A stretch of DNA of 60,648 nt from Phyllobacteriaceae bacterium Water-Bin73 (GTDB lineage: Bacteria > Pseudomonadota > Alphaproteobacteria > RS24), in assembly GCA_900197605.1 (NCBI GenBank), contig FZLQ01000001.1:1-60648 (forward strand). Direction: 5' to 3'. Both the position numbers and the translations under genes were made by a program. Under the pieces are notes generated by a model, which ran no database searches, was not told the DNA's origin, and was given only the letters and a program-made list of their open reading frames with translations. This document shows positions 1-60,648 of the stretch, one piece after another; the first letter of the stretch is position 1, and every line of letters starts with the position of its first letter.

Positions 1-839
1 TCTTCAAGATGCGGTCGATGACGGCGCGCTGAACGATAAAATTCATTTTGACAAGAGAGTTGTCGAGGCCAAATGGTCAACGCCGGACGGCAAATGGTTT
101 GTGACCGTTCAAGATGGCGTCACCGGCGAAACAGAGACCCGCACATGCAAGTTTTTGCACAGTTGCGCCGGTTATTATAATTATGACAAAGGCTATCAGC
201 CAGATTTTCCGGGCGCGGAAAACTTCAAAGGTCCGATGCTTCACCCGCAATCCTTGGGACCAGCGTGTTTGTCTGGCTCCGGACGGGGATTTTTTCAACG
301 CTATCTGCGAGGGCAAGGCCGATATCGCCACTGACCATATTGCTGAGATTAAAGAAAACGGCGTTGAGCTGAAGTCGGGTGAATTTCTTGAGGCCGATAT
401 TATTGTCTCAGCCACCGGCTTGGATTTGAACTTCTTGGGTAATATTGAGGTCACGGTCGATAATGAAGCGGTAGAGCCAGCCAATTTACTCAACTATAAG
501 GGCATGATGTATTCGGGTATTCCGAACTTGCTGGCCTCATTCGGCTACACAAATGCCTCATGGACTCTGCGTTGTGATTTGACATCAAAATATCTTTGCC
601 GCTTAGTCAATTATATGGACCGAAGGGACATAAGCCGCGTTATGCCGACACCGGATATGAACCAAGTTGAGTTCGAGCCATTGCTGGATTTCTCATCTGG
701 CTATGTGGTGCGCAAATCGGCAGAGTTGCCGAAACAGGGAAGCATTAAACCGTGGGTGATGTATCAAAATTATATCGCTGATATTTTCTTAACGCGTTTT
801 TCAGCGCTGCAAGACGGGGCTTTGAAATTCACAAAGTAA
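1..839 (+). pseudogene. Flavin-dependent monooxygenase, partial at the window edge and broken by an internal deletion
   Basis: The window opens inside a flavoprotein monooxygenase of the FMO/Baeyer-Villiger type. One frame (from base 2) carries the middle of the protein up to the GPMLHPQ segment at about 234-250. The homologous continuation, NPWDQRVCLAPDGD onward, lies in another frame from about 256 and runs to the stop at 837-839. In intact relatives about 100 residues separate these two segments and include the second, NADPH-binding GxGxxG/A motif. None of that is present, so the break is an internal deletion of roughly 300 bases plus a frameshift. The downstream part still shows the ATGLDLNFLG segment typical of the family. 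The product should be non-functional. An assembly error is the main alternative. The 5-prime end lies outside the window. Confidence 0.8.
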
Positions 840-840
840 A

Positions 841-864
841 AGGGTGAGGCCGAAGCCCCACCCT
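841..864 (+). terminator. Hairpin just after the broken monooxygenase
   Basis: Nine-base arms with one mismatch (GGGTGAGGC and GCCCCACCC) flank a short CGAA loop one base after the stop codon. No run of T follows, so it is a stable hairpin that may end transcription or protect the transcript, not a textbook intrinsic terminator. Confidence 0.4.
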
Positions 865-966
865 CTGCGCCCCGCATTTATTGTCAATGCGCGGCACCAT
901 TCCGCTGTTGCTATCTTGCGATGACCGCCTTGGGAGGAGGACAACAGCGTGAATGCTCAATAGGCT

Positions 967-1677
967 TTATTCACCCTCATAAGGCTGGGTTTTTAACATC
1001 CATGATTGGTCAACAAAGACACCGATTTTTTGATCCGCAGTGTTTTTGAAGAAGCGTTGGAATTCTTTTGAGTTTTCGATGTATTCCAACTGCGTCGCTG
1101 CACCCGTATAGCTGTCAAACGCCCATACAGCCATGAACATGTCGCTATATCCATTGGCATAGGCTTGTGCGAAAATGCCGTTATTCTCGGCAATCTTGGC
1201 CCCCTCGATCATCGCAGCGCGCATTGCGGCGGCTTTGCCGGGCATTGCTTTCCACTGTGTGATGTAGAAAGTGTCGGCTCCGCGATACAGATCGGCTTTG
1301 GCGCTCGGCTCATAAATATTGCTCATCAAGGCCGTATCTAGCTGCAGTTGATTGGCCTTTGCGCGATAGCGCTTGTTCCATTTCAAAAAGGTTGGATGCA
1401 TGGACAAGCGGTCGCGATAAGCACCCCAGCTGCGCATGTCATCGAATTTCACAACGAAATGCGAAATCGCCGCACCGTCAATGTCTTCCATATAATATTC
1501 GACATAAGCGCCAAGGCTCTCAACAACCGGGCGGAGCCGCTCATATTGTTTTACATTTTTTGAATAGTCGCCGTTTTCCAGGCTATGGGACCAGACTTCC
1601 ATCACCTCTGCTTTTGCCGGCGCAATGCCTAAGGCTAGTGTCATCAATATAATGTTTAATTTTACGAAAATTTTCAT
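967..1677 (-). CDS. Secreted protein of unknown function, possibly two ferredoxin-like (dimeric alpha/beta barrel) domains
   Basis: I do not recognise a named family. Residues 1-24 form a clear Sec signal peptide (MKIFVKLNIILMTLALG, then a cleavage-like AKA), so the mature protein is periplasmic or secreted. The remaining 210 residues look like two related halves, each with a strand-helix-strand pattern and aromatic-rich strands (VMEVWSHSL and FYITQWKAM), as in dimeric alpha/beta-barrel or NIPSNAP-like domains. That fold is an inference. The ATG at 1677 is chosen because GGAGGA lies a few bases upstream of it; the ATG at 1689 overlaps that ribosome site. It is divergent from the glucosylglycerate genes. 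Confidence 0.7.
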   Translation of the reverse strand: MKIFVKLNIILMTLALGIAPAKAEVMEVWSHSLENGDYSKNVKQYERLRPVVESLGAYVEYYMEDIDGAAISHFVVKFDDMRSWGAYRDRLSMHPTFLKWNKRYRAKANQLQLDTALMSNIYEPSAKADLYRGADTFYITQWKAMPGKAAAMRAAMIEGAKIAENNGIFAQAYANGYSDMFMAVWAFDSYTGAATQLEYIENSKEFQRFFKNTADQKIGVFVDQSWMLKTQPYEGE

Positions 1678-1840
1678 AGCTTCCTCCATGACTTCTCAAA
1701 CACTCAACCAAAGTTTGATTTGCGGTAAACCCAAAAAAACTGTCACATTTATATAATTGCCTTTTATGAAGATAAGGAATTCAAATTAACAGGTATCTTT
1801 AATCACCAAGTTTTTGTAATTATCTGCTCTAACGCAAATA

Positions 1841-1852
1841 CAAAAGCTTTTG
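1841..1852. promoter_or_regulatory. Perfect 12-base palindrome ahead of the gpgP-like gene, possible operator
   Basis: CAAAAGCTTTTG is a perfect palindrome ending 14 bases before the start codon at 1867, within the AT-rich 190-base divergent gap. The same gap holds a perfect TATAAT at 1752-1757. No matching -35 box was found at the right distance, so promoter assignment is weak. The palindrome could bind a dimeric regulator; this is inference. Confidence 0.3.
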
Positions 1853-1866
1853 CATGAGCGAAACAG

Positions 1867-2667
1867 ATGATCCCCTCTGAGCATAAAATTCAAAGCGTTT
1901 CCGAACAAAAAATCGTCGTGTTCACAGATTTAGATGGCACGCTTCTTGATCATAATACTTACTCATTCAGTCCGGCCATCCCAGCTCTTCAAGTTTTGGC
2001 GGCTCGAAGCATTCCTGTCATTCCAGTTACGAGCAAAACCCTCGCTGAGCTGAGACCACTTATGTCAGTTTTGGGGCTAAAAGGCAGTGCAATTGCTGAA
2101 AATGGCGCTGTAATAAAACGCGGAGACGACTCGATTGATTGCGCCGGCTCCAGATCGAAGCTGCTGTCCTGCCTTGCCAATTTGCCTTTTGAGATTCGCA
2201 GCGCCATGAGGTGTTTTTGTGATATGAGCGCGGCGGAAATAGCCACCGAGACGGGTCTGGATGAAGCGGAAGCGGCCTTGGCGGCGCAGCGCGAGGCGAC
2301 CGAGCCGTTTTTATGGGGCGGCGATGAAACCGAGCTCGCCGCTCTGGCCGATGCCCTGACGGCATCGGACTTTCGCCTGACGCAAGGCGGACGTTTTTAC
2401 CACATAATTCCGCCGCGCGATAAAGCCGCCGCGATCGAAGTTCTGCTGGCACAAAAAACGCCGCGCCCTCAAACTTGGGCGCTGGGCGACGGGCCGAATG
2501 ATACCGCTATGCTGCTGGCAGCCGACCGTGGTGCGCTGATCGCCAATCCGCATAGCGATGCAAAAAACCTATTGCCCGACGGCCATCAGCTATATCTGAG
2601 CGCCAAAACCGGACCGGCGGGCTGGCGCGATGCGATTGCCGCTTTTCTTGGCAGCGATTTCGGGTAA
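1867..2667 (+). CDS. gpgP: Glucosyl/mannosyl-3-phosphoglycerate phosphatase (HAD IIB family)
   Basis: Expected to remove the phosphate from glucosyl-3-phosphoglycerate, giving glucosylglycerate, a compatible solute. HAD motif I is DLDGT at residues 21-25 (nucleophile D21, acid D23), motif II is the TSK at 55-57, and motif IV is GDGPND at 207-212, which matches the mannosyl-3-phosphoglycerate phosphatase branch (about 270 residues). The next gene is a GpgS-type synthase 41 bases downstream on the same strand, which favours the glucosyl substrate over the mannosyl one. No clear ribosome site precedes the ATG. A general sugar-phosphatase role cannot be excluded from sequence alone. Confidence 0.82.
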   Translation: MIPSEHKIQSVSEQKIVVFTDLDGTLLDHNTYSFSPAIPALQVLAARSIPVIPVTSKTLAELRPLMSVLGLKGSAIAENGAVIKRGDDSIDCAGSRSKLLSCLANLPFEIRSAMRCFCDMSAAEIATETGLDEAEAALAAQREATEPFLWGGDETELAALADALTASDFRLTQGGRFYHIIPPRDKAAAIEVLLAQKTPRPQTWALGDGPNDTAMLLAADRGALIANPHSDAKNLLPDGHQLYLSAKTGPAGWRDAIAAFLGSDFG

Positions 2668-2708
2668 GCTAAATAGGCGTAGTAACTGAGAGTAGAGGAC
2701 ACCCTCCC

Positions 2709-3926
2709 ATGTCCGATTTTTTCCAAAATGGCAATGTATCGACATTGCATAATCTGACCCGTCGCTCGGTCGAGGATCTCGAAGCCGAGCTTGCCAATTT
2801 TGCCACCAGCCGCCCTATCGGCTTGGTTCTGCCCAGCCTGTATTCTGAACTGGAAGGTCAGGCGCTTGAGAATATCGTCAGCGAATTGGCCAAAGTGCCC
2901 TATCTGAGCCGTATCACCATCGGCCTCGACCGGGCTGATAAAGACCAATATGCCCATGCCAAGGAATATTTTTCGCGCCTGCCGCAAAAACATACCGTGT
3001 TGTGGCATGACGGGCCGCGCCTGATGGAATTGGACAAGGAGCTTGCTGCCTTGGGACTGGCCCCGCCCGAACCCGGCAAAGGGCGCAATGTCTGGTATTG
3101 CTTCGGTTACATGTTGGCCATGCGCGATGTCTCGGCCATTGGTCTGCATGATTGCGATATCGTTACCTATGAACGCTCCATGTTGGCGCGCCTGCTTTAT
3201 CCGGTGGTCAATCCGGTGTTTCCTTATGTGTTTTCCAAAGGTTATTACCCGCGTGTCGATGGCGACAAGCTTGGCGGTCGGGTGACGCGCCTGCTTATCA
3301 CACCGCTTTTGGCCGCCCTCCGCAAAGTTTGCGGAGATAATAGCTATTTGCGGTTTCTTGACAGCTTCCGTTATCCGCTGGCCGGAGAGTTCGCCATGCG
3401 CAGTCATGTGGTTGCGGATATTCGTATTCCGTCCGATTGGGGGCTTGAGATTGGCGTGCTGTCTGAAGTGCGGCGCAATTATTCCAACCGCGTTATCACG
3501 CAAGTAGATATTGCCGATAATTATGACCACAAACATCAAGAAGTATCGCCCGAGGATGCCAGCCGTGGCTTGTCGCGCATGAGTGTCGATATTTCAAAAG
3601 CCATTTTTCGCAAATTGGCGACAGATGGTGAAATTTTTTCATCGGAAAAATTCCGCACGGTCAAGGCGACTTATTTCCGCGAAGCGCTTGACCGCATTGA
3701 CAGCTATTATAATGACGCGCTGATGAACGGGTTGACGCTCGACCGTCATGCCGAAGAGGCGGCGGTCGAATTATTTGCCAAAAACATCATGCTGGCCGGT
3801 GAGGCCTATCTGACCAATCCAATGGAGACACCGTTTCTGCCAAGCTGGAACCGGGTCAATGCCGCCGCGTCTGACTTTTTGGCGCGTTATGCTGAGGCGG
3901 TGCGGCTGGATAATGAGGAAGCGTAA
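2709..3926 (+). CDS. gpgS: Glucosyl-3-phosphoglycerate synthase (GT81-like)
   Basis: Likely transfers glucose from a nucleotide-sugar to 3-phosphoglycerate. The 405-residue length and the overall pattern match the GT81-type synthases: an N-terminal GLVLPSLYSELEG segment in place of a classical GT-A opening, the metal-binding DCD at 148-150 within GLHDCDIVTYER, and a later LAGEFAMR and DWGLEIG acceptor region near residues 230-260. It sits directly after the phosphatase and probably shares its transcript. It ends two bases from the stop of the convergent phosphorylase gene, so the synthesis and breakdown arms meet tail to tail. Whether it prefers ADP- or UDP-glucose cannot be read from the sequence. 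Confidence 0.85.
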   Translation: MSDFFQNGNVSTLHNLTRRSVEDLEAELANFATSRPIGLVLPSLYSELEGQALENIVSELAKVPYLSRITIGLDRADKDQYAHAKEYFSRLPQKHTVLWHDGPRLMELDKELAALGLAPPEPGKGRNVWYCFGYMLAMRDVSAIGLHDCDIVTYERSMLARLLYPVVNPVFPYVFSKGYYPRVDGDKLGGRVTRLLITPLLAALRKVCGDNSYLRFLDSFRYPLAGEFAMRSHVVADIRIPSDWGLEIGVLSEVRRNYSNRVITQVDIADNYDHKHQEVSPEDASRGLSRMSVDISKAIFRKLATDGEIFSSEKFRTVKATYFREALDRIDSYYNDALMNGLTLDRHAEEAAVELFAKNIMLAGEAYLTNPMETPFLPSWNRVNAAASDFLARYAEAVRLDNEEA

Positions 3927-3928
3927 AA

Positions 3929-5662
3929 TCAGCCGCTTCGATTGGTAATCCAAACCGTTTGATAGGGCGCAAGCTCCAGTTCTTCATCATCGGGGTGCAC
4001 GGGCGTGCCGCTGAGGAGATCAACCCATTGCGTATCGGCGTAAAGGTTCATATCGCGCAGGCTTAGAATTTTCATATCATCCGTCATATTGGTGACGACG
4101 AAAAGCGATTGGCGTCGGTCGAGGCTAAGCCGCCAAAAGCCGAACATGCCCGATTTGATATGCAGGGTGAATTGTGTCGCATCGGGGTGAAACGCTTTTT
4201 GTTTTTTACGAATGGCGACGCGCCGCCGCATCTCAGAAAATACCTGGGCCATAGGCGTATCATCGGCGGCGAGTTGGGCGTCTATGTCTTCCATGCGCCA
4301 TTGCGTGCGGTTGAGCGAGCGGTTTCTGCCGGTTGCGGTTGCGCGCGCTTCGTCATTCTCGCTGGCCAAAAAGCTCTGCACATAAAAAGCCGGTATGCCT
4401 TCCAGTGACATCATAATGGTTTGCGACGCCAAAAAGCGGTCAATCTGATGCGCGTCCGGCCCATTTACCGTGCCCCGAAGGGCAGAGAATAAAGTCGTGT
4501 TCATCTCATAGGGCACTTGTCGGTCACCATAGCTGCGCATGGTCAGGCGGCCACCAAAACCCTGCACGGTTTCGCTCATGCGGGATATTTCTTCGGGCGG
4601 CAGCAGACCCTCAACGGGTCGCAAACCAATACCGTCATGGCTGGCTGAGAAATTGAACATGGTGCAGCCATCAGGCGTGGGCGCGGTGCTCATCATCCAG
4701 CGGCGCAAATAAGAGGAGCGCCCGGTCAACAGCGCATGCACCAGCAAAGGCGGTAGCGCAAAATTGTAAATCAAATGCGCCTCATTGCTGTTGCCGAAAT
4801 ATTCGAGATTTTCATGCGCCGGAACGTTGGTCTCGGTGATGAGCCAGATATTGTCGTCCAAATGGTCAATCAATGTGCGCATCAGCTTGACGATTTCATG
4901 CGTCTCTTGCAGATGCAGGCAATTCGTGCCGGACTGCTTCCACAAAAACCCGACCGCATCGAGCCGAAAAACGCGCACCCCTTTATCAATGTAGAAGCGC
5001 AGCAGCCGAATGAATTCGCACAGTAAATCTGGATTGGAAAAATCAAGGTCAATTTGGTCCGGGCCGAAAGTGCACCAGACCCATTTTTCTCCGGCTTCGG
5101 TTTCATGCGCATAAAGCAAGGGCGACGGGCGCGGGCGCGTTACCTGACTGATATCTTCATCCGGCGCGGCGGTTTTGATGAAATCGCGCCCGGGCGGCTT
5201 ATCCTCGAGAAACTGTTGAAACCAGCGATGCCCGGCTGAGGCATGATTAATCACCACATCAGACATTAGCCGATACCCTTTGCCAATCGCGCCAATATCG
5301 TCCCAATCGCCCAAGTCGGGGCGCACGGTGTCATAATCGCTCACGGCGAAACCATCGTCTGAGGTAAAGGGGAAGAACGGCAATATATGGACGCCGCTTA
5401 CCGTGTTTTTCAAATGGCCGTTCAAGAAAGCCAGCGTGTTTTGCAGCGGGCGGCAATCATCCGACAAAATCGTGTCGCCATAGGTAATGAGGAAGCTGTC
5501 ATCTTCTGACCAAGAGGGCACGGCGCGTGTGCCGCCTTTATTGCGCGGCATGGCCGTATCGGGGGCAAGGTCGAAGGCGGCGCAAAATTGGGCGACAAGT
5601 CTCGATGCATCTTGGTCGGGATAAATAAATTCAATATGACGTGTGAGGATTTCTTGCAGCAC
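3929..5662 (-). CDS. GH13 sucrose-phosphorylase-like enzyme, probably glucosylglycerate phosphorylase
   Basis: A GH13_18-type phosphorylase of 577 residues, the usual size for this group. The nucleophile is D235 in VFRLDAV, the acid/base is E277 in WLITETN, and the transition-state aspartate is D343 in SASHDG. Sucrose phosphorylase, sucrose-6-phosphate phosphorylase and glucosylglycerate phosphorylase all share this framework. Context decides here: it follows a D-glycerate kinase gene and faces gpgS, so the likely reaction is glucosylglycerate plus phosphate giving glucose-1-phosphate and glycerate. It is the last gene of a three-gene minus-strand set, with 24 bases separating it from the kinase. 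The substrate call is inference; the fold and catalytic residues are seen. Confidence 0.85.
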   Translation of the reverse strand: MLQEILTRHIEFIYPDQDASRLVAQFCAAFDLAPDTAMPRNKGGTRAVPSWSEDDSFLITYGDTILSDDCRPLQNTLAFLNGHLKNTVSGVHILPFFPFTSDDGFAVSDYDTVRPDLGDWDDIGAIGKGYRLMSDVVINHASAGHRWFQQFLEDKPPGRDFIKTAAPDEDISQVTRPRPSPLLYAHETEAGEKWVWCTFGPDQIDLDFSNPDLLCEFIRLLRFYIDKGVRVFRLDAVGFLWKQSGTNCLHLQETHEIVKLMRTLIDHLDDNIWLITETNVPAHENLEYFGNSNEAHLIYNFALPPLLVHALLTGRSSYLRRWMMSTAPTPDGCTMFNFSASHDGIGLRPVEGLLPPEEISRMSETVQGFGGRLTMRSYGDRQVPYEMNTTLFSALRGTVNGPDAHQIDRFLASQTIMMSLEGIPAFYVQSFLASENDEARATATGRNRSLNRTQWRMEDIDAQLAADDTPMAQVFSEMRRRVAIRKKQKAFHPDATQFTLHIKSGMFGFWRLSLDRRQSLFVVTNMTDDMKILSLRDMNLYADTQWVDLLSGTPVHPDDEELELAPYQTVWITNRSG

Positions 5663-5686
5663 AAAACCGCCTTACGTAGTAATAAA

Positions 5687-6478
5687 TTATCCCCTTAAGG
5701 GATAATAGTCATAGGCGGCATCGCGGCCAATAACAAAATCGGCGCACGGCGTTAAATCTTTCCATATGCCCAGCGTCCAGCTTTCATAATGGGCACAAAA
5801 TGCGGCCACCGCCGCACGATCGGCAAATTGCCATACGCCGCTGGCTGCCGCATTGCCTTGTTCTTGCAGCCACCGGCTGTCAATGACGGCATCAAAATTC
5901 TCTTGCCGCAATAACATCATGGCTTCGCAAGCCTGCCATATTTGTTGATAGTCGGCGGCTTGGGTTTGCGACCAGCTTTTCCAAACCGCGTCAGGGTCAT
6001 GGGTTTGTTCCCATTCATTTTGCGGTTTCGCCTCAATGCAAGCAGCGTGCCCGCCAACACACCAGCCTTCCAGAAATACGAAATCGGGGCAAAAATCCAA
6101 TAGCGTATCCTCAATGCGGTCATCATGGCTTTTGCTGAAACGCGGCAGGGCTATCGGCGCTTTCGGTGACGCCGTGCTCAGATTTTTCAACACGCGGGCA
6201 AGCAAATCCACATCATGAGTGCCGGGCACGCCGCGTGTGGCGCAAAGCTTATGCACCTCGGTTGCGAGGCTTTGCCGCGCCGCTTTCGATAAATAAAAAT
6301 CGTCCAATGACAGGGTGAGAGCGGTTTTGTTTTGTTTGGCCAGCGCCTCGGCCAGTGCATGACACAGGGTCGACTTACCGGCACCCTGACCCCCTGATAC
6401 ACCGAAGATAAATGGCGTTGTGGCGGCCTGCGCCAGCAGGAAGGCACTTAACTCATAGACCAATTTCTGCAATTTCAT
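5687..6478 (-). CDS. glyK: D-glycerate 3-kinase (P-loop GLYK/YggC-like family)
   Basis: Phosphorylates D-glycerate, most likely to 3-phosphoglycerate. The P-loop is GGQGAGKST at residues 29-37 following FGVSG, and a second conserved block LEGWCVGG near residue 139 matches the plant-type glycerate kinase and YggC family. Length (263 residues) is near the family norm. It sits between the alpha/beta hydrolase and the phosphorylase on the same strand, so the glycerate released by the phosphorylase could be returned to the substrate pool of GpgS. An inverted repeat (TTATCCC and GGGATAA) spans the stop codon and may shape the transcript before the phosphorylase gene. YggC relatives of uncertain substrate are the main alternative. 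Confidence 0.8.
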   Translation of the reverse strand: MKLQKLVYELSAFLLAQAATTPFIFGVSGGQGAGKSTLCHALAEALAKQNKTALTLSLDDFYLSKAARQSLATEVHKLCATRGVPGTHDVDLLARVLKNLSTASPKAPIALPRFSKSHDDRIEDTLLDFCPDFVFLEGWCVGGHAACIEAKPQNEWEQTHDPDAVWKSWSQTQAADYQQIWQACEAMMLLRQENFDAVIDSRWLQEQGNAAASGVWQFADRAAVAAFCAHYESWTLGIWKDLTPCADFVIGRDAAYDYYPLRG

Positions 6479-6499
6479 GCGACAAGACTAAAACAAAAT

Positions 6500-7651
6500 T
6501 TACATAAAGTCGCGAGTTTTCAGCCATTCCGAGACATGGGCGACCGCACCGTCCAATAAATCGCGGCGCTCAATATAATAATGGTCGGCCCCTTCAATAT
6601 TGACATGGGTTTTATCAGTGCTGCCAAGCGCGCCGAATAAACGTTGCGCGTGGCTGGGCGTGCAGGCGAGGTCGGCCGTATTGTTGACGACCAGCGCCGG
6701 AATGGTGACGCGCGCCGCATTGCCCAAGCCGTCAGCCGGTGAATCGTCATAGCTCCATTGCGACAACCAAGAACGCAAAGTAGTAAAGCGCGCCAGCCCC
6801 ACCGGCCCGTCATTGGCGACAATCGGCTCGCCCAAATAGCAGCTATTTGGTGCCCGATCAGACGGGTCTTGGGTTGGGTCGGTCCAACGCAAATCGGCCA
6901 TTGTCCCATGCACGCAAAAAGCACGCTCATGATTGTCGCGCCCGCTTTGGCGCAAATCGGCCAGCATTTCCCTCACCCAAGCCGTGATGCGCCGATTGCG
7001 CGCCAACTGCGCAGCGCGATATTGCGCCACATAAGCCGCCGTATAGGCAGGCTGATTGGGATTGGTCGGGTCGTAAATATTCAGTTGCGGGTCGCGAGTA
7101 AACGGGTCGGTTTCATCGGTAATTGAGGGGTCTATCCATTCGGTTAGTGTGACGGCGCGCGACACATGTGCGGCCAATAATAAGACACCGTTGGCGGCGG
7201 GCAAATTGGCGTTGGATAAATCATACGGGTCTCCGGCGGCGGTTTGTTGCAGCCGCTTGCCGGTGGCTTGGTCCTGATAAAACAGCGATAGCGACCCGCC
7301 TCCCGACCAACCGCCCAAAATGATTTTTTGATAGCCGAATTTTTCTTTGGCATGGGCGATGACCGCGCCCAAATCAGTGACGCATTTTTCCATCAGCAGC
7401 GCCGTATCATTCCCGCGAAAACGGGTATTGGCATAAATCACGTGATGACCGGCATGCGCCAGTGCATTGACCATGGGCAAAAAAGAACCGCCGCCGACAG
7501 GATGCGAAAAGACAACGGCCGTGTTGGAATTTTGTTCGGGCGTGATGCGCATGGCCTCCACTGCCACCATGCCAACGGCGCCGCCATAGACGTCTTTGAA
7601 GCCCGTATCCTCTTCGAAAACCACCATGTAGGGCTGACGATGCACCGACAT
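6500..7651 (-). CDS. Alpha/beta hydrolase of unknown substrate
   Basis: A 383-residue cytoplasmic alpha/beta hydrolase. The nucleophile elbow is GWSGGG with S116, the acid is probably the aspartate in NNTADLACTPSHAQ, and the histidine lies in GADHYYIERR near the C-terminus. It is the first gene of the minus-strand set that continues with glycerate kinase and the phosphorylase (21-base gap), and a GGGAGAAAAGAG stretch precedes the ATG. Two readings are possible: a role with glycerate esters in the solute locus, or a link to the divergent VOC and esterase-monooxygenase genes 60 bases away. The large size and DPT/NPNQ-rich middle are unlike simple esterases. Confidence 0.75.
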   Translation of the reverse strand: MSVHRQPYMVVFEEDTGFKDVYGGAVGMVAVEAMRITPEQNSNTAVVFSHPVGGGSFLPMVNALAHAGHHVIYANTRFRGNDTALLMEKCVTDLGAVIAHAKEKFGYQKIILGGWSGGGSLSLFYQDQATGKRLQQTAAGDPYDLSNANLPAANGVLLLAAHVSRAVTLTEWIDPSITDETDPFTRDPQLNIYDPTNPNQPAYTAAYVAQYRAAQLARNRRITAWVREMLADLRQSGRDNHERAFCVHGTMADLRWTDPTQDPSDRAPNSCYLGEPIVANDGPVGLARFTTLRSWLSQWSYDDSPADGLGNAARVTIPALVVNNTADLACTPSHAQRLFGALGSTDKTHVNIEGADHYYIERRDLLDGAVAHVSEWLKTRDFM

Positions 7652-7712
7652 ATTGCTCTTTTCTCCCGCTTAAAATAGGCTTTTAGTCTGGCATAAAAAG
7701 GAGGCATTGCAA

Positions 7713-8414
7713 ATGATCAAGGCGAGCGGCATTCACCATATTGCGATTATGGCGGCTGACATAAAAAAGCATATTGCGTTTTTTTCCGATGTATTGGGAT
7801 GTCGGTTAAGCGCATTATTTGACATGCATGGCGTGCCGGGCGGCCTGCATGCTTTCATGCACCTCAATGATCATTGTTATTTTTCGATTGTCGAATTGCC
7901 CGCGGCGGCCAATGTGCCGATTGAGCTGGGTGTCACCCATGCCGGCACGGGCGCGGGTGTCAGCGCGCCGGGCACGATGCAGCATTTGGCCTTTCGCGTG
8001 GACACGCAAGAAGAACTGCTGGCCATGCGCGACCGTATTCGCACCAAAGGCGTTAATGTTATCGGCCCGCTTGACCACGGCATGTGCCAATCCATTTATT
8101 TTGCCGGCCCAGATAATATGGCGCTGGAAGTGGCGACCCCCGGCGCGACGCTTGATACGGCGCAATGGGTTGATGCGGCGGTTTTGGAAAAAGCCGGTAT
8201 TTCAGCCCAAGAGGCGCAAGACTATATGAGCCCCGATGCTTATGCGGGCGCGGGGGGCAGCGTGGCGCAGCCGCCTTATGATGCTGATAAACCGCATATG
8301 CCTTACCCCGAAGAGATATATCAAAAAATGCTCGACACAGCAGATGAGGTCCTCATTGCTGCCGGTTCGCATGCCGAGCCGCCGGTGAAAGTCAAAAACA
8401 AAGCCAAAGGGTGA
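7713..8414 (+). CDS. VOC-superfamily protein (glyoxalase/dioxygenase fold)
   Basis: Residues 4-150 hold a paired beta-alpha-beta VOC fold. Candidate metal ligands are the histidine in GIHHIAIM, the histidine in TMQHLAFRV and the glutamate in MALEVATP, the usual arrangement. The C-terminal 80 residues are proline-rich (DKPHMPYPEEIYQKML) and resemble tails of ring-cleavage-related VOC proteins of unknown role. The ATG at 7713 is chosen because AAGGAGG (7698-7704) is 8 bases away; the TTG at 7707 would be only 2 bases away. A hairpin separates it from the fusion monooxygenase gene. The substrate is unknown. Confidence 0.75.
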   Translation: MIKASGIHHIAIMAADIKKHIAFFSDVLGCRLSALFDMHGVPGGLHAFMHLNDHCYFSIVELPAAANVPIELGVTHAGTGAGVSAPGTMQHLAFRVDTQEELLAMRDRIRTKGVNVIGPLDHGMCQSIYFAGPDNMALEVATPGATLDTAQWVDAAVLEKAGISAQEAQDYMSPDAYAGAGGSVAQPPYDADKPHMPYPEEIYQKMLDTADEVLIAAGSHAEPPVKVKNKAKG

Positions 8415-8440
8415 TGCCCGCCCGTAATGGGCTTTACGCG

Positions 8441-8473
8441 ATAATTCAAAGGCGTTAGCCTTTTTGAAATTAT
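8441..8473 (+). terminator. Inverted repeat with a T run between the VOC gene and the esterase-monooxygenase gene
   Basis: A core stem AAAGGC/GCCTTT with a GTTA loop (8448-8463) is followed by further T residues. The arms extend outward imperfectly to ATAATTC and GAAATTAT. The form fits an intrinsic terminator, which would let the downstream gene be transcribed separately. Confidence 0.5.
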
Positions 8474-8486
8474 TTGGGAGAGAGAC

Positions 8487-11006
8487 ATGAAACTGGATTT
8501 TGCGACAACGTCTTTATTGGCGAATATGATGCTGAATGAAACGCCGCCATTGCATACTTTGAGTGCAGAAGAAATGCGTCTGGTGTTTTCTGAAATTTAT
8601 CGTTCCATGCCACCGGGGCCGGAAAGCGTGTCGTCCAAAGATATTACCATTGGCGTTGAGGGTGGCGACATTCGTGGGCGCGTTCTCACACCAAAAGGTG
8701 CGGCGCAATCGGTGATGGTTTACTATCACGGCGGCGGCTGGGTTATCGGCAATATTGATGATTATGACTTGGTCGGTCGCCATTTGGCCGAAAAATGCAA
8801 TGCCATTGTCGTGATGGTTGATTATCGCAAAAGCCCTGAGCATAAATATCCGGTGCCGATGCAAGATTGCTATGCGGCGCTGAATTGGGTCGAGGCCAAT
8901 CGCAAAAAAATCGGCGCGGATAAGCTGCCCCTGATTGTGGCCGGTGACAGCGCGGGCGGCAATTTGGCGACCGTGATGGCGCAAAAATCCGTGGCTGAAA
9001 ACGGCCCAAAAATCGATCTGCAAGTTTTGGTCTATCCGATCACTGACGGGCGCATGGAAACGGAAAGTTTTACGGCGGAGGATAATCAGCTTTTCCTCAA
9101 TGCCGAGTTGATGACACATTTCTGGGACCAGTATTGCGATCCGGCTGAGCGTCTCAATGCTGATGTGTCGCCCATTCTGGCTGATGATGTGAGCCAAATC
9201 GCACCGGCAATTATTTTGACGCCTGAGTTCGACATTCTGGTTGATGAAGGCAAAGCCTATGCCGATAAGCTCGACGCCGCTGGCAAGTTGGTGGCCTTTA
9301 AATCTTTCGCTCAGCAAATGCATGGTTTCTTCGCCATGCCTGATGCTTTGCCTGTCGGTTTTGAAGCGATGGATTGGGTGGCGCGCGAGATTGACGGGCA
9401 TCTCAATCCGGCTGAGACGGTTGATGCGGTGGTTGTCGGTGCGGGTTTCTCGGGCATGTATCAGCTTCATCGCTTGCGCGAAATGGGCTTGTCTGTGCAG
9501 GTTTTTGAGGCCGGCGAAGATGTCGGCGGCACTTGGTTTTGGAACCGCTATCCGGGCGCACGGGTGGATATTGAGAGCATGGCTTATTCTTTCTCTTTCT
9601 CAAAAGAGCTTGAGCAGGATTGGGTCTGGTCGGAAAAATATTCGCCGCAGCCCGAGCTGTTGCGTTACGCCCAGCATGTGGCTGACCGCTTCGACCTGAA
9701 GCGCAATATCACTTTCAACACGCGGGTGGAAAGCGCGCATTTTGACGATGATAAAGACGAATGGCTGATTACGACTGAGTGCGGCAAGCGCGTGCGCGCG
9801 CGTTATTTCGTGATGGCGACCGGTGTTTTGTCGGCTGCCAAGACCCCCGATATTGCCGGGCGCGACAGCTATAAGGGCGAGACCTATCAAACCGGCTTGT
9901 GGCCGAAAGAGGGTGTTGATTTCACCGGCAAGCGCGTTGCTATTATCGGCACCGGCTCATCTGCCGTGCAATCCATTCCGCTCATCGCTGAGGAAGCCGA
10001 TGAGTTGGTGGTCTATCAGCGCACGGCGGCGTTTTCGACGCCGGCCTTTAATCGGCCTTTGAGCAATTCTGAGATCGATACGATGAAGGGCAATTATGAG
10101 AAATATCGCCAAGAGCAACGTCTCAGCCCAGCCGGTATTATCAATCCAGAGCGGCAGATGGAACGGGTGATGGATGTGCCGAAAGAAGAACGCCAAAGAC
10201 GTTTTGAGGCGGCATGGGATGAAGGTCTGCTGACCGGCCTGATGTCAACTTTCTCAGACATTCAGCTTGATGAAGCGGCCAATCATGAAGTGTCGGAATT
10301 TATTCGCGAGCGTATCCGCAATACGGTGCAAGACAAGCAGACGGCTGATGATTTGACTCCGAAAGCTTTTCCTTATGCAACCAAGCGGCCTTGCATCGAT
10401 ACGGATTATTATGAGACCTATAACCGTGACAATGTCTCTTTGGTCAATTTGCGCCGCACGCCGATTGAGAAGATTACCGAGGACGGTATTGAGACCAGCC
10501 AAGGCGCGCGCGCGTTTGATGCCATTATTTACGCCACCGGCTTTGATGCAATGACCGGCCCGCTACTGCGGGTTGATATTCGCGGGCGCGGCGGCAAGCG
10601 CCTGGTCGACGCGTGGATTGATGGCCCGACATCTTATCTCGGCATTGCCATTCATGGCTTCCCCAATATGTTCACCATAACCGGCCCGTCCAGCCCGTCT
10701 GTGCTGTCCAATATGCTGGTGTCGATTGAACAACATGTTGACTGGGTAGCCGATTGCATCGCTTGGATGAATGAGAATGGCAAAACCGCCATTGAACCGT
10801 CCGACGAAGCCGAGCGCGACTGGGCCGAACACACGGCGCAACTGGCGGGCATGACCTTGTTTCCGAAAGCCGATAGCTGGTATATGGGGGCCAATGTGCC
10901 GGGCAAGCCGCGTATGTTCCTCGCCTATGTCGGCGGGGTGGGGGCTTATCGCTTAATTTGCGACCAGATTGCCGCGACCGGCTATCACGGCTTTGATGTG
11001 CATTAA
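8487..11006 (+). CDS. Esterase fused to a type I Baeyer-Villiger monooxygenase
   Basis: An 839-residue single chain. Residues 1-305 are a hormone-sensitive-lipase-type esterase with oxyanion motif HGGG at 81-84, nucleophile S155 in GDSAG, D249 in TPEFDI and H279 in QMHGFF. From about residue 311 a flavin monooxygenase begins: FAD motif GAGFSG at 318-323, the GGTWFWNRYPG segment at 347-357, the BVMO fingerprint region at 462-473, NADPH motif GTGSSA at 488-493 and YATGFD near 688. The monooxygenase would turn a ketone into an ester or lactone and the esterase would hydrolyse it. The fingerprint is off-consensus: tyrosine for phenylalanine at 462 and glutamine (468) for the conserved histidine. 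GGGAGAGAG precedes the ATG. There is almost no linker. The substrate is unknown. Confidence 0.9.
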   Translation: MKLDFATTSLLANMMLNETPPLHTLSAEEMRLVFSEIYRSMPPGPESVSSKDITIGVEGGDIRGRVLTPKGAAQSVMVYYHGGGWVIGNIDDYDLVGRHLAEKCNAIVVMVDYRKSPEHKYPVPMQDCYAALNWVEANRKKIGADKLPLIVAGDSAGGNLATVMAQKSVAENGPKIDLQVLVYPITDGRMETESFTAEDNQLFLNAELMTHFWDQYCDPAERLNADVSPILADDVSQIAPAIILTPEFDILVDEGKAYADKLDAAGKLVAFKSFAQQMHGFFAMPDALPVGFEAMDWVAREIDGHLNPAETVDAVVVGAGFSGMYQLHRLREMGLSVQVFEAGEDVGGTWFWNRYPGARVDIESMAYSFSFSKELEQDWVWSEKYSPQPELLRYAQHVADRFDLKRNITFNTRVESAHFDDDKDEWLITTECGKRVRARYFVMATGVLSAAKTPDIAGRDSYKGETYQTGLWPKEGVDFTGKRVAIIGTGSSAVQSIPLIAEEADELVVYQRTAAFSTPAFNRPLSNSEIDTMKGNYEKYRQEQRLSPAGIINPERQMERVMDVPKEERQRRFEAAWDEGLLTGLMSTFSDIQLDEAANHEVSEFIRERIRNTVQDKQTADDLTPKAFPYATKRPCIDTDYYETYNRDNVSLVNLRRTPIEKITEDGIETSQGARAFDAIIYATGFDAMTGPLLRVDIRGRGGKRLVDAWIDGPTSYLGIAIHGFPNMFTITGPSSPSVLSNMLVSIEQHVDWVADCIAWMNENGKTAIEPSDEAERDWAEHTAQLAGMTLFPKADSWYMGANVPGKPRMFLAYVGGVGAYRLICDQIAATGYHGFDVH

Positions 11007-11016
11007 ATAATAAGGC

Positions 11017-11043
11017 GGTGGGCTTGGTTTTAACCGGCCCACC
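11017..11043 (+). terminator. Stable hairpin after the esterase-monooxygenase gene
   Basis: GGTGGGC (11017-11023) pairs with GCCCACC (11037-11043), with a nested GGTT/AACC stem inside. It begins 11 bases after the stop codon. No T run follows, so it may be a Rho-dependent end or an mRNA-stabilising hairpin. Confidence 0.4.
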
Positions 11044-11157
11044 GGCACTTCGACATCGGCTTTACCTATCCGCTTAGCCACAATGCCGCACCGTGGCGTG
11101 TGCCGCTTGGCAAGCCTGCCGCTTTGTCCCATAGTGATGACAAATGGGAGATACAAA

Positions 11158-12366
11158 ATGGCTGATTTTGATCAACAGGAATTGACTGAATTTACCGAAG
11201 CCGCCGCCGCGTGGTTCAAGGAAAACACGCCGCACGATGTCGATTTCATGCTGCCGCTGACTTTTATGGAAGTTGGCACGGACCAGCAGTTTAATTTTCT
11301 GCGCGATTGGCAAAATAAGGTTTATGAAGCCGGATATTTGGGCGCGCATTGGCCCAAAGAATATGGCGGCGGTGGCCGTCACCGCGCTTTCCAAGATGCT
11401 GCGACCAAAATTATGGCGCAAGAGCGCACGCCGATTATGCTGAATGCCATTGGCCTGAACTGGACCGGCCCGCTGCTGATTGACCGCGGCTCGGAAGATG
11501 AAAAGCAGAAATATATTAAAGGCATTTTGTCGGCAGAGACGATTTGGTGTCAGGGTTTTTCTGAGCCCGAACACGGCTCTGATTTGGGCAATGCCCAAAC
11601 CCGCGCTGTCAAAGATGGCGATGAGTACATTATCAACGGCTCCAAAATTTGGACGACACAGGGCAATTACGCCGATTATATGATTTTGCTGGCGCGCACC
11701 AATCCGGACGCTGAGAATAAATATAAGGGTCTGAGTTTCTTCCTCGCGCCAATGAAAAATAGCGGCGTCGAGACCGTGCCGATTAAAAAGCTAACCGGCG
11801 AATATGGCTTCACGCAAACCTTTTTCACCGATGCGCGTATTCCGGCAAATTGCCTGATGGGCAATGAGGGCGAAGGCTGGCTGATTGCCATGCAGACGCT
11901 GGAATATGAACGCGGCGCGCGCTCCGGCCAAGCCGGGGGGCATGTGATGATGATGGCCGACCCGACCGATATTTTGGGGTTGGCCCGCGAGGCCAAGCTG
12001 AACGGCAGACCAGCGATTGAAGATCCGGCTGTGCAAGAAGAACTTGTCGCGCTGATGACGGAAGCACGGGCTTTGGGCTTGAACAGCCGCCGCGATAAAA
12101 TTCAACCTTTGGCGCAAGACCGACCCATGTCGCTGGCGCTTGGTTCGAAATTGTCGAGCACTGATTTTTATCAACGCCTCAATGCCTTTGCCATTAGCCT
12201 GCAAGGCACGCGGGCGGCTTATTATGTCGGCGATGACAGCGCCCATGACAATGGCATTTGGCAGCGCGGTTATTTGAACAGTTTCTCAGCGACGATTGGC
12301 GGCGGCACGTCGCAAATTCAACGCAATATTATCGGCGAGCACGTGCTCGGCCTGCCAAAAAGCTGA
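11158..12366 (+). CDS. Acyl-CoA dehydrogenase, likely catalytic subunit of a two-gene enzyme
   Basis: A 402-residue FAD-dependent acyl-CoA dehydrogenase of the large actinobacterial FadE-like type. It shows the flavin and substrate-contact segment GFSEPEHGSDLG and the C-terminal GGGTSQIQRNIIGEHVLG. The MCAD-type catalytic glutamate position is glycine here (GGGTSQ), but a glutamate is present in LEYERG, the helix-G position used by isovaleryl-CoA dehydrogenase, so the enzyme should be active. The ATG at 11158 is chosen since GGGAG lies about 8 bases upstream; longer readings lack a site. The next gene is a partner acyl-CoA dehydrogenase 30 bases downstream. The substrate may be a branched or cyclic acyl-CoA; this is inference. 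Confidence 0.85.
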   Translation: MADFDQQELTEFTEAAAAWFKENTPHDVDFMLPLTFMEVGTDQQFNFLRDWQNKVYEAGYLGAHWPKEYGGGGRHRAFQDAATKIMAQERTPIMLNAIGLNWTGPLLIDRGSEDEKQKYIKGILSAETIWCQGFSEPEHGSDLGNAQTRAVKDGDEYIINGSKIWTTQGNYADYMILLARTNPDAENKYKGLSFFLAPMKNSGVETVPIKKLTGEYGFTQTFFTDARIPANCLMGNEGEGWLIAMQTLEYERGARSGQAGGHVMMMADPTDILGLAREAKLNGRPAIEDPAVQEELVALMTEARALGLNSRRDKIQPLAQDRPMSLALGSKLSSTDFYQRLNAFAISLQGTRAAYYVGDDSAHDNGIWQRGYLNSFSATIGGGTSQIQRNIIGEHVLGLPKS

Positions 12367-12396
12367 TAGTTCCCGCACCCGACAGGAGATCATCCA

Positions 12397-13533
12397 ATGT
12401 CCGCACTTGACAATGCCAGAATGGCACCGCGCATCGGCCTCAGCGAAGAACAGGCGCAGCTTTTAGATATTGCCGAAAGTTTTTGCCGCGATAAATCCCC
12501 TGTCGATAAGGTGCGCGCGCTGATTGAAGAAGAAGGCGGGTTTGACGATGCTGTGTGGCGTGAAATTGCCGAGCTGGGCTGGCTGGGCATTGGCGTGCCG
12601 GAAAATTATGGTGGCATTGGGCTGGGTATGGGCGAGCTTGTGCCGCTGGTTGAACATATGGGGCGCAGTTTAATGAACACGCCCTTTGTGCCGACCGTCT
12701 TGGCGGCGCAGGCCTTGCTGCGCGGTGGATCGGAAGCGCAAAAAGAAGAATTTTTGCCGAAATTGGCTGCAGGGTCTGCTGCCAGTTTGGCTGTGTGCGA
12801 AGACCATGCCGATTGGAATCTCGAAAATCTTACCGCCGCTGCCACTCGTAGGAATGGCAAGCTCGTTTTGAGCGGCAAAAAATATTTGGTGCTGCATGCC
12901 GCTGCATCCGACATTGTGCTGGCCTCTGTCGCGCTGGACGGGCAAGCGGCTTTGATCATTATTCCGGCTGATGCGCTGGAGGGCCGCATGACGCGCGAAA
13001 AAATCATCGACGATACGCAGCGCGCTTATGCGCTCGATTTGGACGGGATGGCACTGGACGAAGACCATTTGCTGCCAATGGAAATGGCCGCTGATACGCT
13101 GGCGCATATTGAGCAAATGGCATCGCTTTTGCTGGCTGCCGATATGTGCGGTGGCGCGTTTGCGTGCATCGATTACACATTGGATTATCTCAAAACCCGC
13201 AAGCAGTTCGGCAAGCTCATCGGCTCCTATCAATCGCTTAAGCATACAATGGTTGACGCCCATCAGCTTTATGAAAAAGCTCGCTCGCATCTTTATTCGG
13301 CAGCCCATGTGTTTGGCGAACAAGGCGAGGGCGAAATGGCGGTGCATATGGCCAAAGCCGAGGCCGGTGAGGCGTTTAGTTTTGCCGCCGACCGCGCCAT
13401 TCAGTTTCATGGTGGCTTCGGCTTCACCTATGATTGCGACGCCCAGCTTTATCGCCGCCGCGCCATAATGGGTTGCGCGTTGCACGGCGATACGCGCTAT
13501 CACCGCCGCAAAATTGCGGAACTGATGTTTTAG
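12397..13533 (+). CDS. Acyl-CoA dehydrogenase-like protein, probably the non-catalytic partner subunit
   Basis: A 378-residue acyl-CoA dehydrogenase fold with LGIGVPENYGG near the N-terminus, a weakened middle domain (the usual EP.AGSD loop reads VCEDHADWNLEN) and QFHGGFGFTYDCDAQL near the C-terminus. Neither common catalytic glutamate position carries glutamate: the helix-G region reads LLAADMCGG and the C-terminal loop has no E-G-T motif. With the active-looking homologue just upstream (30-base gap and AGGAG before the ATG), the pair fits the alpha2-beta2 type known from steroid side-chain enzymes, where one subunit is catalytic and the other structural. The heteromeric assembly is inferred, not shown. 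Confidence 0.8.
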   Translation: MSALDNARMAPRIGLSEEQAQLLDIAESFCRDKSPVDKVRALIEEEGGFDDAVWREIAELGWLGIGVPENYGGIGLGMGELVPLVEHMGRSLMNTPFVPTVLAAQALLRGGSEAQKEEFLPKLAAGSAASLAVCEDHADWNLENLTAAATRRNGKLVLSGKKYLVLHAAASDIVLASVALDGQAALIIIPADALEGRMTREKIIDDTQRAYALDLDGMALDEDHLLPMEMAADTLAHIEQMASLLLAADMCGGAFACIDYTLDYLKTRKQFGKLIGSYQSLKHTMVDAHQLYEKARSHLYSAAHVFGEQGEGEMAVHMAKAEAGEAFSFAADRAIQFHGGFGFTYDCDAQLYRRRAIMGCALHGDTRYHRRKIAELMF

Positions 13534-13536
13534 GCA

Positions 13537-14142
13537 TTAAAACGAAAAGCGTTTGATGAATTTGATTTTGATGGCGGGCAGGGCGATGGCGTCGCGCCGG
13601 TCTTCGCCGTGGCGGGTATAATCTGTCCACGCCAAGCCGGTGCCGCAATGAAACTGCCGCCGGAAACCGTCATAACAAGCTTGTTCCGACACGCCGCCGC
13701 CAAGACGCAGCATGTTTTCCGCCCGTATTGATATCATGGCCTGTTCTGGCAAAGCAAAGGCGGCCCCAATACCCAGACTGAACAGCGGCGCGGCTTGGTA
13801 AAGCTGTGCGCGATAACCTGCATCAACGGCGATGGGCAATAGCCACGTCACGCGCCGATTTGCACGCTTATTCGCGGGTCGGTTCGCGGCTTTGGCCAAA
13901 ATCATTTTGGCCGAGAAAAGCTGATTGGTCGGTTCGTAAAACCGCGCGGCATCATAATTGCGCTGATTGAGCGCCGTGAAATTACCGCTCCAAACGTGCG
14001 ATCCAGAATGTTCGCTTTTGGCACTCAGTCTCAAAACATGCCAGCCCTGCTGCGCACCCGCCCAAGCCGGAGACATGGACAGCGATAATGCTATTGATAG
14101 GCCGAGCAGGATAGATATAACGGGTCGGGTTACGAAAGACAT
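13537..14142 (-). CDS. Small outer-membrane-like protein downstream of a subtilase
   Basis: About 200 residues with a signal peptide (hydrophobic segment SILLGLSIALSLSMS ending in AWA). The mature part is rich in alternating short strands and ends in phenylalanine (KFIKRFSF), as outer-membrane barrels do. It contains a two-cysteine segment, SEQACYDGFRRQFHCGTG, near residue 155. It follows the subtilase gene with essentially no gap (start ATG at 14142 or GTG at 14145, stop of the protease at 14146). At this length it is too short for a classical 12-strand autotransporter barrel. I cannot name a family; a partner of the subtilase is the best guess. Confidence 0.65.
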   Translation of the reverse strand: MSFVTRPVISILLGLSIALSLSMSPAWAGAQQGWHVLRLSAKSEHSGSHVWSGNFTALNQRNYDAARFYEPTNQLFSAKMILAKAANRPANKRANRRVTWLLPIAVDAGYRAQLYQAAPLFSLGIGAAFALPEQAMISIRAENMLRLGGGVSEQACYDGFRRQFHCGTGLAWTDYTRHGEDRRDAIALPAIKIKFIKRFSF

Positions 14143-14145
14143 CAC

Positions 14146-15291
14146 CTACTCCGCCGTCAATTGCCCTTGCGGGCTCAATGCGTTGGAGAGGTCAAGCTTG
14201 CCGTGTCCGTATATCGTATCGACACCGGGCTCGCCAATATCCTCGGCGGTGGAGAGCAGCAAATCCTTCAACTGCATGCCACTCAGGCCCGGAAATTTAT
14301 GGCGTATCAAAGCGGCCGCACCAGTAACGCGGGGCGCGGCATGAGATGTGCCTGCGCCATCATTGGCGGCCAAAACATCGTCATGGGCGACAATAAAGTC
14401 ATTGCCCATATCACCGGCGGAATGGCTGTAATCAGCCAATGCCGTGCCATCATCGGTCAGCGACCCGACCCATATATAGGCCTCTTGATCTTGTGTGCCG
14501 AGTGCGCGCTGGCGGTGCAGAACGGCAGGATAAAACGAACATTCTTGTATCCGCTTATCGGGGCAGTAAGTGCCTGAATTACCGGCTGAAAAAACAAACA
14601 GCATTTTGCTGTCATATTCGATTGCGCCGGTGATTTTGTAGCCAAGCGACACCCAATTGGCGACATTGGCGTCAAATTCCGTGTCCTCATCGCCGGTCAG
14701 ATGGCTGAAGCGCGTCGCGCCCCAGCTATTATTAATGATGAAAACTTCTTGCGAGTTGAGGTTTTGAAATGCAGCCTCGGTTGCATCTTGTGTCAGGGTG
14801 AAATTATAATTGGTTAACTGTGCTTCCGGCGCGACCGAATTGACTATCAAAGAGACTTTATCACCATGCGTGTCGATAATTTCATTGGCGTCAAACTCGT
14901 CAAGCACGCCGACTTTGACATTTTTGCCGGTCCAGCCCAAAGCCCACTGGCTGCGCGCATTGGTGTCGCGGCTGGCAATCGGCAAATCATGGCCGCTATT
15001 AAGCGCCGCATGGGCGTCGATTAAACTGTCATATGTGCCATAGGCATAAGTGCTTTTTGCGCCTAAAAATAAATTGGCAATGGCGTCTGCTTCGTTTGAT
15101 GGAGTGCCGAGATAATAGGAACCAAGCTCATCTGTGTGGCCTTCTTCATCGCTGCTGCCGAAACTGGAGCTTGCAACCGTCTCGACATCTTGGCTGAATT
15201 TTTTACAGCCGCCAGCGCTGAGACTTATCGCCAATACGACAAGCAACCCCCAATGGCGGCATTGCGCCCAAGATGTGCCCATATGATTCAT
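14146..15291 (-). CDS. Subtilisin-family (S8) serine protease, lipoprotein
   Basis: A secreted serine protease of 381 residues. The N-terminus has a hydrophobic segment ending in LSAGGC, a plausible lipobox with C29. The catalytic triad is readable: D131 in VGVLDEFD, H142 in IDTHGDK and S316 in GAGTSHAAP, with the oxyanion asparagine in SAGNSG near 238. There is no propeptide of the I9 type and no attached autotransporter barrel. The gene is divergent from phoR and is directly followed by the small outer-membrane-like protein. It is probably tethered to a membrane and processes extracytoplasmic proteins; the target is unknown. Confidence 0.85.
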   Translation of the reverse strand: MNHMGTSWAQCRHWGLLVVLAISLSAGGCKKFSQDVETVASSSFGSSDEEGHTDELGSYYLGTPSNEADAIANLFLGAKSTYAYGTYDSLIDAHAALNSGHDLPIASRDTNARSQWALGWTGKNVKVGVLDEFDANEIIDTHGDKVSLIVNSVAPEAQLTNYNFTLTQDATEAAFQNLNSQEVFIINNSWGATRFSHLTGDEDTEFDANVANWVSLGYKITGAIEYDSKMLFVFSAGNSGTYCPDKRIQECSFYPAVLHRQRALGTQDQEAYIWVGSLTDDGTALADYSHSAGDMGNDFIVAHDDVLAANDGAGTSHAAPRVTGAAALIRHKFPGLSGMQLKDLLLSTAEDIGEPGVDTIYGHGKLDLSNALSPQGQLTAE

Positions 15292-15379
15292 AACGCAACG
15301 TAATAAAAACGCTAAAATACTCTGCCACTATCCACTGATTTGATGCTAAACGACAAGTAGATGCGAAACGAATGCCCGG

Positions 15380-16453
15380 TTGTGTGACATTATGGACGAT
15401 TTGACCGAACGCTTTTGGAATATGGCCAAATTGCTTGATGAAGCCAGTGTTTTGCTGGACGCGCAAAGCAAGGTCGTGGCCGCCAATGACGCGGCGCTTG
15501 ATATTTTGGGCAGCCATATTACCGGCTATCCGCTCGACCGATTTTTGCGCCATCCCGATTTTGCCGATGCGGTTCGCCGCGCTTCTTATGAGGGCGCGCT
15601 GACCAGTCTCGACTATACGCGCATGGATCAAGTGCGCCGTTCCTTCACATTACGAATTGCTCCGTTTGAGCCGGGCTATGTGCTGCTGGTGATTTTTGAC
15701 GGCACAATGGATCTGTCGGTTGAGCGTATTCGCTCCGATTTCGTGGCCAATGTAAGCCATGAATTGCGCTCGCCCCTAACCGCTTTGAGCGGTTTTATCG
15801 AAACCTTGCAAGATGGCGCGGTTGAAGATGAAGCGGCGCGCATGAATTTCCTGTCCATCATGCAGGGTGAGGCGGCGCGCATGCAGCGTCTGATTGATGA
15901 TTTACTGCATTTGTCGCGGGTTGAGGCGGAAGAGCATCGCCTGCCTAATGCGGCGGTCGAACTGGTGCCGATTTTGGAAGAACTGGCCTCTGCCATGCGC
16001 GATATGGCAGATAAAAATGACAAAACCATAAATGTTGAAATCGCCCCTGATTTACTCTCCGGCAATGATGACACGCCGTTTGCCGTGCAGGGTGTGCGCG
16101 ATGAATTGCGCCAAGTGTTTCAAAATCTCGTTGAGAATGCCATTCGCTATGGCGCGCCCGATAGCGCGGTGAACCTGCGTGTCGGCAAGGGGCGTTTGGC
16201 GTCGGGGCAAACGCGCGATGATTTATTGCGCGTGCAGGTGATTAATAAGGGCGAGACGATTGCGCCGGAACATTTGGCCCGGCTGACTGAACGGTTTTAT
16301 CGAATCGATAAAGGCCGGTCGCGGCAAATGGGCGGCACCGGCCTCGGTTTGGCGATTGTTAAGCATATTGTCAATCGGCATAGGGGGCGGTTGCGAATTG
16401 CCAGCGCGGCAGAAGAAACCACTATTTCTGTCACTTTGCCGCGGGTTTCGTAA
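15380..16453 (+). CDS. phoR: Phosphate-sensing histidine kinase PhoR, apparently without membrane segments
   Basis: A PAS-like sensor (about residues 15-110) is followed by the phospho-acceptor helix VANVSHELRSPL with H127, and an ATPase with NLVENAIRYG, FYRIDKGRSR and GGTGLGLAIV. The order ahead of pstS and a PhoB gene at the operon end support PhoR. Unlike most PhoR proteins, no transmembrane helix is visible; an in-frame stop at 15347-15349 rules out a longer reading. The start is either the TTG at 15380 or the ATG at 15392, neither with a strong ribosome site. The kinase should be cytoplasmic and may depend on contact with PhoU and PstB for signal input. Confidence 0.88.
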   Translation: MCDIMDDLTERFWNMAKLLDEASVLLDAQSKVVAANDAALDILGSHITGYPLDRFLRHPDFADAVRRASYEGALTSLDYTRMDQVRRSFTLRIAPFEPGYVLLVIFDGTMDLSVERIRSDFVANVSHELRSPLTALSGFIETLQDGAVEDEAARMNFLSIMQGEAARMQRLIDDLLHLSRVEAEEHRLPNAAVELVPILEELASAMRDMADKNDKTINVEIAPDLLSGNDDTPFAVQGVRDELRQVFQNLVENAIRYGAPDSAVNLRVGKGRLASGQTRDDLLRVQVINKGETIAPEHLARLTERFYRIDKGRSRQMGGTGLGLAIVKHIVNRHRGRLRIASAAEETTISVTLPRVS

Positions 16454-16487
16454 GTTTTTCCGGCGCGCCCACAGGCGGCTTGGGGCG

Positions 16488-16520
16488 TTGTCACAAAACT
16501 GTAACATTCCTGACACAAAT
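16488..16520 (+). promoter_or_regulatory. Pho box of three 11-base repeats upstream of pstS
   Basis: Three direct repeats follow each other without gaps: TTGTCACAAAA (16488-16498), CTGTAACATTC (16499-16509) and CTGACACAAAT (16510-16520). They match the PhoB half-site pattern CTGTCAT-AAAT, with the best match in the first. The array ends about 87 bases before the pstS start, a usual place for PhoB activation. Confidence 0.8.
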
Positions 16521-16607
16521 GTTTTGCCGGAGACGGCGAGTTTGCGGTCATCGAGTTAAATCAACCCTCGATGAGTAGTAAATGACATCACGTTATTGGA
16601 GATGATG

Positions 16608-17672
16608 ATGAACAAGTTCAAAACCGTATTGGTTCAACCAATATTGGCAATGCTTATCGGCGTTGCAATGGTCAGCGGCGCGCAAGCTCGCGACCAAATC
16701 GAAATCGTTGGCTCGTCGACCGTATTTCCGTTCGCTACCTCTGTGGCTGAACAGTTTGGCCGCACGTCAAAGTTCAAAACACCGGTTGTGGAATCAACAG
16801 GCTCAGGCGGTGGCTTGAAATTATTCTGCGCCGGTATCGGCCTCGAGCATCCCGATATCACCAATGCTTCGCGCCGCATTAAAGGCAAAGAGTTCAAAAA
16901 TTGCCAAGCCAAAGGCATTGATATTACCGAAATCGTTGTCGGTTTTGACGGCATTGTGCTGGCCAACGCCAAAGGCGCACCGCAATTGAATCTGACGCGC
17001 CAGCAAATTTACTTGGCGACGGCTAAAATGGTGCCTAATCCCGATAAGCCCTGCCAATCAAATTGGTGTGAGCCGGTAAAGAACCCTTACATGAAGTGGA
17101 GCGATATTGATGCGTCTCTGCCAGATGTAAAAATTGAAATTCTTGGCCCCCCGCCGACCTCCGGCACGCGCGATGCGTTTCAAGAATTGGCCATGTCAAA
17201 AGGCGCCAATAAGTTTCCGCACATGAAGAAGCTGAAAAAAGCCGATAAAAGTATGTGGAAAAAATTGACCCGCACAGTGCGCGAAGACGGGGCATGGATT
17301 GATGCGGGTGAGAATGACAATCTGATGGTGCAAAAGCTGTCGGCCAATCCGAAAGCCGTTGGCGTGTTCGGTTTCAGCTTTCTGGACCAAAACTCAGACC
17401 GCCTGAAAGGCGCGATTGTTGAGGGCGTTGAGCCGAGTTTTGAGAATATTGCCGACGGTAAATACGGTATTTCCCGCTCGCTTTACTTCTATATTAAACA
17501 AGCCCATGTCGGCACAGTGCCCGGCATAAGTGAGTTTGTCGCTGAATTTACCAGCGAGAAAGCATTTGGCGAAGACGGCTATCTGGTCGATAAAGGCCTG
17601 ATTCCGCTGCCCGCATCAGAGCGTCAAAAATATCGCAATGACGGAAAGAATCTGACCAAATTGTCGATGTAA
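16608..17672 (+). CDS. pstS: Periplasmic phosphate-binding protein PstS
   Basis: A 354-residue phosphate-binding protein. A signal peptide occupies residues 1-26 (ILAMLIGVAMVSGAQA). Phosphate-contact loops are visible as GSSTVFPFA after the signal, ESTGSGGG, and PPPTSGTRDAF in the second lobe. Three ATG codons stand in tandem at 16602, 16605 and 16608; the last is preferred, with GGAG (16598-16601) 6 bases ahead. It is preceded by the Pho box and followed by a strong hairpin, which fits high expression of the binding protein over the rest of the transporter. Its place between phoR and pstC is the standard context. Confidence 0.93.
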   Translation: MNKFKTVLVQPILAMLIGVAMVSGAQARDQIEIVGSSTVFPFATSVAEQFGRTSKFKTPVVESTGSGGGLKLFCAGIGLEHPDITNASRRIKGKEFKNCQAKGIDITEIVVGFDGIVLANAKGAPQLNLTRQQIYLATAKMVPNPDKPCQSNWCEPVKNPYMKWSDIDASLPDVKIEILGPPPTSGTRDAFQELAMSKGANKFPHMKKLKKADKSMWKKLTRTVREDGAWIDAGENDNLMVQKLSANPKAVGVFGFSFLDQNSDRLKGAIVEGVEPSFENIADGKYGISRSLYFYIKQAHVGTVPGISEFVAEFTSEKAFGEDGYLVDKGLIPLPASERQKYRNDGKNLTKLSM

Positions 17673-17681
17673 ATTTCATCT

Positions 17682-17716
17682 TTGGGTCGGCTTCGCATAA
17701 GCCGGGGCCGACCCAA
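17682..17716 (+). terminator. Intercistronic hairpin between pstS and pstC, likely attenuator
   Basis: Perfect 10-base arms TTGGGTCGGC (17682-17691) and GCCGACCCAA (17707-17716) lie in the 62-base gap. A nested GGCTT/AAGCC pairing within the loop region offers an alternative fold. AATAATTC follows rather than a T run, so partial termination or 3-prime end protection of a pstS message is more likely than full termination. Confidence 0.6.
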
Positions 17717-17734
17717 TAATTCAAAGGCCCATTC

Positions 17735-19117
17735 ATGAGCACCAGCTTCCTCTTTCTCTGTCTTTTGGGCTTGGGCAGTTTTTCCTTTTTATTCGGCCGC
17801 CGCCGTATTCGCGCGCTGTCGGGCGCGGTCAGCGTTAAGCAACATTCGCGCGATGTCTATCACGGTAGCTTTGTCGCTCTGTGTGCGGTGCTGGTGCCGC
17901 TTATTGTGCTTTTGACTTGGTCGGGTTTGTCGCCGCTATTGCTCGACGCCATGTTGGAAGATTTCCTCCGCCGCCAATCGCCTGATTTATCAATTGGTGA
18001 AATGGGTGTGCTGATTGCCAAAGTGAAAGCCTATTCTGTCGGCTCACTGCCCGAGGCTTTCGCCAATGACCTTATTCGCAATGGCAGTGACTATTTCGCG
18101 ATTCTTCGCAGCAATTCAAACACGGCGCGCAGCGTCGCGGTTATCCTGCTGGCGCTGGGCGGGTTGGCTTACGGCGCGGGCAAATTGGCCCCGCGCTTTA
18201 CGGCGCGACCGGCGGTTGAACGGGTGTTTGAAGTGGTGATGATTATCGCCTCGGCCATTGCCATTTTGACCACTATCGGCATTGTGCTGTCGCTGATTTT
18301 CGAGACATTCCGCTTTTTTGACAAAGTGCCGATGATGGATTTTCTATTCGGCCTCAGCTGGTCGCCGCAAATCGCCATTCGCGAAGACCAGGTCGGCGGC
18401 TCCGGTTCATTTGGCGCGATACCGCTTTTTGCGGGAACCATGATGATTACCTTTATCGCCATGTTGGTCGCTGTGCCCATCGGGCTGATGTCGGCTGTCT
18501 ATTTGTCTGAATATGCTAATCCGAAATTGCGCGGCATTGCCAAGCCGGGCATTGAAATCTTGGCCGGTATTCCAACCGTTGTTTACGGCTTTTTCGCGGC
18601 CCTAATGGTGGCGCCTTTCTTGCGCGATAGCGGGGCGGATATTGGCCTCACCCTGTCGTCGGAATCGGCGCTGGCTGCCGGTCTGGTCATGGGGATTATG
18701 ATTATTCCTTTCATCTCATCGCTGTCTGATGATGTGATTAATGCGGTGCCGCAAACCCTGCGCGATGGCGCGGCGGCATTGGGGGCAACGCAATCTGAAA
18801 CCATTCGCCAAGTGGTATTGCCGGCCGCTTTGCCGGGCATTGTCAGCGCCATTTTGCTGGCGATTTCGCGGGCGATTGGGGAGACCATGATTGTCGTTAT
18901 GGCTGCCGGTGTGGCCGCCAATTTAACCGCCAATCCATTTGAGAGCGTCACCACGGTCACCGTGCAAATCGTCATGTTGCTGGTCGGTGACCAAGAATTT
19001 GACAGTGCCAAAACCCTCGCCGCTTTCGCGCTGGGCTTGGTGTTGTTCTTCATCACGCTAATGTTGAATGTGTTGGCGCTTTATGTCGTCAATCGTTTCC
19101 GAGAACAATATGACTGA
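17735..19117 (+). CDS. pstC: Phosphate ABC transporter permease PstC
   Basis: A 460-residue inner-membrane permease. It has an N-terminal extension of about 200 residues with extra membrane segments before the core six-helix permease domain, a long form common in alphaproteobacteria. The ABC-contact loop GAAALGATQSETIRQVVLPAALPGI is recognisable by its EAA-like spacing near residue 345. It forms the channel with PstA. Its stop codon overlaps the pstA start by 8 bases, which indicates translational coupling. Confidence 0.93.
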   Translation: MSTSFLFLCLLGLGSFSFLFGRRRIRALSGAVSVKQHSRDVYHGSFVALCAVLVPLIVLLTWSGLSPLLLDAMLEDFLRRQSPDLSIGEMGVLIAKVKAYSVGSLPEAFANDLIRNGSDYFAILRSNSNTARSVAVILLALGGLAYGAGKLAPRFTARPAVERVFEVVMIIASAIAILTTIGIVLSLIFETFRFFDKVPMMDFLFGLSWSPQIAIREDQVGGSGSFGAIPLFAGTMMITFIAMLVAVPIGLMSAVYLSEYANPKLRGIAKPGIEILAGIPTVVYGFFAALMVAPFLRDSGADIGLTLSSESALAAGLVMGIMIIPFISSLSDDVINAVPQTLRDGAAALGATQSETIRQVVLPAALPGIVSAILLAISRAIGETMIVVMAAGVAANLTANPFESVTTVTVQIVMLLVGDQEFDSAKTLAAFALGLVLFFITLMLNVLALYVVNRFREQYD

Positions 19118-20387
19118 TCACAGCAATCTGACATCTCATGCCGAAGCCTATGAAGCGCGGCTGAAAAAACGCTATCGGGCAGAGCGGCGGTTTCGGGCTT
19201 ATGGCATGGCGGCGATTATCACCGCCGGTATGATTTTGGTGTTTTTATTGAGCTCCATTGTCTATTCCTCACTGCCCGCTTTTTCGCATCACCATATGCG
19301 TCTCGATATTGAGGTTTCGAGCGATTATGTGTCGGCAGATGCGCCCGAACAGGGGAATTATTTAGGGCTGGTGCGTTCGGCTTTGCGCGACCAATTCCAC
19401 GACGTATCAGGGCGGCGCGATAAGCGCGCGCTGTATAAAATCCTTTCCATTGGTGCGTCTGACGAGGTGCAAAAACGGGTCATCGCGAACCCGGATTTGG
19501 TCGGCACGCGCCTCAGCCTTGATGTGCCCTTATCCGATGATATTGATCTGATGTTGAAAGGTCTAATTGACCGCACGCTGCCGGAGAGCGACCGCATTGT
19601 CTCTGACCGCGATTTGGCCTGGGTTGATAAGCTGCTGGCCGAAGACCGCATCAGCCGCAAATTTGCTGTCGCGCTATTCGCCAATGGCGACAGTCGCGAG
19701 CCGGAAATGGCCGGTATTCGCGGGGCGTTGGCCGGCTCTTTATGGACGCTGCTGGTGACGCTGATTGTTAGCTTCCCGCTGGGCGTTTTGGCGGCGATTT
19801 ATCTTGAGGAAGTCGCCCCGAAAAATCGCGCAACCGCGCTGATTGAGGTGAATATCAATAATCTTGCCGCCGTGCCGTCGATTGTTTACGGCCTTTTGGG
19901 CTTGGCGGTGTTTATCAATTTCTTCCATTTGCCGCGCTCGGCGCCGCTGGTCGGCGGGCTTGTGCTGGCGCTGATGACCTTGCCGCGCATCATTATTCCA
20001 ACCCGCGCCGCCTTCGCCTCTATTCCGCCTTCCATTCGTGAAGCCGCTTTGGGGGTTGGTGCGTCGCGCACACAGGTGATTATGCATCACGTTTTACCAT
20101 TGGCCATGCCGGGCATTTTAACCGGCACGATTATCGGGCTGGCGCAAGCGGCAGGCGAAACCGCGCCGCTTTTAATGATTGGTATGATGGCCTTTATTGT
20201 TGATGTGCCGGGCGATGTGACGGCAAAGGCGACGGTTCTTCCGGCGCAGATTTACATGTGGGCCAATAATCCGGAGCGCGCCTTTGTGGCCCGCACAAGT
20301 GCCGGAATTGTGGTATTGTTAACCCTGCTTCTGGTGGTCAATGCGACGGCCATTTATTTCCGCAGGCGATTTGAGAAGCGATGGTAA
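19110..20387 (+). CDS. pstA: Phosphate ABC transporter permease PstA
   Basis: A 425-residue permease beginning at the ATG (19110) that overlaps the end of pstC. A short basic head ([14 protein letters not shown]) precedes the first membrane helix, and an extracytoplasmic insertion of about 150 residues separates it from the core permease domain, the long form seen with the long PstC. The EAA loop is [20 protein letters not shown] by pattern, near residue 310. Followed by pstB after a single base. Confidence 0.93.
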
Positions 20388-20388
20388 A

Positions 20389-21165
20389 ATGACCGATACT
20401 GAGAACCAAAAAGTAAAAATCAAAGCGCGCGACGTGACGGTGCATTATCACGAGGCGCGTGCCTTGCATGGCATTGACCTTGATTTGAATGCCAATGAAG
20501 TGACCGCGCTTATCGGCCCGTCAGGCTGTGGCAAGTCAACTTTCTTGCGCTGTATCAATCGCATGAATGATGTGATTGACGGCTGCCGCGTCGGTGGCAC
20601 GGTGAGCATTGACGAGCAGAATATTTATTCGGACGCGGTTGATGTGGTGGAATTGCGCGCCCGTGTTGGCATGGTGTTTCAAAAGCCGAACCCGTTTCCA
20701 AAGTCGATTTACGATAATGTGGCCTATGGCCCGCGTATTCACGGCATGGCGCAAGACCGCGCCATGTTGGACGAGGTTGTCGAGCGCAGCTTAAAGCGCG
20801 CCGGCCTATGGGCCGAGGTCAAAGACCGATTGACCGCTTCGGGCACCAGCTTATCGGGCGGGCAACAGCAGCGTTTATGCATCGCCCGCGCTATTGCGGT
20901 TAACCCCGATATTGTGTTGATGGATGAGCCATGTTCAGCCCTCGACCCGATTGCGACGGCGGTGATTGAAGAATTAATGGAAGAATTGCGGCGCGATTAC
21001 ACGATTGTCATTGTGACCCATTCAATGCAGCAAGCGGCGCGCATTTCGCAACGCACCGCTTATTTTCATCTCGGCGATTTGGTCGAGCACGGGCAGACGG
21101 AAGCGATTTTCACCAAGCCGCAAAATCAGCAAACCGAAGCCTATATTTCAGGGAAAATAGGATAA
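20389..21165 (+). CDS. pstB: Phosphate ABC transporter ATPase PstB
   Basis: A 258-residue ABC ATPase. Walker A is GPSGCGKST, the signature is LSGGQQQRL, Walker B ends in [11 protein letters not shown], and the switch histidine lies in [11 protein letters not shown]. The phosphate-importer hallmark LRCINRMND follows Walker A. The ATG at 20389 comes one base after the pstA stop; longer readings run into pstA. Its stop overlaps the phoU start by one base. Confidence 0.95.
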
Positions 21166-21875
21166 TGACCGACAGCCATATTGTATCTTCTTTTGACCGC
21201 GACCTTGCTGATTTGAACCAGCTTGTCGCGCGTTTGGGCGGCCTTGCCGAGCAGCAATTCGCCGCTGCCATTGACGCGCTGGAAAATCGTGATGCCTCGT
21301 CGATTGACGCGATTGTCGCGGGCGATAGCGAACTCGATCAGCTTGAACAAGATTTGAATGACCGCGCCATTGAGGTGATTGCCACGCGCGCGCCGATGGC
21401 GACCGATTTGCGGAGCATTTTATCAGCCGTCAAAATTGCCTCCGTGCTGGAGCGCGTCGGCGACTATGCCAAAAATATCGCCAAGCGCAGCCATGTGATT
21501 ATCAATGAGGAAACCAATCGCAGCGACACAATTAGTCTGGCGCGCATAGCCGATATTGTGCAGGGCATGTTGCGCCAAGCGCTTGACGCTTATGCCACCG
21601 GCAATGCCGAGCAGGCAATGGAAGTATGGGAGCGCGACCAAGAGGTTGATGAGCTGTATTCCAGCCTGCATAGCGATTTGCTGGCAGTGATTGCCAATGG
21701 CGCCGAGCAGGCCAGTGTCAGTTCGCATTTTCTGTTTATTGCCAAAAATATCGAACGCATTGGCGACCACACGACAGCCGTTGCCGAGCAGGTTTATTTT
21801 CAAGTCAACGGGTCCATGCCCGCCGATGAACGTCCGAAAGTGGATATTGTCGGCGACCCGACTGACTCGGCTTAA
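21165..21875 (+). CDS. phoU: Phosphate signalling protein PhoU
   Basis: A 236-residue, all-helical protein made of two related three-helix halves. The metal-binding helices E/DxxxD motifs are visible: RVGDYAKNIAKR in the first half and RIGDHTTAVAEQ in the second. It links PstSCAB transport to PhoR and dampens the response when phosphate is ample. With a PhoR that lacks membrane helices, PhoU may be the main signal carrier; this is inference. Start and stop are coupled to pstB and closely followed by phoB. Confidence 0.93.
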   Translation: MTDSHIVSSFDRDLADLNQLVARLGGLAEQQFAAAIDALENRDASSIDAIVAGDSELDQLEQDLNDRAIEVIATRAPMATDLRSILSAVKIASVLERVGDYAKNIAKRSHVIINEETNRSDTISLARIADIVQGMLRQALDAYATGNAEQAMEVWERDQEVDELYSSLHSDLLAVIANGAEQASVSSHFLFIAKNIERIGDHTTAVAEQVYFQVNGSMPADERPKVDIVGDPTDSA

Positions 21876-21888
21876 CGGAGGTAAGGGC

Positions 21889-22593
21889 ATGTCGGCAACC
21901 ATATTGATTGTTGATGATGAACCCGCTCAACTCGAATTGCTGCGGTATAATCTGGAAAAAGCCGGTTTTGAAACCGTGCAAGCCGATAATGGGCTGCGCG
22001 CCATCGACCTTGTTGAAGACACTGACCCTGATTTGGTGGTGTTGGATTGGATGATGCCGGAAGCCTCGGGCGTTGATGTGTGCCGCGAATTGCGCGCCCG
22101 CGCCTCGACGCGCCTCCTGCCGATTATCATGCTGAGCGCGCGCGGCGAAGAGGGCGACCGCGCTTTGGGGCTTGATACTGGCGCTGATGATTATATCACC
22201 AAGCCGTTTTCGCCCCGCGAATTAGTGGCGCGGGTGAAAGCCCTATTGCGTCGCGCGCGCCCGTCCTTGCTGCAAGATGTGATGCAATTTGAGGACCTTA
22301 CGCTCAATCCCGACACGATGCGGGTGGAGCGCGACGGCGACCGGATTTATTTGGGGCCAAAGGAATTTCGATTGTTATCGGTTTTGATGGAGCGCCCCGA
22401 ACGGGTCTTCTCGCGCGAACAATTGCTCGACAAGGTTTGGGGTCACGGCATTTATGTGGAAGACCGCACGGTTGATGTGCATATGAGCCGACTGCGGCGG
22501 GCGCTGAATAAACGCACTGATGGTGGCGCGGCGCGGCGCGATATTATTCGCACCGTGCGCGGCACCGGCTATTCCCTGACGCGCCCCAATTAA
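21889..22593 (+). CDS. phoB: Phosphate regulon response regulator PhoB
   Basis: A 234-residue OmpR-type response regulator. The acidic pocket is DDE at residues 9-11, the phospho-acceptor is D53 in VVLDWMMP, and the conserved lysine is in ITKPFSPRE. The C-terminal winged helix holds VFSREQLLDKVWG and RTVDVHMSRLRRAL. GGAGG lies about 10 bases ahead of the ATG at 21889; longer readings would overlap phoU and are rejected. It is expected to bind the three-repeat Pho box at 16488-16520. Confidence 0.95.
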   Translation: MSATILIVDDEPAQLELLRYNLEKAGFETVQADNGLRAIDLVEDTDPDLVVLDWMMPEASGVDVCRELRARASTRLLPIIMLSARGEEGDRALGLDTGADDYITKPFSPRELVARVKALLRRARPSLLQDVMQFEDLTLNPDTMRVERDGDRIYLGPKEFRLLSVLMERPERVFSREQLLDKVWGHGIYVEDRTVDVHMSRLRRALNKRTDGGAARRDIIRTVRGTGYSLTRPN

Positions 22594-22647
22594 CCGATTG
22601 GCAGGCGCGTTTGGCTGCATTAGGGTTTTGCCAAAGGGAGATTTACT

Positions 22648-23247
22648 ATGAGCAAAACAGTTGATTTTATTTTCGATTTCGCCAGCCCCAATGCCTATTT
22701 GGTGCACAAAATCGTGCCTGAAATTGAGGCGCGCACGGGCGCAAGTTTTAATTATATTCCCTGTCTTTTGGGCGGTATTTTTAAGGCGACCGGCAATCAG
22801 GCGCCGATGATTGCGTTTGGCGATATTAAAAACAAACCTGAATATGAGGCGCTTGAAATGCAGCGTTTTATTGCCCGTCACAATCTGACCGACTTCAAAA
22901 TGAATCCGCATTTTCCGGTCATCTCTTTGATGCTGGTGCGCGGCGCGCTGGTGGCTGAACGCGATGGCTATTTGATGAAATATATCGACGCCATGGTCGA
23001 TGCCATGTGGGAGCAGGGACTGAAACTCGATGACCCGGAAGTGTTGCATAAAGCCTATGCTGATGCCGGTTTCGACGCGGATAAAATCATGACTGATATG
23101 AGCGATGACGCGATTAAGGCAAAGCTGATGGAAAACACCAATGCGGCGGTCGCGCGCGGCGCTTTTGGTATTCCCACTTTCTTCGTCGGAGACGAGATAT
23201 TTTTCGGCAAAGAACGCCTCGGCCAAGTCGAAGACATGCTGGCTTAA
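22648..23247 (+). CDS. DsbA-fold protein, 2-hydroxychromene-2-carboxylate isomerase family
   Basis: A 199-residue thioredoxin-fold protein of the HCCA isomerase / kappa-class GST group. The start FIFDFASPNAYL corresponds to the FxxSPYxY signature with asparagine-alanine in place of the usual tyrosine. A cis-proline segment FGIPTFFVGDE near residue 175 and the final FFGKERL are typical. It would use glutathione, with a substrate that may be an aromatic breakdown product or an unrelated electrophile. AAGGGAG precedes the ATG. The gene converges on the TauD-like gene with a 4-base overlap. Confidence 0.8.
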   Translation: MSKTVDFIFDFASPNAYLVHKIVPEIEARTGASFNYIPCLLGGIFKATGNQAPMIAFGDIKNKPEYEALEMQRFIARHNLTDFKMNPHFPVISLMLVRGALVAERDGYLMKYIDAMVDAMWEQGLKLDDPEVLHKAYADAGFDADKIMTDMSDDAIKAKLMENTNAAVARGAFGIPTFFVGDEIFFGKERLGQVEDMLA

Positions 23248-24080
23248 TTTAACGGCGAGCCCTCAAGCGTGATGCGGTGCATTTCGCGGCGCGTGCCGTG
23301 ATAATCATTCAGCGCATAATGCCACGTGCAGCGATTGTCCCAAATGGCAATCGACCCCTCGGCCCATTTGAAGCGCGTCGTATGCTCCATCAATGTGGCG
23401 TGCTGATAGAGATAATCCAGCATCGGCTTGCTTTCAGCCGCTGTCCAACCCTCGAAATGCAGGGTGAAAGCCGGATTGACGTAAAGCGCTTTCTTGCCGC
23501 TTTCGGGATGGGTGATAATCACCGGATGCACGGCGTCTTGCGTCGCTTTATCGGCATTTTCAAAAACGCCGTCCATCTCATCGCGATAGGCTGATTGGTC
23601 GCCGAAAATATGGCGGCTTGAATGAACCGCATTCATGCTTTCCAATGTCTTTTTCAGCCCCGGCGATAATGACTCATACGCCTTATACATGCAGGCAAAC
23701 AGCGTATCGCCGCCGACAGGCGGGGTTTCGCGTGCCAGCAAAATCGACCCCATAGCCGGAATTTGATCATAGCTGTGGTCGGTATGCCAGCCGCCGCCAA
23801 TATTGGTGACCTGGTCTTTTTCCTTCGTCACCGAGGCTATTTTCTCATAGCCCGCCACTTTTGGGAAAAACCGGTTCACGTTAATGTCGCCAAAGCGCTC
23901 GGCAAATTCAATATGCTGCTCCGGCGTCATATTCTGGCCGTGCAAAAACACCAGCCCGTGTTCGATGAAACTGTTTTGAATGGCGGCAAAGTCAGCATCG
24001 CTTAACCCGCTGCCAATATCGACATTTGCCAATTCAACACCAACGCCACCTGATACGGCTTTGACCTCGACTGCGCTCAT
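23244..24080 (-). CDS. TauD/TfdA-family Fe(II)/2-oxoglutarate dioxygenase
   Basis: A 278-residue non-haem iron dioxygenase. The facial triad is the HxD in GWHTDHSYDQ and the distal histidine in DYHGTRREMHRIT; the 2-oxoglutarate arginine lies in that last segment. The family oxidises taurine, sulfonates, phenoxyacetates or sulfate esters; the substrate here cannot be set. The ATG at 24080 is preferred, with GGGGGA about 6 bases upstream. No sulfonate transporter is adjacent in the window, so this copy stands alone. Confidence 0.85.
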   Translation of the reverse strand: MSAVEVKAVSGGVGVELANVDIGSGLSDADFAAIQNSFIEHGLVFLHGQNMTPEQHIEFAERFGDINVNRFFPKVAGYEKIASVTKEKDQVTNIGGGWHTDHSYDQIPAMGSILLARETPPVGGDTLFACMYKAYESLSPGLKKTLESMNAVHSSRHIFGDQSAYRDEMDGVFENADKATQDAVHPVIITHPESGKKALYVNPAFTLHFEGWTAAESKPMLDYLYQHATLMEHTTRFKWAEGSIAIWDNRCTWHYALNDYHGTRREMHRITLEGSPLN

Positions 24081-24126
24081 TTTCTTATCCCCCAAAATTT
24101 TGATTACTATAAGGCTGCTTTTGGGC

Positions 24127-24148
24127 GCGTGACAAGTCTGCGTCACGC
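24127..24148. repeat. Inverted repeat upstream of the TauD-like gene, possible operator
   Basis: GCGTGAC (24127-24133) and GTCACGC (24142-24148) are perfect 7-base arms separated by 8 bases. The site lies 47-68 bases before the dioxygenase start, in the divergent gap to the pilus genes. It may be a regulator site. The rest of the 229-base gap shows nothing I can name. Confidence 0.3.
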
Positions 24149-24309
24149 TCGCTAAAACAGCCTCTTGTGGTAAATTTGTGCGGATTTTTGTGGTAAAACT
24201 AAGAAATGGGCGGTGATTCGGAATAATCGCCGCGCATCATGATGCCTGCCCAACAGGCTTTTCAAAAAACTTGTGGGTGTAAGGCGTCTGGTAAACAGGT
24301 GTTGACTGT

Positions 24310-25938
24310 ATGAGTAGAGCCGAAGCTTTCCTGTCCGGAGCCGTGCAAATTGCCGGACCGCTTTTGCGGCGGCAGGAGCGGATTGTCGCGGTTAAGCTTC
24401 ACCCTGACGCGGTTTCCGTGGTGCAGCTTCACCCGACCCTCGATGATTGGGATTTGGACCGTTTGGTGAGTTGGTCATTGGAGAATGCGATTGGGCGTTC
24501 ACCTGTTCAAGACAATTTCAATTATCTGGCTGACCAAATTTCCGCCGCCGCCAAAGAGGCAGGTATTGACGGGGTTGATGCGGGTATCTCGATTCCACAT
24601 TCTTTGTTCGATGTGCGCATTTTGCAACTCCCCTATATGGAAGAAGCCGAGCTGGCTGAGGAAGCCGAGGAACCGGAGTTTTGGGAGGAGTTCGACCCTG
24701 AGCTGACCAATCTTGTCGGCCGCGTGGTGCGGCACCAAATCCTCTATGCCAATGAGGGCGAAGACCGCACTGATGTGATGATTGCCAGCCTGCCGGTCGG
24801 TGAGTTGGAGCGTTATCGTTCGCTGATGTTGGAGGCCAATCTCATTCCGGTGTTTGTCGAGAATGAATTATTCTCGCTGGTCAATGGCATTTACGCCCGC
24901 ATGAGCACAGATGAACGCTATAAGCCGTTTTTCGCCGTGCATTTATGCCCGGGCAATAATCAGATTGTGGTGCATTATCGCGGTCGTCTGTATATGCACA
25001 AAATCAATATCTCGGATTTTGACGAAGCCCTGCTGATGGAGCTTGAGCGCGTTGATGAGGTCGAGGGCGATTTCTGGGAGGAGGTCGCCATTCGGGTCAG
25101 CGAGCAGGTGAAGCAGGCCATTGCGTTTCTGGTCGAGACCTATGATGTGCAACGCCCGGATAAGCTGTTTCTGGTTTCCGAATATCGCGAAATTGAGAAT
25201 TTTTACTTTCTGCTGCATGAGCGGCTCGGCACGGCGCGCGTGGTTATTTATGACGCGATGGACGATGTTGAGGTGCCGAATGAGCATCAAAAATATGTCG
25301 ATTTTTTTGCCAATCCATCGATTTTTACCACGGCGATGGGGCTGGCCACGCAAGGCCTGAACGTCGAAGGGCGCAGCCTTTCTCATATGCACAGCCGCCT
25401 TATCTCGATGAACTTTCTCGAAGATGCGCCGCGTATTCGACGCAATCGCCAATTGGCGGCGGTCAATCGTATTTTATCGCTGGCCATTGTCGCGGTGATT
25501 TTATTCTCCGGCACAGTGCTGGGGGTCAACACCGTGCCGGCTTATTTGCAAACCCGCGAAGCCTCGACCCAGTATAACGCAGCCGCCAGTGCGGCGCGGG
25601 CCGAGGCATTGCGGCGGCAAGTGAATGAGAAAAAGCTGACCGAGATAAATCAGGTCATTACCGATATTCGCGCCAATTCAGCCAATCGCGGCTATGGCGT
25701 TTTCTTGTCAAAATTGCCGGCGCTTTTGCCACCGGGGGCCGAGCTGCAAAAGCTTGAAATCGACGCTAAAGACGGCGTGACAATGGCCGGTCTGGCGCTT
25801 GAGAATGAGGATATTAATCGGCTAAAGCGCAATTTGCGCACGGCCAAAATATTGCGCCGCGACCCGACAGTGGAAACCGAAAAAGACGGTGATTTTTGGC
25901 GTTTCTCCATGACACTCACCTTGTCGAGGATGCAGTAA
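24310..25938 (+). CDS. PilM-PilN fusion protein of a type IV pilus
   Basis: A 542-residue protein joining two pilus alignment-complex parts. Residues 1-380 resemble the actin-fold PilM/MshI type: ERIVAVKLHPDAVSVVQL at the start and ELERYRSLMLEANLIPVFVENE in the middle, with an acidic insert near 115-135. A single membrane helix follows at about 392-415 (ILSLAIVAVILFSGTV). Then comes a coiled coil and a periplasmic PilN-like ferredoxin domain to the end. In most systems PilM is cytoplasmic and binds the PilN tail; here both are one chain. It heads the operon with PilO-, LysM-, PilB- and PilC-like genes. The stop overlaps the next start by one base. Confidence 0.82.
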   Translation: MSRAEAFLSGAVQIAGPLLRRQERIVAVKLHPDAVSVVQLHPTLDDWDLDRLVSWSLENAIGRSPVQDNFNYLADQISAAAKEAGIDGVDAGISIPHSLFDVRILQLPYMEEAELAEEAEEPEFWEEFDPELTNLVGRVVRHQILYANEGEDRTDVMIASLPVGELERYRSLMLEANLIPVFVENELFSLVNGIYARMSTDERYKPFFAVHLCPGNNQIVVHYRGRLYMHKINISDFDEALLMELERVDEVEGDFWEEVAIRVSEQVKQAIAFLVETYDVQRPDKLFLVSEYREIENFYFLLHERLGTARVVIYDAMDDVEVPNEHQKYVDFFANPSIFTTAMGLATQGLNVEGRSLSHMHSRLISMNFLEDAPRIRRNRQLAAVNRILSLAIVAVILFSGTVLGVNTVPAYLQTREASTQYNAAASAARAEALRRQVNEKKLTEINQVITDIRANSANRGYGVFLSKLPALLPPGAELQKLEIDAKDGVTMAGLALENEDINRLKRNLRTAKILRRDPTVETEKDGDFWRFSMTLTLSRMQ

Positions 25939-27191
25939 TGTCTGAATCGACCCATCAGCCAAACCCGCAAGCCGGACCGGAAATGCCAAGCAGCGGACAG
26001 CCCTTATCGGCCGATGCACGGCGGCTCTTGGCCGAGATGTCGGGCGCGATTGAGCCGCAAAATGACGCGCTTGATATGGCGGCATTAACGCAAAATATGG
26101 CAGATGCAGATGCCCATGCAGATGCCGCCCCGGTGTTGCTGACGCCGCATGACGACACCAAAGCCCGCGCTTTTGCCGATTTGCTGGAGCATATTGACGA
26201 TAGCGACGGCACGATAGTGGTGGACGATGCCGCCGCGCTTGAAGTTGCCGAAAAATATCGCAGCGAAAAACAAGCTGCCCATACGACCTTCGATACTGAT
26301 GATTTACTGGAAGAATTTACGCCATCATCAAGCGACGCCGCCGCCAATGAGGGCGCGCAAGATGCGGTCGATGGGGGTGACGGGCAAGTGGCGCTGACTG
26401 ACGCAGAAATAGATGCGGTTTTGGGCGGCGACCCATTTGACGAAGACGGGTTCGGCGAAGATGGGTTTGAGAAAGATGAAAAACCGACCGGCCGCTTTGG
26501 CGGTTTGCTGTCGCGCTTTCGGGCCGGTGCCGGTGGGGTGACGCGGCTTATCGGCGTGCGCAATGCCGCCGCCGCCTATGACGCGCAATCGGGGGCATCG
26601 CTTTTGCCCTATACAATTATTCGCGCGATTATTCTGGTGCTGGTCGCTGCCGTGCCGCCGGCGGTCAACCTCGCCATTATTCAACCCCAAATTTCTGACA
26701 ATGGGCGCAAGCTGACGCAAATTCGCAGCTTTGAAGCGCAAATGGCCGAGAATAGAAAACTGGCTGACAGCATGGCGGTGCGGCTGTCGGCATTGGAGCA
26801 AGATGCCAAGCGGCGCATTGATAAGCTGATGCCGAATAGGGAATTGGAAAGCCTGTTCAATCGCTATGTCGCCGCTTTGCAGAAATACGATATTGAATTG
26901 CAGGGATATAATTTATCGGCAATAGATGATCGCAAAGTGATTATCGGCAATCGTGTGCAGCAGGCAAATTTGGTCGAGCTTAATCTGCAAGGGCGCTATG
27001 ATGTCTATGTCGATATTCGCAAAATCTTTGTCGATGAGTTGAAAATTGCCAGCGTATTGAAAGAGACAATGAACCCGCAAACCGGTAGCCCCAATTTGAA
27101 TATCAAGGCCAGTCTGATGGTGCCGACCAAACGCGATTATGATGCGGAATTGGACGACCCGGCGAAGAAAGCAGAGGAGGCGAAGAAGTAA
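25938..27191 (+). CDS. PilO-like inner-membrane pilus protein with a long acidic head
   Basis: A 417-residue protein. Residues 1-190 are acidic, low-complexity and probably disordered (DPFDEDGFGEDGFEKDE near 170). A membrane helix follows at about 230-250 (IIRAIILVLVAAVPPAV), then a coiled coil, then a PilO/MshJ-like ferredoxin fold (about 310-400). Position after the PilM-PilN fusion supports the PilO role: pairing with the PilN part to bridge the inner membrane. PilO normally has only about 25 cytoplasmic residues, so the long acidic head is a clear deviation. ATG overlaps the upstream TAA. Confidence 0.72.
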   Translation: MSESTHQPNPQAGPEMPSSGQPLSADARRLLAEMSGAIEPQNDALDMAALTQNMADADAHADAAPVLLTPHDDTKARAFADLLEHIDDSDGTIVVDDAAALEVAEKYRSEKQAAHTTFDTDDLLEEFTPSSSDAAANEGAQDAVDGGDGQVALTDAEIDAVLGGDPFDEDGFGEDGFEKDEKPTGRFGGLLSRFRAGAGGVTRLIGVRNAAAAYDAQSGASLLPYTIIRAIILVLVAAVPPAVNLAIIQPQISDNGRKLTQIRSFEAQMAENRKLADSMAVRLSALEQDAKRRIDKLMPNRELESLFNRYVAALQKYDIELQGYNLSAIDDRKVIIGNRVQQANLVELNLQGRYDVYVDIRKIFVDELKIASVLKETMNPQTGSPNLNIKASLMVPTKRDYDAELDDPAKKAEEAKK

Positions 27192-28795
27192 TGCGATTAG
27201 TGGTCCCCGCCTTCTCTCGCCTGATTGCGGCGTTGATGGTCTCATTCGCGATAAGCGCCAATGGCGCGGCGCGCGCGCAAGTTGAGCAAGCTGTGCAAGA
27301 CGAAAAGCCCAAACCCGCCAAGCAAGATATGGCCGGTGCCGATCCGCAAGACCCGTTTGTGCGCGGTCTGAAGCGATTGGATGAGCGCTTGCGCCTGCAA
27401 CGCGAAGCTGAAGAATTGGCGCGCAAGGCGCTGCAATTACAACAGGCTACGGAAGGCGAAACGGCTGATGGCGAGGTGATTGTCGAGGAGGAAGTGATTA
27501 TTCCGGCTCCGATATCCGACCCTGACTTTTTTACCGCTTTCGCCGCGCGCAAATATCGCCTCGACGGATTGGTGTTGTCCAAGCCGCAAACCCAGCCGGT
27601 TATCCATGTGCTCAATGAAGTTGAAAAACCGAAATCCGGCCAGCTTTTCTGGTCGGGGCGCGAACGGCGTTGGGTGTATCAGCGCAATAAGGATGAAACC
27701 CTGTCGTCAATCGCCCGCAAGCTGGTGATGCAAGTTGACGATATGCTGGCCATGAATAATGCCTTGCGCGAAAGCCAGCTTGCTGACCCGATGCGGTTTT
27801 ATGTCAGTCCGCGTGATAATGGGCCGCTGACCCATATTGTTTTGCGGAGCGACACGATTGCCAAGCTGGCCAAAATTTATGACACAGATGTGCCGCGACT
27901 GCGTGTGCGGAATGATTTGGGCGCCGACGATAAGCTGGTTTTGGGCCGACGTTTTCTTATTCGCGAGAAAGCCATTAATGACCGGCTGGCGCGTTTGGCC
28001 GTGCCGGCGCCGGTTAAGATTGACGATAATCATCTGACCAAAGCACGGTTGCCTTATGCGCGGCTTGGGCAATTTGCCGATGAGACACAAGCCATGCGCG
28101 GCGCGCGCGAATTTTTCGCCAAATATTATCAGTTTATGGATAGCGATATTTCCTTGCGGCGCGAGAGCGACGATAAGCATAAAGGCAAAATGTTCTACAA
28201 TATGGATATCGGCCCGCTGCGCTCTGAGCGTCATGGCGAGGCCTATTGCGCCTTGTTCCGTAAAGACGATTTGCCTTGTCTAGTGGTTAATCGGGTGCCC
28301 GGACCCGAGCGCGTGCGAAATTTTGACAGCCACGCTATCATCTCGGTCAGCCCTTATGTTTATTTTGACGGTGATGATGAGCTGGATAGCGGGAACACTG
28401 ATGTGTTACGCCTTACCAAGCTTGAACATTTCCTCACCGAAGGCCAAGAGCTCGGCAATGCCGAAGGTACAATTGCCAAAATTACTAATGACCGTATTAT
28501 GCTGACCGATGCCAATGGATATCTGCTGCCCCTGCCGTTAAACTGGATACCGGAAATTGACCCTGAAGAAAAACGCCGTGCCGCCGAGGCGGCTCGTAAA
28601 GCTGCGCTTGATAAAGCAGCCAAAGCTGCCGGTGCGGCGGCTGATGCGGCAGGCAGTATTGACCCCAATGTGCCAGAGGCAGAGGACACCGCGCTGGGGC
28701 AAAGGCTGATGAAGGGCGAGGCCGCGCGGCGGGAAGGCTCACAAAACTTCATTAAGAAATTGGCCGAGAAACCGAAAAAGATTGACGAAAAATAA
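27191..28795 (+). CDS. Periplasmic protein with two LysM-like domains, in the position of PilP
   Basis: A 534-residue secreted protein. A signal peptide spans about residues 1-29 (LIAALMVSFAISANGAARA). Two LysM-like repeats follow: one around NKDETLSSIARKL at 175-215, one around LRSDTIAKLAKIY at 230-275. A further folded region with cysteines (AYCALFRKDDLPCLV near 355) has no family I recognise, and the C-terminus is an alanine/lysine-rich helical tail. The PilP lipoprotein normally found here is absent. By binding cell-wall peptidoglycan the LysM domains could anchor the pilus channel; this is inference. It is coupled to the upstream gene by a one-base overlap. Confidence 0.65.
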   Translation: MRLVVPAFSRLIAALMVSFAISANGAARAQVEQAVQDEKPKPAKQDMAGADPQDPFVRGLKRLDERLRLQREAEELARKALQLQQATEGETADGEVIVEEEVIIPAPISDPDFFTAFAARKYRLDGLVLSKPQTQPVIHVLNEVEKPKSGQLFWSGRERRWVYQRNKDETLSSIARKLVMQVDDMLAMNNALRESQLADPMRFYVSPRDNGPLTHIVLRSDTIAKLAKIYDTDVPRLRVRNDLGADDKLVLGRRFLIREKAINDRLARLAVPAPVKIDDNHLTKARLPYARLGQFADETQAMRGAREFFAKYYQFMDSDISLRRESDDKHKGKMFYNMDIGPLRSERHGEAYCALFRKDDLPCLVVNRVPGPERVRNFDSHAIISVSPYVYFDGDDELDSGNTDVLRLTKLEHFLTEGQELGNAEGTIAKITNDRIMLTDANGYLLPLPLNWIPEIDPEEKRRAAEAARKAALDKAAKAAGAAADAAGSIDPNVPEAEDTALGQRLMKGEAARREGSQNFIKKLAEKPKKIDEK

Positions 28796-28838
28796 GCATG
28801 CGGCGAGTTTGGCGACATATGTATGAGGGCGTTTGGGC

Positions 28839-30596
28839 ATGACGGAATATACAAAGGACGTTGCGGATCGCGTTTTGCGTATTCTTCAAGCCAGCGGTCA
28901 GGTCGATGAGACCAAAATGACCGAGATTATGGTGCAGGCGGAATCGCGCTCATCGCGCGCGCTGGCTCTGTTGATGGAAACCAAGCCTGACCCGGACGAC
29001 CCCGGCAAGCCGCCTGCCGCAATGGTTGAAGAAGAGCTGGTGGTGAATATCTTGTCGCGGGCTTATGCCTTGCGGCGCAAAAATCTGGCGCCCAGTGATG
29101 TTGCCAAAGATGCGCTGACCTCTGTGCCCAAAGATATGATTGACCGCGAGCATATTCTGCCCTTTGCCCGCGAAGGACGGTTCTTGCGGGTGGCGACCGT
29201 TGACCCGACCAAGGCGACTTTGGCCAATCAGATTAAGGCGCTGAGCAATCAAAATGTTGAGTTCTTTCTCATCAAGCCCAGCGAGTTCGCCGCCTGTATG
29301 GGCCATGAAGATGTGCAGGCCAGTCTCGGGCAAAAGAAGAAAGAGGAAGCCGCGGCCGCTCCGGCGGCAGAGGCGCCGCGCCCTGCGCCGCGCCGACGCT
29401 CGGCCTATGATATTGACGACCCGACTGTGGTTATCAAATTCGTCGATGATATTTTGGAGCAATCCGTTACCACCGATACCAGCGATATTCACATTGAGCC
29501 TTATCGCGAAACGGCGCGCATCAGATTTCGTATAAATGGCGTGCTGCAGGCGCAAGACCAGTTTTCCGATTTTCTGTTTCATAATTATTTGGCCGTCATT
29601 ACCCGTCTCAAAATTTTGGCCGATTGCGATATTGCCGAAAAGCGTTTGCCGCAAGATGGCGCAATTACCTTTAAGGCGCCTGATGGCGAAGACGTCGATA
29701 CGCGCTTTAATGTGCTGCCGGGCAAAAATGGCGAACGCATTTGTATTCGTCTGCTGAAGGGCGATCCGTCCCTGTCGATTGAGAAAATCGGTTTCAAAGA
29801 GGCGGATTTGAAAAAACTCATCGACGCCATTACCGCGCCGCAAGGCATGGTACTGGTCACCGGCCCGACAGGCTCGGGCAAAACCACAACGCTTTACGGT
29901 GCGCTGCAATATATTAACGACCCCGGCACAAACATTATGACTGCCGAAGATCCGGTGGAATATTACCTTGAGGGGCTGGGGCAAACACAGGCCAATGAAA
30001 AAATCGGTCTGTCATTCTCGTCAATTTTGCGGGCGTTTCTGCGCCAAGACCCAGAGGTTATTCTGGTCGGTGAGATTCGTGACCAAGAGACAGTTGAGAT
30101 TGCCGTGAAGGCGGCGCTGACCGGTCACTTGCTGTTATCCACCTTGCACACTAACGATGCCATTTCGACCATTTCGCGGCTGCTCAATATGGGCGTGCCG
30201 AGCTTTATGATTTCCGCCGCCTTGTCGCTGGTGGTGGCGCAACGTTTGGCGCGTAAAAATTGTCCTGATTGCCTTGTGCCTGATGAGAATGCGACACCGG
30301 CGGCGCTTGAATATATCGGCTTTACAGCAGAAGAAGTGCAGGCCATGCAGCCGCGCAAAGGTAGCGGCTGCGCCAGTTGTGAGGGCACAGGCTATAAAGG
30401 CCGACAGGGTATTTATGAGGTCTTGCGGGTGACACCGGAAGTTGAAGAAACGATTTTGAAACAAGCCCAAGCGCCGGAGATTTTGGAAGCGGCGCGGCTT
30501 GATAATTTCATGACCATGCAAGAGGTCGGTCGCGATTACATTCGGGACGGAGTTTTGTGTCTGGAAGAGTTTACGCGCGTGCTGGTGGTCAATTAA
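28839..30596 (+). CDS. pilB: Type IV pilus extension ATPase (PilB/MshE/GspE family)
   Basis: A 585-residue secretion-type ATPase that powers pilus assembly. An MshEN-like N-terminal domain (about 1-150) is followed by the N2 and catalytic domains. Walker A is GPTGSGKTT at about 342-350, the aspartate box is AEDPVE, Walker B is ILVGEIRD, and the zinc-binding cysteines CPDC (about 474-477) and CASC (about 511-514) are present, the pattern of assembly rather than retraction ATPases. The ATG at 28839 is preferred over the TTG two codons earlier. It is followed by the platform protein gene after 9 bases. Confidence 0.92.
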   Translation: MTEYTKDVADRVLRILQASGQVDETKMTEIMVQAESRSSRALALLMETKPDPDDPGKPPAAMVEEELVVNILSRAYALRRKNLAPSDVAKDALTSVPKDMIDREHILPFAREGRFLRVATVDPTKATLANQIKALSNQNVEFFLIKPSEFAACMGHEDVQASLGQKKKEEAAAAPAAEAPRPAPRRRSAYDIDDPTVVIKFVDDILEQSVTTDTSDIHIEPYRETARIRFRINGVLQAQDQFSDFLFHNYLAVITRLKILADCDIAEKRLPQDGAITFKAPDGEDVDTRFNVLPGKNGERICIRLLKGDPSLSIEKIGFKEADLKKLIDAITAPQGMVLVTGPTGSGKTTTLYGALQYINDPGTNIMTAEDPVEYYLEGLGQTQANEKIGLSFSSILRAFLRQDPEVILVGEIRDQETVEIAVKAALTGHLLLSTLHTNDAISTISRLLNMGVPSFMISAALSLVVAQRLARKNCPDCLVPDENATPAALEYIGFTAEEVQAMQPRKGSGCASCEGTGYKGRQGIYEVLRVTPEVEETILKQAQAPEILEAARLDNFMTMQEVGRDYIRDGVLCLEEFTRVLVVN

Positions 30597-30605
30597 GGTT
30601 TCGTC

Positions 30606-31838
30606 ATGACATTTTATGCATACGCCGGTCTGCAAGGCAAAAAAAAGGTAAGGGGGCAAGTCGAAGCCAATAGCATGGCGCGCGCGCGCTCCGCCCTGCG
30701 CCAGCAGCGCATCAAGGTCAAAAAAATCAAAGAGGTGAAAGACAAGAAAGCCGGGGCGCTGGATATTCAAATCACCTGGGGGCCTTTCGGTTCAATACCG
30801 TCAAAAGAAATTCTGATGTTCACCAAAAAACTATCCACCATGATACGCGCCGGCCTGCCGATTTTGGACGGGCTGGTTATGGTGGCGGGGCAAACCAAAA
30901 ACCCGAATATGAAACGGGTCACGCAAAAAATGATTTCGACCCTCAATGATGGTAAACCGCTCTCGGCTGCTTTCCGCGAACATGAACGCCATTTTGACAA
31001 TGTCTATCGCAATATGATTGAGGCCGGTGAAGTGTCCGGCATGCTCGATAAATTTATCGACAAGCTGGTGGAAATTCTTGAGAAGCAGCAAAAGATTAAA
31101 GCAGGTATAAAATCGGCCATGTTCTATCCGGTCACATTGATAACTGTCTCGCTGGGCATTTCGCTGTTTATGCTGACCAATGTGGTGCCAACATTCCAAG
31201 AAATGTATGAGGGAATGGGCATTGCGCTGCCCGGCCCGACCCAGGCCATTGTCGATGCCAGCGAATGGATTGCCGATATTCGCAATGTGTTGGGCGTGTT
31301 TGCCGTGATTTTCGGCACGATTACCTTTCACAGTCTGATGAGCAAATATGTGCTGCCCTATCGTTATTTATGGCACATGCTGCTGCTGAAATTGCCACTC
31401 TTTGGCGGCATTATCATGATGGCCGTGGTGGCGCGTTCTTCATTGCTGATGGCCAATTTATTCGCTGCCGGTGTCAGCGTGTTGGAAACCCTAACCGTCG
31501 CCTCCACCGTTACCACCAATACATTATTCATGAATGCGTTTGACCGCGTCAAACGCGATGTTATGACGGGGGCGGAGCTGTCGTCATTATTCGCCAAAGA
31601 AAAAGTATTTCCAATTGAGCTGTCCCAACTTATCGCGGTCGGGGAGCGCACCGGTAATATGGAAGAAATGCTGAACTCGATTGCCAATTATTATGAAGAA
31701 GAATTCGACGCGCTGGTCGAGGGTCTCTCAACCGTTATCGAACCGGTGATGATTGTGTTTGTCGGCGGCCTTATCGGCATGATGGTGGTCGCGCTTTATC
31801 TGCCCATCTTCTCAGCCGGTGACTTGGCAGGCGGTTAA
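30606..31838 (+). CDS. pilC: Type IV pilus inner-membrane platform protein (PilC/MshG/GspF family)
   Basis: A 410-residue platform protein with the two GspF domains. The first has FTKKLSTMIRAGLPILDGL and the membrane segment MFYPVTLITVSLGISLFML, the second has ELSQLIAVGERTGNMEEML with a final membrane segment VIEPVMIVFVGGLIGMMVV. The N-terminus is strongly basic (KKKVRGQVEANS), as usual. It works with the PilB ATPase just upstream. The gene ends 4 bases into a convergent small gene. Confidence 0.93.
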   Translation: MTFYAYAGLQGKKKVRGQVEANSMARARSALRQQRIKVKKIKEVKDKKAGALDIQITWGPFGSIPSKEILMFTKKLSTMIRAGLPILDGLVMVAGQTKNPNMKRVTQKMISTLNDGKPLSAAFREHERHFDNVYRNMIEAGEVSGMLDKFIDKLVEILEKQQKIKAGIKSAMFYPVTLITVSLGISLFMLTNVVPTFQEMYEGMGIALPGPTQAIVDASEWIADIRNVLGVFAVIFGTITFHSLMSKYVLPYRYLWHMLLLKLPLFGGIIMMAVVARSSLLMANLFAAGVSVLETLTVASTVTTNTLFMNAFDRVKRDVMTGAELSSLFAKEKVFPIELSQLIAVGERTGNMEEMLNSIANYYEEEFDALVEGLSTVIEPVMIVFVGGLIGMMVVALYLPIFSAGDLAGG

Positions 31839-32077
31839 AAACCCGTCGCCTCATTCGGCTCGCCATCGCCGCACCAATCATCTTCAAAAGTCTTCGGCCA
31901 GCTTGTGCCGGTGTCTGCCTCATCGGCCAACATGGCCGGGGCAGGGGCTTTGCGTCGACACAAACCTTCCGGTGTTCGCGTTGGGCGCGCCAGCATATGC
32001 GCGTCCCAAAACCGACAATGGCGGCAATGGACAATGGGCGTTGGTGCAACAGTTGCTGCAAAATCACTCTTACTCAT
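31835..32077 (-). CDS. Small four-cysteine protein (CxxC...C...WCG type)
   Basis: An 80-residue protein read from the minus strand inside the gap between pilC and the MoxR gene. Cysteines C18 and C21 (HCRHCRFWD), C40 (GLCRRKAP) and C69 (FEDDWCGDGEP) form a conserved-looking set that may bind zinc or an iron-sulfur cluster. Small proteins with CRxCRFW, a GxCRRxAP block and a WPxTxxxDWCG tail are, as I recall, widespread in alphaproteobacteria but have no known role. No clear ribosome site precedes the ATG at 32077. The amino-acid pattern, not codon statistics, is my reason for keeping it. Confidence 0.6.
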   Translation of the reverse strand: MSKSDFAATVAPTPIVHCRHCRFWDAHMLARPTRTPEGLCRRKAPAPAMLADEADTGTSWPKTFEDDWCGDGEPNEATGF

Positions 32078-32114
32078 TGGCAGAAACTGGGTTATCGGAG
32101 AAAAAAAAGCAAGT

Positions 32115-32142
32115 TTGATTATGGTTTTTGCATCTTTAGACT
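32115..32142 (+). promoter_or_regulatory. Weak promoter candidate before the MoxR gene
   Basis: TTGATT (32115-32120) and TAGACT (32137-32142) are spaced by 16 bases, 35 bases before the MoxR ATG. The match to a sigma-70 type site is moderate, and the whole stretch 32078-32176 is AT-rich. Confidence 0.25.
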
Positions 32143-32176
32143 ATATTGTGGCTGAAATATTAGTCGTGAGTTGCTT

Positions 32177-33118
32177 ATGAGTGCTGCTGAAGAAAAGTCT
32201 GTTGAGGGCGCGCCGGATATTGCTTGTCTGGCAGATGTCGTATCCGCCGTTTTGGTAACGGTGCGCGATAAGGAGGAACAAGTGCGTCTGGCGCTGGCGG
32301 CGATGCTGTCGGGCGGGCATTTGCTGATTGAAGATGCGCCAGGCATGGGCAAAACCAGCTTAGCGCGTGCGCTTGGCTATCATTTGCAGCTCGATTGGAG
32401 CCGCTTGCAATGCACCAATGACACAACGCCGTCAGATATTGTTGGCGTCAATATATTCGACCCGAAAAGCGGCGATTTTGATTTTCGTCAGGGGCCGGTC
32501 TTCACGCAAGTATTGCTGGCCGATGAGTTGAACCGCGCGCCGTCCAAAAGCCAGTCGGCCTTGCTGGAGGCGATGGCCGAGCGGCAAGTGACGGTTGACG
32601 GGTCGAGCTTTACCTTGCCTGATCCGTTTATCGTTATTGCGACGCAAAACCCGACCGAGCAAATCGGCGTGTCGCCCTTGCCCGAAAGTCAACTCGATAG
32701 GTTTGCTGTTTCATTCAGTCTGGGGCTGCCCTCAGATGCGGTGGAAACCGATATTCTGCGCGACGCCGTATCGGGCGAGGAAAATTTCGAGCATGGCACG
32801 CCGGTTTTATCGGCGGGTGATTTCAACAAGCTGCGCCGCCAATGCGCGCAAATTATTTTCAATGATGCAGTTATCGGCTATTTGCAAAATCTTGCGGCGC
32901 GTTTGCGGGCGGCCAGCCTGCCCAATTTATCGGTGCGCGCGCTGATACAGGTCAAAGGTCTGGCGCAGGCGCACGCGATGATTGACGGGCGCGATTATTG
33001 CCGCCCCGAAGATGTGCAAGCCGTATTTGTGCCGGCTTTGCAGCATCGTATGGGCCCGGTCACCGGTGCCAGCATCGCTTTACTGCAAGATATTTTGCAA
33101 CAAGTGGAAGTGCCGTAA
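32177..33118 (+). CDS. MoxR-family AAA+ ATPase
   Basis: A 313-residue AAA+ chaperone-like ATPase. Walker A is DAPGMGKTSLA, Walker B is LLADELNRAP, and the sensor block is VIATQNPTEQIG, all standard for MoxR. The next genes encode a DUF58 protein and a transglutaminase-like membrane protein, the common trio in which MoxR helps mature or assemble a complex, often envelope-related. The ATG at 32177 is preferred over the TTG two codons earlier. What the trio acts on here is unknown; its place within the pilus locus may be coincidence. Confidence 0.9.
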   Translation: MSAAEEKSVEGAPDIACLADVVSAVLVTVRDKEEQVRLALAAMLSGGHLLIEDAPGMGKTSLARALGYHLQLDWSRLQCTNDTTPSDIVGVNIFDPKSGDFDFRQGPVFTQVLLADELNRAPSKSQSALLEAMAERQVTVDGSSFTLPDPFIVIATQNPTEQIGVSPLPESQLDRFAVSFSLGLPSDAVETDILRDAVSGEENFEHGTPVLSAGDFNKLRRQCAQIIFNDAVIGYLQNLAARLRAASLPNLSVRALIQVKGLAQAHAMIDGRDYCRPEDVQAVFVPALQHRMGPVTGASIALLQDILQQVEVP

Positions 33119-33143
33119 GGGCCAATAGACAAAGAGTGTCGTC

Positions 33144-34115
33144 ATGTCAGGTGCCGCAACACATCAAAGAAAATCGCTGTCATTCTCAGAACGCCTGACA
33201 CAATATCTCAGTATGCGCCGCCGCAAATGGACCGGCGGCACATGGCTGATTAAGCAAAGCCAAATTTTTATTTTGCCCAATCGTTACGGGCTTTATGCTG
33301 GATTTATGGTGCTGGCCAGTTTTGCGATGGGCTATAAGGTGCAGAATAATTTTATTCTGCTCGGGGTGATTTTTCTATTCTTGGTTTTCATGCTGTCCCT
33401 GATTGCCAGCGTGCGCAATATTCAAGGATTGCAGGTTGATATTCATCTCGAGCCTTATTACTTCGCCGATGGCGTACAGCATATTCGCCTCGCGCTGCGC
33501 AAAAACCAGCCCGCTTTCAATCTCAAACTCCGCGGCCCAATGGGCGATATACCGCTTGATTTATCGAATGGGGCGACAAGCCTTCTGGTGCCGGTCGGTA
33601 TATTGGCGCGCGGGGTTTATGATGTGCCGCCGCTGAAAGTCGAGACATTATTTCCTTTCGGCATTGCGCGTGCGTGGAGTTGGCTACGCCCGCCCGGCAC
33701 AATTGTGGTTGCGCCCCTGCCGAACCAGCAGGCGGTGCAAGCCTATCCGCGCGGCAATCCGGCTGCCTCGACACAGCTTGCCGAGCAAAAACGCCAGCAA
33801 AATAATTTAGCCGATGAATTGGGCGATTTGCGTGATTATGGTCCGTCTGACCCGCCGGGGCGGATTGATTGGAAACGTTATGCGGCGACGCGCGAGACAA
33901 TGGTGCGCGACCACGGTCTCGACACGCAAGGCGAGATGATATTGCGCCAACCCAAAGGGGATTTGGAAAGCAGCCTGTCTTATTTATCGGGCGGCTTGCT
34001 GGTCGCAGAGCGCATTGGCGCACCGGCGCGCATGACGCTATTGGGCGCGGAATATCAGATTTACGACAAACCAGCTCGGGAGAAGGCGTTTTATGCTTTG
34101 GCGCGGACACAGTAA
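33144..34115 (+). CDS. DUF58-family membrane protein
   Basis: A 323-residue protein. Two membrane segments (YGLYAGFMVLASFAMGY and FILLGVIFLFLVFMLSLI) lie at about 50-95, followed by a large cytoplasmic or surface region. The DUF58 core motif is seen as DLRDYGPSDPPGRIDWKRYAA by spacing near residues 230-250, with a following MVRDHG where other members carry the E-F metal-ion-like motif. It overlaps the next gene by 23 bases, so translation is probably coupled. Confidence 0.88.
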   Translation: MSGAATHQRKSLSFSERLTQYLSMRRRKWTGGTWLIKQSQIFILPNRYGLYAGFMVLASFAMGYKVQNNFILLGVIFLFLVFMLSLIASVRNIQGLQVDIHLEPYYFADGVQHIRLALRKNQPAFNLKLRGPMGDIPLDLSNGATSLLVPVGILARGVYDVPPLKVETLFPFGIARAWSWLRPPGTIVVAPLPNQQAVQAYPRGNPAASTQLAEQKRQQNNLADELGDLRDYGPSDPPGRIDWKRYAATRETMVRDHGLDTQGEMILRQPKGDLESSLSYLSGGLLVAERIGAPARMTLLGAEYQIYDKPAREKAFYALARTQ

Positions 34116-36093
34116 GCTCGGCTTTCTGCCCGGCTCGGCAAAGGCGCAATTAACCGCGCTGCTGCTGGCATTAGCCGCCGCACCGGTGGCGTTGATGATG
34201 GCGCTGTTTACCGATATGCGCGCTGTCTTGCTGTGGCTATTAATGTGGCCGGTGACGCTGATGCCGCGCCGATGGTGGCGCACCGCTTTTTTGCTGGCAT
34301 TGATCCCCGCCATGCTGGCCTTATTGGCGCAATTGGCGCAACCGCCGCAAGCCCCGTATTTCATGCTGGTGGTGTTGGTGCTGTCGGTTTGCGAGCAAGT
34401 GACGGAAGACGGTCGTCCCGGCGCATTTAATCTGATTGGCGTTATTTTTCCGGCGCTGTGCGTCATGGTGTTATCGACCAATGTCTTTGTCTTCTTGCTG
34501 CTTCTGGTCGCGGTGATTTTCTATGCCGGTGTTTATACGCTGCGGATAAATGATATGCCGCTTTCGGGTTTGCGTATTCGCTTATTGCCGATTGTGTTGG
34601 CGCTGTCGGGTTCTTTGTTTTTTGCCATTGCTGCTTTCATTTTGATGCCGCGCATTAATTCGGCGGCGATCCCGGGGCTGGTCGCGCCGCAAGCCTCCAG
34701 CGGTGTCGGTGAGCGTCTCGATATGGGGCGTTTTTCCAGCGTGATATTAAACGGCGATGATGCGTTCCGGGCGTTTGTCGATAAGCCTCTGCCGCAAAAT
34801 GATCTGTATTGGCGGGGGGCTGTGGTGGGCTTGGTGGGTGGCGCAAGCTGGACTCGCGACCCGCGCCGCGATGCACAAATCGGCGCGCTGCCCTTTGATA
34901 AAAGATTGGGGCGGGTTGATACGACATTGCGTTATCGCATTCGCCATGCGCGCCAAGCCCCCGATTGGCATCCGGTTTTGGGAATCGCGCTGGCGGCGCG
35001 GATTGATGATAATGCACGGCTCAATCGCTATGGCGAATATGTAAAGCGCGGCCTCAGCAGCGTGCTGGACCAGCAAGTGCTGGTGACCTCAAGCCTTGAT
35101 GACCCGTATCGCGCCACTGTGCCAACCAGTTTGCAAATTTTCGGTCAGCCCAAATTGGCCGCTTGGGCGCGGGAAAATTTCGCGCAAAGCGGGTCGCGGC
35201 AAGAGTTCATAGACCGCCTATTGGCGCACTTCGCCTCCGGTGCCTATCAATATAGCTTGCGGCCCGACCAGCTTGGCGGTACGCCGGCAGGGCGGTTGGA
35301 CAGTTTCTTTTTTGATACCAAAAACGGCTATTGCAGCCATTACGCCATGGCGATGGCAACGGCGTTACGCGCCGCGGGTATTCCGGCCCATGTTGTAGTC
35401 GGCTATCACGGCGGCGAGTGGAACGGCTTTGGGCGGTATTACCGTATTCGACAATCCGATGCCCACGCTTGGGTGGAGGCTGAAATTAATCCCGGCGAAT
35501 GGTTGCGCCTCGACCCGACGCAAGTTGTGCCCAGCGCGATGACCTACTTTCGCGCACGACAAGCCGAGGCCAAAAATTTCGAGACATTGCTCGGCTGGAA
35601 CGGCGTCATGCGGCGCGGCTTGCAGCGTGTCGATGCTTTTGTGGTGCGTTTGAACGGCGACATTGTGCTTTATGATGAAGAGGCGCGACGCGAATTATTA
35701 TCCGGCACTGTGCTGGGACGGCTTATTTCTTTTGTTAGTTTTTGGCTGTTGGCGAGCTTGGCCTTCATCGCCCCTCTATTTTTATGGCGTTGGTGGGTGC
35801 GGCGCGACCCGATCGAGCGGGTCGACCAACAATTTCTGGCTTTAGCCCGCAAAGATGGGCTGGCGCGCGCGGCTCATGAGGGGCGCATGAATTTCGCCCA
35901 GCGATGGGCCGAGGCGACGCCCCTATTGGCCGAACCGGTGCAGCAATTTGCCGATTTATTTTGCCGCCTTACTTATGGTGCGCCGCTCGCACCAGATGCT
36001 GCGGCGCAGGCGAGAAACGAGTTGAAAAAGCGGCTGCAACTCATTAGAGCGGCACGGCGCGACATGCGGTACGGGCGGGCGATTAAAGCGTGA
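34093..36093 (+). CDS. Transglutaminase-like membrane protein (TgpA type)
   Basis: A 666-residue protein with about six N-terminal membrane segments (residues 15-190), a periplasmic transglutaminase-like domain and one late membrane segment (LISFVSFWLLASLAFIAPLF, about 545). Catalytic residues are readable: cysteine in KNGYCSHYAMAMATALRA, histidine in SDAHAWVEAEI and aspartate in WLRLDPTQ. It completes the MoxR/DUF58/transglutaminase trio. A thiol protease or cross-linking role on envelope proteins is known for relatives but not shown here. Its 3-prime end overlaps the convergent phosphatase gene by 11 bases. Confidence 0.88.
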   Translation: MLWRGHSKLGFLPGSAKAQLTALLLALAAAPVALMMALFTDMRAVLLWLLMWPVTLMPRRWWRTAFLLALIPAMLALLAQLAQPPQAPYFMLVVLVLSVCEQVTEDGRPGAFNLIGVIFPALCVMVLSTNVFVFLLLLVAVIFYAGVYTLRINDMPLSGLRIRLLPIVLALSGSLFFAIAAFILMPRINSAAIPGLVAPQASSGVGERLDMGRFSSVILNGDDAFRAFVDKPLPQNDLYWRGAVVGLVGGASWTRDPRRDAQIGALPFDKRLGRVDTTLRYRIRHARQAPDWHPVLGIALAARIDDNARLNRYGEYVKRGLSSVLDQQVLVTSSLDDPYRATVPTSLQIFGQPKLAAWARENFAQSGSRQEFIDRLLAHFASGAYQYSLRPDQLGGTPAGRLDSFFFDTKNGYCSHYAMAMATALRAAGIPAHVVVGYHGGEWNGFGRYYRIRQSDAHAWVEAEINPGEWLRLDPTQVVPSAMTYFRARQAEAKNFETLLGWNGVMRRGLQRVDAFVVRLNGDIVLYDEEARRELLSGTVLGRLISFVSFWLLASLAFIAPLFLWRWWVRRDPIERVDQQFLALARKDGLARAAHEGRMNFAQRWAEATPLLAEPVQQFADLFCRLTYGAPLAPDAAAQARNELKKRLQLIRAARRDMRYGRAIKA

Positions 36094-37762
36094 AAGTTAA
36101 ATCAAGGCGATTGCGGCCATCATCATGCCACCATCGGGTTTCATCTGCGACTTCCTGAATTAAATGTGTGCCCAGACCGCCCTCACGAATATCGCCGAGA
36201 TCGCGCGGCTTTACCTTATCTAAGTCAATCAGCGGCGCCGTATCGGTGATGCTGATGTGCAATTTTTCCGCCATAATATAACCGCCAATTTCAATGCGCC
36301 CGCTCATGTTATCAGGAAAGGCATGGCGAATGATATTCTGTGTCGCCTCATCAACGGCGAGGCAAACATTCATCGCAATGCTGCGCGCCGGTGTGTCGCC
36401 CAATTGGGTTTCTATCTCGCGGCGTAGGCGACGCAGTTCCGGTACTTCATTGGTGACTGAGATGGTGAATAATAATTGCTCACCGCTCAGTGTCGGTTCG
36501 ACAATGCCGGTCTGCAAACTGCCGGCGGTTTGTTTGCGCGGTGCGCAGCCCAGTCCCAATAGGGTTAAATCATCTGACAGCCGGTCGGCTTTCTGTCGTA
36601 CCACGTCAACAGTATGAACAATTTGATCGGCAATGGCGAAGCCCATTTGTTCCGATAAAATGGCCGCCAATTTGGCCGCGCCCAACATGGTGCCGCCAAT
36701 CTCGGCTTCGGTAATGCCATCGGAATAGCAAAACAGCCGCGCTGCGCTGAGGTCGTGATGTTCAACAACCATGTCGTCGGCCTCGAAATCGAGAATACCA
36801 AGCGGTTGCAGGCTTGCTTCGACATAAGAAAAACGGCCCGTCGCATCGACAATTAGCCCCGGCTCATGACCAGCATTGCAGCATTGCATGACACCACTTT
36901 CAGGTTCATACCAGCCGATAATTGCCGTCACAAACATACCGTTAAAAGCGGTTTCCACCAGTTCGGCATTAATCCGCGCCGCCAAAAGATTGACCGGCGG
37001 ATTATCGCGGCTGAGCGAGCGAAACAGGCTGTGCGTTTTGGCCATTACGAGAGCGGCATCTGTGCCCTTGCCGGACACATCGGCCATGCAGAAATAAATC
37101 TTATCGTCCCGTTCGACATAATCATAAAGGTCACCCGAGACACCTTTTTTCGGCACATTTACGCCATGAATAAAAGCAAAATCTGCACTTGGAAAAAGGC
37201 TTTCCTGCACACGCGAGGCCATGCGTAAATCGCGCTGAAAATTATCAGCCTCGACCATGCGCGTAGCCATTTGCGAGTTGGCCAAAGCCAATGCCGCGCT
37301 TTTGCCGTAAACCGAAACCAGCGCAGCATCATCATCGCTGAACAGTGCGCCATCGCGGCGGTTGATTAGTTGCAATGCGCCAAATTGTTTGCCATGCCCC
37401 GATACCGGCACACAAATCATGGATTTTGTTTCGAAACCGGTTTTGGCATCAACCGCGCCGGTAAAGTCCGGGTCATTGGCGGTGTCACGCACATAGCGCA
37501 TTTCATCGCTTTTGGTAACCGCACCAACAATGCCCTGACTGGCTGGTATTTCAAGGCCGGTAATATCGATCGGGCCGATACAGGCCTCGCACCGCAGCGT
37601 ATCGCCATCTTCTTGCAGTACAAAAAAGCTCGCTGCCTCTGCGTCAATTTCTTCGCGAATATAATCAAGGCCTTCATAAAGTGTTTGCGCCATGTCAGAG
37701 CTTGAGGCAAACGCTGACATCATGCGGTAAACAATATCGAGCTGACTACTGCTTTCCGGCAT
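36083..37762 (-). CDS. GAF-PP2C (SpoIIE/RsbU-like) phosphatase with C-terminal RsbW-like ATPase domain
   Basis: About 559 residues from the ATG at 37762, 4 bases after the STAS stop. A GAF sensor (about 20-170) is followed by a PP2C phosphatase with SGDLYDY, DVSGKGTDAAL, NAGHEPGL and YSDGITEAE, then an anti-sigma-kinase type ATPase with AVDEATQNIIRHAF and EGGLGTHLI. Phosphatase and kinase activities against one STAS partner could thus be joined in a single chain, as in HsbR-type regulators. A longer reading from 37909 would add a QS-repeat head lying over the STAS tail and is rejected. No cognate sigma factor is seen in the window. Confidence 0.87.
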   Translation of the reverse strand: MPESSSQLDIVYRMMSAFASSSDMAQTLYEGLDYIREEIDAEAASFFVLQEDGDTLRCEACIGPIDITGLEIPASQGIVGAVTKSDEMRYVRDTANDPDFTGAVDAKTGFETKSMICVPVSGHGKQFGALQLINRRDGALFSDDDAALVSVYGKSAALALANSQMATRMVEADNFQRDLRMASRVQESLFPSADFAFIHGVNVPKKGVSGDLYDYVERDDKIYFCMADVSGKGTDAALVMAKTHSLFRSLSRDNPPVNLLAARINAELVETAFNGMFVTAIIGWYEPESGVMQCCNAGHEPGLIVDATGRFSYVEASLQPLGILDFEADDMVVEHHDLSAARLFCYSDGITEAEIGGTMLGAAKLAAILSEQMGFAIADQIVHTVDVVRQKADRLSDDLTLLGLGCAPRKQTAGSLQTGIVEPTLSGEQLLFTISVTNEVPELRRLRREIETQLGDTPARSIAMNVCLAVDEATQNIIRHAFPDNMSGRIEIGGYIMAEKLHISITDTAPLIDLDKVKPRDLGDIREGGLGTHLIQEVADETRWWHDDGRNRLDLTFTL

Positions 37763-37766
37763 TTTA

Positions 37767-38453
<687 letters not shown>

Positions 38454-38538
38454 TAAAGAACCCAAAAAAACCTAAGAAAATAAAAGCGTTTTAACGATAT
38501 ACAACATCAAAAAACTTTTGAAAAGCGGTTGCAAATCT

Positions 38539-38561
38539 AATGAATTTGAAGTTTATTCATT
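38539..38561. repeat. Inverted repeat upstream of the pilin gene
   Basis: AATGAAT (38539-38545) and ATTCATT (38555-38561) are perfect arms separated by 9 bases, about midway in the 157-base divergent gap between the STAS and pilin genes. It could be a regulator site for either. The whole gap is AT-rich. Confidence 0.3.
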
Positions 38562-38610
38562 TTGTTGGGAATGGCGCGTTTAGCGCTTCTGAGTTCAAAG
38601 GAGAGTTCCA

Positions 38611-39186
38611 ATGGAATTTCGAAGTAAAAGCGAAAAAGGTTTTAGCCTTATTGAGCTATTAGTTGTTGTCGCAATCATTGGCGTATTGGCGGCCGTGGGT
38701 GTAGTCGGATACCAGGGCTACATCGATAGTACTAAAAAGTCAGTTACAGAAAATAATGCAAAAGCGGTCCATCAATGGCTGCTAAATGCTAAAACCATAC
38801 GATCTGCTGGTATTGATGTCGACCCTAGTGAGTGTAACATTGCAAATACTCCATCCGCTACGTCTGCAGACGATGCCGCAGCGGCCACTGGTTGCTTGGG
38901 CGGTTTGGGTGCTGAAGATCATCCGTTTGAGACGTTCAAAAACCCCTACACCCAGTCTCGTACCGGGTCAGTTGCGGTGCAAGCAGTGTCTAGCGATGTA
39001 GATATTGCTGATGACGGTACGGCCGCTTGTTCGCTTTTGGGTGCTGCCGCTGGTGATATCGTTGATGGAGATGTTGTTGTTCGTGTTAAAGATACGGTGG
39101 CGCACATTGATGTTTACTATTGCTCAAAAGTTGATGACAACAGTGGTATTCTGACAAAAATGTCAAATACTATTGCCAATTTTTGA
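38611..39186 (+). CDS. pilA: Type IV major pilin
   Basis: A 191-residue prepilin. The leader is 10 residues ending in lysine-glycine, followed by FSLIELLVVVAIIGVLAA, with the conserved glutamate at mature position 5. The C-terminal globular part has four cysteines (SEC, TGC, AAC, YYC), enough for two disulfides, more than the single disulfide of most type IVa pilins. AAAGGAGAG precedes the ATG and a strong terminator follows, so it is probably a monocistronic, highly expressed gene. Base composition looks lower in GC than its neighbours. Processing by the PilD at 40752-41531 is expected. Confidence 0.93.
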   Translation: MEFRSKSEKGFSLIELLVVVAIIGVLAAVGVVGYQGYIDSTKKSVTENNAKAVHQWLLNAKTIRSAGIDVDPSECNIANTPSATSADDAAAATGCLGGLGAEDHPFETFKNPYTQSRTGSVAVQAVSSDVDIADDGTAACSLLGAAAGDIVDGDVVVRVKDTVAHIDVYYCSKVDDNSGILTKMSNTIANF

Positions 39187-39208
39187 TCGGTAAAGAACTG
39201 TAAATCTG

Positions 39209-39236
39209 GGCGCCGTGCTTGCACGGCGCCTTTTTT
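39209..39236 (+). terminator. Strong intrinsic terminator of the pilin gene
   Basis: GGCGCCGTG and CACGGCGCC form a perfect GC-rich stem with a CTTG loop, followed directly by TTTTTT (39231-39236). It begins 22 bases after the pilin stop. Confidence 0.92.
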
Positions 39237-39605
39237 GTTGAAGTTTGCCTCAAGACACGAAACCCGAAAAGACTTTGTTAATTAAAGACGCGATGTTTTT
39301 AATTCAATTCCGACCAGAATCAGCAGTTCGCAGTTCATTGATTTAATGGGAACGTTCATTTTAGTGTGTATATTTTTTCGTGCCTAGGGTCGTTTCGGTG
39401 TTCTAGATGGTTGCAGTCTACCAGGCGAACTTAGTATTAATTTTTTCTGGAGGATAAGCTTTTTTAGTCGCTAAAGCTCTTATTTTTTGCATTTATCTCC
39501 GCCCTGATCTTCGCTAGAACGTGTGCCATCCAACAAGCTATTTCTGTCAGTACAAAAGGATATTAGGGAAAGCTGGGCGAGCCTGACAAGTATCAAGTCG
39601 AATGT
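39237..39605. other. AT-rich stretch without a recognisable gene
   Basis: About 370 bases between the pilin terminator and the end of the convergent pilT gene. I find no convincing reading frame, tRNA cloverleaf or transposase remnant. A GGAGGAT ribosome-like site near 39450 is not followed by a usable start codon. Composition is AT-rich like the pilin gene. It could hold a small RNA or the remnant of an exchanged pilin cassette, but nothing supports either directly. Confidence 0.4.
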
Positions 39606-40643
39606 TTACTCCCCATCGACAACAACTAGTCCTTGTTTTTCTAACTCATCAAGGTACTTCTCCATCGTAATCATGCCGTATTGCGCGCCGGTTTGCATGA
39701 CTGTGGCAATTTGGGGAATCTTGTCTTCACGAATGAGGTTTTTAATCGCCGGCACGCAAACCATGACCTCAAATGCGCCGATGCGGCCACCGCTTTTGCG
39801 TTTCATCAATTGCTGCGTCATCACTAATTGTAAAGATGATGCTACCATTGAGCGGGCTTGGGGTTGTTCTTCAGCCGGAAAAGCATCAATGATGCGGTTA
39901 ATTGTTTCGGCTGCGCCGGAAGTATGCAACGTGCCGAAAACCAAATGGCCGGTCTCGGCGGCGGTCAGGGCCAATGAAATGGTTTCATAATCGCGCATCT
40001 CGCCGAGCAATAAAATATCTGGGTCTTCGCGCAATGCGCCTTTCAACGCCGACGCAAAGCTCATCGTATCGCGGCCCACTTCGCGCTGGGAGATAATTGA
40101 TTTAATTTCCGAGTGAACAAATTCCACCGGGTCCTCAATGGTGATGATGTGCTCGGCGCGTTCGCGATTGATCTTGTTAATCATCGAGGCCAGCGAAGTT
40201 GATTTACCCGAGCCGGTCGGGCCGGTGACCAAAACCAGCCCCTTTTTTTCGCCCAGCACGTTATGCACGGCGGCGGGCAAACCAAGTTGGTCAATGTTCG
40301 GCACTTCGGTCACAATCGTTCGGCAAATCAAACCCCAGCCATTAAGCGTGTGATAGCCATTTGCCCTAAAGCGCGCGCCGTTCACCGTAATCGCAAAGTC
40401 GATATCTTTGGTCTCGACAAAGCCGTCATAAAGCTCGTCGTCCAATTCGTGCCGAAATATACCGTCGAGCATACCATGGGTAATCGGGCAATCTTGCATG
40501 ATTTGAATTTCGCCATTAACCCGAATTGCCAGCGGGCTGCCCGACCGCATATGAAAATCCGATATGCGATATTCCTTCGGCAACTCGTCAAGATAACGAT
40601 AAACGGGATTATCTGTGGGAATGGGTTTTTCGGCTTGAGACAT
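39606..40643 (-). CDS. pilT: Type IV pilus retraction ATPase PilT
   Basis: A 345-residue PilT/PilU family ATPase. Walker A is GPTGSGKST at 141-149, the aspartate box is IEDPVEF, Walker B is LLLGEMRD, and the C-terminal AIKNLIREDKIPQI matches the AIRNLIRE retraction motif. It lacks the zinc cysteines of the PilB type and the long N-terminus, as expected. It stands alone on the minus strand, divergent from pilD, with only one PilT-type gene in the window. Its presence argues for a dynamic, retractable pilus rather than a secretion system. Confidence 0.93.
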   Translation of the reverse strand: MSQAEKPIPTDNPVYRYLDELPKEYRISDFHMRSGSPLAIRVNGEIQIMQDCPITHGMLDGIFRHELDDELYDGFVETKDIDFAITVNGARFRANGYHTLNGWGLICRTIVTEVPNIDQLGLPAAVHNVLGEKKGLVLVTGPTGSGKSTSLASMINKINRERAEHIITIEDPVEFVHSEIKSIISQREVGRDTMSFASALKGALREDPDILLLGEMRDYETISLALTAAETGHLVFGTLHTSGAAETINRIIDAFPAEEQPQARSMVASSLQLVMTQQLMKRKSGGRIGAFEVMVCVPAIKNLIREDKIPQIATVMQTGAQYGMITMEKYLDELEKQGLVVVDGE

Positions 40644-40751
40644 TTTCAGCTTTAACTCTACTCGACAACTCGTAACCTGTTTATACTGGCGGTTCTAAAA
40701 TTTGGCCAGAGCAGATGTGCTGACCGGCCATCACTTTTGCGGGTAAACTTC

Positions 40752-41531
40752 ATGGCCGATAGCTTTTATTTAGTGTCTTTAGTCGCGCTTATCGGCGCCT
40801 GCCTCGGCAGTTTTGCCAATGTTGCGGCCTTACGGACCTTGCGCGGCGAGGATTGGGTGCGGCAGCCCTCCGCCTGTTTTTATTGCGGCAAACGACTCAG
40901 TTTTTTTTCCAATCTGCCGATATTCGGTTATCTGCGCCATGGCGGGCGCAGCAATTGTTGCGGTCAAAAACTGCCCCGGCGTTATTTATTCGTTGAACTG
41001 GCGATGGCGGCATTGCTGGTGTTGGCCTTCACCCAACTCAACCTGCCGGTATTTTTCAGTTTTGTGCCGTTTATGATTCTGATGGTAGTGATTTTTCTGA
41101 CCGATATGGACGCCTTCATTATTCCCGATTGGGCGAGTTTGGGCGGTTTGGCTTTGGGCTTGGGGTTGGCACTTTTTCAGGCCCCGGGCTTGCCGATTAT
41201 GACTGATGCGGTGCTGGGCGGCATTTGCGGCTTTGCACTCATTTATTTTATCAATGCGGCCTATAAATTATTGCGCGGACGAGATGGTATGGGCTTTGGC
41301 GATGTCAAGCTGATGGCTATGCTGGGGGTTTGGTTGGGGCCATTGGCCTTGATGCCGATTCTGTTTGCCGCCAGCATAAGCGGCGCGTCTTTAGGTATTT
41401 TGGCAATTTTGGCGGCGCAGGGACAAAATGCCGGTAAGCAAGCGGCGCAACTGCCATTTGGCTGTTTTCTGACCCCCATGGCGCTTATCTGGTTGTTTTT
41501 TGCGCCACAACTACTGTCTGCCGCGCAATAA
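40752..41531 (+). CDS. pilD: Prepilin peptidase PilD
   Basis: A 259-residue membrane aspartic peptidase and N-methyltransferase. The catalytic aspartates are in FLTDMDAFIIPD and the GxGDxK-type FGDVKLM (near residue 180). The cytoplasmic loop holds cysteines CFYCGKR and NCCGQKL, so the zinc-type loop is present. It should cleave and methylate the major and minor pilins of this locus. The ATG at 40752 is preferred over the TTG at 40737. It is divergent from pilT with a 108-base gap. Confidence 0.92.
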   Translation: MADSFYLVSLVALIGACLGSFANVAALRTLRGEDWVRQPSACFYCGKRLSFFSNLPIFGYLRHGGRSNCCGQKLPRRYLFVELAMAALLVLAFTQLNLPVFFSFVPFMILMVVIFLTDMDAFIIPDWASLGGLALGLGLALFQAPGLPIMTDAVLGGICGFALIYFINAAYKLLRGRDGMGFGDVKLMAMLGVWLGPLALMPILFAASISGASLGILAILAAQGQNAGKQAAQLPFGCFLTPMALIWLFFAPQLLSAAQ

Positions 41532-41615
41532 TCCACTGATTTTCCATCACCTGTTACCCAAACAGCTTTATAGTCGGATAGTCAGAAGAGATTCGTTTTC
41601 TAACGAGGATAAAGC

Positions 41616-42014
41616 ATGAACACGTTGCGGACCGAAGATGATTACAAACGCGCCATTAAGGATTTATTGGGGCAGGCTGAAACCAGTCTTGAGACAGATC
41701 TGGCAAACCGTGACGGCGACCAGCAAGCCGCCATGTCAAACCGTGACATTCAGCATTTTATGCGCGGGCTGGATTTGGCCATTACTGAGGAAGCGACGAT
41801 TGCGCTCCGCGCCGAGTTTTTGCGTTATTCCAGCGTCTTCGATACCAAGCGCTCGCAGGAGGCAATTAAGCTGGCAGTGGCGCAAGTTATTCGCCCGATG
41901 ATGGAAGAATGGATTAATCGTTATATGGCCGATATTGCGCGCGAGGTGATTACCGAGGCGATTGGCAAAATTACCAAAGTGCGCGCGACCGGTAATTTGC
42001 GGCGTCCGAAATAG
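41616..42014 (+). CDS. Small helical protein with a PopZ/DUF2497-like C-terminal segment
   Basis: A 132-residue, predicted all-helical cytoplasmic protein. The segment from about residue 84 to 121 (IKLAVAQVIRPMMEEWINRY then MADIAREVITEAIGKIT) has the spacing of the PopZ C-terminal signature, roughly LRPMLKxWLDxNLPxLVExLVxxEI. The N-terminus is acidic and less ordered. PopZ forms polar hubs in alphaproteobacteria. AGGATAAAGC precedes the ATG, and the secretin gene follows after about 48 bases, so a role placing the pilus at the pole is conceivable. The match is by eye and moderate. Confidence 0.5.
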   Translation: MNTLRTEDDYKRAIKDLLGQAETSLETDLANRDGDQQAAMSNRDIQHFMRGLDLAITEEATIALRAEFLRYSSVFDTKRSQEAIKLAVAQVIRPMMEEWINRYMADIAREVITEAIGKITKVRATGNLRRPK

Positions 42015-42062
42015 AAAAACCTGATGACAACGTTGACTTAAAGCGCTGATGGAGAAAAGTTT

Positions 42063-45000
42063 TTGCGTAGAGTTACAGTTCCTGAAAAAGTCATGCGGCT
42101 CACCATTGTGGGGGTGCTATGCGTCAATGTTTATGGCTGTGGCACGCGCACCGGGCGCGACTTAAGCATTTCGGGGGCGGTGCAACGCTTTGACGACCGC
42201 CGCGCTGCTGTGCGCGCGGAACAAGCTGCGCTTGATGGCATTGACACTAATCGGGCGGCAAATTTGAAACCGCTGCCGCCACGCCGCGAATTATTGCAAG
42301 TGCGGGTGCCGGGCAAAATTGAAATTGACGAGATTGCGGACGGCGTTGTCGCTCAATCAATGACCGAGATGTCGTTGCAAGATTTAAAGCTCCCAAATAC
42401 TGGCGCAGGCAAAGGCAAACTGGTTTCGAGCAAACGCTCTTTGGAGAGCCAGCTTAAAGCGATTGATAAGCGCACTGAAACTATTCGACGCCAGCGGCGA
42501 GATGTGCTGGCCAGTTATAACATTGAAAAACTGTTGCTCGACCAGATGGATATGCGCCATTCAAAATCGCGCGACCTGACTTTGCAGGGGTTCAAGATTG
42601 CCAATGAGAAATTATTGCAAGGCTTTATTGCTGATTTGGAAGAGCAATATGCGCAAGCTGAGCCGACGACGATTATCGGCCTGAGTGATAATAACGAGCT
42701 TGGGGCATTGGCGCTGTTTGGGCGCAATGAATTGGCACGCAAAGATGAATATGTCTCGCTGGAAAAAAGTTTTCTGTTTGTCGGCAATGATGTCGCCACC
42801 GGTGTATCTTTGGGGCGCATGGATGATTTGTCCGACGAGGTCGGTTCGCGCAGCTTGAGCGTCAACCTGTCGGGTCTCAGATTGCCGACTGCGCTCAAGT
42901 CTCTGGCGCGCTCAATAAATATGCAGGTTTATTTGTCACCGGCGGTCAATGCCGCGCCGCAAAAAGTCAGCCTCGATATTTCGCGCGCAGATGCGCTCGA
43001 TATTTTCGATATTCTGATTGATAATTATGGTCTGGCAATGGCCTATGACCGCAAAATGGACGTTGCGCGTTTTTATACCCGCGCTGAATTTAACGAGCGT
43101 GTGGATGACGCGGTCGCGGCTGCCGAATTGCATAATCGGCGCGCGCGCAATCTGCGTAAAATAAGCTCGCTTGAAAATGATACGGCGGCATTGCGCCAGA
43201 TTTATCAAAATTACTTCCAGCATCCCGATGAGGCCGGTCGCGTCCGCTCGCTGACCAATGATGCGATTATCGAAGATGACCACTCACCCGCTGTGGCCGC
43301 TGCCATTGTCACCTTCAAAGAAGCCGCGCTGGTAAATGAGCGCACCCTTGATGAGCTTGACCTTGAAACCGCGACTGAACGTCAAGAGCAGGCAACGAAA
43401 ACCCAGACCGCCCGATTTGCGCTGGAAGATGTTGACCAAGCGCTGGCCATGCTGACAACGGAGCGCGGCAGCAAACAAAAATTGCTCGATGAGGTGGTTG
43501 TGCGCCTGACATCAGCCAATCAGACGGCCAAAATGGCGAGCCTGTCGGGTGACGCATCAGATGATGCCATGCAGCAGATGAATGACGGCGCAGACAGAAA
43601 TGACAATGGCAATCAGCCGGCCTTCCTCAATGTGCCCGATGCTGATGAATTGCGGGGCCGCGTGGTGCGCGATGCCAATCTGCAAACCAGCGAGCCGATT
43701 TATACGGAAAAATTTACCGTCTATAATAGCGAAGGCGCAGCCAGTTGCGGCGGCGATAGCGCCGATCGGGTGAACGAAATTCAGACCGAGCTGTCCAGCT
43801 ATTTTGAGCAGCTTTATCCCGATGCGATGATTGCCGCCGAAAAAGCTTCCGAGGAACGCGCCGAGGCTGACCGCTTGGCGCGCGAGAGAGAAGAGCGCGA
43901 AGCCGAAGCACGGGCGCGGTTGATTGCCGAGCAAGGCGTGCCGGTTTTCGACCCATTGCAAGAAGCGCTGGCCAGCACCAGTGTCAGTGATATTACCAGC
44001 GATATTGCCGGTGAGGTTGCCGGTGGGGTTGCGAGTGAGGTTGCCCCAACGATCCAGGCGGGCGCGACCGATAAACCGACCGCGCCGCAAGCGACCAATG
44101 CGCCTGCCGAGGCGGCAGGGTCTGAAGATGAGGACGCGGCGGCCACCGCGCCATCAACCATCTTTCTGACCGACTCGGCATTTCGTCGTCCCACTGTCAC
44201 GGCGGTTGGCGACACGATTATCATTTCCGGTTTCCGTCACGATATTGAGTTGGTATCTGAGTTGATAGAAAGCTTCGACAAGCCCGATAAGCAGGTTTTG
44301 GTTGAAGTGTTTATGGTGAATGTTGCCAAAAACTGGCAGCGTCAACTGCAAAGCAAGCTGCAAAATGCGGTGCGGACGGCGGCCAAAACCGATGCCGATA
44401 TCGCCGCCTTGCCGGATACGGTCACCGGTCAATTACCGGGTTTGGTTGAGGTGCGTGACAATGCGCTTTTCGGTGTGCAGGGCGCGCTGAAATTTGCCGA
44501 CCGCGCCGCCGCCGCCAATAGCTTTACCTTGAATAATTTCCGCCTCGGCCTTGCCTGGACGATTGATTTCATGGAAAGCAATAGCCTGGGCCGCAAAGTG
44601 TCGAGCCCGACCATTTTGGCGCTTGATGGTTGCGAGGCCCTGATCGAAAAATCCGAAACGCGCTATCTGCCGGTCACCGCCACCTCGGCGCCGGTTGTGA
44701 CGCCGGGCGGGCAAACCGTGCCGGGTGAGTCGACCACCACTTATGAGCCGCGCCAAGCGACATTGAGCCTGAATGTGACGCCGGTGATCAACCCGCTGAA
44801 TGACCATGTGCGCCTGAAGATTGCCTTTAATGACGACTTCTTTGTTACCGCCGATGCTAATTCTGATAAGATTCAGAGCCGGATAAATACTGAGTTTATC
44901 GCCGCGCCGGGTGATGTGATTGTGCTGGCCGGGCTTTATACGGAAGATAATTCAAAAACCCGCAACGGGCTGCCCGGTATGACCGGTATCCCGCTTTTGG

Positions 45001-45131
45001 GTACTTTCCTCGGCACCAGTTCCGACGCCAAATCATCGCAAGAAATGGTGATATTCTTGGCCCCTGAAGTGATTACGCCTAAGGCCGGTGAAATGCCGGT
45101 CAATTCAGCGCGCTATTATGACCTCAACTAG
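42063..45131 (+). CDS. Pilus secretin (PilQ/MshL type), outer-membrane lipoprotein with long inserted segments
   Basis: A 1022-residue secretin. A short basic head and hydrophobic segment end in VYGC, a plausible lipobox (C26). An N0-type domain spans about 265-340 (LSVNLSGLRLPTALKSLA). A charged coiled-coil stretch follows to about 545. A KH-like N1 domain begins at FTVYNSEGAAS (about 551) and resumes at RRPTVTAVGDTIIISG (about 708), with a charged insert of about 120 residues between. The secretin core runs 740-1010, ending in GDVIVLAGLYTEDN and MVIFLAPEVI. The TTG at 42063 has GGAG 8 bases upstream; the ATG at 42093 would leave a very short signal. PilP- and PilF-like partners are not seen. 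Confidence 0.88.
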   Translation: MRRVTVPEKVMRLTIVGVLCVNVYGCGTRTGRDLSISGAVQRFDDRRAAVRAEQAALDGIDTNRAANLKPLPPRRELLQVRVPGKIEIDEIADGVVAQSMTEMSLQDLKLPNTGAGKGKLVSSKRSLESQLKAIDKRTETIRRQRRDVLASYNIEKLLLDQMDMRHSKSRDLTLQGFKIANEKLLQGFIADLEEQYAQAEPTTIIGLSDNNELGALALFGRNELARKDEYVSLEKSFLFVGNDVATGVSLGRMDDLSDEVGSRSLSVNLSGLRLPTALKSLARSINMQVYLSPAVNAAPQKVSLDISRADALDIFDILIDNYGLAMAYDRKMDVARFYTRAEFNERVDDAVAAAELHNRRARNLRKISSLENDTAALRQIYQNYFQHPDEAGRVRSLTNDAIIEDDHSPAVAAAIVTFKEAALVNERTLDELDLETATERQEQATKTQTARFALEDVDQALAMLTTERGSKQKLLDEVVVRLTSANQTAKMASLSGDASDDAMQQMNDGADRNDNGNQPAFLNVPDADELRGRVVRDANLQTSEPIYTEKFTVYNSEGAASCGGDSADRVNEIQTELSSYFEQLYPDAMIAAEKASEERAEADRLAREREEREAEARARLIAEQGVPVFDPLQEALASTSVSDITSDIAGEVAGGVASEVAPTIQAGATDKPTAPQATNAPAEAAGSEDEDAAATAPSTIFLTDSAFRRPTVTAVGDTIIISGFRHDIELVSELIESFDKPDKQVLVEVFMVNVAKNWQRQLQSKLQNAVRTAAKTDADIAALPDTVTGQLPGLVEVRDNALFGVQGALKFADRAAAANSFTLNNFRLGLAWTIDFMESNSLGRKVSSPTILALDGCEALIEKSETRYLPVTATSAPVVTPGGQTVPGESTTTYEPRQATLSLNVTPVINPLNDHVRLKIAFNDDFFVTADANSDKIQSRINTEFIAAPGDVIVLAGLYTEDNSKTRNGLPGMTGIPLLGTFLGTSSDAKSSQEMVIFLAPEVITPKAGEMPVNSARYYDLN

Positions 45132-45546
45132 ACGCGGCGAAAGCGGCTTTTCACTGGTCGAGGTGATGGTCGCGCTCACCGTCATCACCACCGGCATTAT
45201 CGGCACCATTTCCATGGTCAGCGCCAATCGCGCCATCATGGAGACAAGCTGGGCGCACGCGCGCATGGGCATGATTGCAGATGGCGTGATGAATGAATTG
45301 GCGGTTCAGTTTCAACGCGATGGCGTTTTGCCGGTCACCGCCGCCTATGATTTTGAAGGCGACCCCGATGCGCTCGGACTGGCCATTTTATTTACCGATA
45401 ATGGATATAGTCCGGCAGCATCTACCCTCGCGGTCAGCGCCGGTGCCAGTCCGATCAGCTATATTTCCACCCTGACATTGCTCAGCCCCAGTGGGCGGCG
45501 CATGACACGCACGCGCAATTTTTACAAGAAATTAAAAACGCCGTAA
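45118..45546 (+). CDS. Minor pilin-like protein (PilV/MshD/GspI type)
   Basis: A 142-residue prepilin. After a short basic leader (MTSTRRGESG) comes FSLVEVMVALTVITTGIIG with glutamate at mature position 5. The downstream part is poorly conserved, as is typical of minor pilins. The ATG at 45118 overlaps the secretin stop by 14 bases, so the two are coupled. It probably initiates or tips the pilus with the convergent minor pilins. Confidence 0.85.
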   Translation: MTSTRRGESGFSLVEVMVALTVITTGIIGTISMVSANRAIMETSWAHARMGMIADGVMNELAVQFQRDGVLPVTAAYDFEGDPDALGLAILFTDNGYSPAASTLAVSAGASPISYISTLTLLSPSGRRMTRTRNFYKKLKTP

Positions 45547-45558
45547 GCCGAAAAAATC

Positions 45559-46065
45559 TTAATAGCGCCGTGTGCGGGTGAGGGTCAGCACCGAGCCGGT
45601 CACTTGATAAAGGGCGAAAGCGGCCCGCGTGCCTTTGGCATCATAGCCGCAACCATAGAGCCGATAGGTCGCGCCATCGCGCTTCACAAAAAACCGCCGC
45701 GCCCTGTCGCCGACACTGGCGCGCTCTGAGGCGAAAAAATCCGTCGGGGCGGCTTCATGCGAGCCGACGCAGTTGTCGCGGTCGCCGGTTACGTTGGTGT
45801 CGCTGGCCGAGCTGGCGGCGACGGGCCAATTATTATCGAGCGCAAATTCTTCCGATAATCTGTGCCAAGCCAAACCCAGAGCCGCTTCGGCATCATTCAG
45901 CGCAGCGCGCCGATCTGTTTGGCGGGCATCGTTCAAAGAGGCGATATTGAGCTTGGTGCCTACAGAACCGACCAGCACGGAAATCAAGACGACAAAGCCA
46001 ATGGCGAGATAAAGCGCAAAGCCCTGCTCGCCGCTTGCCGATTTTTGGTGATTGAGGCTACGCAT
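45559..46065 (-). CDS. Minor pilin-like protein (PilX/MshP type)
   Basis: A 168-residue protein. A basic leader ends in EQG and is followed by FALYLAIGFVVLISVLVGSVG. As in PilX and MshP, there is no glutamate at mature position 5. A conserved-looking ARQTDRRAALNDAEAALGLAWHR helix follows (pattern RAALNDAE). Two cysteines (NCVG and YGCGY) may pair. A GGGGGG run precedes the ATG. It is the last gene of the minus-strand set TM protein, PilW-like, PilX-like. Confidence 0.8.
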   Translation of the reverse strand: MRSLNHQKSASGEQGFALYLAIGFVVLISVLVGSVGTKLNIASLNDARQTDRRAALNDAEAALGLAWHRLSEEFALDNNWPVAASSASDTNVTGDRDNCVGSHEAAPTDFFASERASVGDRARRFFVKRDGATYRLYGCGYDAKGTRAAFALYQVTGSVLTLTRTRRY

Positions 46066-46084
46066 TGATGATACCCCCCGCGCC

Positions 46085-46645
46085 CTAATACAAGGTCATT
46101 GCGAACATATTGAAGCGCCGGCGCACTGTCGTCGCGGTAATTTCATTTGTGCCGGGCACGATTTTTTCCAACTGCAAGCGTATGTCGAGCGAGTAATCGC
46201 TGCCATCATTATCAGAAAAAGTCAGTGTACGAATAAGCGGCGCGCTGATATCTACCCAGCCATTTTCATTCGGCGCAACCATGCAGCCGAAATTATTCTC
46301 AACGCGCTCTTGCAGTCTTTTATCGCGCAGTCGAAATTCTCTTTGCTGACGATTGGTGGCGTCGAGGTCATAGCAAAATTTAATATGCGAGCTGCTGACA
46401 ATTTCATAAGCCTTTTTTTCCGGCAATGGCGGGGTGGCTTGTTTATGACCGGCCAAGGCAGCCCAGGGTTCAATCAGTTCGAATAATTGCTTGCTTGTGA
46501 CCAGCAATTCGGTTTGCGAATTCATCCGCTCGCTTTGGGTGTTCAGATTGGTTATCACGGCGATAAGCGCGGCTGAAATCACCCCGATAATGGCCAGTGT
46601 TGTGGTTAATTCAAGAAGCGTGAAACCGCTTTGCGCGCGTGGCAT
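46085..46645 (-). CDS. Minor pilin-like protein (PilW/MshO/GspJ type)
   Basis: A 186-residue prepilin with a very short leader (MPRAQSG) then FTLLELTTTLAIIGVISAALI, glutamate at mature position 5. The remainder includes two cysteines (FCYDL and FGCMV) and a beta-rich C-terminus. Its ATG is 3 bases after the stop of the upstream membrane protein, and the PilX-like gene follows. Confidence 0.82.
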   Translation of the reverse strand: MPRAQSGFTLLELTTTLAIIGVISAALIAVITNLNTQSERMNSQTELLVTSKQLFELIEPWAALAGHKQATPPLPEKKAYEIVSSSHIKFCYDLDATNRQQREFRLRDKRLQERVENNFGCMVAPNENGWVDISAPLIRTLTFSDNDGSDYSLDIRLQLEKIVPGTNEITATTVRRRFNMFAMTLY

Positions 46646-46648
46646 GGG

Positions 46649-47248
46649 TCAGGCCGCTTGTGCCGCGAATTCGCGCGCTTTCAGCACATAGACTTCCGGC
46701 GCGATAAGTCCGGCCTCGTAAAGTTCACGTAAGGCCAGCATATTGCGCTCGATCTCCGCCAGACGCGCACATTCACCGGCCTCTTGCATGGTTTTTCTGT
46801 CGGGCGTTTCAAAGCCCTCGGCAATGATTGTCGGCTCTGCGGGGCTTTCGCGGTGCAGCCAAGACGCGCTGAAAAACCGAGACTTGCGCGGCAGGGGCGC
46901 TTCTCCGACTTTGGGAATGGTCAGCTCGTCTATATCGTCGAGCGCGTCATCATCCAAATCAAACTGATGCGCCACGGCATCATCCAAACGGTCGGGTGAA
47001 ATTTCGGTCTCAAAGACAATGGTTTCACCATGCGCCGTGGCATCATCAGCCATTTCAAGGTCAATATCGCCATCAGGTAAAGTTGGGCCATTGGGTGCTG
47101 CCACTGACCCCGCCATGTCAGGTGACCGGCGCATGCGGCGCGAGACAATCACCAGCAAAATCAGCACAAGCACAGCAATGCCAGCGCCGATAAACAGCGT
47201 GTCATTTTGCTCGAACATACGAGCGGCAATACGCATGGTTCTTTCCAT
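46649..47248 (-). CDS. Single-pass membrane protein with acidic linker, first gene of the minor-pilin set
   Basis: I do not recognise a family. A 199-residue protein with a short N-terminal stretch, one membrane helix (DTLFIGAGIAVLVLILLVIVS at about 16-36), basic residues directly after it, a long acidic linker rich in aspartate, and a C-terminal helix pair ending in LRELYEAGLIAPEVYVLKAREFA, which resembles the short SHOCT-type motif. The cytoplasmic part is C-terminal by the positive-inside rule. Close spacing to the PilW-like gene suggests a pilus function, perhaps akin to FimV-like or MshN-like assembly factors. Start is ATG 47248 or 47236. Confidence 0.6.
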   Translation of the reverse strand: MERTMRIAARMFEQNDTLFIGAGIAVLVLILLVIVSRRMRRSPDMAGSVAAPNGPTLPDGDIDLEMADDATAHGETIVFETEISPDRLDDAVAHQFDLDDDALDDIDELTIPKVGEAPLPRKSRFFSASWLHRESPAEPTIIAEGFETPDRKTMQEAGECARLAEIERNMLALRELYEAGLIAPEVYVLKAREFAAQAA

Positions 47249-47302
47249 AGGTTAAACTTTAAGCCAAAAAAAGATGATTCTCACGCGAAAATTCGGCTCT
47301 GC

Positions 47303-48133
47303 TCACAACTCAATGCGCATATAGTCACGCGTCACGAAACTGTGCGGCATCATCTCTTGCGCTTGCGCTTCAATCGCCAGTAGCATCTCATCGCTGCGCT
47401 CAGGCTCGTGATGAAAAATGCCGAATTGCTTCACTTGCGCCGCCATGGCCAAGCGCAAGCCCTCTTGCCAGGTTGAATGACCCCAGCCCTGTTTGGCGGC
47501 AAACTCAGCGTCATCATAAGTGCAGTCATATACCGCCATATCGACCTCGCGCATAAAGGCCACAAGGCTGGCGTTTATCTCCGCCGGGTTGTGTTCGGTA
47601 TCGGTCGCATAAACAAAGCTTTTGCCTTCATTGGCTTGCGTGTTCGTTGCGCTGACGGCTTTCAGCGCATGTGCCCCGCCCGGATGCGGAATGGGGCAAG
47701 CACTCACGCGCAAATCGCCAATGCTCAGCGCATCATCTGCGCCATGCTCGACAAACTCAATCTGCGCCTTGAAATCGGCAAGGCCGATAGGAAAAATCGG
47801 GCTACTCAAATAACCGCTTATCGCGTCATAAAGCGTCGCATCATTGGTGCCGAAGCTATGCAGCCTGACGGTGAAGCTGCTGTCAAAAAGCGGCTTAAAA
47901 AACGGCAGGCCGCAAATATGGTCGGAGTGAAAATGCGAAAAGCAAATATCAATTTCTTTACGGTCGCGCTCAACCATCTCAGAGCCCAAATGAATAAGAC
48001 CCGAGCCGCCGTCAAACACCACCATATCGCCGCCCGCATTAACGCCAATGCACGCGGTATTGCCGCCAAAAAGGCGATGGTTTGGTGTGTTCATCGGCAA
48101 AGAGCCGCGGGTTCCCCAGAAAACCAATTGCAT
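47303..48133 (-). CDS. Metallo-beta-lactamase-fold hydrolase beside a cyclase
   Basis: A 276-residue MBL-fold hydrolase. The start MQLVFWGTRGSLP and the metal-binding HFHSDH near residue 80 are typical of the RNase Z/phosphodiesterase-like branch. A further metal aspartate is likely in YATDTEHN, and the late histidine in FGIFHHEPERS. The ATG at 48133 is used; longer readings overlap the cyclase gene. It follows the CHASE2 cyclase on the same strand with a 46-base gap. Such pairs recur in alphaproteobacteria by my recollection. Cyclic-nucleotide phosphodiesterase activity is possible but unproven. Confidence 0.82.
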   Translation of the reverse strand: MQLVFWGTRGSLPMNTPNHRLFGGNTACIGVNAGGDMVVFDGGSGLIHLGSEMVERDRKEIDICFSHFHSDHICGLPFFKPLFDSSFTVRLHSFGTNDATLYDAISGYLSSPIFPIGLADFKAQIEFVEHGADDALSIGDLRVSACPIPHPGGAHALKAVSATNTQANEGKSFVYATDTEHNPAEINASLVAFMREVDMAVYDCTYDDAEFAAKQGWGHSTWQEGLRLAMAAQVKQFGIFHHEPERSDEMLLAIEAQAQEMMPHSFVTRDYMRIEL

Positions 48134-48179
48134 GAGCGCGCCAAAAGCCTCCGCGTTAATTTTGGGCAATAAATTGCCC

Positions 48180-50501
48180 TTATTTCGTTTGGGCAATGAA
48201 TTGCCCGGCCCAATCCGCCTCGGGCGGATTTTTTCGATAGGCATTTATACGACCAATCAGCATCTCATAATAGTCTCCAAGCGCCGGATGGGTCGCACAA
48301 AGCGCGCGGGCTGTCTTTTCGGCAACATCCCAAGATTGCGCCCGATAAGCCTGTAAAACCGCGCCCTGACCGGCTTTCAGCCTTTGAAAATCTTCACTTT
48401 CGGCCATTTCTGCGCCGCCTATCAGCGCATAAATCCGTTGCGGCAGCGCCTTGCCCTTCAGCGCAATCAGGTCGAGCTCCAAAAAAGCCATTGGCGGCTG
48501 TCCGTCATCAATGGCTGTCATAGCGTCGGAATACGTGCTTTCGCCGATTAATATGGTTTGGGCATAATCTTTGGTCTGGCCTTCCAAGCGCGCCGCCACA
48601 TTTACCGTGTCGCCCATCACGGAATAGTTAAAGCGCTGGTCTGAGCCGACATTGCCGACCAGCGTCGCGCCTGAATTCAGCCCGATACCAATGCGAATTT
48701 CTTGCTTAAAGCCGCCGAGAAATGCGTCTTGGCGTAGGGTTTCATTGACCTCAACCAGCGCGTCCACCATTTCCAGCGAGGCGCGACAGGCCTGGTAGCC
48801 ATGCTGCGCGACATCGGTCGGTGCATTCCAAAACGCCATAATATTGTCGCCAATATATTTATCGATTGTGCCGCTGCGGGTCTGAATGACGCTCGATAGG
48901 CCGGTGAGAAAAATATTAATGATATGCGTCAGCTTCTCAGGCGCATCGGCAAAGGCTTCAGAGATGCTGGTGAAGCCGCGAATATCGCAAAACAAAATCG
49001 TCAAATCGCGGGTCTCGCCGCCCAGTTTCAACTTGTCAGGGTCGCTGGCGACTTGCTCAACCATATCGGGGGCGAGGTAATATTGAAACGCATTGCGTAC
49101 TTCGCGCCGCTCGCGTGCGGTTTCCAGAAAGTGCAAAAACGCTGCCGTTAAAAAGGTCAGAAAAATCGACAGGCCGGGTGTCGCCGGATCAATCAATACA
49201 AGATGGTTTGAAAATTGGTGCCAAGATATCGCCGCGCCGGAAATAAGAGCCAGCCCCAAAAAGGCAATGCTCGGCACCAGCGAGAAACGATAGACCATCA
49301 CCACCACGCCCAGCCCGATAAGCATGGTGGCCAATGCTTCCGCCATTTGCACCCATATTGGGCGCGTTAAATAAGTGCCGGCCAGCATTTGCTGCACGGT
49401 TTGAATATGCACCTCAACCCCCGGCGTTGCCGGATTGAGCGGGGTCGCGCGAATATCTTTCAGCCCTGCCGCGCTGGTGCCGATAAAGGCAATTTTTCCG
49501 GCCAGCCGCGTCATGTCGAAATCAGGCTGCAAAATCTCATATGCCGAAACGGTTTGAATATCGGCGCTTTCGGCAAAGTAAAGCCGCATGCTGCCATCGG
49601 GTTCAATCGGCGCGATAAGCCCTCCGACTTTCAACCGCGATAAGCCAAAGCCTGCGCTATAGCTGCCTTCGCCGCGCACATCAGAGGCACGCAGGACAAT
49701 CGATCCGGCCCCTTGCGCCACCCGCAAACTCTCCAGCGCCAGACTTGGGTAAATATGCTCACCGGCGCGAAAAAGCAACGAGGCGCGGCGGATAATCCCG
49801 TCATCATCAATGCGCGCATTTATCGAGCCGAGGCCCAGCGCGTTATCATTCAACACATCGCGATTTGAAATGGCGAAGCTGCTAGCCGGCACATTACGCA
49901 TCGGGTCGAGGCCGTCAGTGTCGCTTGAGCCTTGCGCGCGCACGGCGATACCGGCTTTCGGCGCGGCGAGGCGGGCGGCTTCATCACTCATCATGGTCGC
50001 CATAATCACCGGCGCGTCGGCTATCGCGCGTGCCAAAGCATCGTCGGGGCTGGTGATTTGCGCCGTGATGGCGGCGCGCAAGGCTTGCCATTCAGAGGCG
50101 TTTTCACTCAGCCGCAAATTCTCCCAAACCGGCAGAATTTCAGCCGGGGCCGTGCGGTCGGCTTCGGTGAATAAAATATCAAAGGCGATGGCGGCGCTAC
50201 CATAGCCGGTCATATTGTCAACCAAATCGGCGAACACGCTGCGCGGCCAGGGAAACTGGCCAAGCCGCGCTAGGCTGGCTTCATCAATATCAACAAAAAC
50301 CACCGGGCTGTCTTGCTCGTGGCGGGGCAGCCAGCGATTATATTGGTCGAACACCAAATTGCGGGTGAATTCAATCGGATAGGGTTGCCATAGCTGCAAA
50401 CTCACCGCCGTCAACAGCACCGCCATCGGCGCAATAAACGGCAGAATAAATTTTTGCAAAGGCAGACCGATACGCTTCAGATAAGACAAGAAAACCCCCA
50501 A
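48180..50501 (-). CDS. CHASE2-domain class III adenylate cyclase
   Basis: A 773-residue membrane receptor cyclase. After one N-terminal helix a periplasmic CHASE2 sensor (about 50-370) is followed by three membrane helices (about 380-455) and a cytoplasmic cyclase domain. Metal aspartates lie in ILFCDIRGF and YIGDNIMAF; the substrate lysine in DKYIGDN and the aspartate in SVMGDTVNVAARLE favour ATP over GTP. The start codon appears to be TTG at 50501, since an in-frame stop lies a few codons upstream. Product cAMP could signal to pilus or envelope genes nearby; this is inference. Confidence 0.9.
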   Translation of the reverse strand: MGVFLSYLKRIGLPLQKFILPFIAPMAVLLTAVSLQLWQPYPIEFTRNLVFDQYNRWLPRHEQDSPVVFVDIDEASLARLGQFPWPRSVFADLVDNMTGYGSAAIAFDILFTEADRTAPAEILPVWENLRLSENASEWQALRAAITAQITSPDDALARAIADAPVIMATMMSDEAARLAAPKAGIAVRAQGSSDTDGLDPMRNVPASSFAISNRDVLNDNALGLGSINARIDDDGIIRRASLLFRAGEHIYPSLALESLRVAQGAGSIVLRASDVRGEGSYSAGFGLSRLKVGGLIAPIEPDGSMRLYFAESADIQTVSAYEILQPDFDMTRLAGKIAFIGTSAAGLKDIRATPLNPATPGVEVHIQTVQQMLAGTYLTRPIWVQMAEALATMLIGLGVVVMVYRFSLVPSIAFLGLALISGAAISWHQFSNHLVLIDPATPGLSIFLTFLTAAFLHFLETARERREVRNAFQYYLAPDMVEQVASDPDKLKLGGETRDLTILFCDIRGFTSISEAFADAPEKLTHIINIFLTGLSSVIQTRSGTIDKYIGDNIMAFWNAPTDVAQHGYQACRASLEMVDALVEVNETLRQDAFLGGFKQEIRIGIGLNSGATLVGNVGSDQRFNYSVMGDTVNVAARLEGQTKDYAQTILIGESTYSDAMTAIDDGQPPMAFLELDLIALKGKALPQRIYALIGGAEMAESEDFQRLKAGQGAVLQAYRAQSWDVAEKTARALCATHPALGDYYEMLIGRINAYRKNPPEADWAGQFIAQTK

Positions 50502-50555
50502 GACAGGCCATCAGTCTATCAAATTGCGGGCGAAATATCACTCATCTTGCTTCTA

Positions 50556-51362
50556 TTAGTCTCGATTCCACGGATTTTTTCCGTCATTCGGGTCAATTTG
50601 GCGACGCGGTGGTGACTTTTGTACCCCGACGCTGGGCACATGGGCCGGCCCGTCGCCGCGACTAAAGGCGCGACTGAACGGCTTTTGAAAGAATTTGACA
50701 TGCGGGCGTTTGAAAAACGGTATCAGTGCCATGCCCGCAATCATCGAATAAATATGCACATCATAGGCGACATTGCCCTGCGGGTTCAAAAACCCGCCCA
50801 ACTGACCGAATAGCCAAAAGGCAAAAATCAGCACAGCGGGGATATTGAATGTGCGGAAGAAAATGAAAAACCCGATAAGGGTTTTAATATTGGCGCGTGG
50901 CCATAGCAGAATATAAGCGCCAATCATGGCCGAACAGACGCCGCTCAGCCCGACCAGAGGCGTGGTGCTGTCGGGGTTGGCCAGCCCGTGCCCCAATGTG
51001 CCAATCGTGCCGGTGATGATGGCGAAGGCGATAAATTTCGGGCCATTGCCAATCGCGTCCTCAATATTATCGGCCAGCAAATACATGACATAAAGATTGC
51101 CGAAAATATGCATAAAGCCGCCATGACTTATCATTGTCGTCAAAAAAGTAATAATGACCGGCAGCGGGCTGACGCCATATTCAAAGCTCGGGTCATATCC
51201 GGCAAACAGGCGGGCGGGAATAAACCCATATTCCAAAATCGCTTGCGGGGCTTGTGCCGACTGATAACCGAAATACCACAGCACGCAGAGCGCCATAATG
51301 GCATAGGTCAGATAGGGCTTTCGAAAGCTCGGATTCTCATCATAAAGGGGTAAAAACCACAT
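50556..51362 (-). CDS. Rhomboid-family intramembrane serine protease
   Basis: A 268-residue, six-helix membrane protease. The catalytic serine is in PLVGLSGVCSAM, the catalytic histidine in AYDVHIYSMIAGM, and the HxxxN-type block HGGFMHIFGNLYVM is intact. The C-terminal tail (about 50 residues, basic, PSVGVQKSPPRRQ) is cytoplasmic and variable. The substrate is unknown. Confidence 0.88.
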   Translation of the reverse strand: MWFLPLYDENPSFRKPYLTYAIMALCVLWYFGYQSAQAPQAILEYGFIPARLFAGYDPSFEYGVSPLPVIITFLTTMISHGGFMHIFGNLYVMYLLADNIEDAIGNGPKFIAFAIITGTIGTLGHGLANPDSTTPLVGLSGVCSAMIGAYILLWPRANIKTLIGFFIFFRTFNIPAVLIFAFWLFGQLGGFLNPQGNVAYDVHIYSMIAGMALIPFFKRPHVKFFQKPFSRAFSRGDGPAHVPSVGVQKSPPRRQIDPNDGKNPWNRD

Positions 51363-51408
51363 GCGCTTAGCCTATAGGGCAGGCCGCTCGGCTGCAATCG
51401 CTGTTACG

Positions 51409-52719
51409 TCAATCAAGCGTGATGGCCGTGCCGCCGACCGAAACCACCAAAAGCCGGTCCGGGCTCAGCAATTTGGCGGCGCGTTGCACATCGGCTTGGG
51501 TCACGGCATTAATTTTTTGATTGCGCGTTTTAAAATAGCTTATCGGCCAGCCATTTAACTGCACGCCCAAAAGCTGTCCGGCAATTTTTGCCCCGCTGTC
51601 AAATCGCAGTGCATAATTGCCGGTCAAATAGGTTTTGGCCGCCGCCAATCTTGGCGCGCTCACGGCTTCGTTGGCCATGCGGCGCATCTCGCCGCGAATG
51701 ACATTGACGGCTTCTTGAGCGGTGGTGTTATCGCTGGCGACCGAGCCATTCCACAGGGCGGCTTTTTGAAAATTCGAGGTGAAGCTGTAAACGCTATAGG
51801 CGAGGCCGCGCGCTTCGCGGACTTGCTCGGTTAGGCGCGAGGAAAAGCCACTGCCGCCCAATATCGAGTTCATCACAAAATCGGCAAAAAATAGGGGGTG
51901 GTGATGGCCCAGCCCTTGTTGCGCGAAAACAACACTGGTTTGCGGGCCGGCGCGGTCAATATGGCGCGTTTGCGGCCCGTTTGCGATTTCGGCAGGTGCA
52001 ATTTGCGGCATTTTATTGTGCGCGGGCAGGGTTGAAAAAACATCGCGCATGACGCGGCGCAATTCAGCCCGGCCAATATCGCCGACGACAGCCAGATGCA
52101 AATTATCGCGCGCCAGCATGGCCTGATAATGCTGGCGCAAATCGCTCTGCGTGATGGCGGCGAGGCTGTCTTGCGTGCCATTGCCAACGCGCCCATAAGT
52201 ATGGGCATTAAGGGCCAGTTTCATCAACGCCTGATTGGCAATGCTGCGCGGGTTTTGCTGATTACGCAAAATCGCCGTGGCTTGCTCGCGCTTCATGCGG
52301 GTAACGGCTTCGGCGTCAAAACGCGGGGCGGTGACGGCAAGGCGCAGCAATTTATAACAAACCGCGCGATAGCGGCTGAGGCAACGCAAGGTGCCGGTCA
52401 TCTCATCGCGGCTCGCCGAAAAAGATAGTGAGATGGCGTTATCGGCCATCGCCTGCTGAAACGCCTGAGCCGGCAATTCGCCTGCGCCCTCATTCATCAA
52501 TCGCGCCATTAACATGCTCAGGCCGGTTTTATCGACTGGGTCGCTGGCTGTGCCGCCGCGCCATGCCAGTTTCATGGTGATGAGCGGCAGGCTGTTATCG
52601 GTGACCAGCCAGGCTTCCATATCGCGCCATTTGACCGATTGCACGGGCGGCGCAGCATATGCGGTGACAGTCACCATGACGAACAGGCACAGGCTGAGAA
52701 GCAAGCGATATCCAAACAT
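51409..52719 (-). CDS. M16-family peptidase-like protein lacking the zinc motif
   Basis: A 436-residue exported protein with a signal peptide (LLLSLCLFVMVTVTAYA). The fold follows the M16 pattern (AWRGGTASDPVDKTGLSML and GGSGFSSRLTEQVREARGLAYSV), but the position of the zinc-binding HxxEH reads LSMLMARLMNEG, so catalysis is not expected. The later R/Y substrate pair (REARGLAYSVYS) is kept. It is one base from the active homologue upstream, and the two likely form one enzyme, as in other inactive/active M16 pairs. Confidence 0.88.
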   Translation of the reverse strand: MFGYRLLLSLCLFVMVTVTAYAAPPVQSVKWRDMEAWLVTDNSLPLITMKLAWRGGTASDPVDKTGLSMLMARLMNEGAGELPAQAFQQAMADNAISLSFSASRDEMTGTLRCLSRYRAVCYKLLRLAVTAPRFDAEAVTRMKREQATAILRNQQNPRSIANQALMKLALNAHTYGRVGNGTQDSLAAITQSDLRQHYQAMLARDNLHLAVVGDIGRAELRRVMRDVFSTLPAHNKMPQIAPAEIANGPQTRHIDRAGPQTSVVFAQQGLGHHHPLFFADFVMNSILGGSGFSSRLTEQVREARGLAYSVYSFTSNFQKAALWNGSVASDNTTAQEAVNVIRGEMRRMANEAVSAPRLAAAKTYLTGNYALRFDSGAKIAGQLLGVQLNGWPISYFKTRNQKINAVTQADVQRAAKLLSPDRLLVVSVGGTAITLD

Positions 52720-54083
52720 TATGGCTGCCCTCCGGTTTCCATCTCTCCGGTTAAATGGCCGGTCACGGAATGGCGCGGTTTGAGAAAGGCTTGCGCGGCG
52801 CGGCGCACATCATTGGCGGTCACTGCGTCAATCTCATCGACCCAAGCCAGCACATCATCGGGGCTGAGGCCAATCATGGCGGCGCTGCCGAAAATATTGG
52901 CCATGCTTTGCTGGCTGTCGCGGGCAAAAACCAGATCAGACATAAGCTGTCTTTTGGCGCGCCGCAAGCTGTCGGCACCAACCTCTGCGGTCTGCATAGT
53001 GGTGATTTCATCGTCAATGGCGCGCGCCAATTCGGCGAAATCCACTTGCGGGGCTGGCACGGCGTAAATCATAAACTCACCATTATCGAGGCGGCTTGAA
53101 TCGCTATAGGCACCGACATTCACCGCCAATTTTTGAGCGATCACCAGTGTTTGATAAAGTCGACCAGTCAGCCCGCCGCCCAGAATTTCGGCCAGCACAT
53201 CGGCGGCGGCGAATTGGCGTTTATCCGCACTGCTATATTGTGGCAGGCGATAGAGACGCTGCCAGCTTGGCTGGCGCACCCGCGGATCGGCCAGCACTTC
53301 GGCTTGGTCAAAACCGGCCACGGTCAGGTCCGTCGCGGCGATGCGGCGCGCGCGCGGCTGACCGCTGGGCTGCAAATCACCGTAATGGGTTTGCGCCAAA
53401 GCCAAAACCTCATCAAGCGTCACCGCACCGGCGACCACCAAAACGGCATTATCGGGGGCGTAATAGCGGCGGTAAAAATTGGTGGCATCGACTGCGTTCA
53501 GCTTTTCAATCTCAGCGCGCCAGCCAATCACCGGCACTTCATAGGCCGTGCCCTTATGCAGGCGGAGGCGTAATTGTTCGCTCAACAAAGAGGCGGGTCG
53601 CCCATCGACGCGCGAGGACCGCTCCTCCAAAATCACATCGCGCTCAATCGCCACAATCTCGTCTTGTATAATCAGCTTTTGCATGCGCTCGGCTTCCATC
53701 TCCATCATCTTGCCGAGTTTGTCTTTGGTAATGCGCTGGAAATAGGCCGTGTAATCATAAGAGGTGAAGGCGTTATCTTGTCCGCCCAAACGCGCCACGG
53801 TTTTTGAAAATTCCCCGGGCGGGATATTTTCCGTGCCGCGAAACATGAGATGCTCAAAGAAATGGGCGATGCCCGATTTGCCATTTGGTTCGTCAGCCGA
53901 GCCGACCCGATACCACAACATATGGGTCACCACATCGGCGCGGAAATCGGGAATGACAATAATTTCCAACCCGTTTTCGAGCTCGGCTGTTTCGACCTTT
54001 GGCCCGTCCGTCGGTTTGCCGCAAGCGACCAACACAACTACGCAAAACAGCGCGGCATAAAGAGGTTTGAAAAGAGATGTCAT
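52719..54083 (-). CDS. M16-family zinc peptidase, lipoprotein
   Basis: A 454-residue protease. The signal segment ends in LVAC, a lipobox with the cysteine at about residue 21. The inverted zinc motif HFFEH is intact in GIAHFFEHLMFRGT, with the third ligand glutamate in AIERDVILEERSSR. It starts at the ATG 54083, its stop overlapping the start of the inactive partner gene. Probably degrades small peptides in the periplasm, attached to a membrane. Located between the DUF3035-like lipoprotein and the inactive M16 homologue. Confidence 0.9.
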   Translation of the reverse strand: MTSLFKPLYAALFCVVVLVACGKPTDGPKVETAELENGLEIIVIPDFRADVVTHMLWYRVGSADEPNGKSGIAHFFEHLMFRGTENIPPGEFSKTVARLGGQDNAFTSYDYTAYFQRITKDKLGKMMEMEAERMQKLIIQDEIVAIERDVILEERSSRVDGRPASLLSEQLRLRLHKGTAYEVPVIGWRAEIEKLNAVDATNFYRRYYAPDNAVLVVAGAVTLDEVLALAQTHYGDLQPSGQPRARRIAATDLTVAGFDQAEVLADPRVRQPSWQRLYRLPQYSSADKRQFAAADVLAEILGGGLTGRLYQTLVIAQKLAVNVGAYSDSSRLDNGEFMIYAVPAPQVDFAELARAIDDEITTMQTAEVGADSLRRAKRQLMSDLVFARDSQQSMANIFGSAAMIGLSPDDVLAWVDEIDAVTANDVRRAAQAFLKPRHSVTGHLTGEMETGGQP

Positions 54084-54099
54084 GCGCGCTCGCGCCACA

Positions 54100-54510
54100 T
54101 TACTCGGCGGATACTTCCGCCTGATCGCGGGTCAGATTTTCAACCAAATCGGCATCAATGCTGACCTTGCCTGAGCGCTCATTTTGCATCGCATCGCGCA
54201 CACCATTGCCATAAACCCCGTCTTTAGAGGCTTGGTCAAGCAGGCGCTGTTCAACCGCATCGGGCTGTTTTTCGCTTGATGGCGTGCGCAGCACAACAAG
54301 GCGCGCCAATTCCGCGCCGGTGGCAATAACCGGAGCCGCTTCACTGTTTGAAGGCGGGCGCAACTCAAAATCTGGTGGTAAAATGAGCGGCGCGCGACGC
54401 ACGACATTAAATTCATTGGGCGGATTTTTACTATAGCCGAGACCACAAGCTGCCAGCACGGGGGCCAGCGTGGCGATGACGGTGAGCGATAAGAATGTTT
54501 TATTTTTCAT
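54100..54510 (-). CDS. DUF3035-like lipoprotein
   Basis: A 136-residue lipoprotein. The signal peptide ends in VLAAC. The segment PNEFNVVRRAPLILPPDFELRPP is the hallmark of this alphaproteobacterial family. The rest is helical and acidic with no catalytic motif. The ATG at 54510 gives the best signal peptide; the ATG at 54534 overlaps the lspA stop and is an alternative by translational coupling. It shares the run with lspA and ileS. Function is unknown. Confidence 0.85.
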   Translation of the reverse strand: MKNKTFLSLTVIATLAPVLAACGLGYSKNPPNEFNVVRRAPLILPPDFELRPPSNSEAAPVIATGAELARLVVLRTPSSEKQPDAVEQRLLDQASKDGVYGNGVRDAMQNERSGKVSIDADLVENLTRDQAEVSAE

Positions 54511-54530
54511 GGGAATTGGTATAGCGGAAA

Positions 54531-55022
54531 TCATCTGTCGCGCAAAGCGTCATAAATAAGAATAATCACGGCAAAGGTAATCCAAATATCGGCCAGATTG
54601 AAAACATACCAATAATAGCCTGCCGCGTGGAGGGAAATGAAATCAACCACAGCGCCATGCCATAGCCGGTCGATAAGATTGCCCAGCGCGCCGCCGGCAA
54701 TGCAGGCATAGGCCAGCGACAGGCGCGCATTTTCAGCCCCGCGCATCAGATAAATGAAAACCCCAATGGCCACCACAGATAAGATAATCAGCGCATAGCG
54801 TCCGCCATCGCCGCCCTCGGCAAACAGCCCATAGCTGATGCCATAATTCCAAATCAGGGTGAAATCCAAAAACGGCAAAATATGTCGCGTCTCATGGGTG
54901 GCGAAACCGGCCCCAAAATCACCAACCCCATAGACAATGGCGATTTTGCTGAGCTGGTCGAGCGCGGCCAGAATCAGCGTCAGCCCAAGCGCTGTTCGCA
55001 AGGATAGGGCTTTAGCGGGCAT
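54531..55022 (-). CDS. lspA: Lipoprotein signal peptidase (signal peptidase II)
   Basis: A 163-residue, four-helix inner-membrane aspartic peptidase. The catalytic aspartates are in [20 protein letters not shown] and FNLADIWI; the DQLSKI block near the N-terminus is standard. It trims prolipoproteins such as the DUF3035 and M16 lipoproteins encoded just downstream. ATG at 55022 is preferred over upstream codons inside ileS, which it overlaps by 11 bases. Confidence 0.94.
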
Positions 55023-57810
55023 CATATTCTGCGACCGCCGCCGCATCGCGCGGGGTCAAATCAGGATAGCCGTCAACCGAGCCGACCTCAGGCAGAATTT
55101 TCCAACTGCGTTGGCATTTTTTGCCCTCGGCCAATTGCGGCACCACGGCCACGCCGGTCACCTCATCAAGGGTGAAGGCCTCAGCAGGTGCGGTGGCATC
55201 GGTCAATTCAATTTGCGAGGTGATGCAAATATCGGCCATGTTTTGTCCGTCCACGGCGGCGCGCAAATTTGCGTCCGTAATATGCACAGTCGGCGCGGCT
55301 TCAAGGCTGGAGCCGATGCGCTTATCGCGTCGCTCGACTTCCAATGCGCCGGTGACGACGCGGCGCACTTTGCGGATATTGTCCCATTTGGCGGCCAGTT
55401 CATTGTCTTGCCAGTCGGCTACAATTTCAAAGAATTGCTGCAAATGCACACTGTCATCTGAAACGCCGAAACGCGACTGCCAGACTTCTTCTGTGGTGAA
55501 GCTCAAAACCGGCGCAAGCCAGCGCGTCAGACAATGAAAAGCAATATCCATCACGGTGCGGCATGCGCGCCGCTCAAGGCTGGAATCGGCGTCGCAATAA
55601 AGCGTGTCTTTGCGAATATCGAAATAAAAGGCCGATAAATCGACAGTCATGAAATTGAACAGCGTCTGATAGATTTTGCGGAAATCGAAATGCTGATATT
55701 TGTCGCGCACCAGCGCGTCCAATTCGGCCAGACGGTGCAGCATATAGCGTTCCAATTCCGGCATATCGGCATGGGCGACTTTTTCCGCCTCGTCAAAGTC
55801 AGCCAAATTGCCAAGCAGAAAACGGAAGCTGTTGCGGATTTTCCGATAGGCATCAGTATTGGCCTTGATGATTTCCGGCCCGATGCGTTGGTCTTCGGAA
55901 TAATCGCATGACATGGTCCATAGGCGGATAATCTCCGCGCCGGATTGCTGAATGACCTTGAGCGGGTCAACCGCATTGCCCAGCGATTTCGACATTTTCT
56001 TGCCTTGCTCGGTCATGGTCATGCCATGAGTGATGACATTTTTATACGGGGCTTGGCCGCGGGTCGCGCAGGCTTCCAAGAGCGAGGAATGGAACCAGCC
56101 GCGATGCTGGTCAGAGCCTTCCAAATAAACATCGGCAGGCCATGCCAAATCATCGCGCGCTTCCATGACGAAAGCATGGGTCACGCCGCTATCGAACCAG
56201 ACATCGAGAATATCGCTGACTTGCTCGTAATCTTCGGCGGCGTAATCGCTGCCCAAAAATACCTGCGGGTCAGTGTTGAACCATGCATCGGCACCTTGTT
56301 CTTTCACCGACGCCACAATGCGGCTATTGACGGCATCATCGCGCAAGGGCGCGCCTGTTTTTTTATCGACAAAAATAGTCAGCGGCACGCCCCAAGCGCG
56401 TTGGCGCGAGACCACCCAATCGGGGCGGCCTTCAATCATCGAATAGATACGGTTTTTACCGGTTGCCGGATACCAATTGACCTTGTCGATTTCCTTCAGG
56501 GCCGTGTCGCGCAAGCCGGTTTTCTCCATTGAGATGAACCATTGCGGTGTATTGCGGAATATCAGCGGCGCTTTCGAGCGCCAGCTATGGGGATATTGAT
56601 GCCGCAATTTGCCTTTGGCGAGTAACCGCTCGGCCTCAACCAGCGCCCCGATAACCGCGCCATTGGCGTCGCCATCTTTGCCCTTATCATCAAGCACGCG
56701 CTTACCGGCAAATATCGGCACGCTGTCGAGATACACACCGCCCTCATCAACGGTAAACGGCACGTCAATATTGTGCTGCATGCCCAATTCAAAATCGTCT
56801 TGGCCGTGGCCGGGCGCGATATGCACAAGCCCCGTGCCGGTTTCATCGGTCACGAAATCACCGGCCAGCACCGGCACGTCAAAATCATAGCCTTGTCCGG
56901 CCAGCGGATGGCGGCAGGTCAGCTCGCCTGGATTAATATCGGAGACGCGCTCATACTCTTCAATTTGCGCGGCGGCCATAACTTGCGCGGCAAGATTATC
57001 GCACAGCACAAGCTGCTCGCCATTGGCGGCATAAAGGCCATAGGTCAGCCCTTTGGCATAAGCCATCGCCCGATTGCCCGGAATGGTCCAGGGCGTTGTC
57101 GTCCAGATAACGGCATAAGTATTGTCCATGCCTTGCACTGGAAATTTGACGAAAATAGTCGGCGAGACATGTTCTTCATATTCGACTTCCGCCTCGGCCA
57201 AAGCGGTTTTTTCAACCACTGACCACATAACGGGTTTGGAGCCGCGATAAAGCGACCCGTCCATGATGAATTTTTGAAACTCGGCGACAATAATCGCTTC
57301 GGCGTCATAGGCCATTGTCGTATAGGGGTTTTCCCAATCGCCAATAATGCCTAGGCGTTGGAATTGCTCGGATTGAATGGCGACCCATTTTTCAGCGAAT
57401 TGGCGGCATTGGGCGCGAAACTCCGTGGCCGGCACAGCGTCCTTATCTTGACCCTTATTACGATATTGCTCTTCGATTTTCCATTCAATCGGCAGACCGT
57501 GGCAATCCCAGCCCGGCACATAAACCGCATCTCGCCCCATCATTTGATGGGCGCGCACAATCACGTCTTTCAGAATTTTATTCAGCGCATGGCCGATATG
57601 AATATCGCCATTGGCATAGGGCGGGCCATCATGCAGCACGAATTTCTCGCGGCCTTTGGCGTCGGCGCGCAGCTTTTCATACAGGCCGATTTTTTGCCAA
57701 TGCGCCAGCATATCCGGCTCGCGCTTGGGCAGACCGGCTTTCATCGGAAATTCGGTTTGCGGCAAGTTCAGCGTCTCGCGCCAATCTCTTTGATTTGTTT
57801 CGTCACTCAT
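55012..57810 (-). CDS. ileS: Isoleucyl-tRNA synthetase
   Basis: A 932-residue class I synthetase. HIGH is in [17 protein letters not shown] in [11 protein letters not shown], and the CP1 editing domain is present ([12 protein letters not shown]). The C-terminal zinc knuckle is degenerate: the first pair reads KCQRSWK, with serine for the second cysteine, and the second pair reads TPRDAAAV with no cysteine. Zinc is therefore probably not bound, which departs from the E. coli enzyme. The gene lies between ribF and lspA in a typical alphaproteobacterial run. Confidence 0.96.
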
Positions 57811-57848
57811 GCTCGATTCCTATTTCAGGCCTTGTAGCAATGAAGGCT

Positions 57849-58817
57849 CTAGCTGCCAAGCATTTCGCGCGCTTGGTCGATGTCCATGCTGATTTGCGCT
57901 TTCAGCGCGTCGAGGCCGTCAAATTTTTGTTCGGGCCGAATAAAATGCAAAAGGGAGACGCGCAAATTGGCACCATATAAATCGCCCTCAAAATCAAAGA
58001 AGTGACTTTCAAGGCGCGGCTTATCCGTGCCGACAGTCGGGCGCATGCCGAGATTGGCAACCCCCTTTAATGTCTGACCGGCAAACGCCCCGTCCAGCAC
58101 CTCAGCGCTGACGGCATAAACGCCGAATTTCGGCATCACATAATCATGCAGTGGCATATTGGCCGTAGCAAAGCCGATTGTGCGCCCGCGCTGGTCGCCT
58201 TTTTGCACTTCCGCCTCAATGGCGAAAGCATGCCCCATCATTTGGGCGGCTTGTTCGGGGTCGCCATCGCGCAAAAAATTGCGAATGGCAGAAGATGAAA
58301 AAGGGCTGGTGCTGTTGGGTTGCAGCACGGCTTCTGTGGCAAATGTCTCAAAGCCCATTTCGCCGCCAATATTTTGCAGCATGGCGAAATTGCCTCTGCG
58401 GCCTTTGCCGAAACAAAAATCATAGCCGACACAAACGGCACTCACGCCCAGTTGCGCCAGTAAAATATCGCTGATGAAATCCTCTGCTTCGTAGGCCGCC
58501 ATCGTCGCATCGAAGGGCAGGGCGAGGGTGAAGTCAACGCCCAAATCGGCCAACAGGGCGGCGCGCGTGACCAAGCGCGTCAGTCGAAACGGCGGCGCTT
58601 CGGGCGCAAAAAATTGCTGCGGATGCGGGTCGAATAACATCACCCCCAAAGGTGCGTTTTTCGCTGCGGCCAAAGCCCGCGCATCGGCAATCACCTGCTG
58701 ATGGCCAAAATGCACGCCATCAAAATTGCCGATTGCCAATACGGCACCGCGTGTCGTTTCGGGCAAGTCGCTCAGGCTTCGGTAAAGCGAGATGGGTTTG
58801 GCGGCTGAAGAACTCAT
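57849..58817 (-). CDS. ribF: Bifunctional riboflavin kinase / FAD synthetase
   Basis: A 322-residue enzyme making FMN and FAD. The N-terminal nucleotidyl-transferase domain has GNFDGVHFGHQQ and FDPHPQQFF, and the segment SSSAIRNFLRDGD near residue 170 is conserved. The C-terminal flavokinase domain has GRTIGFATANM and GVANLGMRPTVG with the final HFFDFEGDLYG. The window encodes several flavoenzymes, but this gene is universal. It lies between a HAD hydrolase and ileS. Confidence 0.95.
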   Translation of the reverse strand: MSSSAAKPISLYRSLSDLPETTRGAVLAIGNFDGVHFGHQQVIADARALAAAKNAPLGVMLFDPHPQQFFAPEAPPFRLTRLVTRAALLADLGVDFTLALPFDATMAAYEAEDFISDILLAQLGVSAVCVGYDFCFGKGRRGNFAMLQNIGGEMGFETFATEAVLQPNSTSPFSSSAIRNFLRDGDPEQAAQMMGHAFAIEAEVQKGDQRGRTIGFATANMPLHDYVMPKFGVYAVSAEVLDGAFAGQTLKGVANLGMRPTVGTDKPRLESHFFDFEGDLYGANLRVSLLHFIRPEQKFDGLDALKAQISMDIDQAREMLGS

Positions 58818-58856
58818 GAGGATAATTTAAGGTGCGCTGTCATTATTAACAAGCGG

Positions 58857-59714
58857 CTACCAAACCAGATGGCGCATGGCATAGCGCGCTTGGGTGTTTT
58901 CTGTGGCCAGCAAGGCGGCGATGGTTTCGGGACTGTCAACATTGGCGCCTGAGGCGGCGGCCAATCCGCCGGTGATGAATAAAGCATCAATGCCCGCCGC
59001 TTCAGCGCCCGGAATATCGGTTTTCGGGCCGTCGCCAATCGCCAATAGGCGCGGCGCATCAAGGCCGGTCATGGCGCTTAGCTGGCTGCGCGCGCGCGCA
59101 TAAACGCTTGGATAAGGTTTGCCTACCCAGACCACCGGGCCGCCGATGTTTTCGTAATGCTCGGCGACCGCACCGGCGCAATAAATAATCTGCTCACCGA
59201 CCATGACCGTGCGGTCGGGATTGGGGCAAAGGAGCGGCAGCCCGCGCGCGTGAAACCGCGCCAGCATGTCGGCGTAATCATCGGGCGTTTCGGTGCTGTC
59301 ATCATACATGCCGGAAAATAAAATCGCGTCGGCTTGCGCTTCATCGACAAATTCAACCGGCAAATCTTCCATCAAGTCAGCGTCTTTATCGGGGCCGATA
59401 TGGCAGATTTTTTGCCCTTGTGCGCCCATTTCGTTCATCAGGACGCGCACGGCATCGCCTGAGGTCAAAATATCATCATAGCTGTCAGGGCTGTTGCCAA
59501 TGGCATGCAGGCGTTTCAAGGCCGACGGGCCGGGGCGCGGCGCATTGGATAAGAGCAGCACTTTGCCGCCGCTTTCTCGATAGTGTTTCAGCGCCGCATC
59601 AACGCCGGCAAATGGCGCACTGCCGTTATGCAGCACGCCCCATATGTCGACGATGAGCGCGTCATAATCTGTGGCGATTTGTGAAAGGCCGGAAAGCATT
59701 TGCGGCAGGCTCAT
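58857..59714 (-). CDS. HAD-superfamily IIA hydrolase (TIGR01459-like)
   Basis: A 285-residue phosphatase-like protein of a group common in alphaproteobacteria. Motif I is VDIWGVLHNG (D-x-W/D-G variant), motif II LLLSNAPRP, and motif III/IV is VGKPYPSVY with GDGPKTDIPGA. The CAP domain lies between motifs II and III. The ATG at 59714 has AGGAG 6 bases upstream. The substrate is unknown; it heads the minus-strand run with ribF and ileS. Confidence 0.88.
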   Translation of the reverse strand: MSLPQMLSGLSQIATDYDALIVDIWGVLHNGSAPFAGVDAALKHYRESGGKVLLLSNAPRPGPSALKRLHAIGNSPDSYDDILTSGDAVRVLMNEMGAQGQKICHIGPDKDADLMEDLPVEFVDEAQADAILFSGMYDDSTETPDDYADMLARFHARGLPLLCPNPDRTVMVGEQIIYCAGAVAEHYENIGGPVVWVGKPYPSVYARARSQLSAMTGLDAPRLLAIGDGPKTDIPGAEAAGIDALFITGGLAAASGANVDSPETIAALLATENTQARYAMRHLVW

Positions 59715-59827
59715 AACAACTCCTATCAAGTGACGCGAAGCTGCCTTTTTCGGGCTCTGAGGTCAAGACTTGTGAGACCGTGATTGTTTCTGCTAGCTTC
59801 GCCCCAGATTCTTAGAGGGAGATAGAC

Positions 59828-60592
59828 ATGCAATTATTCGATCTGAGCGGCAAAACCGCAATCATCACCGGCGCATCGCGCGGTATTGGCGAGGCGATTG
59901 CCCGCCAAATGGCAGACCACGGCGCCAATGTTGTGGTGTCGAGCCGCAAAGCAGCTGCCTGCGATGAGGTCACCAATTCGATAAATGAGAAACACCCGGG
60001 CCGCGCCCATACGATACAGTGCAATATCAGCAGCAAAGAAGATCTGCAAAAACTGGTTGATGAAACCAAAGCGCATTTCGGCCAAATCGATATTCTGGTT
60101 TGTAATGCCGCCGTTAATCCGTATTTCGGTCCGGCAATGGATTGCCCCGATGACGCATTCGACAAAATCATGTCGTCCAATGTTAAATCCAATCACTGGC
60201 TGAGCAATATGGTGCTGCCCGATATGATTGAGCGCAAAGACGGTCGGATTATCATTATTTCGTCAATTGGCGGTCTGAAGGGCTCACCGGTTCTCGGCAC
60301 TTATGCGATTTCCAAAGCGGCTGATTTCCAACTGGCGCGCAATATCGCCGTCGAGCATGGCCACCATAATATCCGCGCCAATGCGATTGCGCCGGGGCTT
60401 ATCAAAACCTATTTCGCGCAAGCGCTGTGGAACAATCCCGATATTTTGGAACAATCAACCGCCACAACACCGCTGAAACGCATCGGCATGCCCGATGAGA
60501 TTGCCGGTGCTGCGGTTTTCTTGGCCAGCGAGGCGGGTAATTTCATGACCGGTCAGCAAATGGTCATTGATGGCGGCCAAACCATAGCTTAA
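59828..60592 (+). CDS. Short-chain dehydrogenase/reductase
   Basis: A 254-residue SDR. The cofactor motif is TGASRGIG at 15-22, NAAV is at about 93, the catalytic set includes the serine in IIISSIGG and YAISK, and IDGGQTIA closes the protein as in the classical FabG-like group. Cofactor preference is likely NADP(H), given the arginine in VVSSRKA. The 114-base gap upstream is divergent from the HAD gene, and GAGGGAGAT precedes the ATG. Substrate unknown; similar enzymes act on hydroxyacyl-CoA or secondary alcohols. Confidence 0.88.
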   Translation: MQLFDLSGKTAIITGASRGIGEAIARQMADHGANVVVSSRKAAACDEVTNSINEKHPGRAHTIQCNISSKEDLQKLVDETKAHFGQIDILVCNAAVNPYFGPAMDCPDDAFDKIMSSNVKSNHWLSNMVLPDMIERKDGRIIIISSIGGLKGSPVLGTYAISKAADFQLARNIAVEHGHHNIRANAIAPGLIKTYFAQALWNNPDILEQSTATTPLKRIGMPDEIAGAAVFLASEAGNFMTGQQMVIDGGQTIA

Positions 60593-60607
60593 GGCAAATT
60601 TTGCCTT
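60591..60607 (+). terminator. Short hairpin overlapping the SDR stop codon
   Basis: AAGGCAA and TTGCCTT are perfect 7-base arms with an ATT loop, followed by TAAGCG rather than a T run. It may be the transcript end of the SDR gene. The remaining 41 bases of the window are AT-rich and hold nothing I can name. Confidence 0.4.
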
Positions 60608-60648
60608 TAAGCGCAATAAATTAAATCCAGTGAGTTTATTTTAAACCA

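Follow-up and report, generated by a model that had tools for sequence, protein, structure and literature searches.

In the type IV pili of Pseudomonas aeruginosa, Thermus thermophilus and Myxococcus xanthus, PilM and PilN are two separate chains. A published fusion of the PilM-PilN type is PulL/GspL of the type II secretion system (T2SS); GspL, PulL and EpsL each carry a cytoplasmic actin-like part, a membrane helix and a periplasmic ferredoxin-like part in one chain. By published description, PilM and PilN are likewise fused in type IV pili of other phyla, namely in Clostridioides difficile (PMC6916266) and, as reported in a preprint, in most pilus clusters of the Campylobacterota (PMC11870540). 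BfpC of the type IVb bundle-forming pilus is described as having a PilM-like N-terminal part (PMC4471445). Both the T2SS and the MSHA pilus arose on loss of the retraction ATPase PilT (PMC10191384).

The window analysed here, a stretch of 60,648 nucleotides from the marine alphaproteobacterium Phyllobacteriaceae bacterium Water-Bin73, encodes a fused protein, PilMN, of the same general plan. It shares with the separate PilM and PilN of P. aeruginosa, T. thermophilus and M. xanthus the domain folds, part of the PilN tail motif and the neighbours PilO, PilP-like protein, PilB, PilC, PilT and secretin, and differs from them in being one chain in which the nucleotide residues are lost and the tail is weakened. 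PilMN is quite probably a bitopic, GspL-like, nucleotide-independent stator of a type IVa pilus that keeps its retraction motor. The computed basis for this reading comprises the frame, domains, fold, conservation, neighbourhood and residue loss, together with the coexistence of PilMN and GspL in a relative; from it we infer motor docking, pairing with PilO, absence of ATP binding and a function in the pilus. Fusion of PilM with PilN is itself already known, and what is added here is its apparent prevalence in Alphaproteobacteria and a degraded nucleotide site in a system that keeps PilT. A limited reading of the open-access literature found no report of an alphaproteobacterial pilus fusion or of such nucleotide-site loss, which is weak evidence.

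The PilM-PilN chain and its relatives

The first-pass annotation had placed an actin-like part, a membrane helix and a periplasmic domain in one frame with no gap, and had set this against pili in which PilM and PilN are two proteins. The single frame is borne out by an ORF of 542 aa with PilM and PilN matches and folds, and the general contrast is right, but the 'no gap' applies to the frame only, as a 21-residue linker of low confidence (pLDDT ~50) separates the Asn of the PilN motif from the 'GLA' with which the PilM domain ends.

Pfam PF05137 (PilN) scores above its cut-off (E 2e-6; 28.2 bits against 22.8) and matches all 22/22 fused members; in PilMN this domain stands C-terminal to one membrane helix, which an Arg-rich stretch immediately precedes. 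On the PilM half both family models fall under their cut-offs, TIGR01175 with 24.4 bits (E 1.3e-5) against 133 and Pfam PilM_2 with 20.2 bits (E 3e-4) against 27, while the best fused relative reaches E 3e-22 with PilM_2. A PF11104 search of the source genome did not report the window PilMN, so profile alignments were used. The lone PilM_2 match of that search lies on another contig, C73 (G000:C73:5744-5866). A profile of 22 homologues matched PilM chains in the PDB (3jc8, E 1.5e-22; also 5eou, 5eox and 2ych), and the same profile matched a PDB PilN (E 2.5e-4).

The AlphaFold2 model of PilMN, made from 14 sequences (mean pLDDT 75.6, pTM 0.63), contains a block at residues ~24-350 (pLDDT ~74-92), a helix at 373-452 and an alpha/beta domain at 461-536, with low confidence in the linker and the coiled coil. 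Its top PDB fold match is 5eou_B, the P. aeruginosa PilM:PilN1-12 (E 3e-18, TM-score 0.76 normalised to the target), so that the N-terminal part is predicted to fold as PilM; the opposite result, which the first-pass annotation had named as its refutation, did not appear. All ten best Foldseek matches are PilM, followed by FtsA, with GspL lower (TMt 0.48-0.61).

The PilN tail, SMNFLED in the window and INLLPNR in the f23 relative L018, follows the PilM domain and precedes the membrane helix. The window version retains the Asn and the hydrophobic residues of the motif and lacks its Pro and Arg (NFLED for NLLPxR); N368 and L370 are nearly invariant in the alignment of fused proteins. The 5eou protein also carries PilM and then the PilN tail in one chain, although it is a construct with the tail only and was solved with ATP bound. 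Its spacing from 'GLA' to the motif Asn is 12 residues, as opposed to 17-21 in the natural fusions (21 in the window, 17 in the relative L074), so docking of the tail in cis is compatible with the length.

The pilMN frame is also carried by 15 further genomes in the window's family (42-98% identity); in one of them it is divided between two contigs. A search of 385 genomes of the class found more fused relatives in the families f23, f98 and f109, four of them in single-contig genomes, and two further ones, L074 and L075, come from outside that search. Among the fused relatives are MED-G50, a MAG of the PS1 clade, and the isolate IMCC14465. Other fused cases, which the first-pass annotation had proposed looking for, thus occur in the window's family and three more families, in addition to the published GspL, C. 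difficile and Campylobacterota examples. The source genome is an assembly of 157 contigs, and an assembly or frame artefact might have joined two genes. The chance of this is negligible given the recurrence in the 15 family genomes and in distant lineages, including those single-contig genomes, with both the PilM and the PilN half conserved. Because the frame recurs in independent genomes, pilMN is a real, conserved PilM-PilN fusion.

Across the class, a PilN domain was found in 49/385 genomes, each time within an open frame 345 or more residues long, a measure that runs from stop to stop and overestimates protein length. Most of these 49 frames are ~350-390 aa and look GspL-like, and the four that were scanned have PilM_2 and PilN matches. 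No stand-alone PilN was seen in the Alphaproteobacteria in this open-frame survey of 385 genomes, and in the rest of the phylum most listed PilN frames are ~190-240 aa. In alphaproteobacterial pili, the fused form appears to be the norm. Further fusions were suspected among long PilN frames in the wider phylum, two of which (L150 and L151) are alphaproteobacterial; in 8/8 examined, all from other classes, PilM and PilN are separate genes in different frames.

The pilus locus and its kinship

The features of pilMN and the neighbouring pilus genes are collected in the table below.

Table. Features of the fused gene and of the surrounding pilus locus, in positions of the window.
Feature	Positions	Strand	Basis
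pilMN, fused PilM-PilN, 542 aa	24310-25938	+	ATG start, no internal stop
PilM-like actin-fold cytoplasmic domain, residues ~24-350	24379-25359	+	TIGR01175 24-347; Foldseek 5eou_B TMt 0.76, 2ych 0.75
Phosphate-1 loop D-I-S/G-S-x-S-V-K, now K29-LHPDAV-S36	24394-24417	+	Alignment counts
Phosphate-2 loop D-I/V-G-A, now H211-LCPG	24940-24954	+	Alignment counts
Adenosine motif GG, now S290-E291	25177-25182	+	Alignment counts
Linker, PilM domain to PilN tail	25366-25404	+	354-360 low-confidence in model; variable length
PilN N-terminal tail SMNFLED (cf. INLLPxR), residues ~366-372	25405-25425	+	Profile alignment to 5eou_A INLLP
Single transmembrane helix, residues 388-406	25471-25527	+	19-residue hydropathy 2.57
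PilN periplasmic ferredoxin-like domain, residues 461-536	25690-25917	+	PF05137 465-537; model secondary structure
PilO with N-terminal extension	25938-27191	+	ATG overlaps pilMN stop (TAATG); AlphaFold match to PilO
LysM protein with PilP-like C-terminal motif	27191-28795	+	Pfam LysM; C-terminal motif against PilP-type relatives
PilB extension ATPase (MshEN + T2SSE)	28833-30596	+	PDB PilB 393 bits, GspE 311
PilC platform protein	30606-31838	+	T2SSF E 1e-55
PilA-like pilin	38611-39186	+	N_methyl
PilT/PilU-family retraction ATPase	39606-40643	-	TIGR01420 413.9 bits, cut-off 319.1
PilD prepilin peptidase	40737-41531	+	A24_N_bact, Peptidase_A24
Secretin (PilQ-like), 1022 aa	42063-45131	+	Secretin E 7e-27
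Minor pilin, PilV-like	45088-45546	+	N_methyl; TIGR02523 weak
PilX-like candidate	45559-46065	-	Position and N-terminus only
Minor pilin	46085-46645	-	N_methyl

With PilB, PilC, PilD, pilins, a secretin, PilM/N/O and PilT, the type IVa pilus locus looks complete, its placement as type IVa being based on profile scores and on the presence of PilT, which also exceeds its cut-off in most family genomes with pilMN. The AlphaFold model of the PilO candidate, of low confidence (mean pLDDT 56), matches 3jc8_Oa (E 2.7e-6) and 2rjz_A (E 7e-4) and is more decisive than a profile comparison with Pfam-recognised PilO, which gave a probability of 14 only. Its N-terminal extension of ~200 residues is probably disordered and presumed to lie on the cytoplasmic side. 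In the next gene, the PilP-like motif was matched by hhalign with a probability of 94.7 over 42 columns of a hand-chosen 85-column slice, a result weaker than its E-value suggests, and comparison of the whole protein matched the LysM region alone. The same joining of LysM to a PilP-like C-terminus is seen in the window family and in f98 (L077 7902-9170), and suggests that the bridge from inner membrane to secretin is anchored to peptidoglycan.

The distant fused loci, whose genes were assigned from their size and order with the help of a few family scans, repeat PilMN, PilP-like protein, PilB and PilC, and those of sufficient length also have PilT close by. PilO comes after PilMN in f23, f109, L074 and L075. 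With genes assigned in this way, no PilO gene was seen between PilMN and the LysM-PilP-like gene in the f98 loci L077, L078 and L079; the C-terminus of the f98 PilMN is longer.

Since GspL structures are found among the fold matches, PilMN might be the GspL of a T2SS or of a T2SS-pilus hybrid. This is very improbable, as the fold is closer to PilM structures (TMt up to 0.76 against 0.48-0.61) and PilMN has no match to T2SSL, GspL_C or TIGR01709, whereas the GspL of IMCC14465 passes (172 bits with TIGR01709, cut-off 65). This relative carries a separate canonical T2SS, in which GspC, D, E, G, K, L, M and N are confirmed by family models, ~500 kb from its fused PilMN, and no profile similarity was found between its GspL and the fused PilMN. 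That one genome holds both argues that PilMN is not GspL. The window genome itself has one secretin only, and the locus contains PilT, on the loss of which the T2SS arose (PMC10191384). PilMN is also larger than GspL (542 against 351 aa in IMCC14465) and nearer to PilM in sequence and fold.

MshI of the MSHA pilus is a PilM/PilN-like protein, although no literature support for this likeness was found, and the window's PilB contains an MshEN domain. Even so, there is only a slim chance that the locus encodes an MSHA-type pilus with an MshI-like protein. The secretin scores higher with PilQ (114 bits) than with GspD (110) or MshL (74), each value lying under its cut-off, and PilT is present although the MSHA pilus, too, arose on its loss (PMC10191384).

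The nucleotide site of the PilM half

To PilM and PilN joined in this way the first-pass annotation had attributed the fixing of a dynamic, ATP-linked contact, and it had pointed to the nucleotide site for inspection. The contact is indeed fixed, but the site is degraded at all three actin-fold motifs and the ATP link is probably absent. Motif residues were counted in 22 fused proteins aligned with 29 separate PilM, the latter taken at the 30 highest-scoring PilN loci in other parts of the phylum and so biased towards typical systems; the fused rows span at least four families and are mutually related, and their counts are not independent events. The phosphate-1 Asp is present in 1/21 fused proteins and 27/28 separate PilM, and the Lys of the same loop in none of 21 and in 26/28, the remaining two having Arg. 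The phosphate-2 Gly is kept in 2/22 against 29/29, while the Asp of that loop is uninformative, occurring in only 15/29 even among separate PilM. The adenosine GG is found in 0/22 fused and 29/29 separate proteins.

The replacing residues are conserved in their turn. Within the window's family, K29, H31, P32 and S36 do not vary (14-sequence alignment, down to 30% identity), and the K-x-H-P pattern extends to the distant L074 and L076, with KLHN in L075. The phosphate-2 replacement H-L-C-P-G is common to the whole window's family. Relatives in f23 keep the phosphate-2 Gly and the phosphate-1 Asp (seen in L018; L080 is truncated there).

From its motif position, the phosphate-1 Lys is taken to correspond to K26 of T. 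thermophilus PilM, whose sequence lies outside the alignment. The K26A variant of that protein does not bind ATP, yet it retains binding to the motor PilF, which it stimulates together with PilN (PMC6325625); this makes a functional nucleotide-free PilM domain plausible. The PilM half of PilMN has lost the ATP-holding residues and probably works as a fixed scaffold, and the ATP link of the PilM-PilN contact looks gone, although loss of motif residues is no proof of loss of binding.

Two other readings of the pocket deserve consideration. The fused PilM half may still bind nucleotide and so modulate the PilN-tail contact in cis, a view implied by the first-pass annotation, as the retained actin-like fold, the partly kept tail motif and the residues kept in f23 (phosphate-1 Asp in L018, phosphate-2 Gly) would allow; this is improbable, given that three motifs are all altered, including the position aligned with the ATP-required Lys of T. 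thermophilus, and that GG is missing in 22/22 fused copies. Alternatively, the conserved K-x-H-P and H-L-C-P-G replacements may mean that the old ATP pocket has been rebuilt, to bind another ligand or to keep the PilN tail in place for good; the pilus would then be retractile, with a stator that responds to something other than ATP or is not switched at all. This is unlikely as well.

Proposed working of PilMN and minor observations

As a nucleotide-independent stator, PilMN would use its PilM half as a cytoplasmic socket on which the PilB and PilT motors dock. Its membrane helix and coiled coil would span the inner membrane, and its PilN half would partner PilO on the periplasmic side, a pairing like that of GspL and GspM in type II secretion. 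With both halves in one chain, PilM could not dissociate from PilN, and since the nucleotide pocket is degraded, contact with the PilN tail would probably no longer be tuned by ATP. ATP-driven movement would then come from PilB and PilT only.

PilMN offers a natural experiment on the role of ATP binding by PilM, in which PilM and PilN are permanently joined, the retraction ATPase is kept and the ATP-site residues are absent. If these pili extend and retract, the cycle needs neither dissociation of PilM from PilN nor nucleotide exchange on PilM. GspL is fused likewise and belongs to a machine described as lacking PilT, so that the PilMN case separates fusion from the loss of retraction.

Two further genes or gene groups adjoin the pilus genes. 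A SpoIIE-type phosphatase and a STAS protein lie next to pilA (36083-38465), and similar-looking genes occur in a distant f109 locus (L076 17466-19001); together they may form a partner-switch regulator of the pilus. The interval from pilD to the secretin gene holds a weak PopZ-family match (41616-42014), which may relate to a polar position of the machine.

The complete genome G010, from the same genus (L152 = G010:C2:5000-24000; L019), keeps only codons 1-52 of pilMN, with pilA next. No PilO, PilP-like protein or PilC was found at the cut locus, and no secretin genome-wide. The genome retains PilA, PilD, a PopZ-like gene and a PilT that looks frame-shifted, and it has likely undergone a recent loss of the pilus machine.
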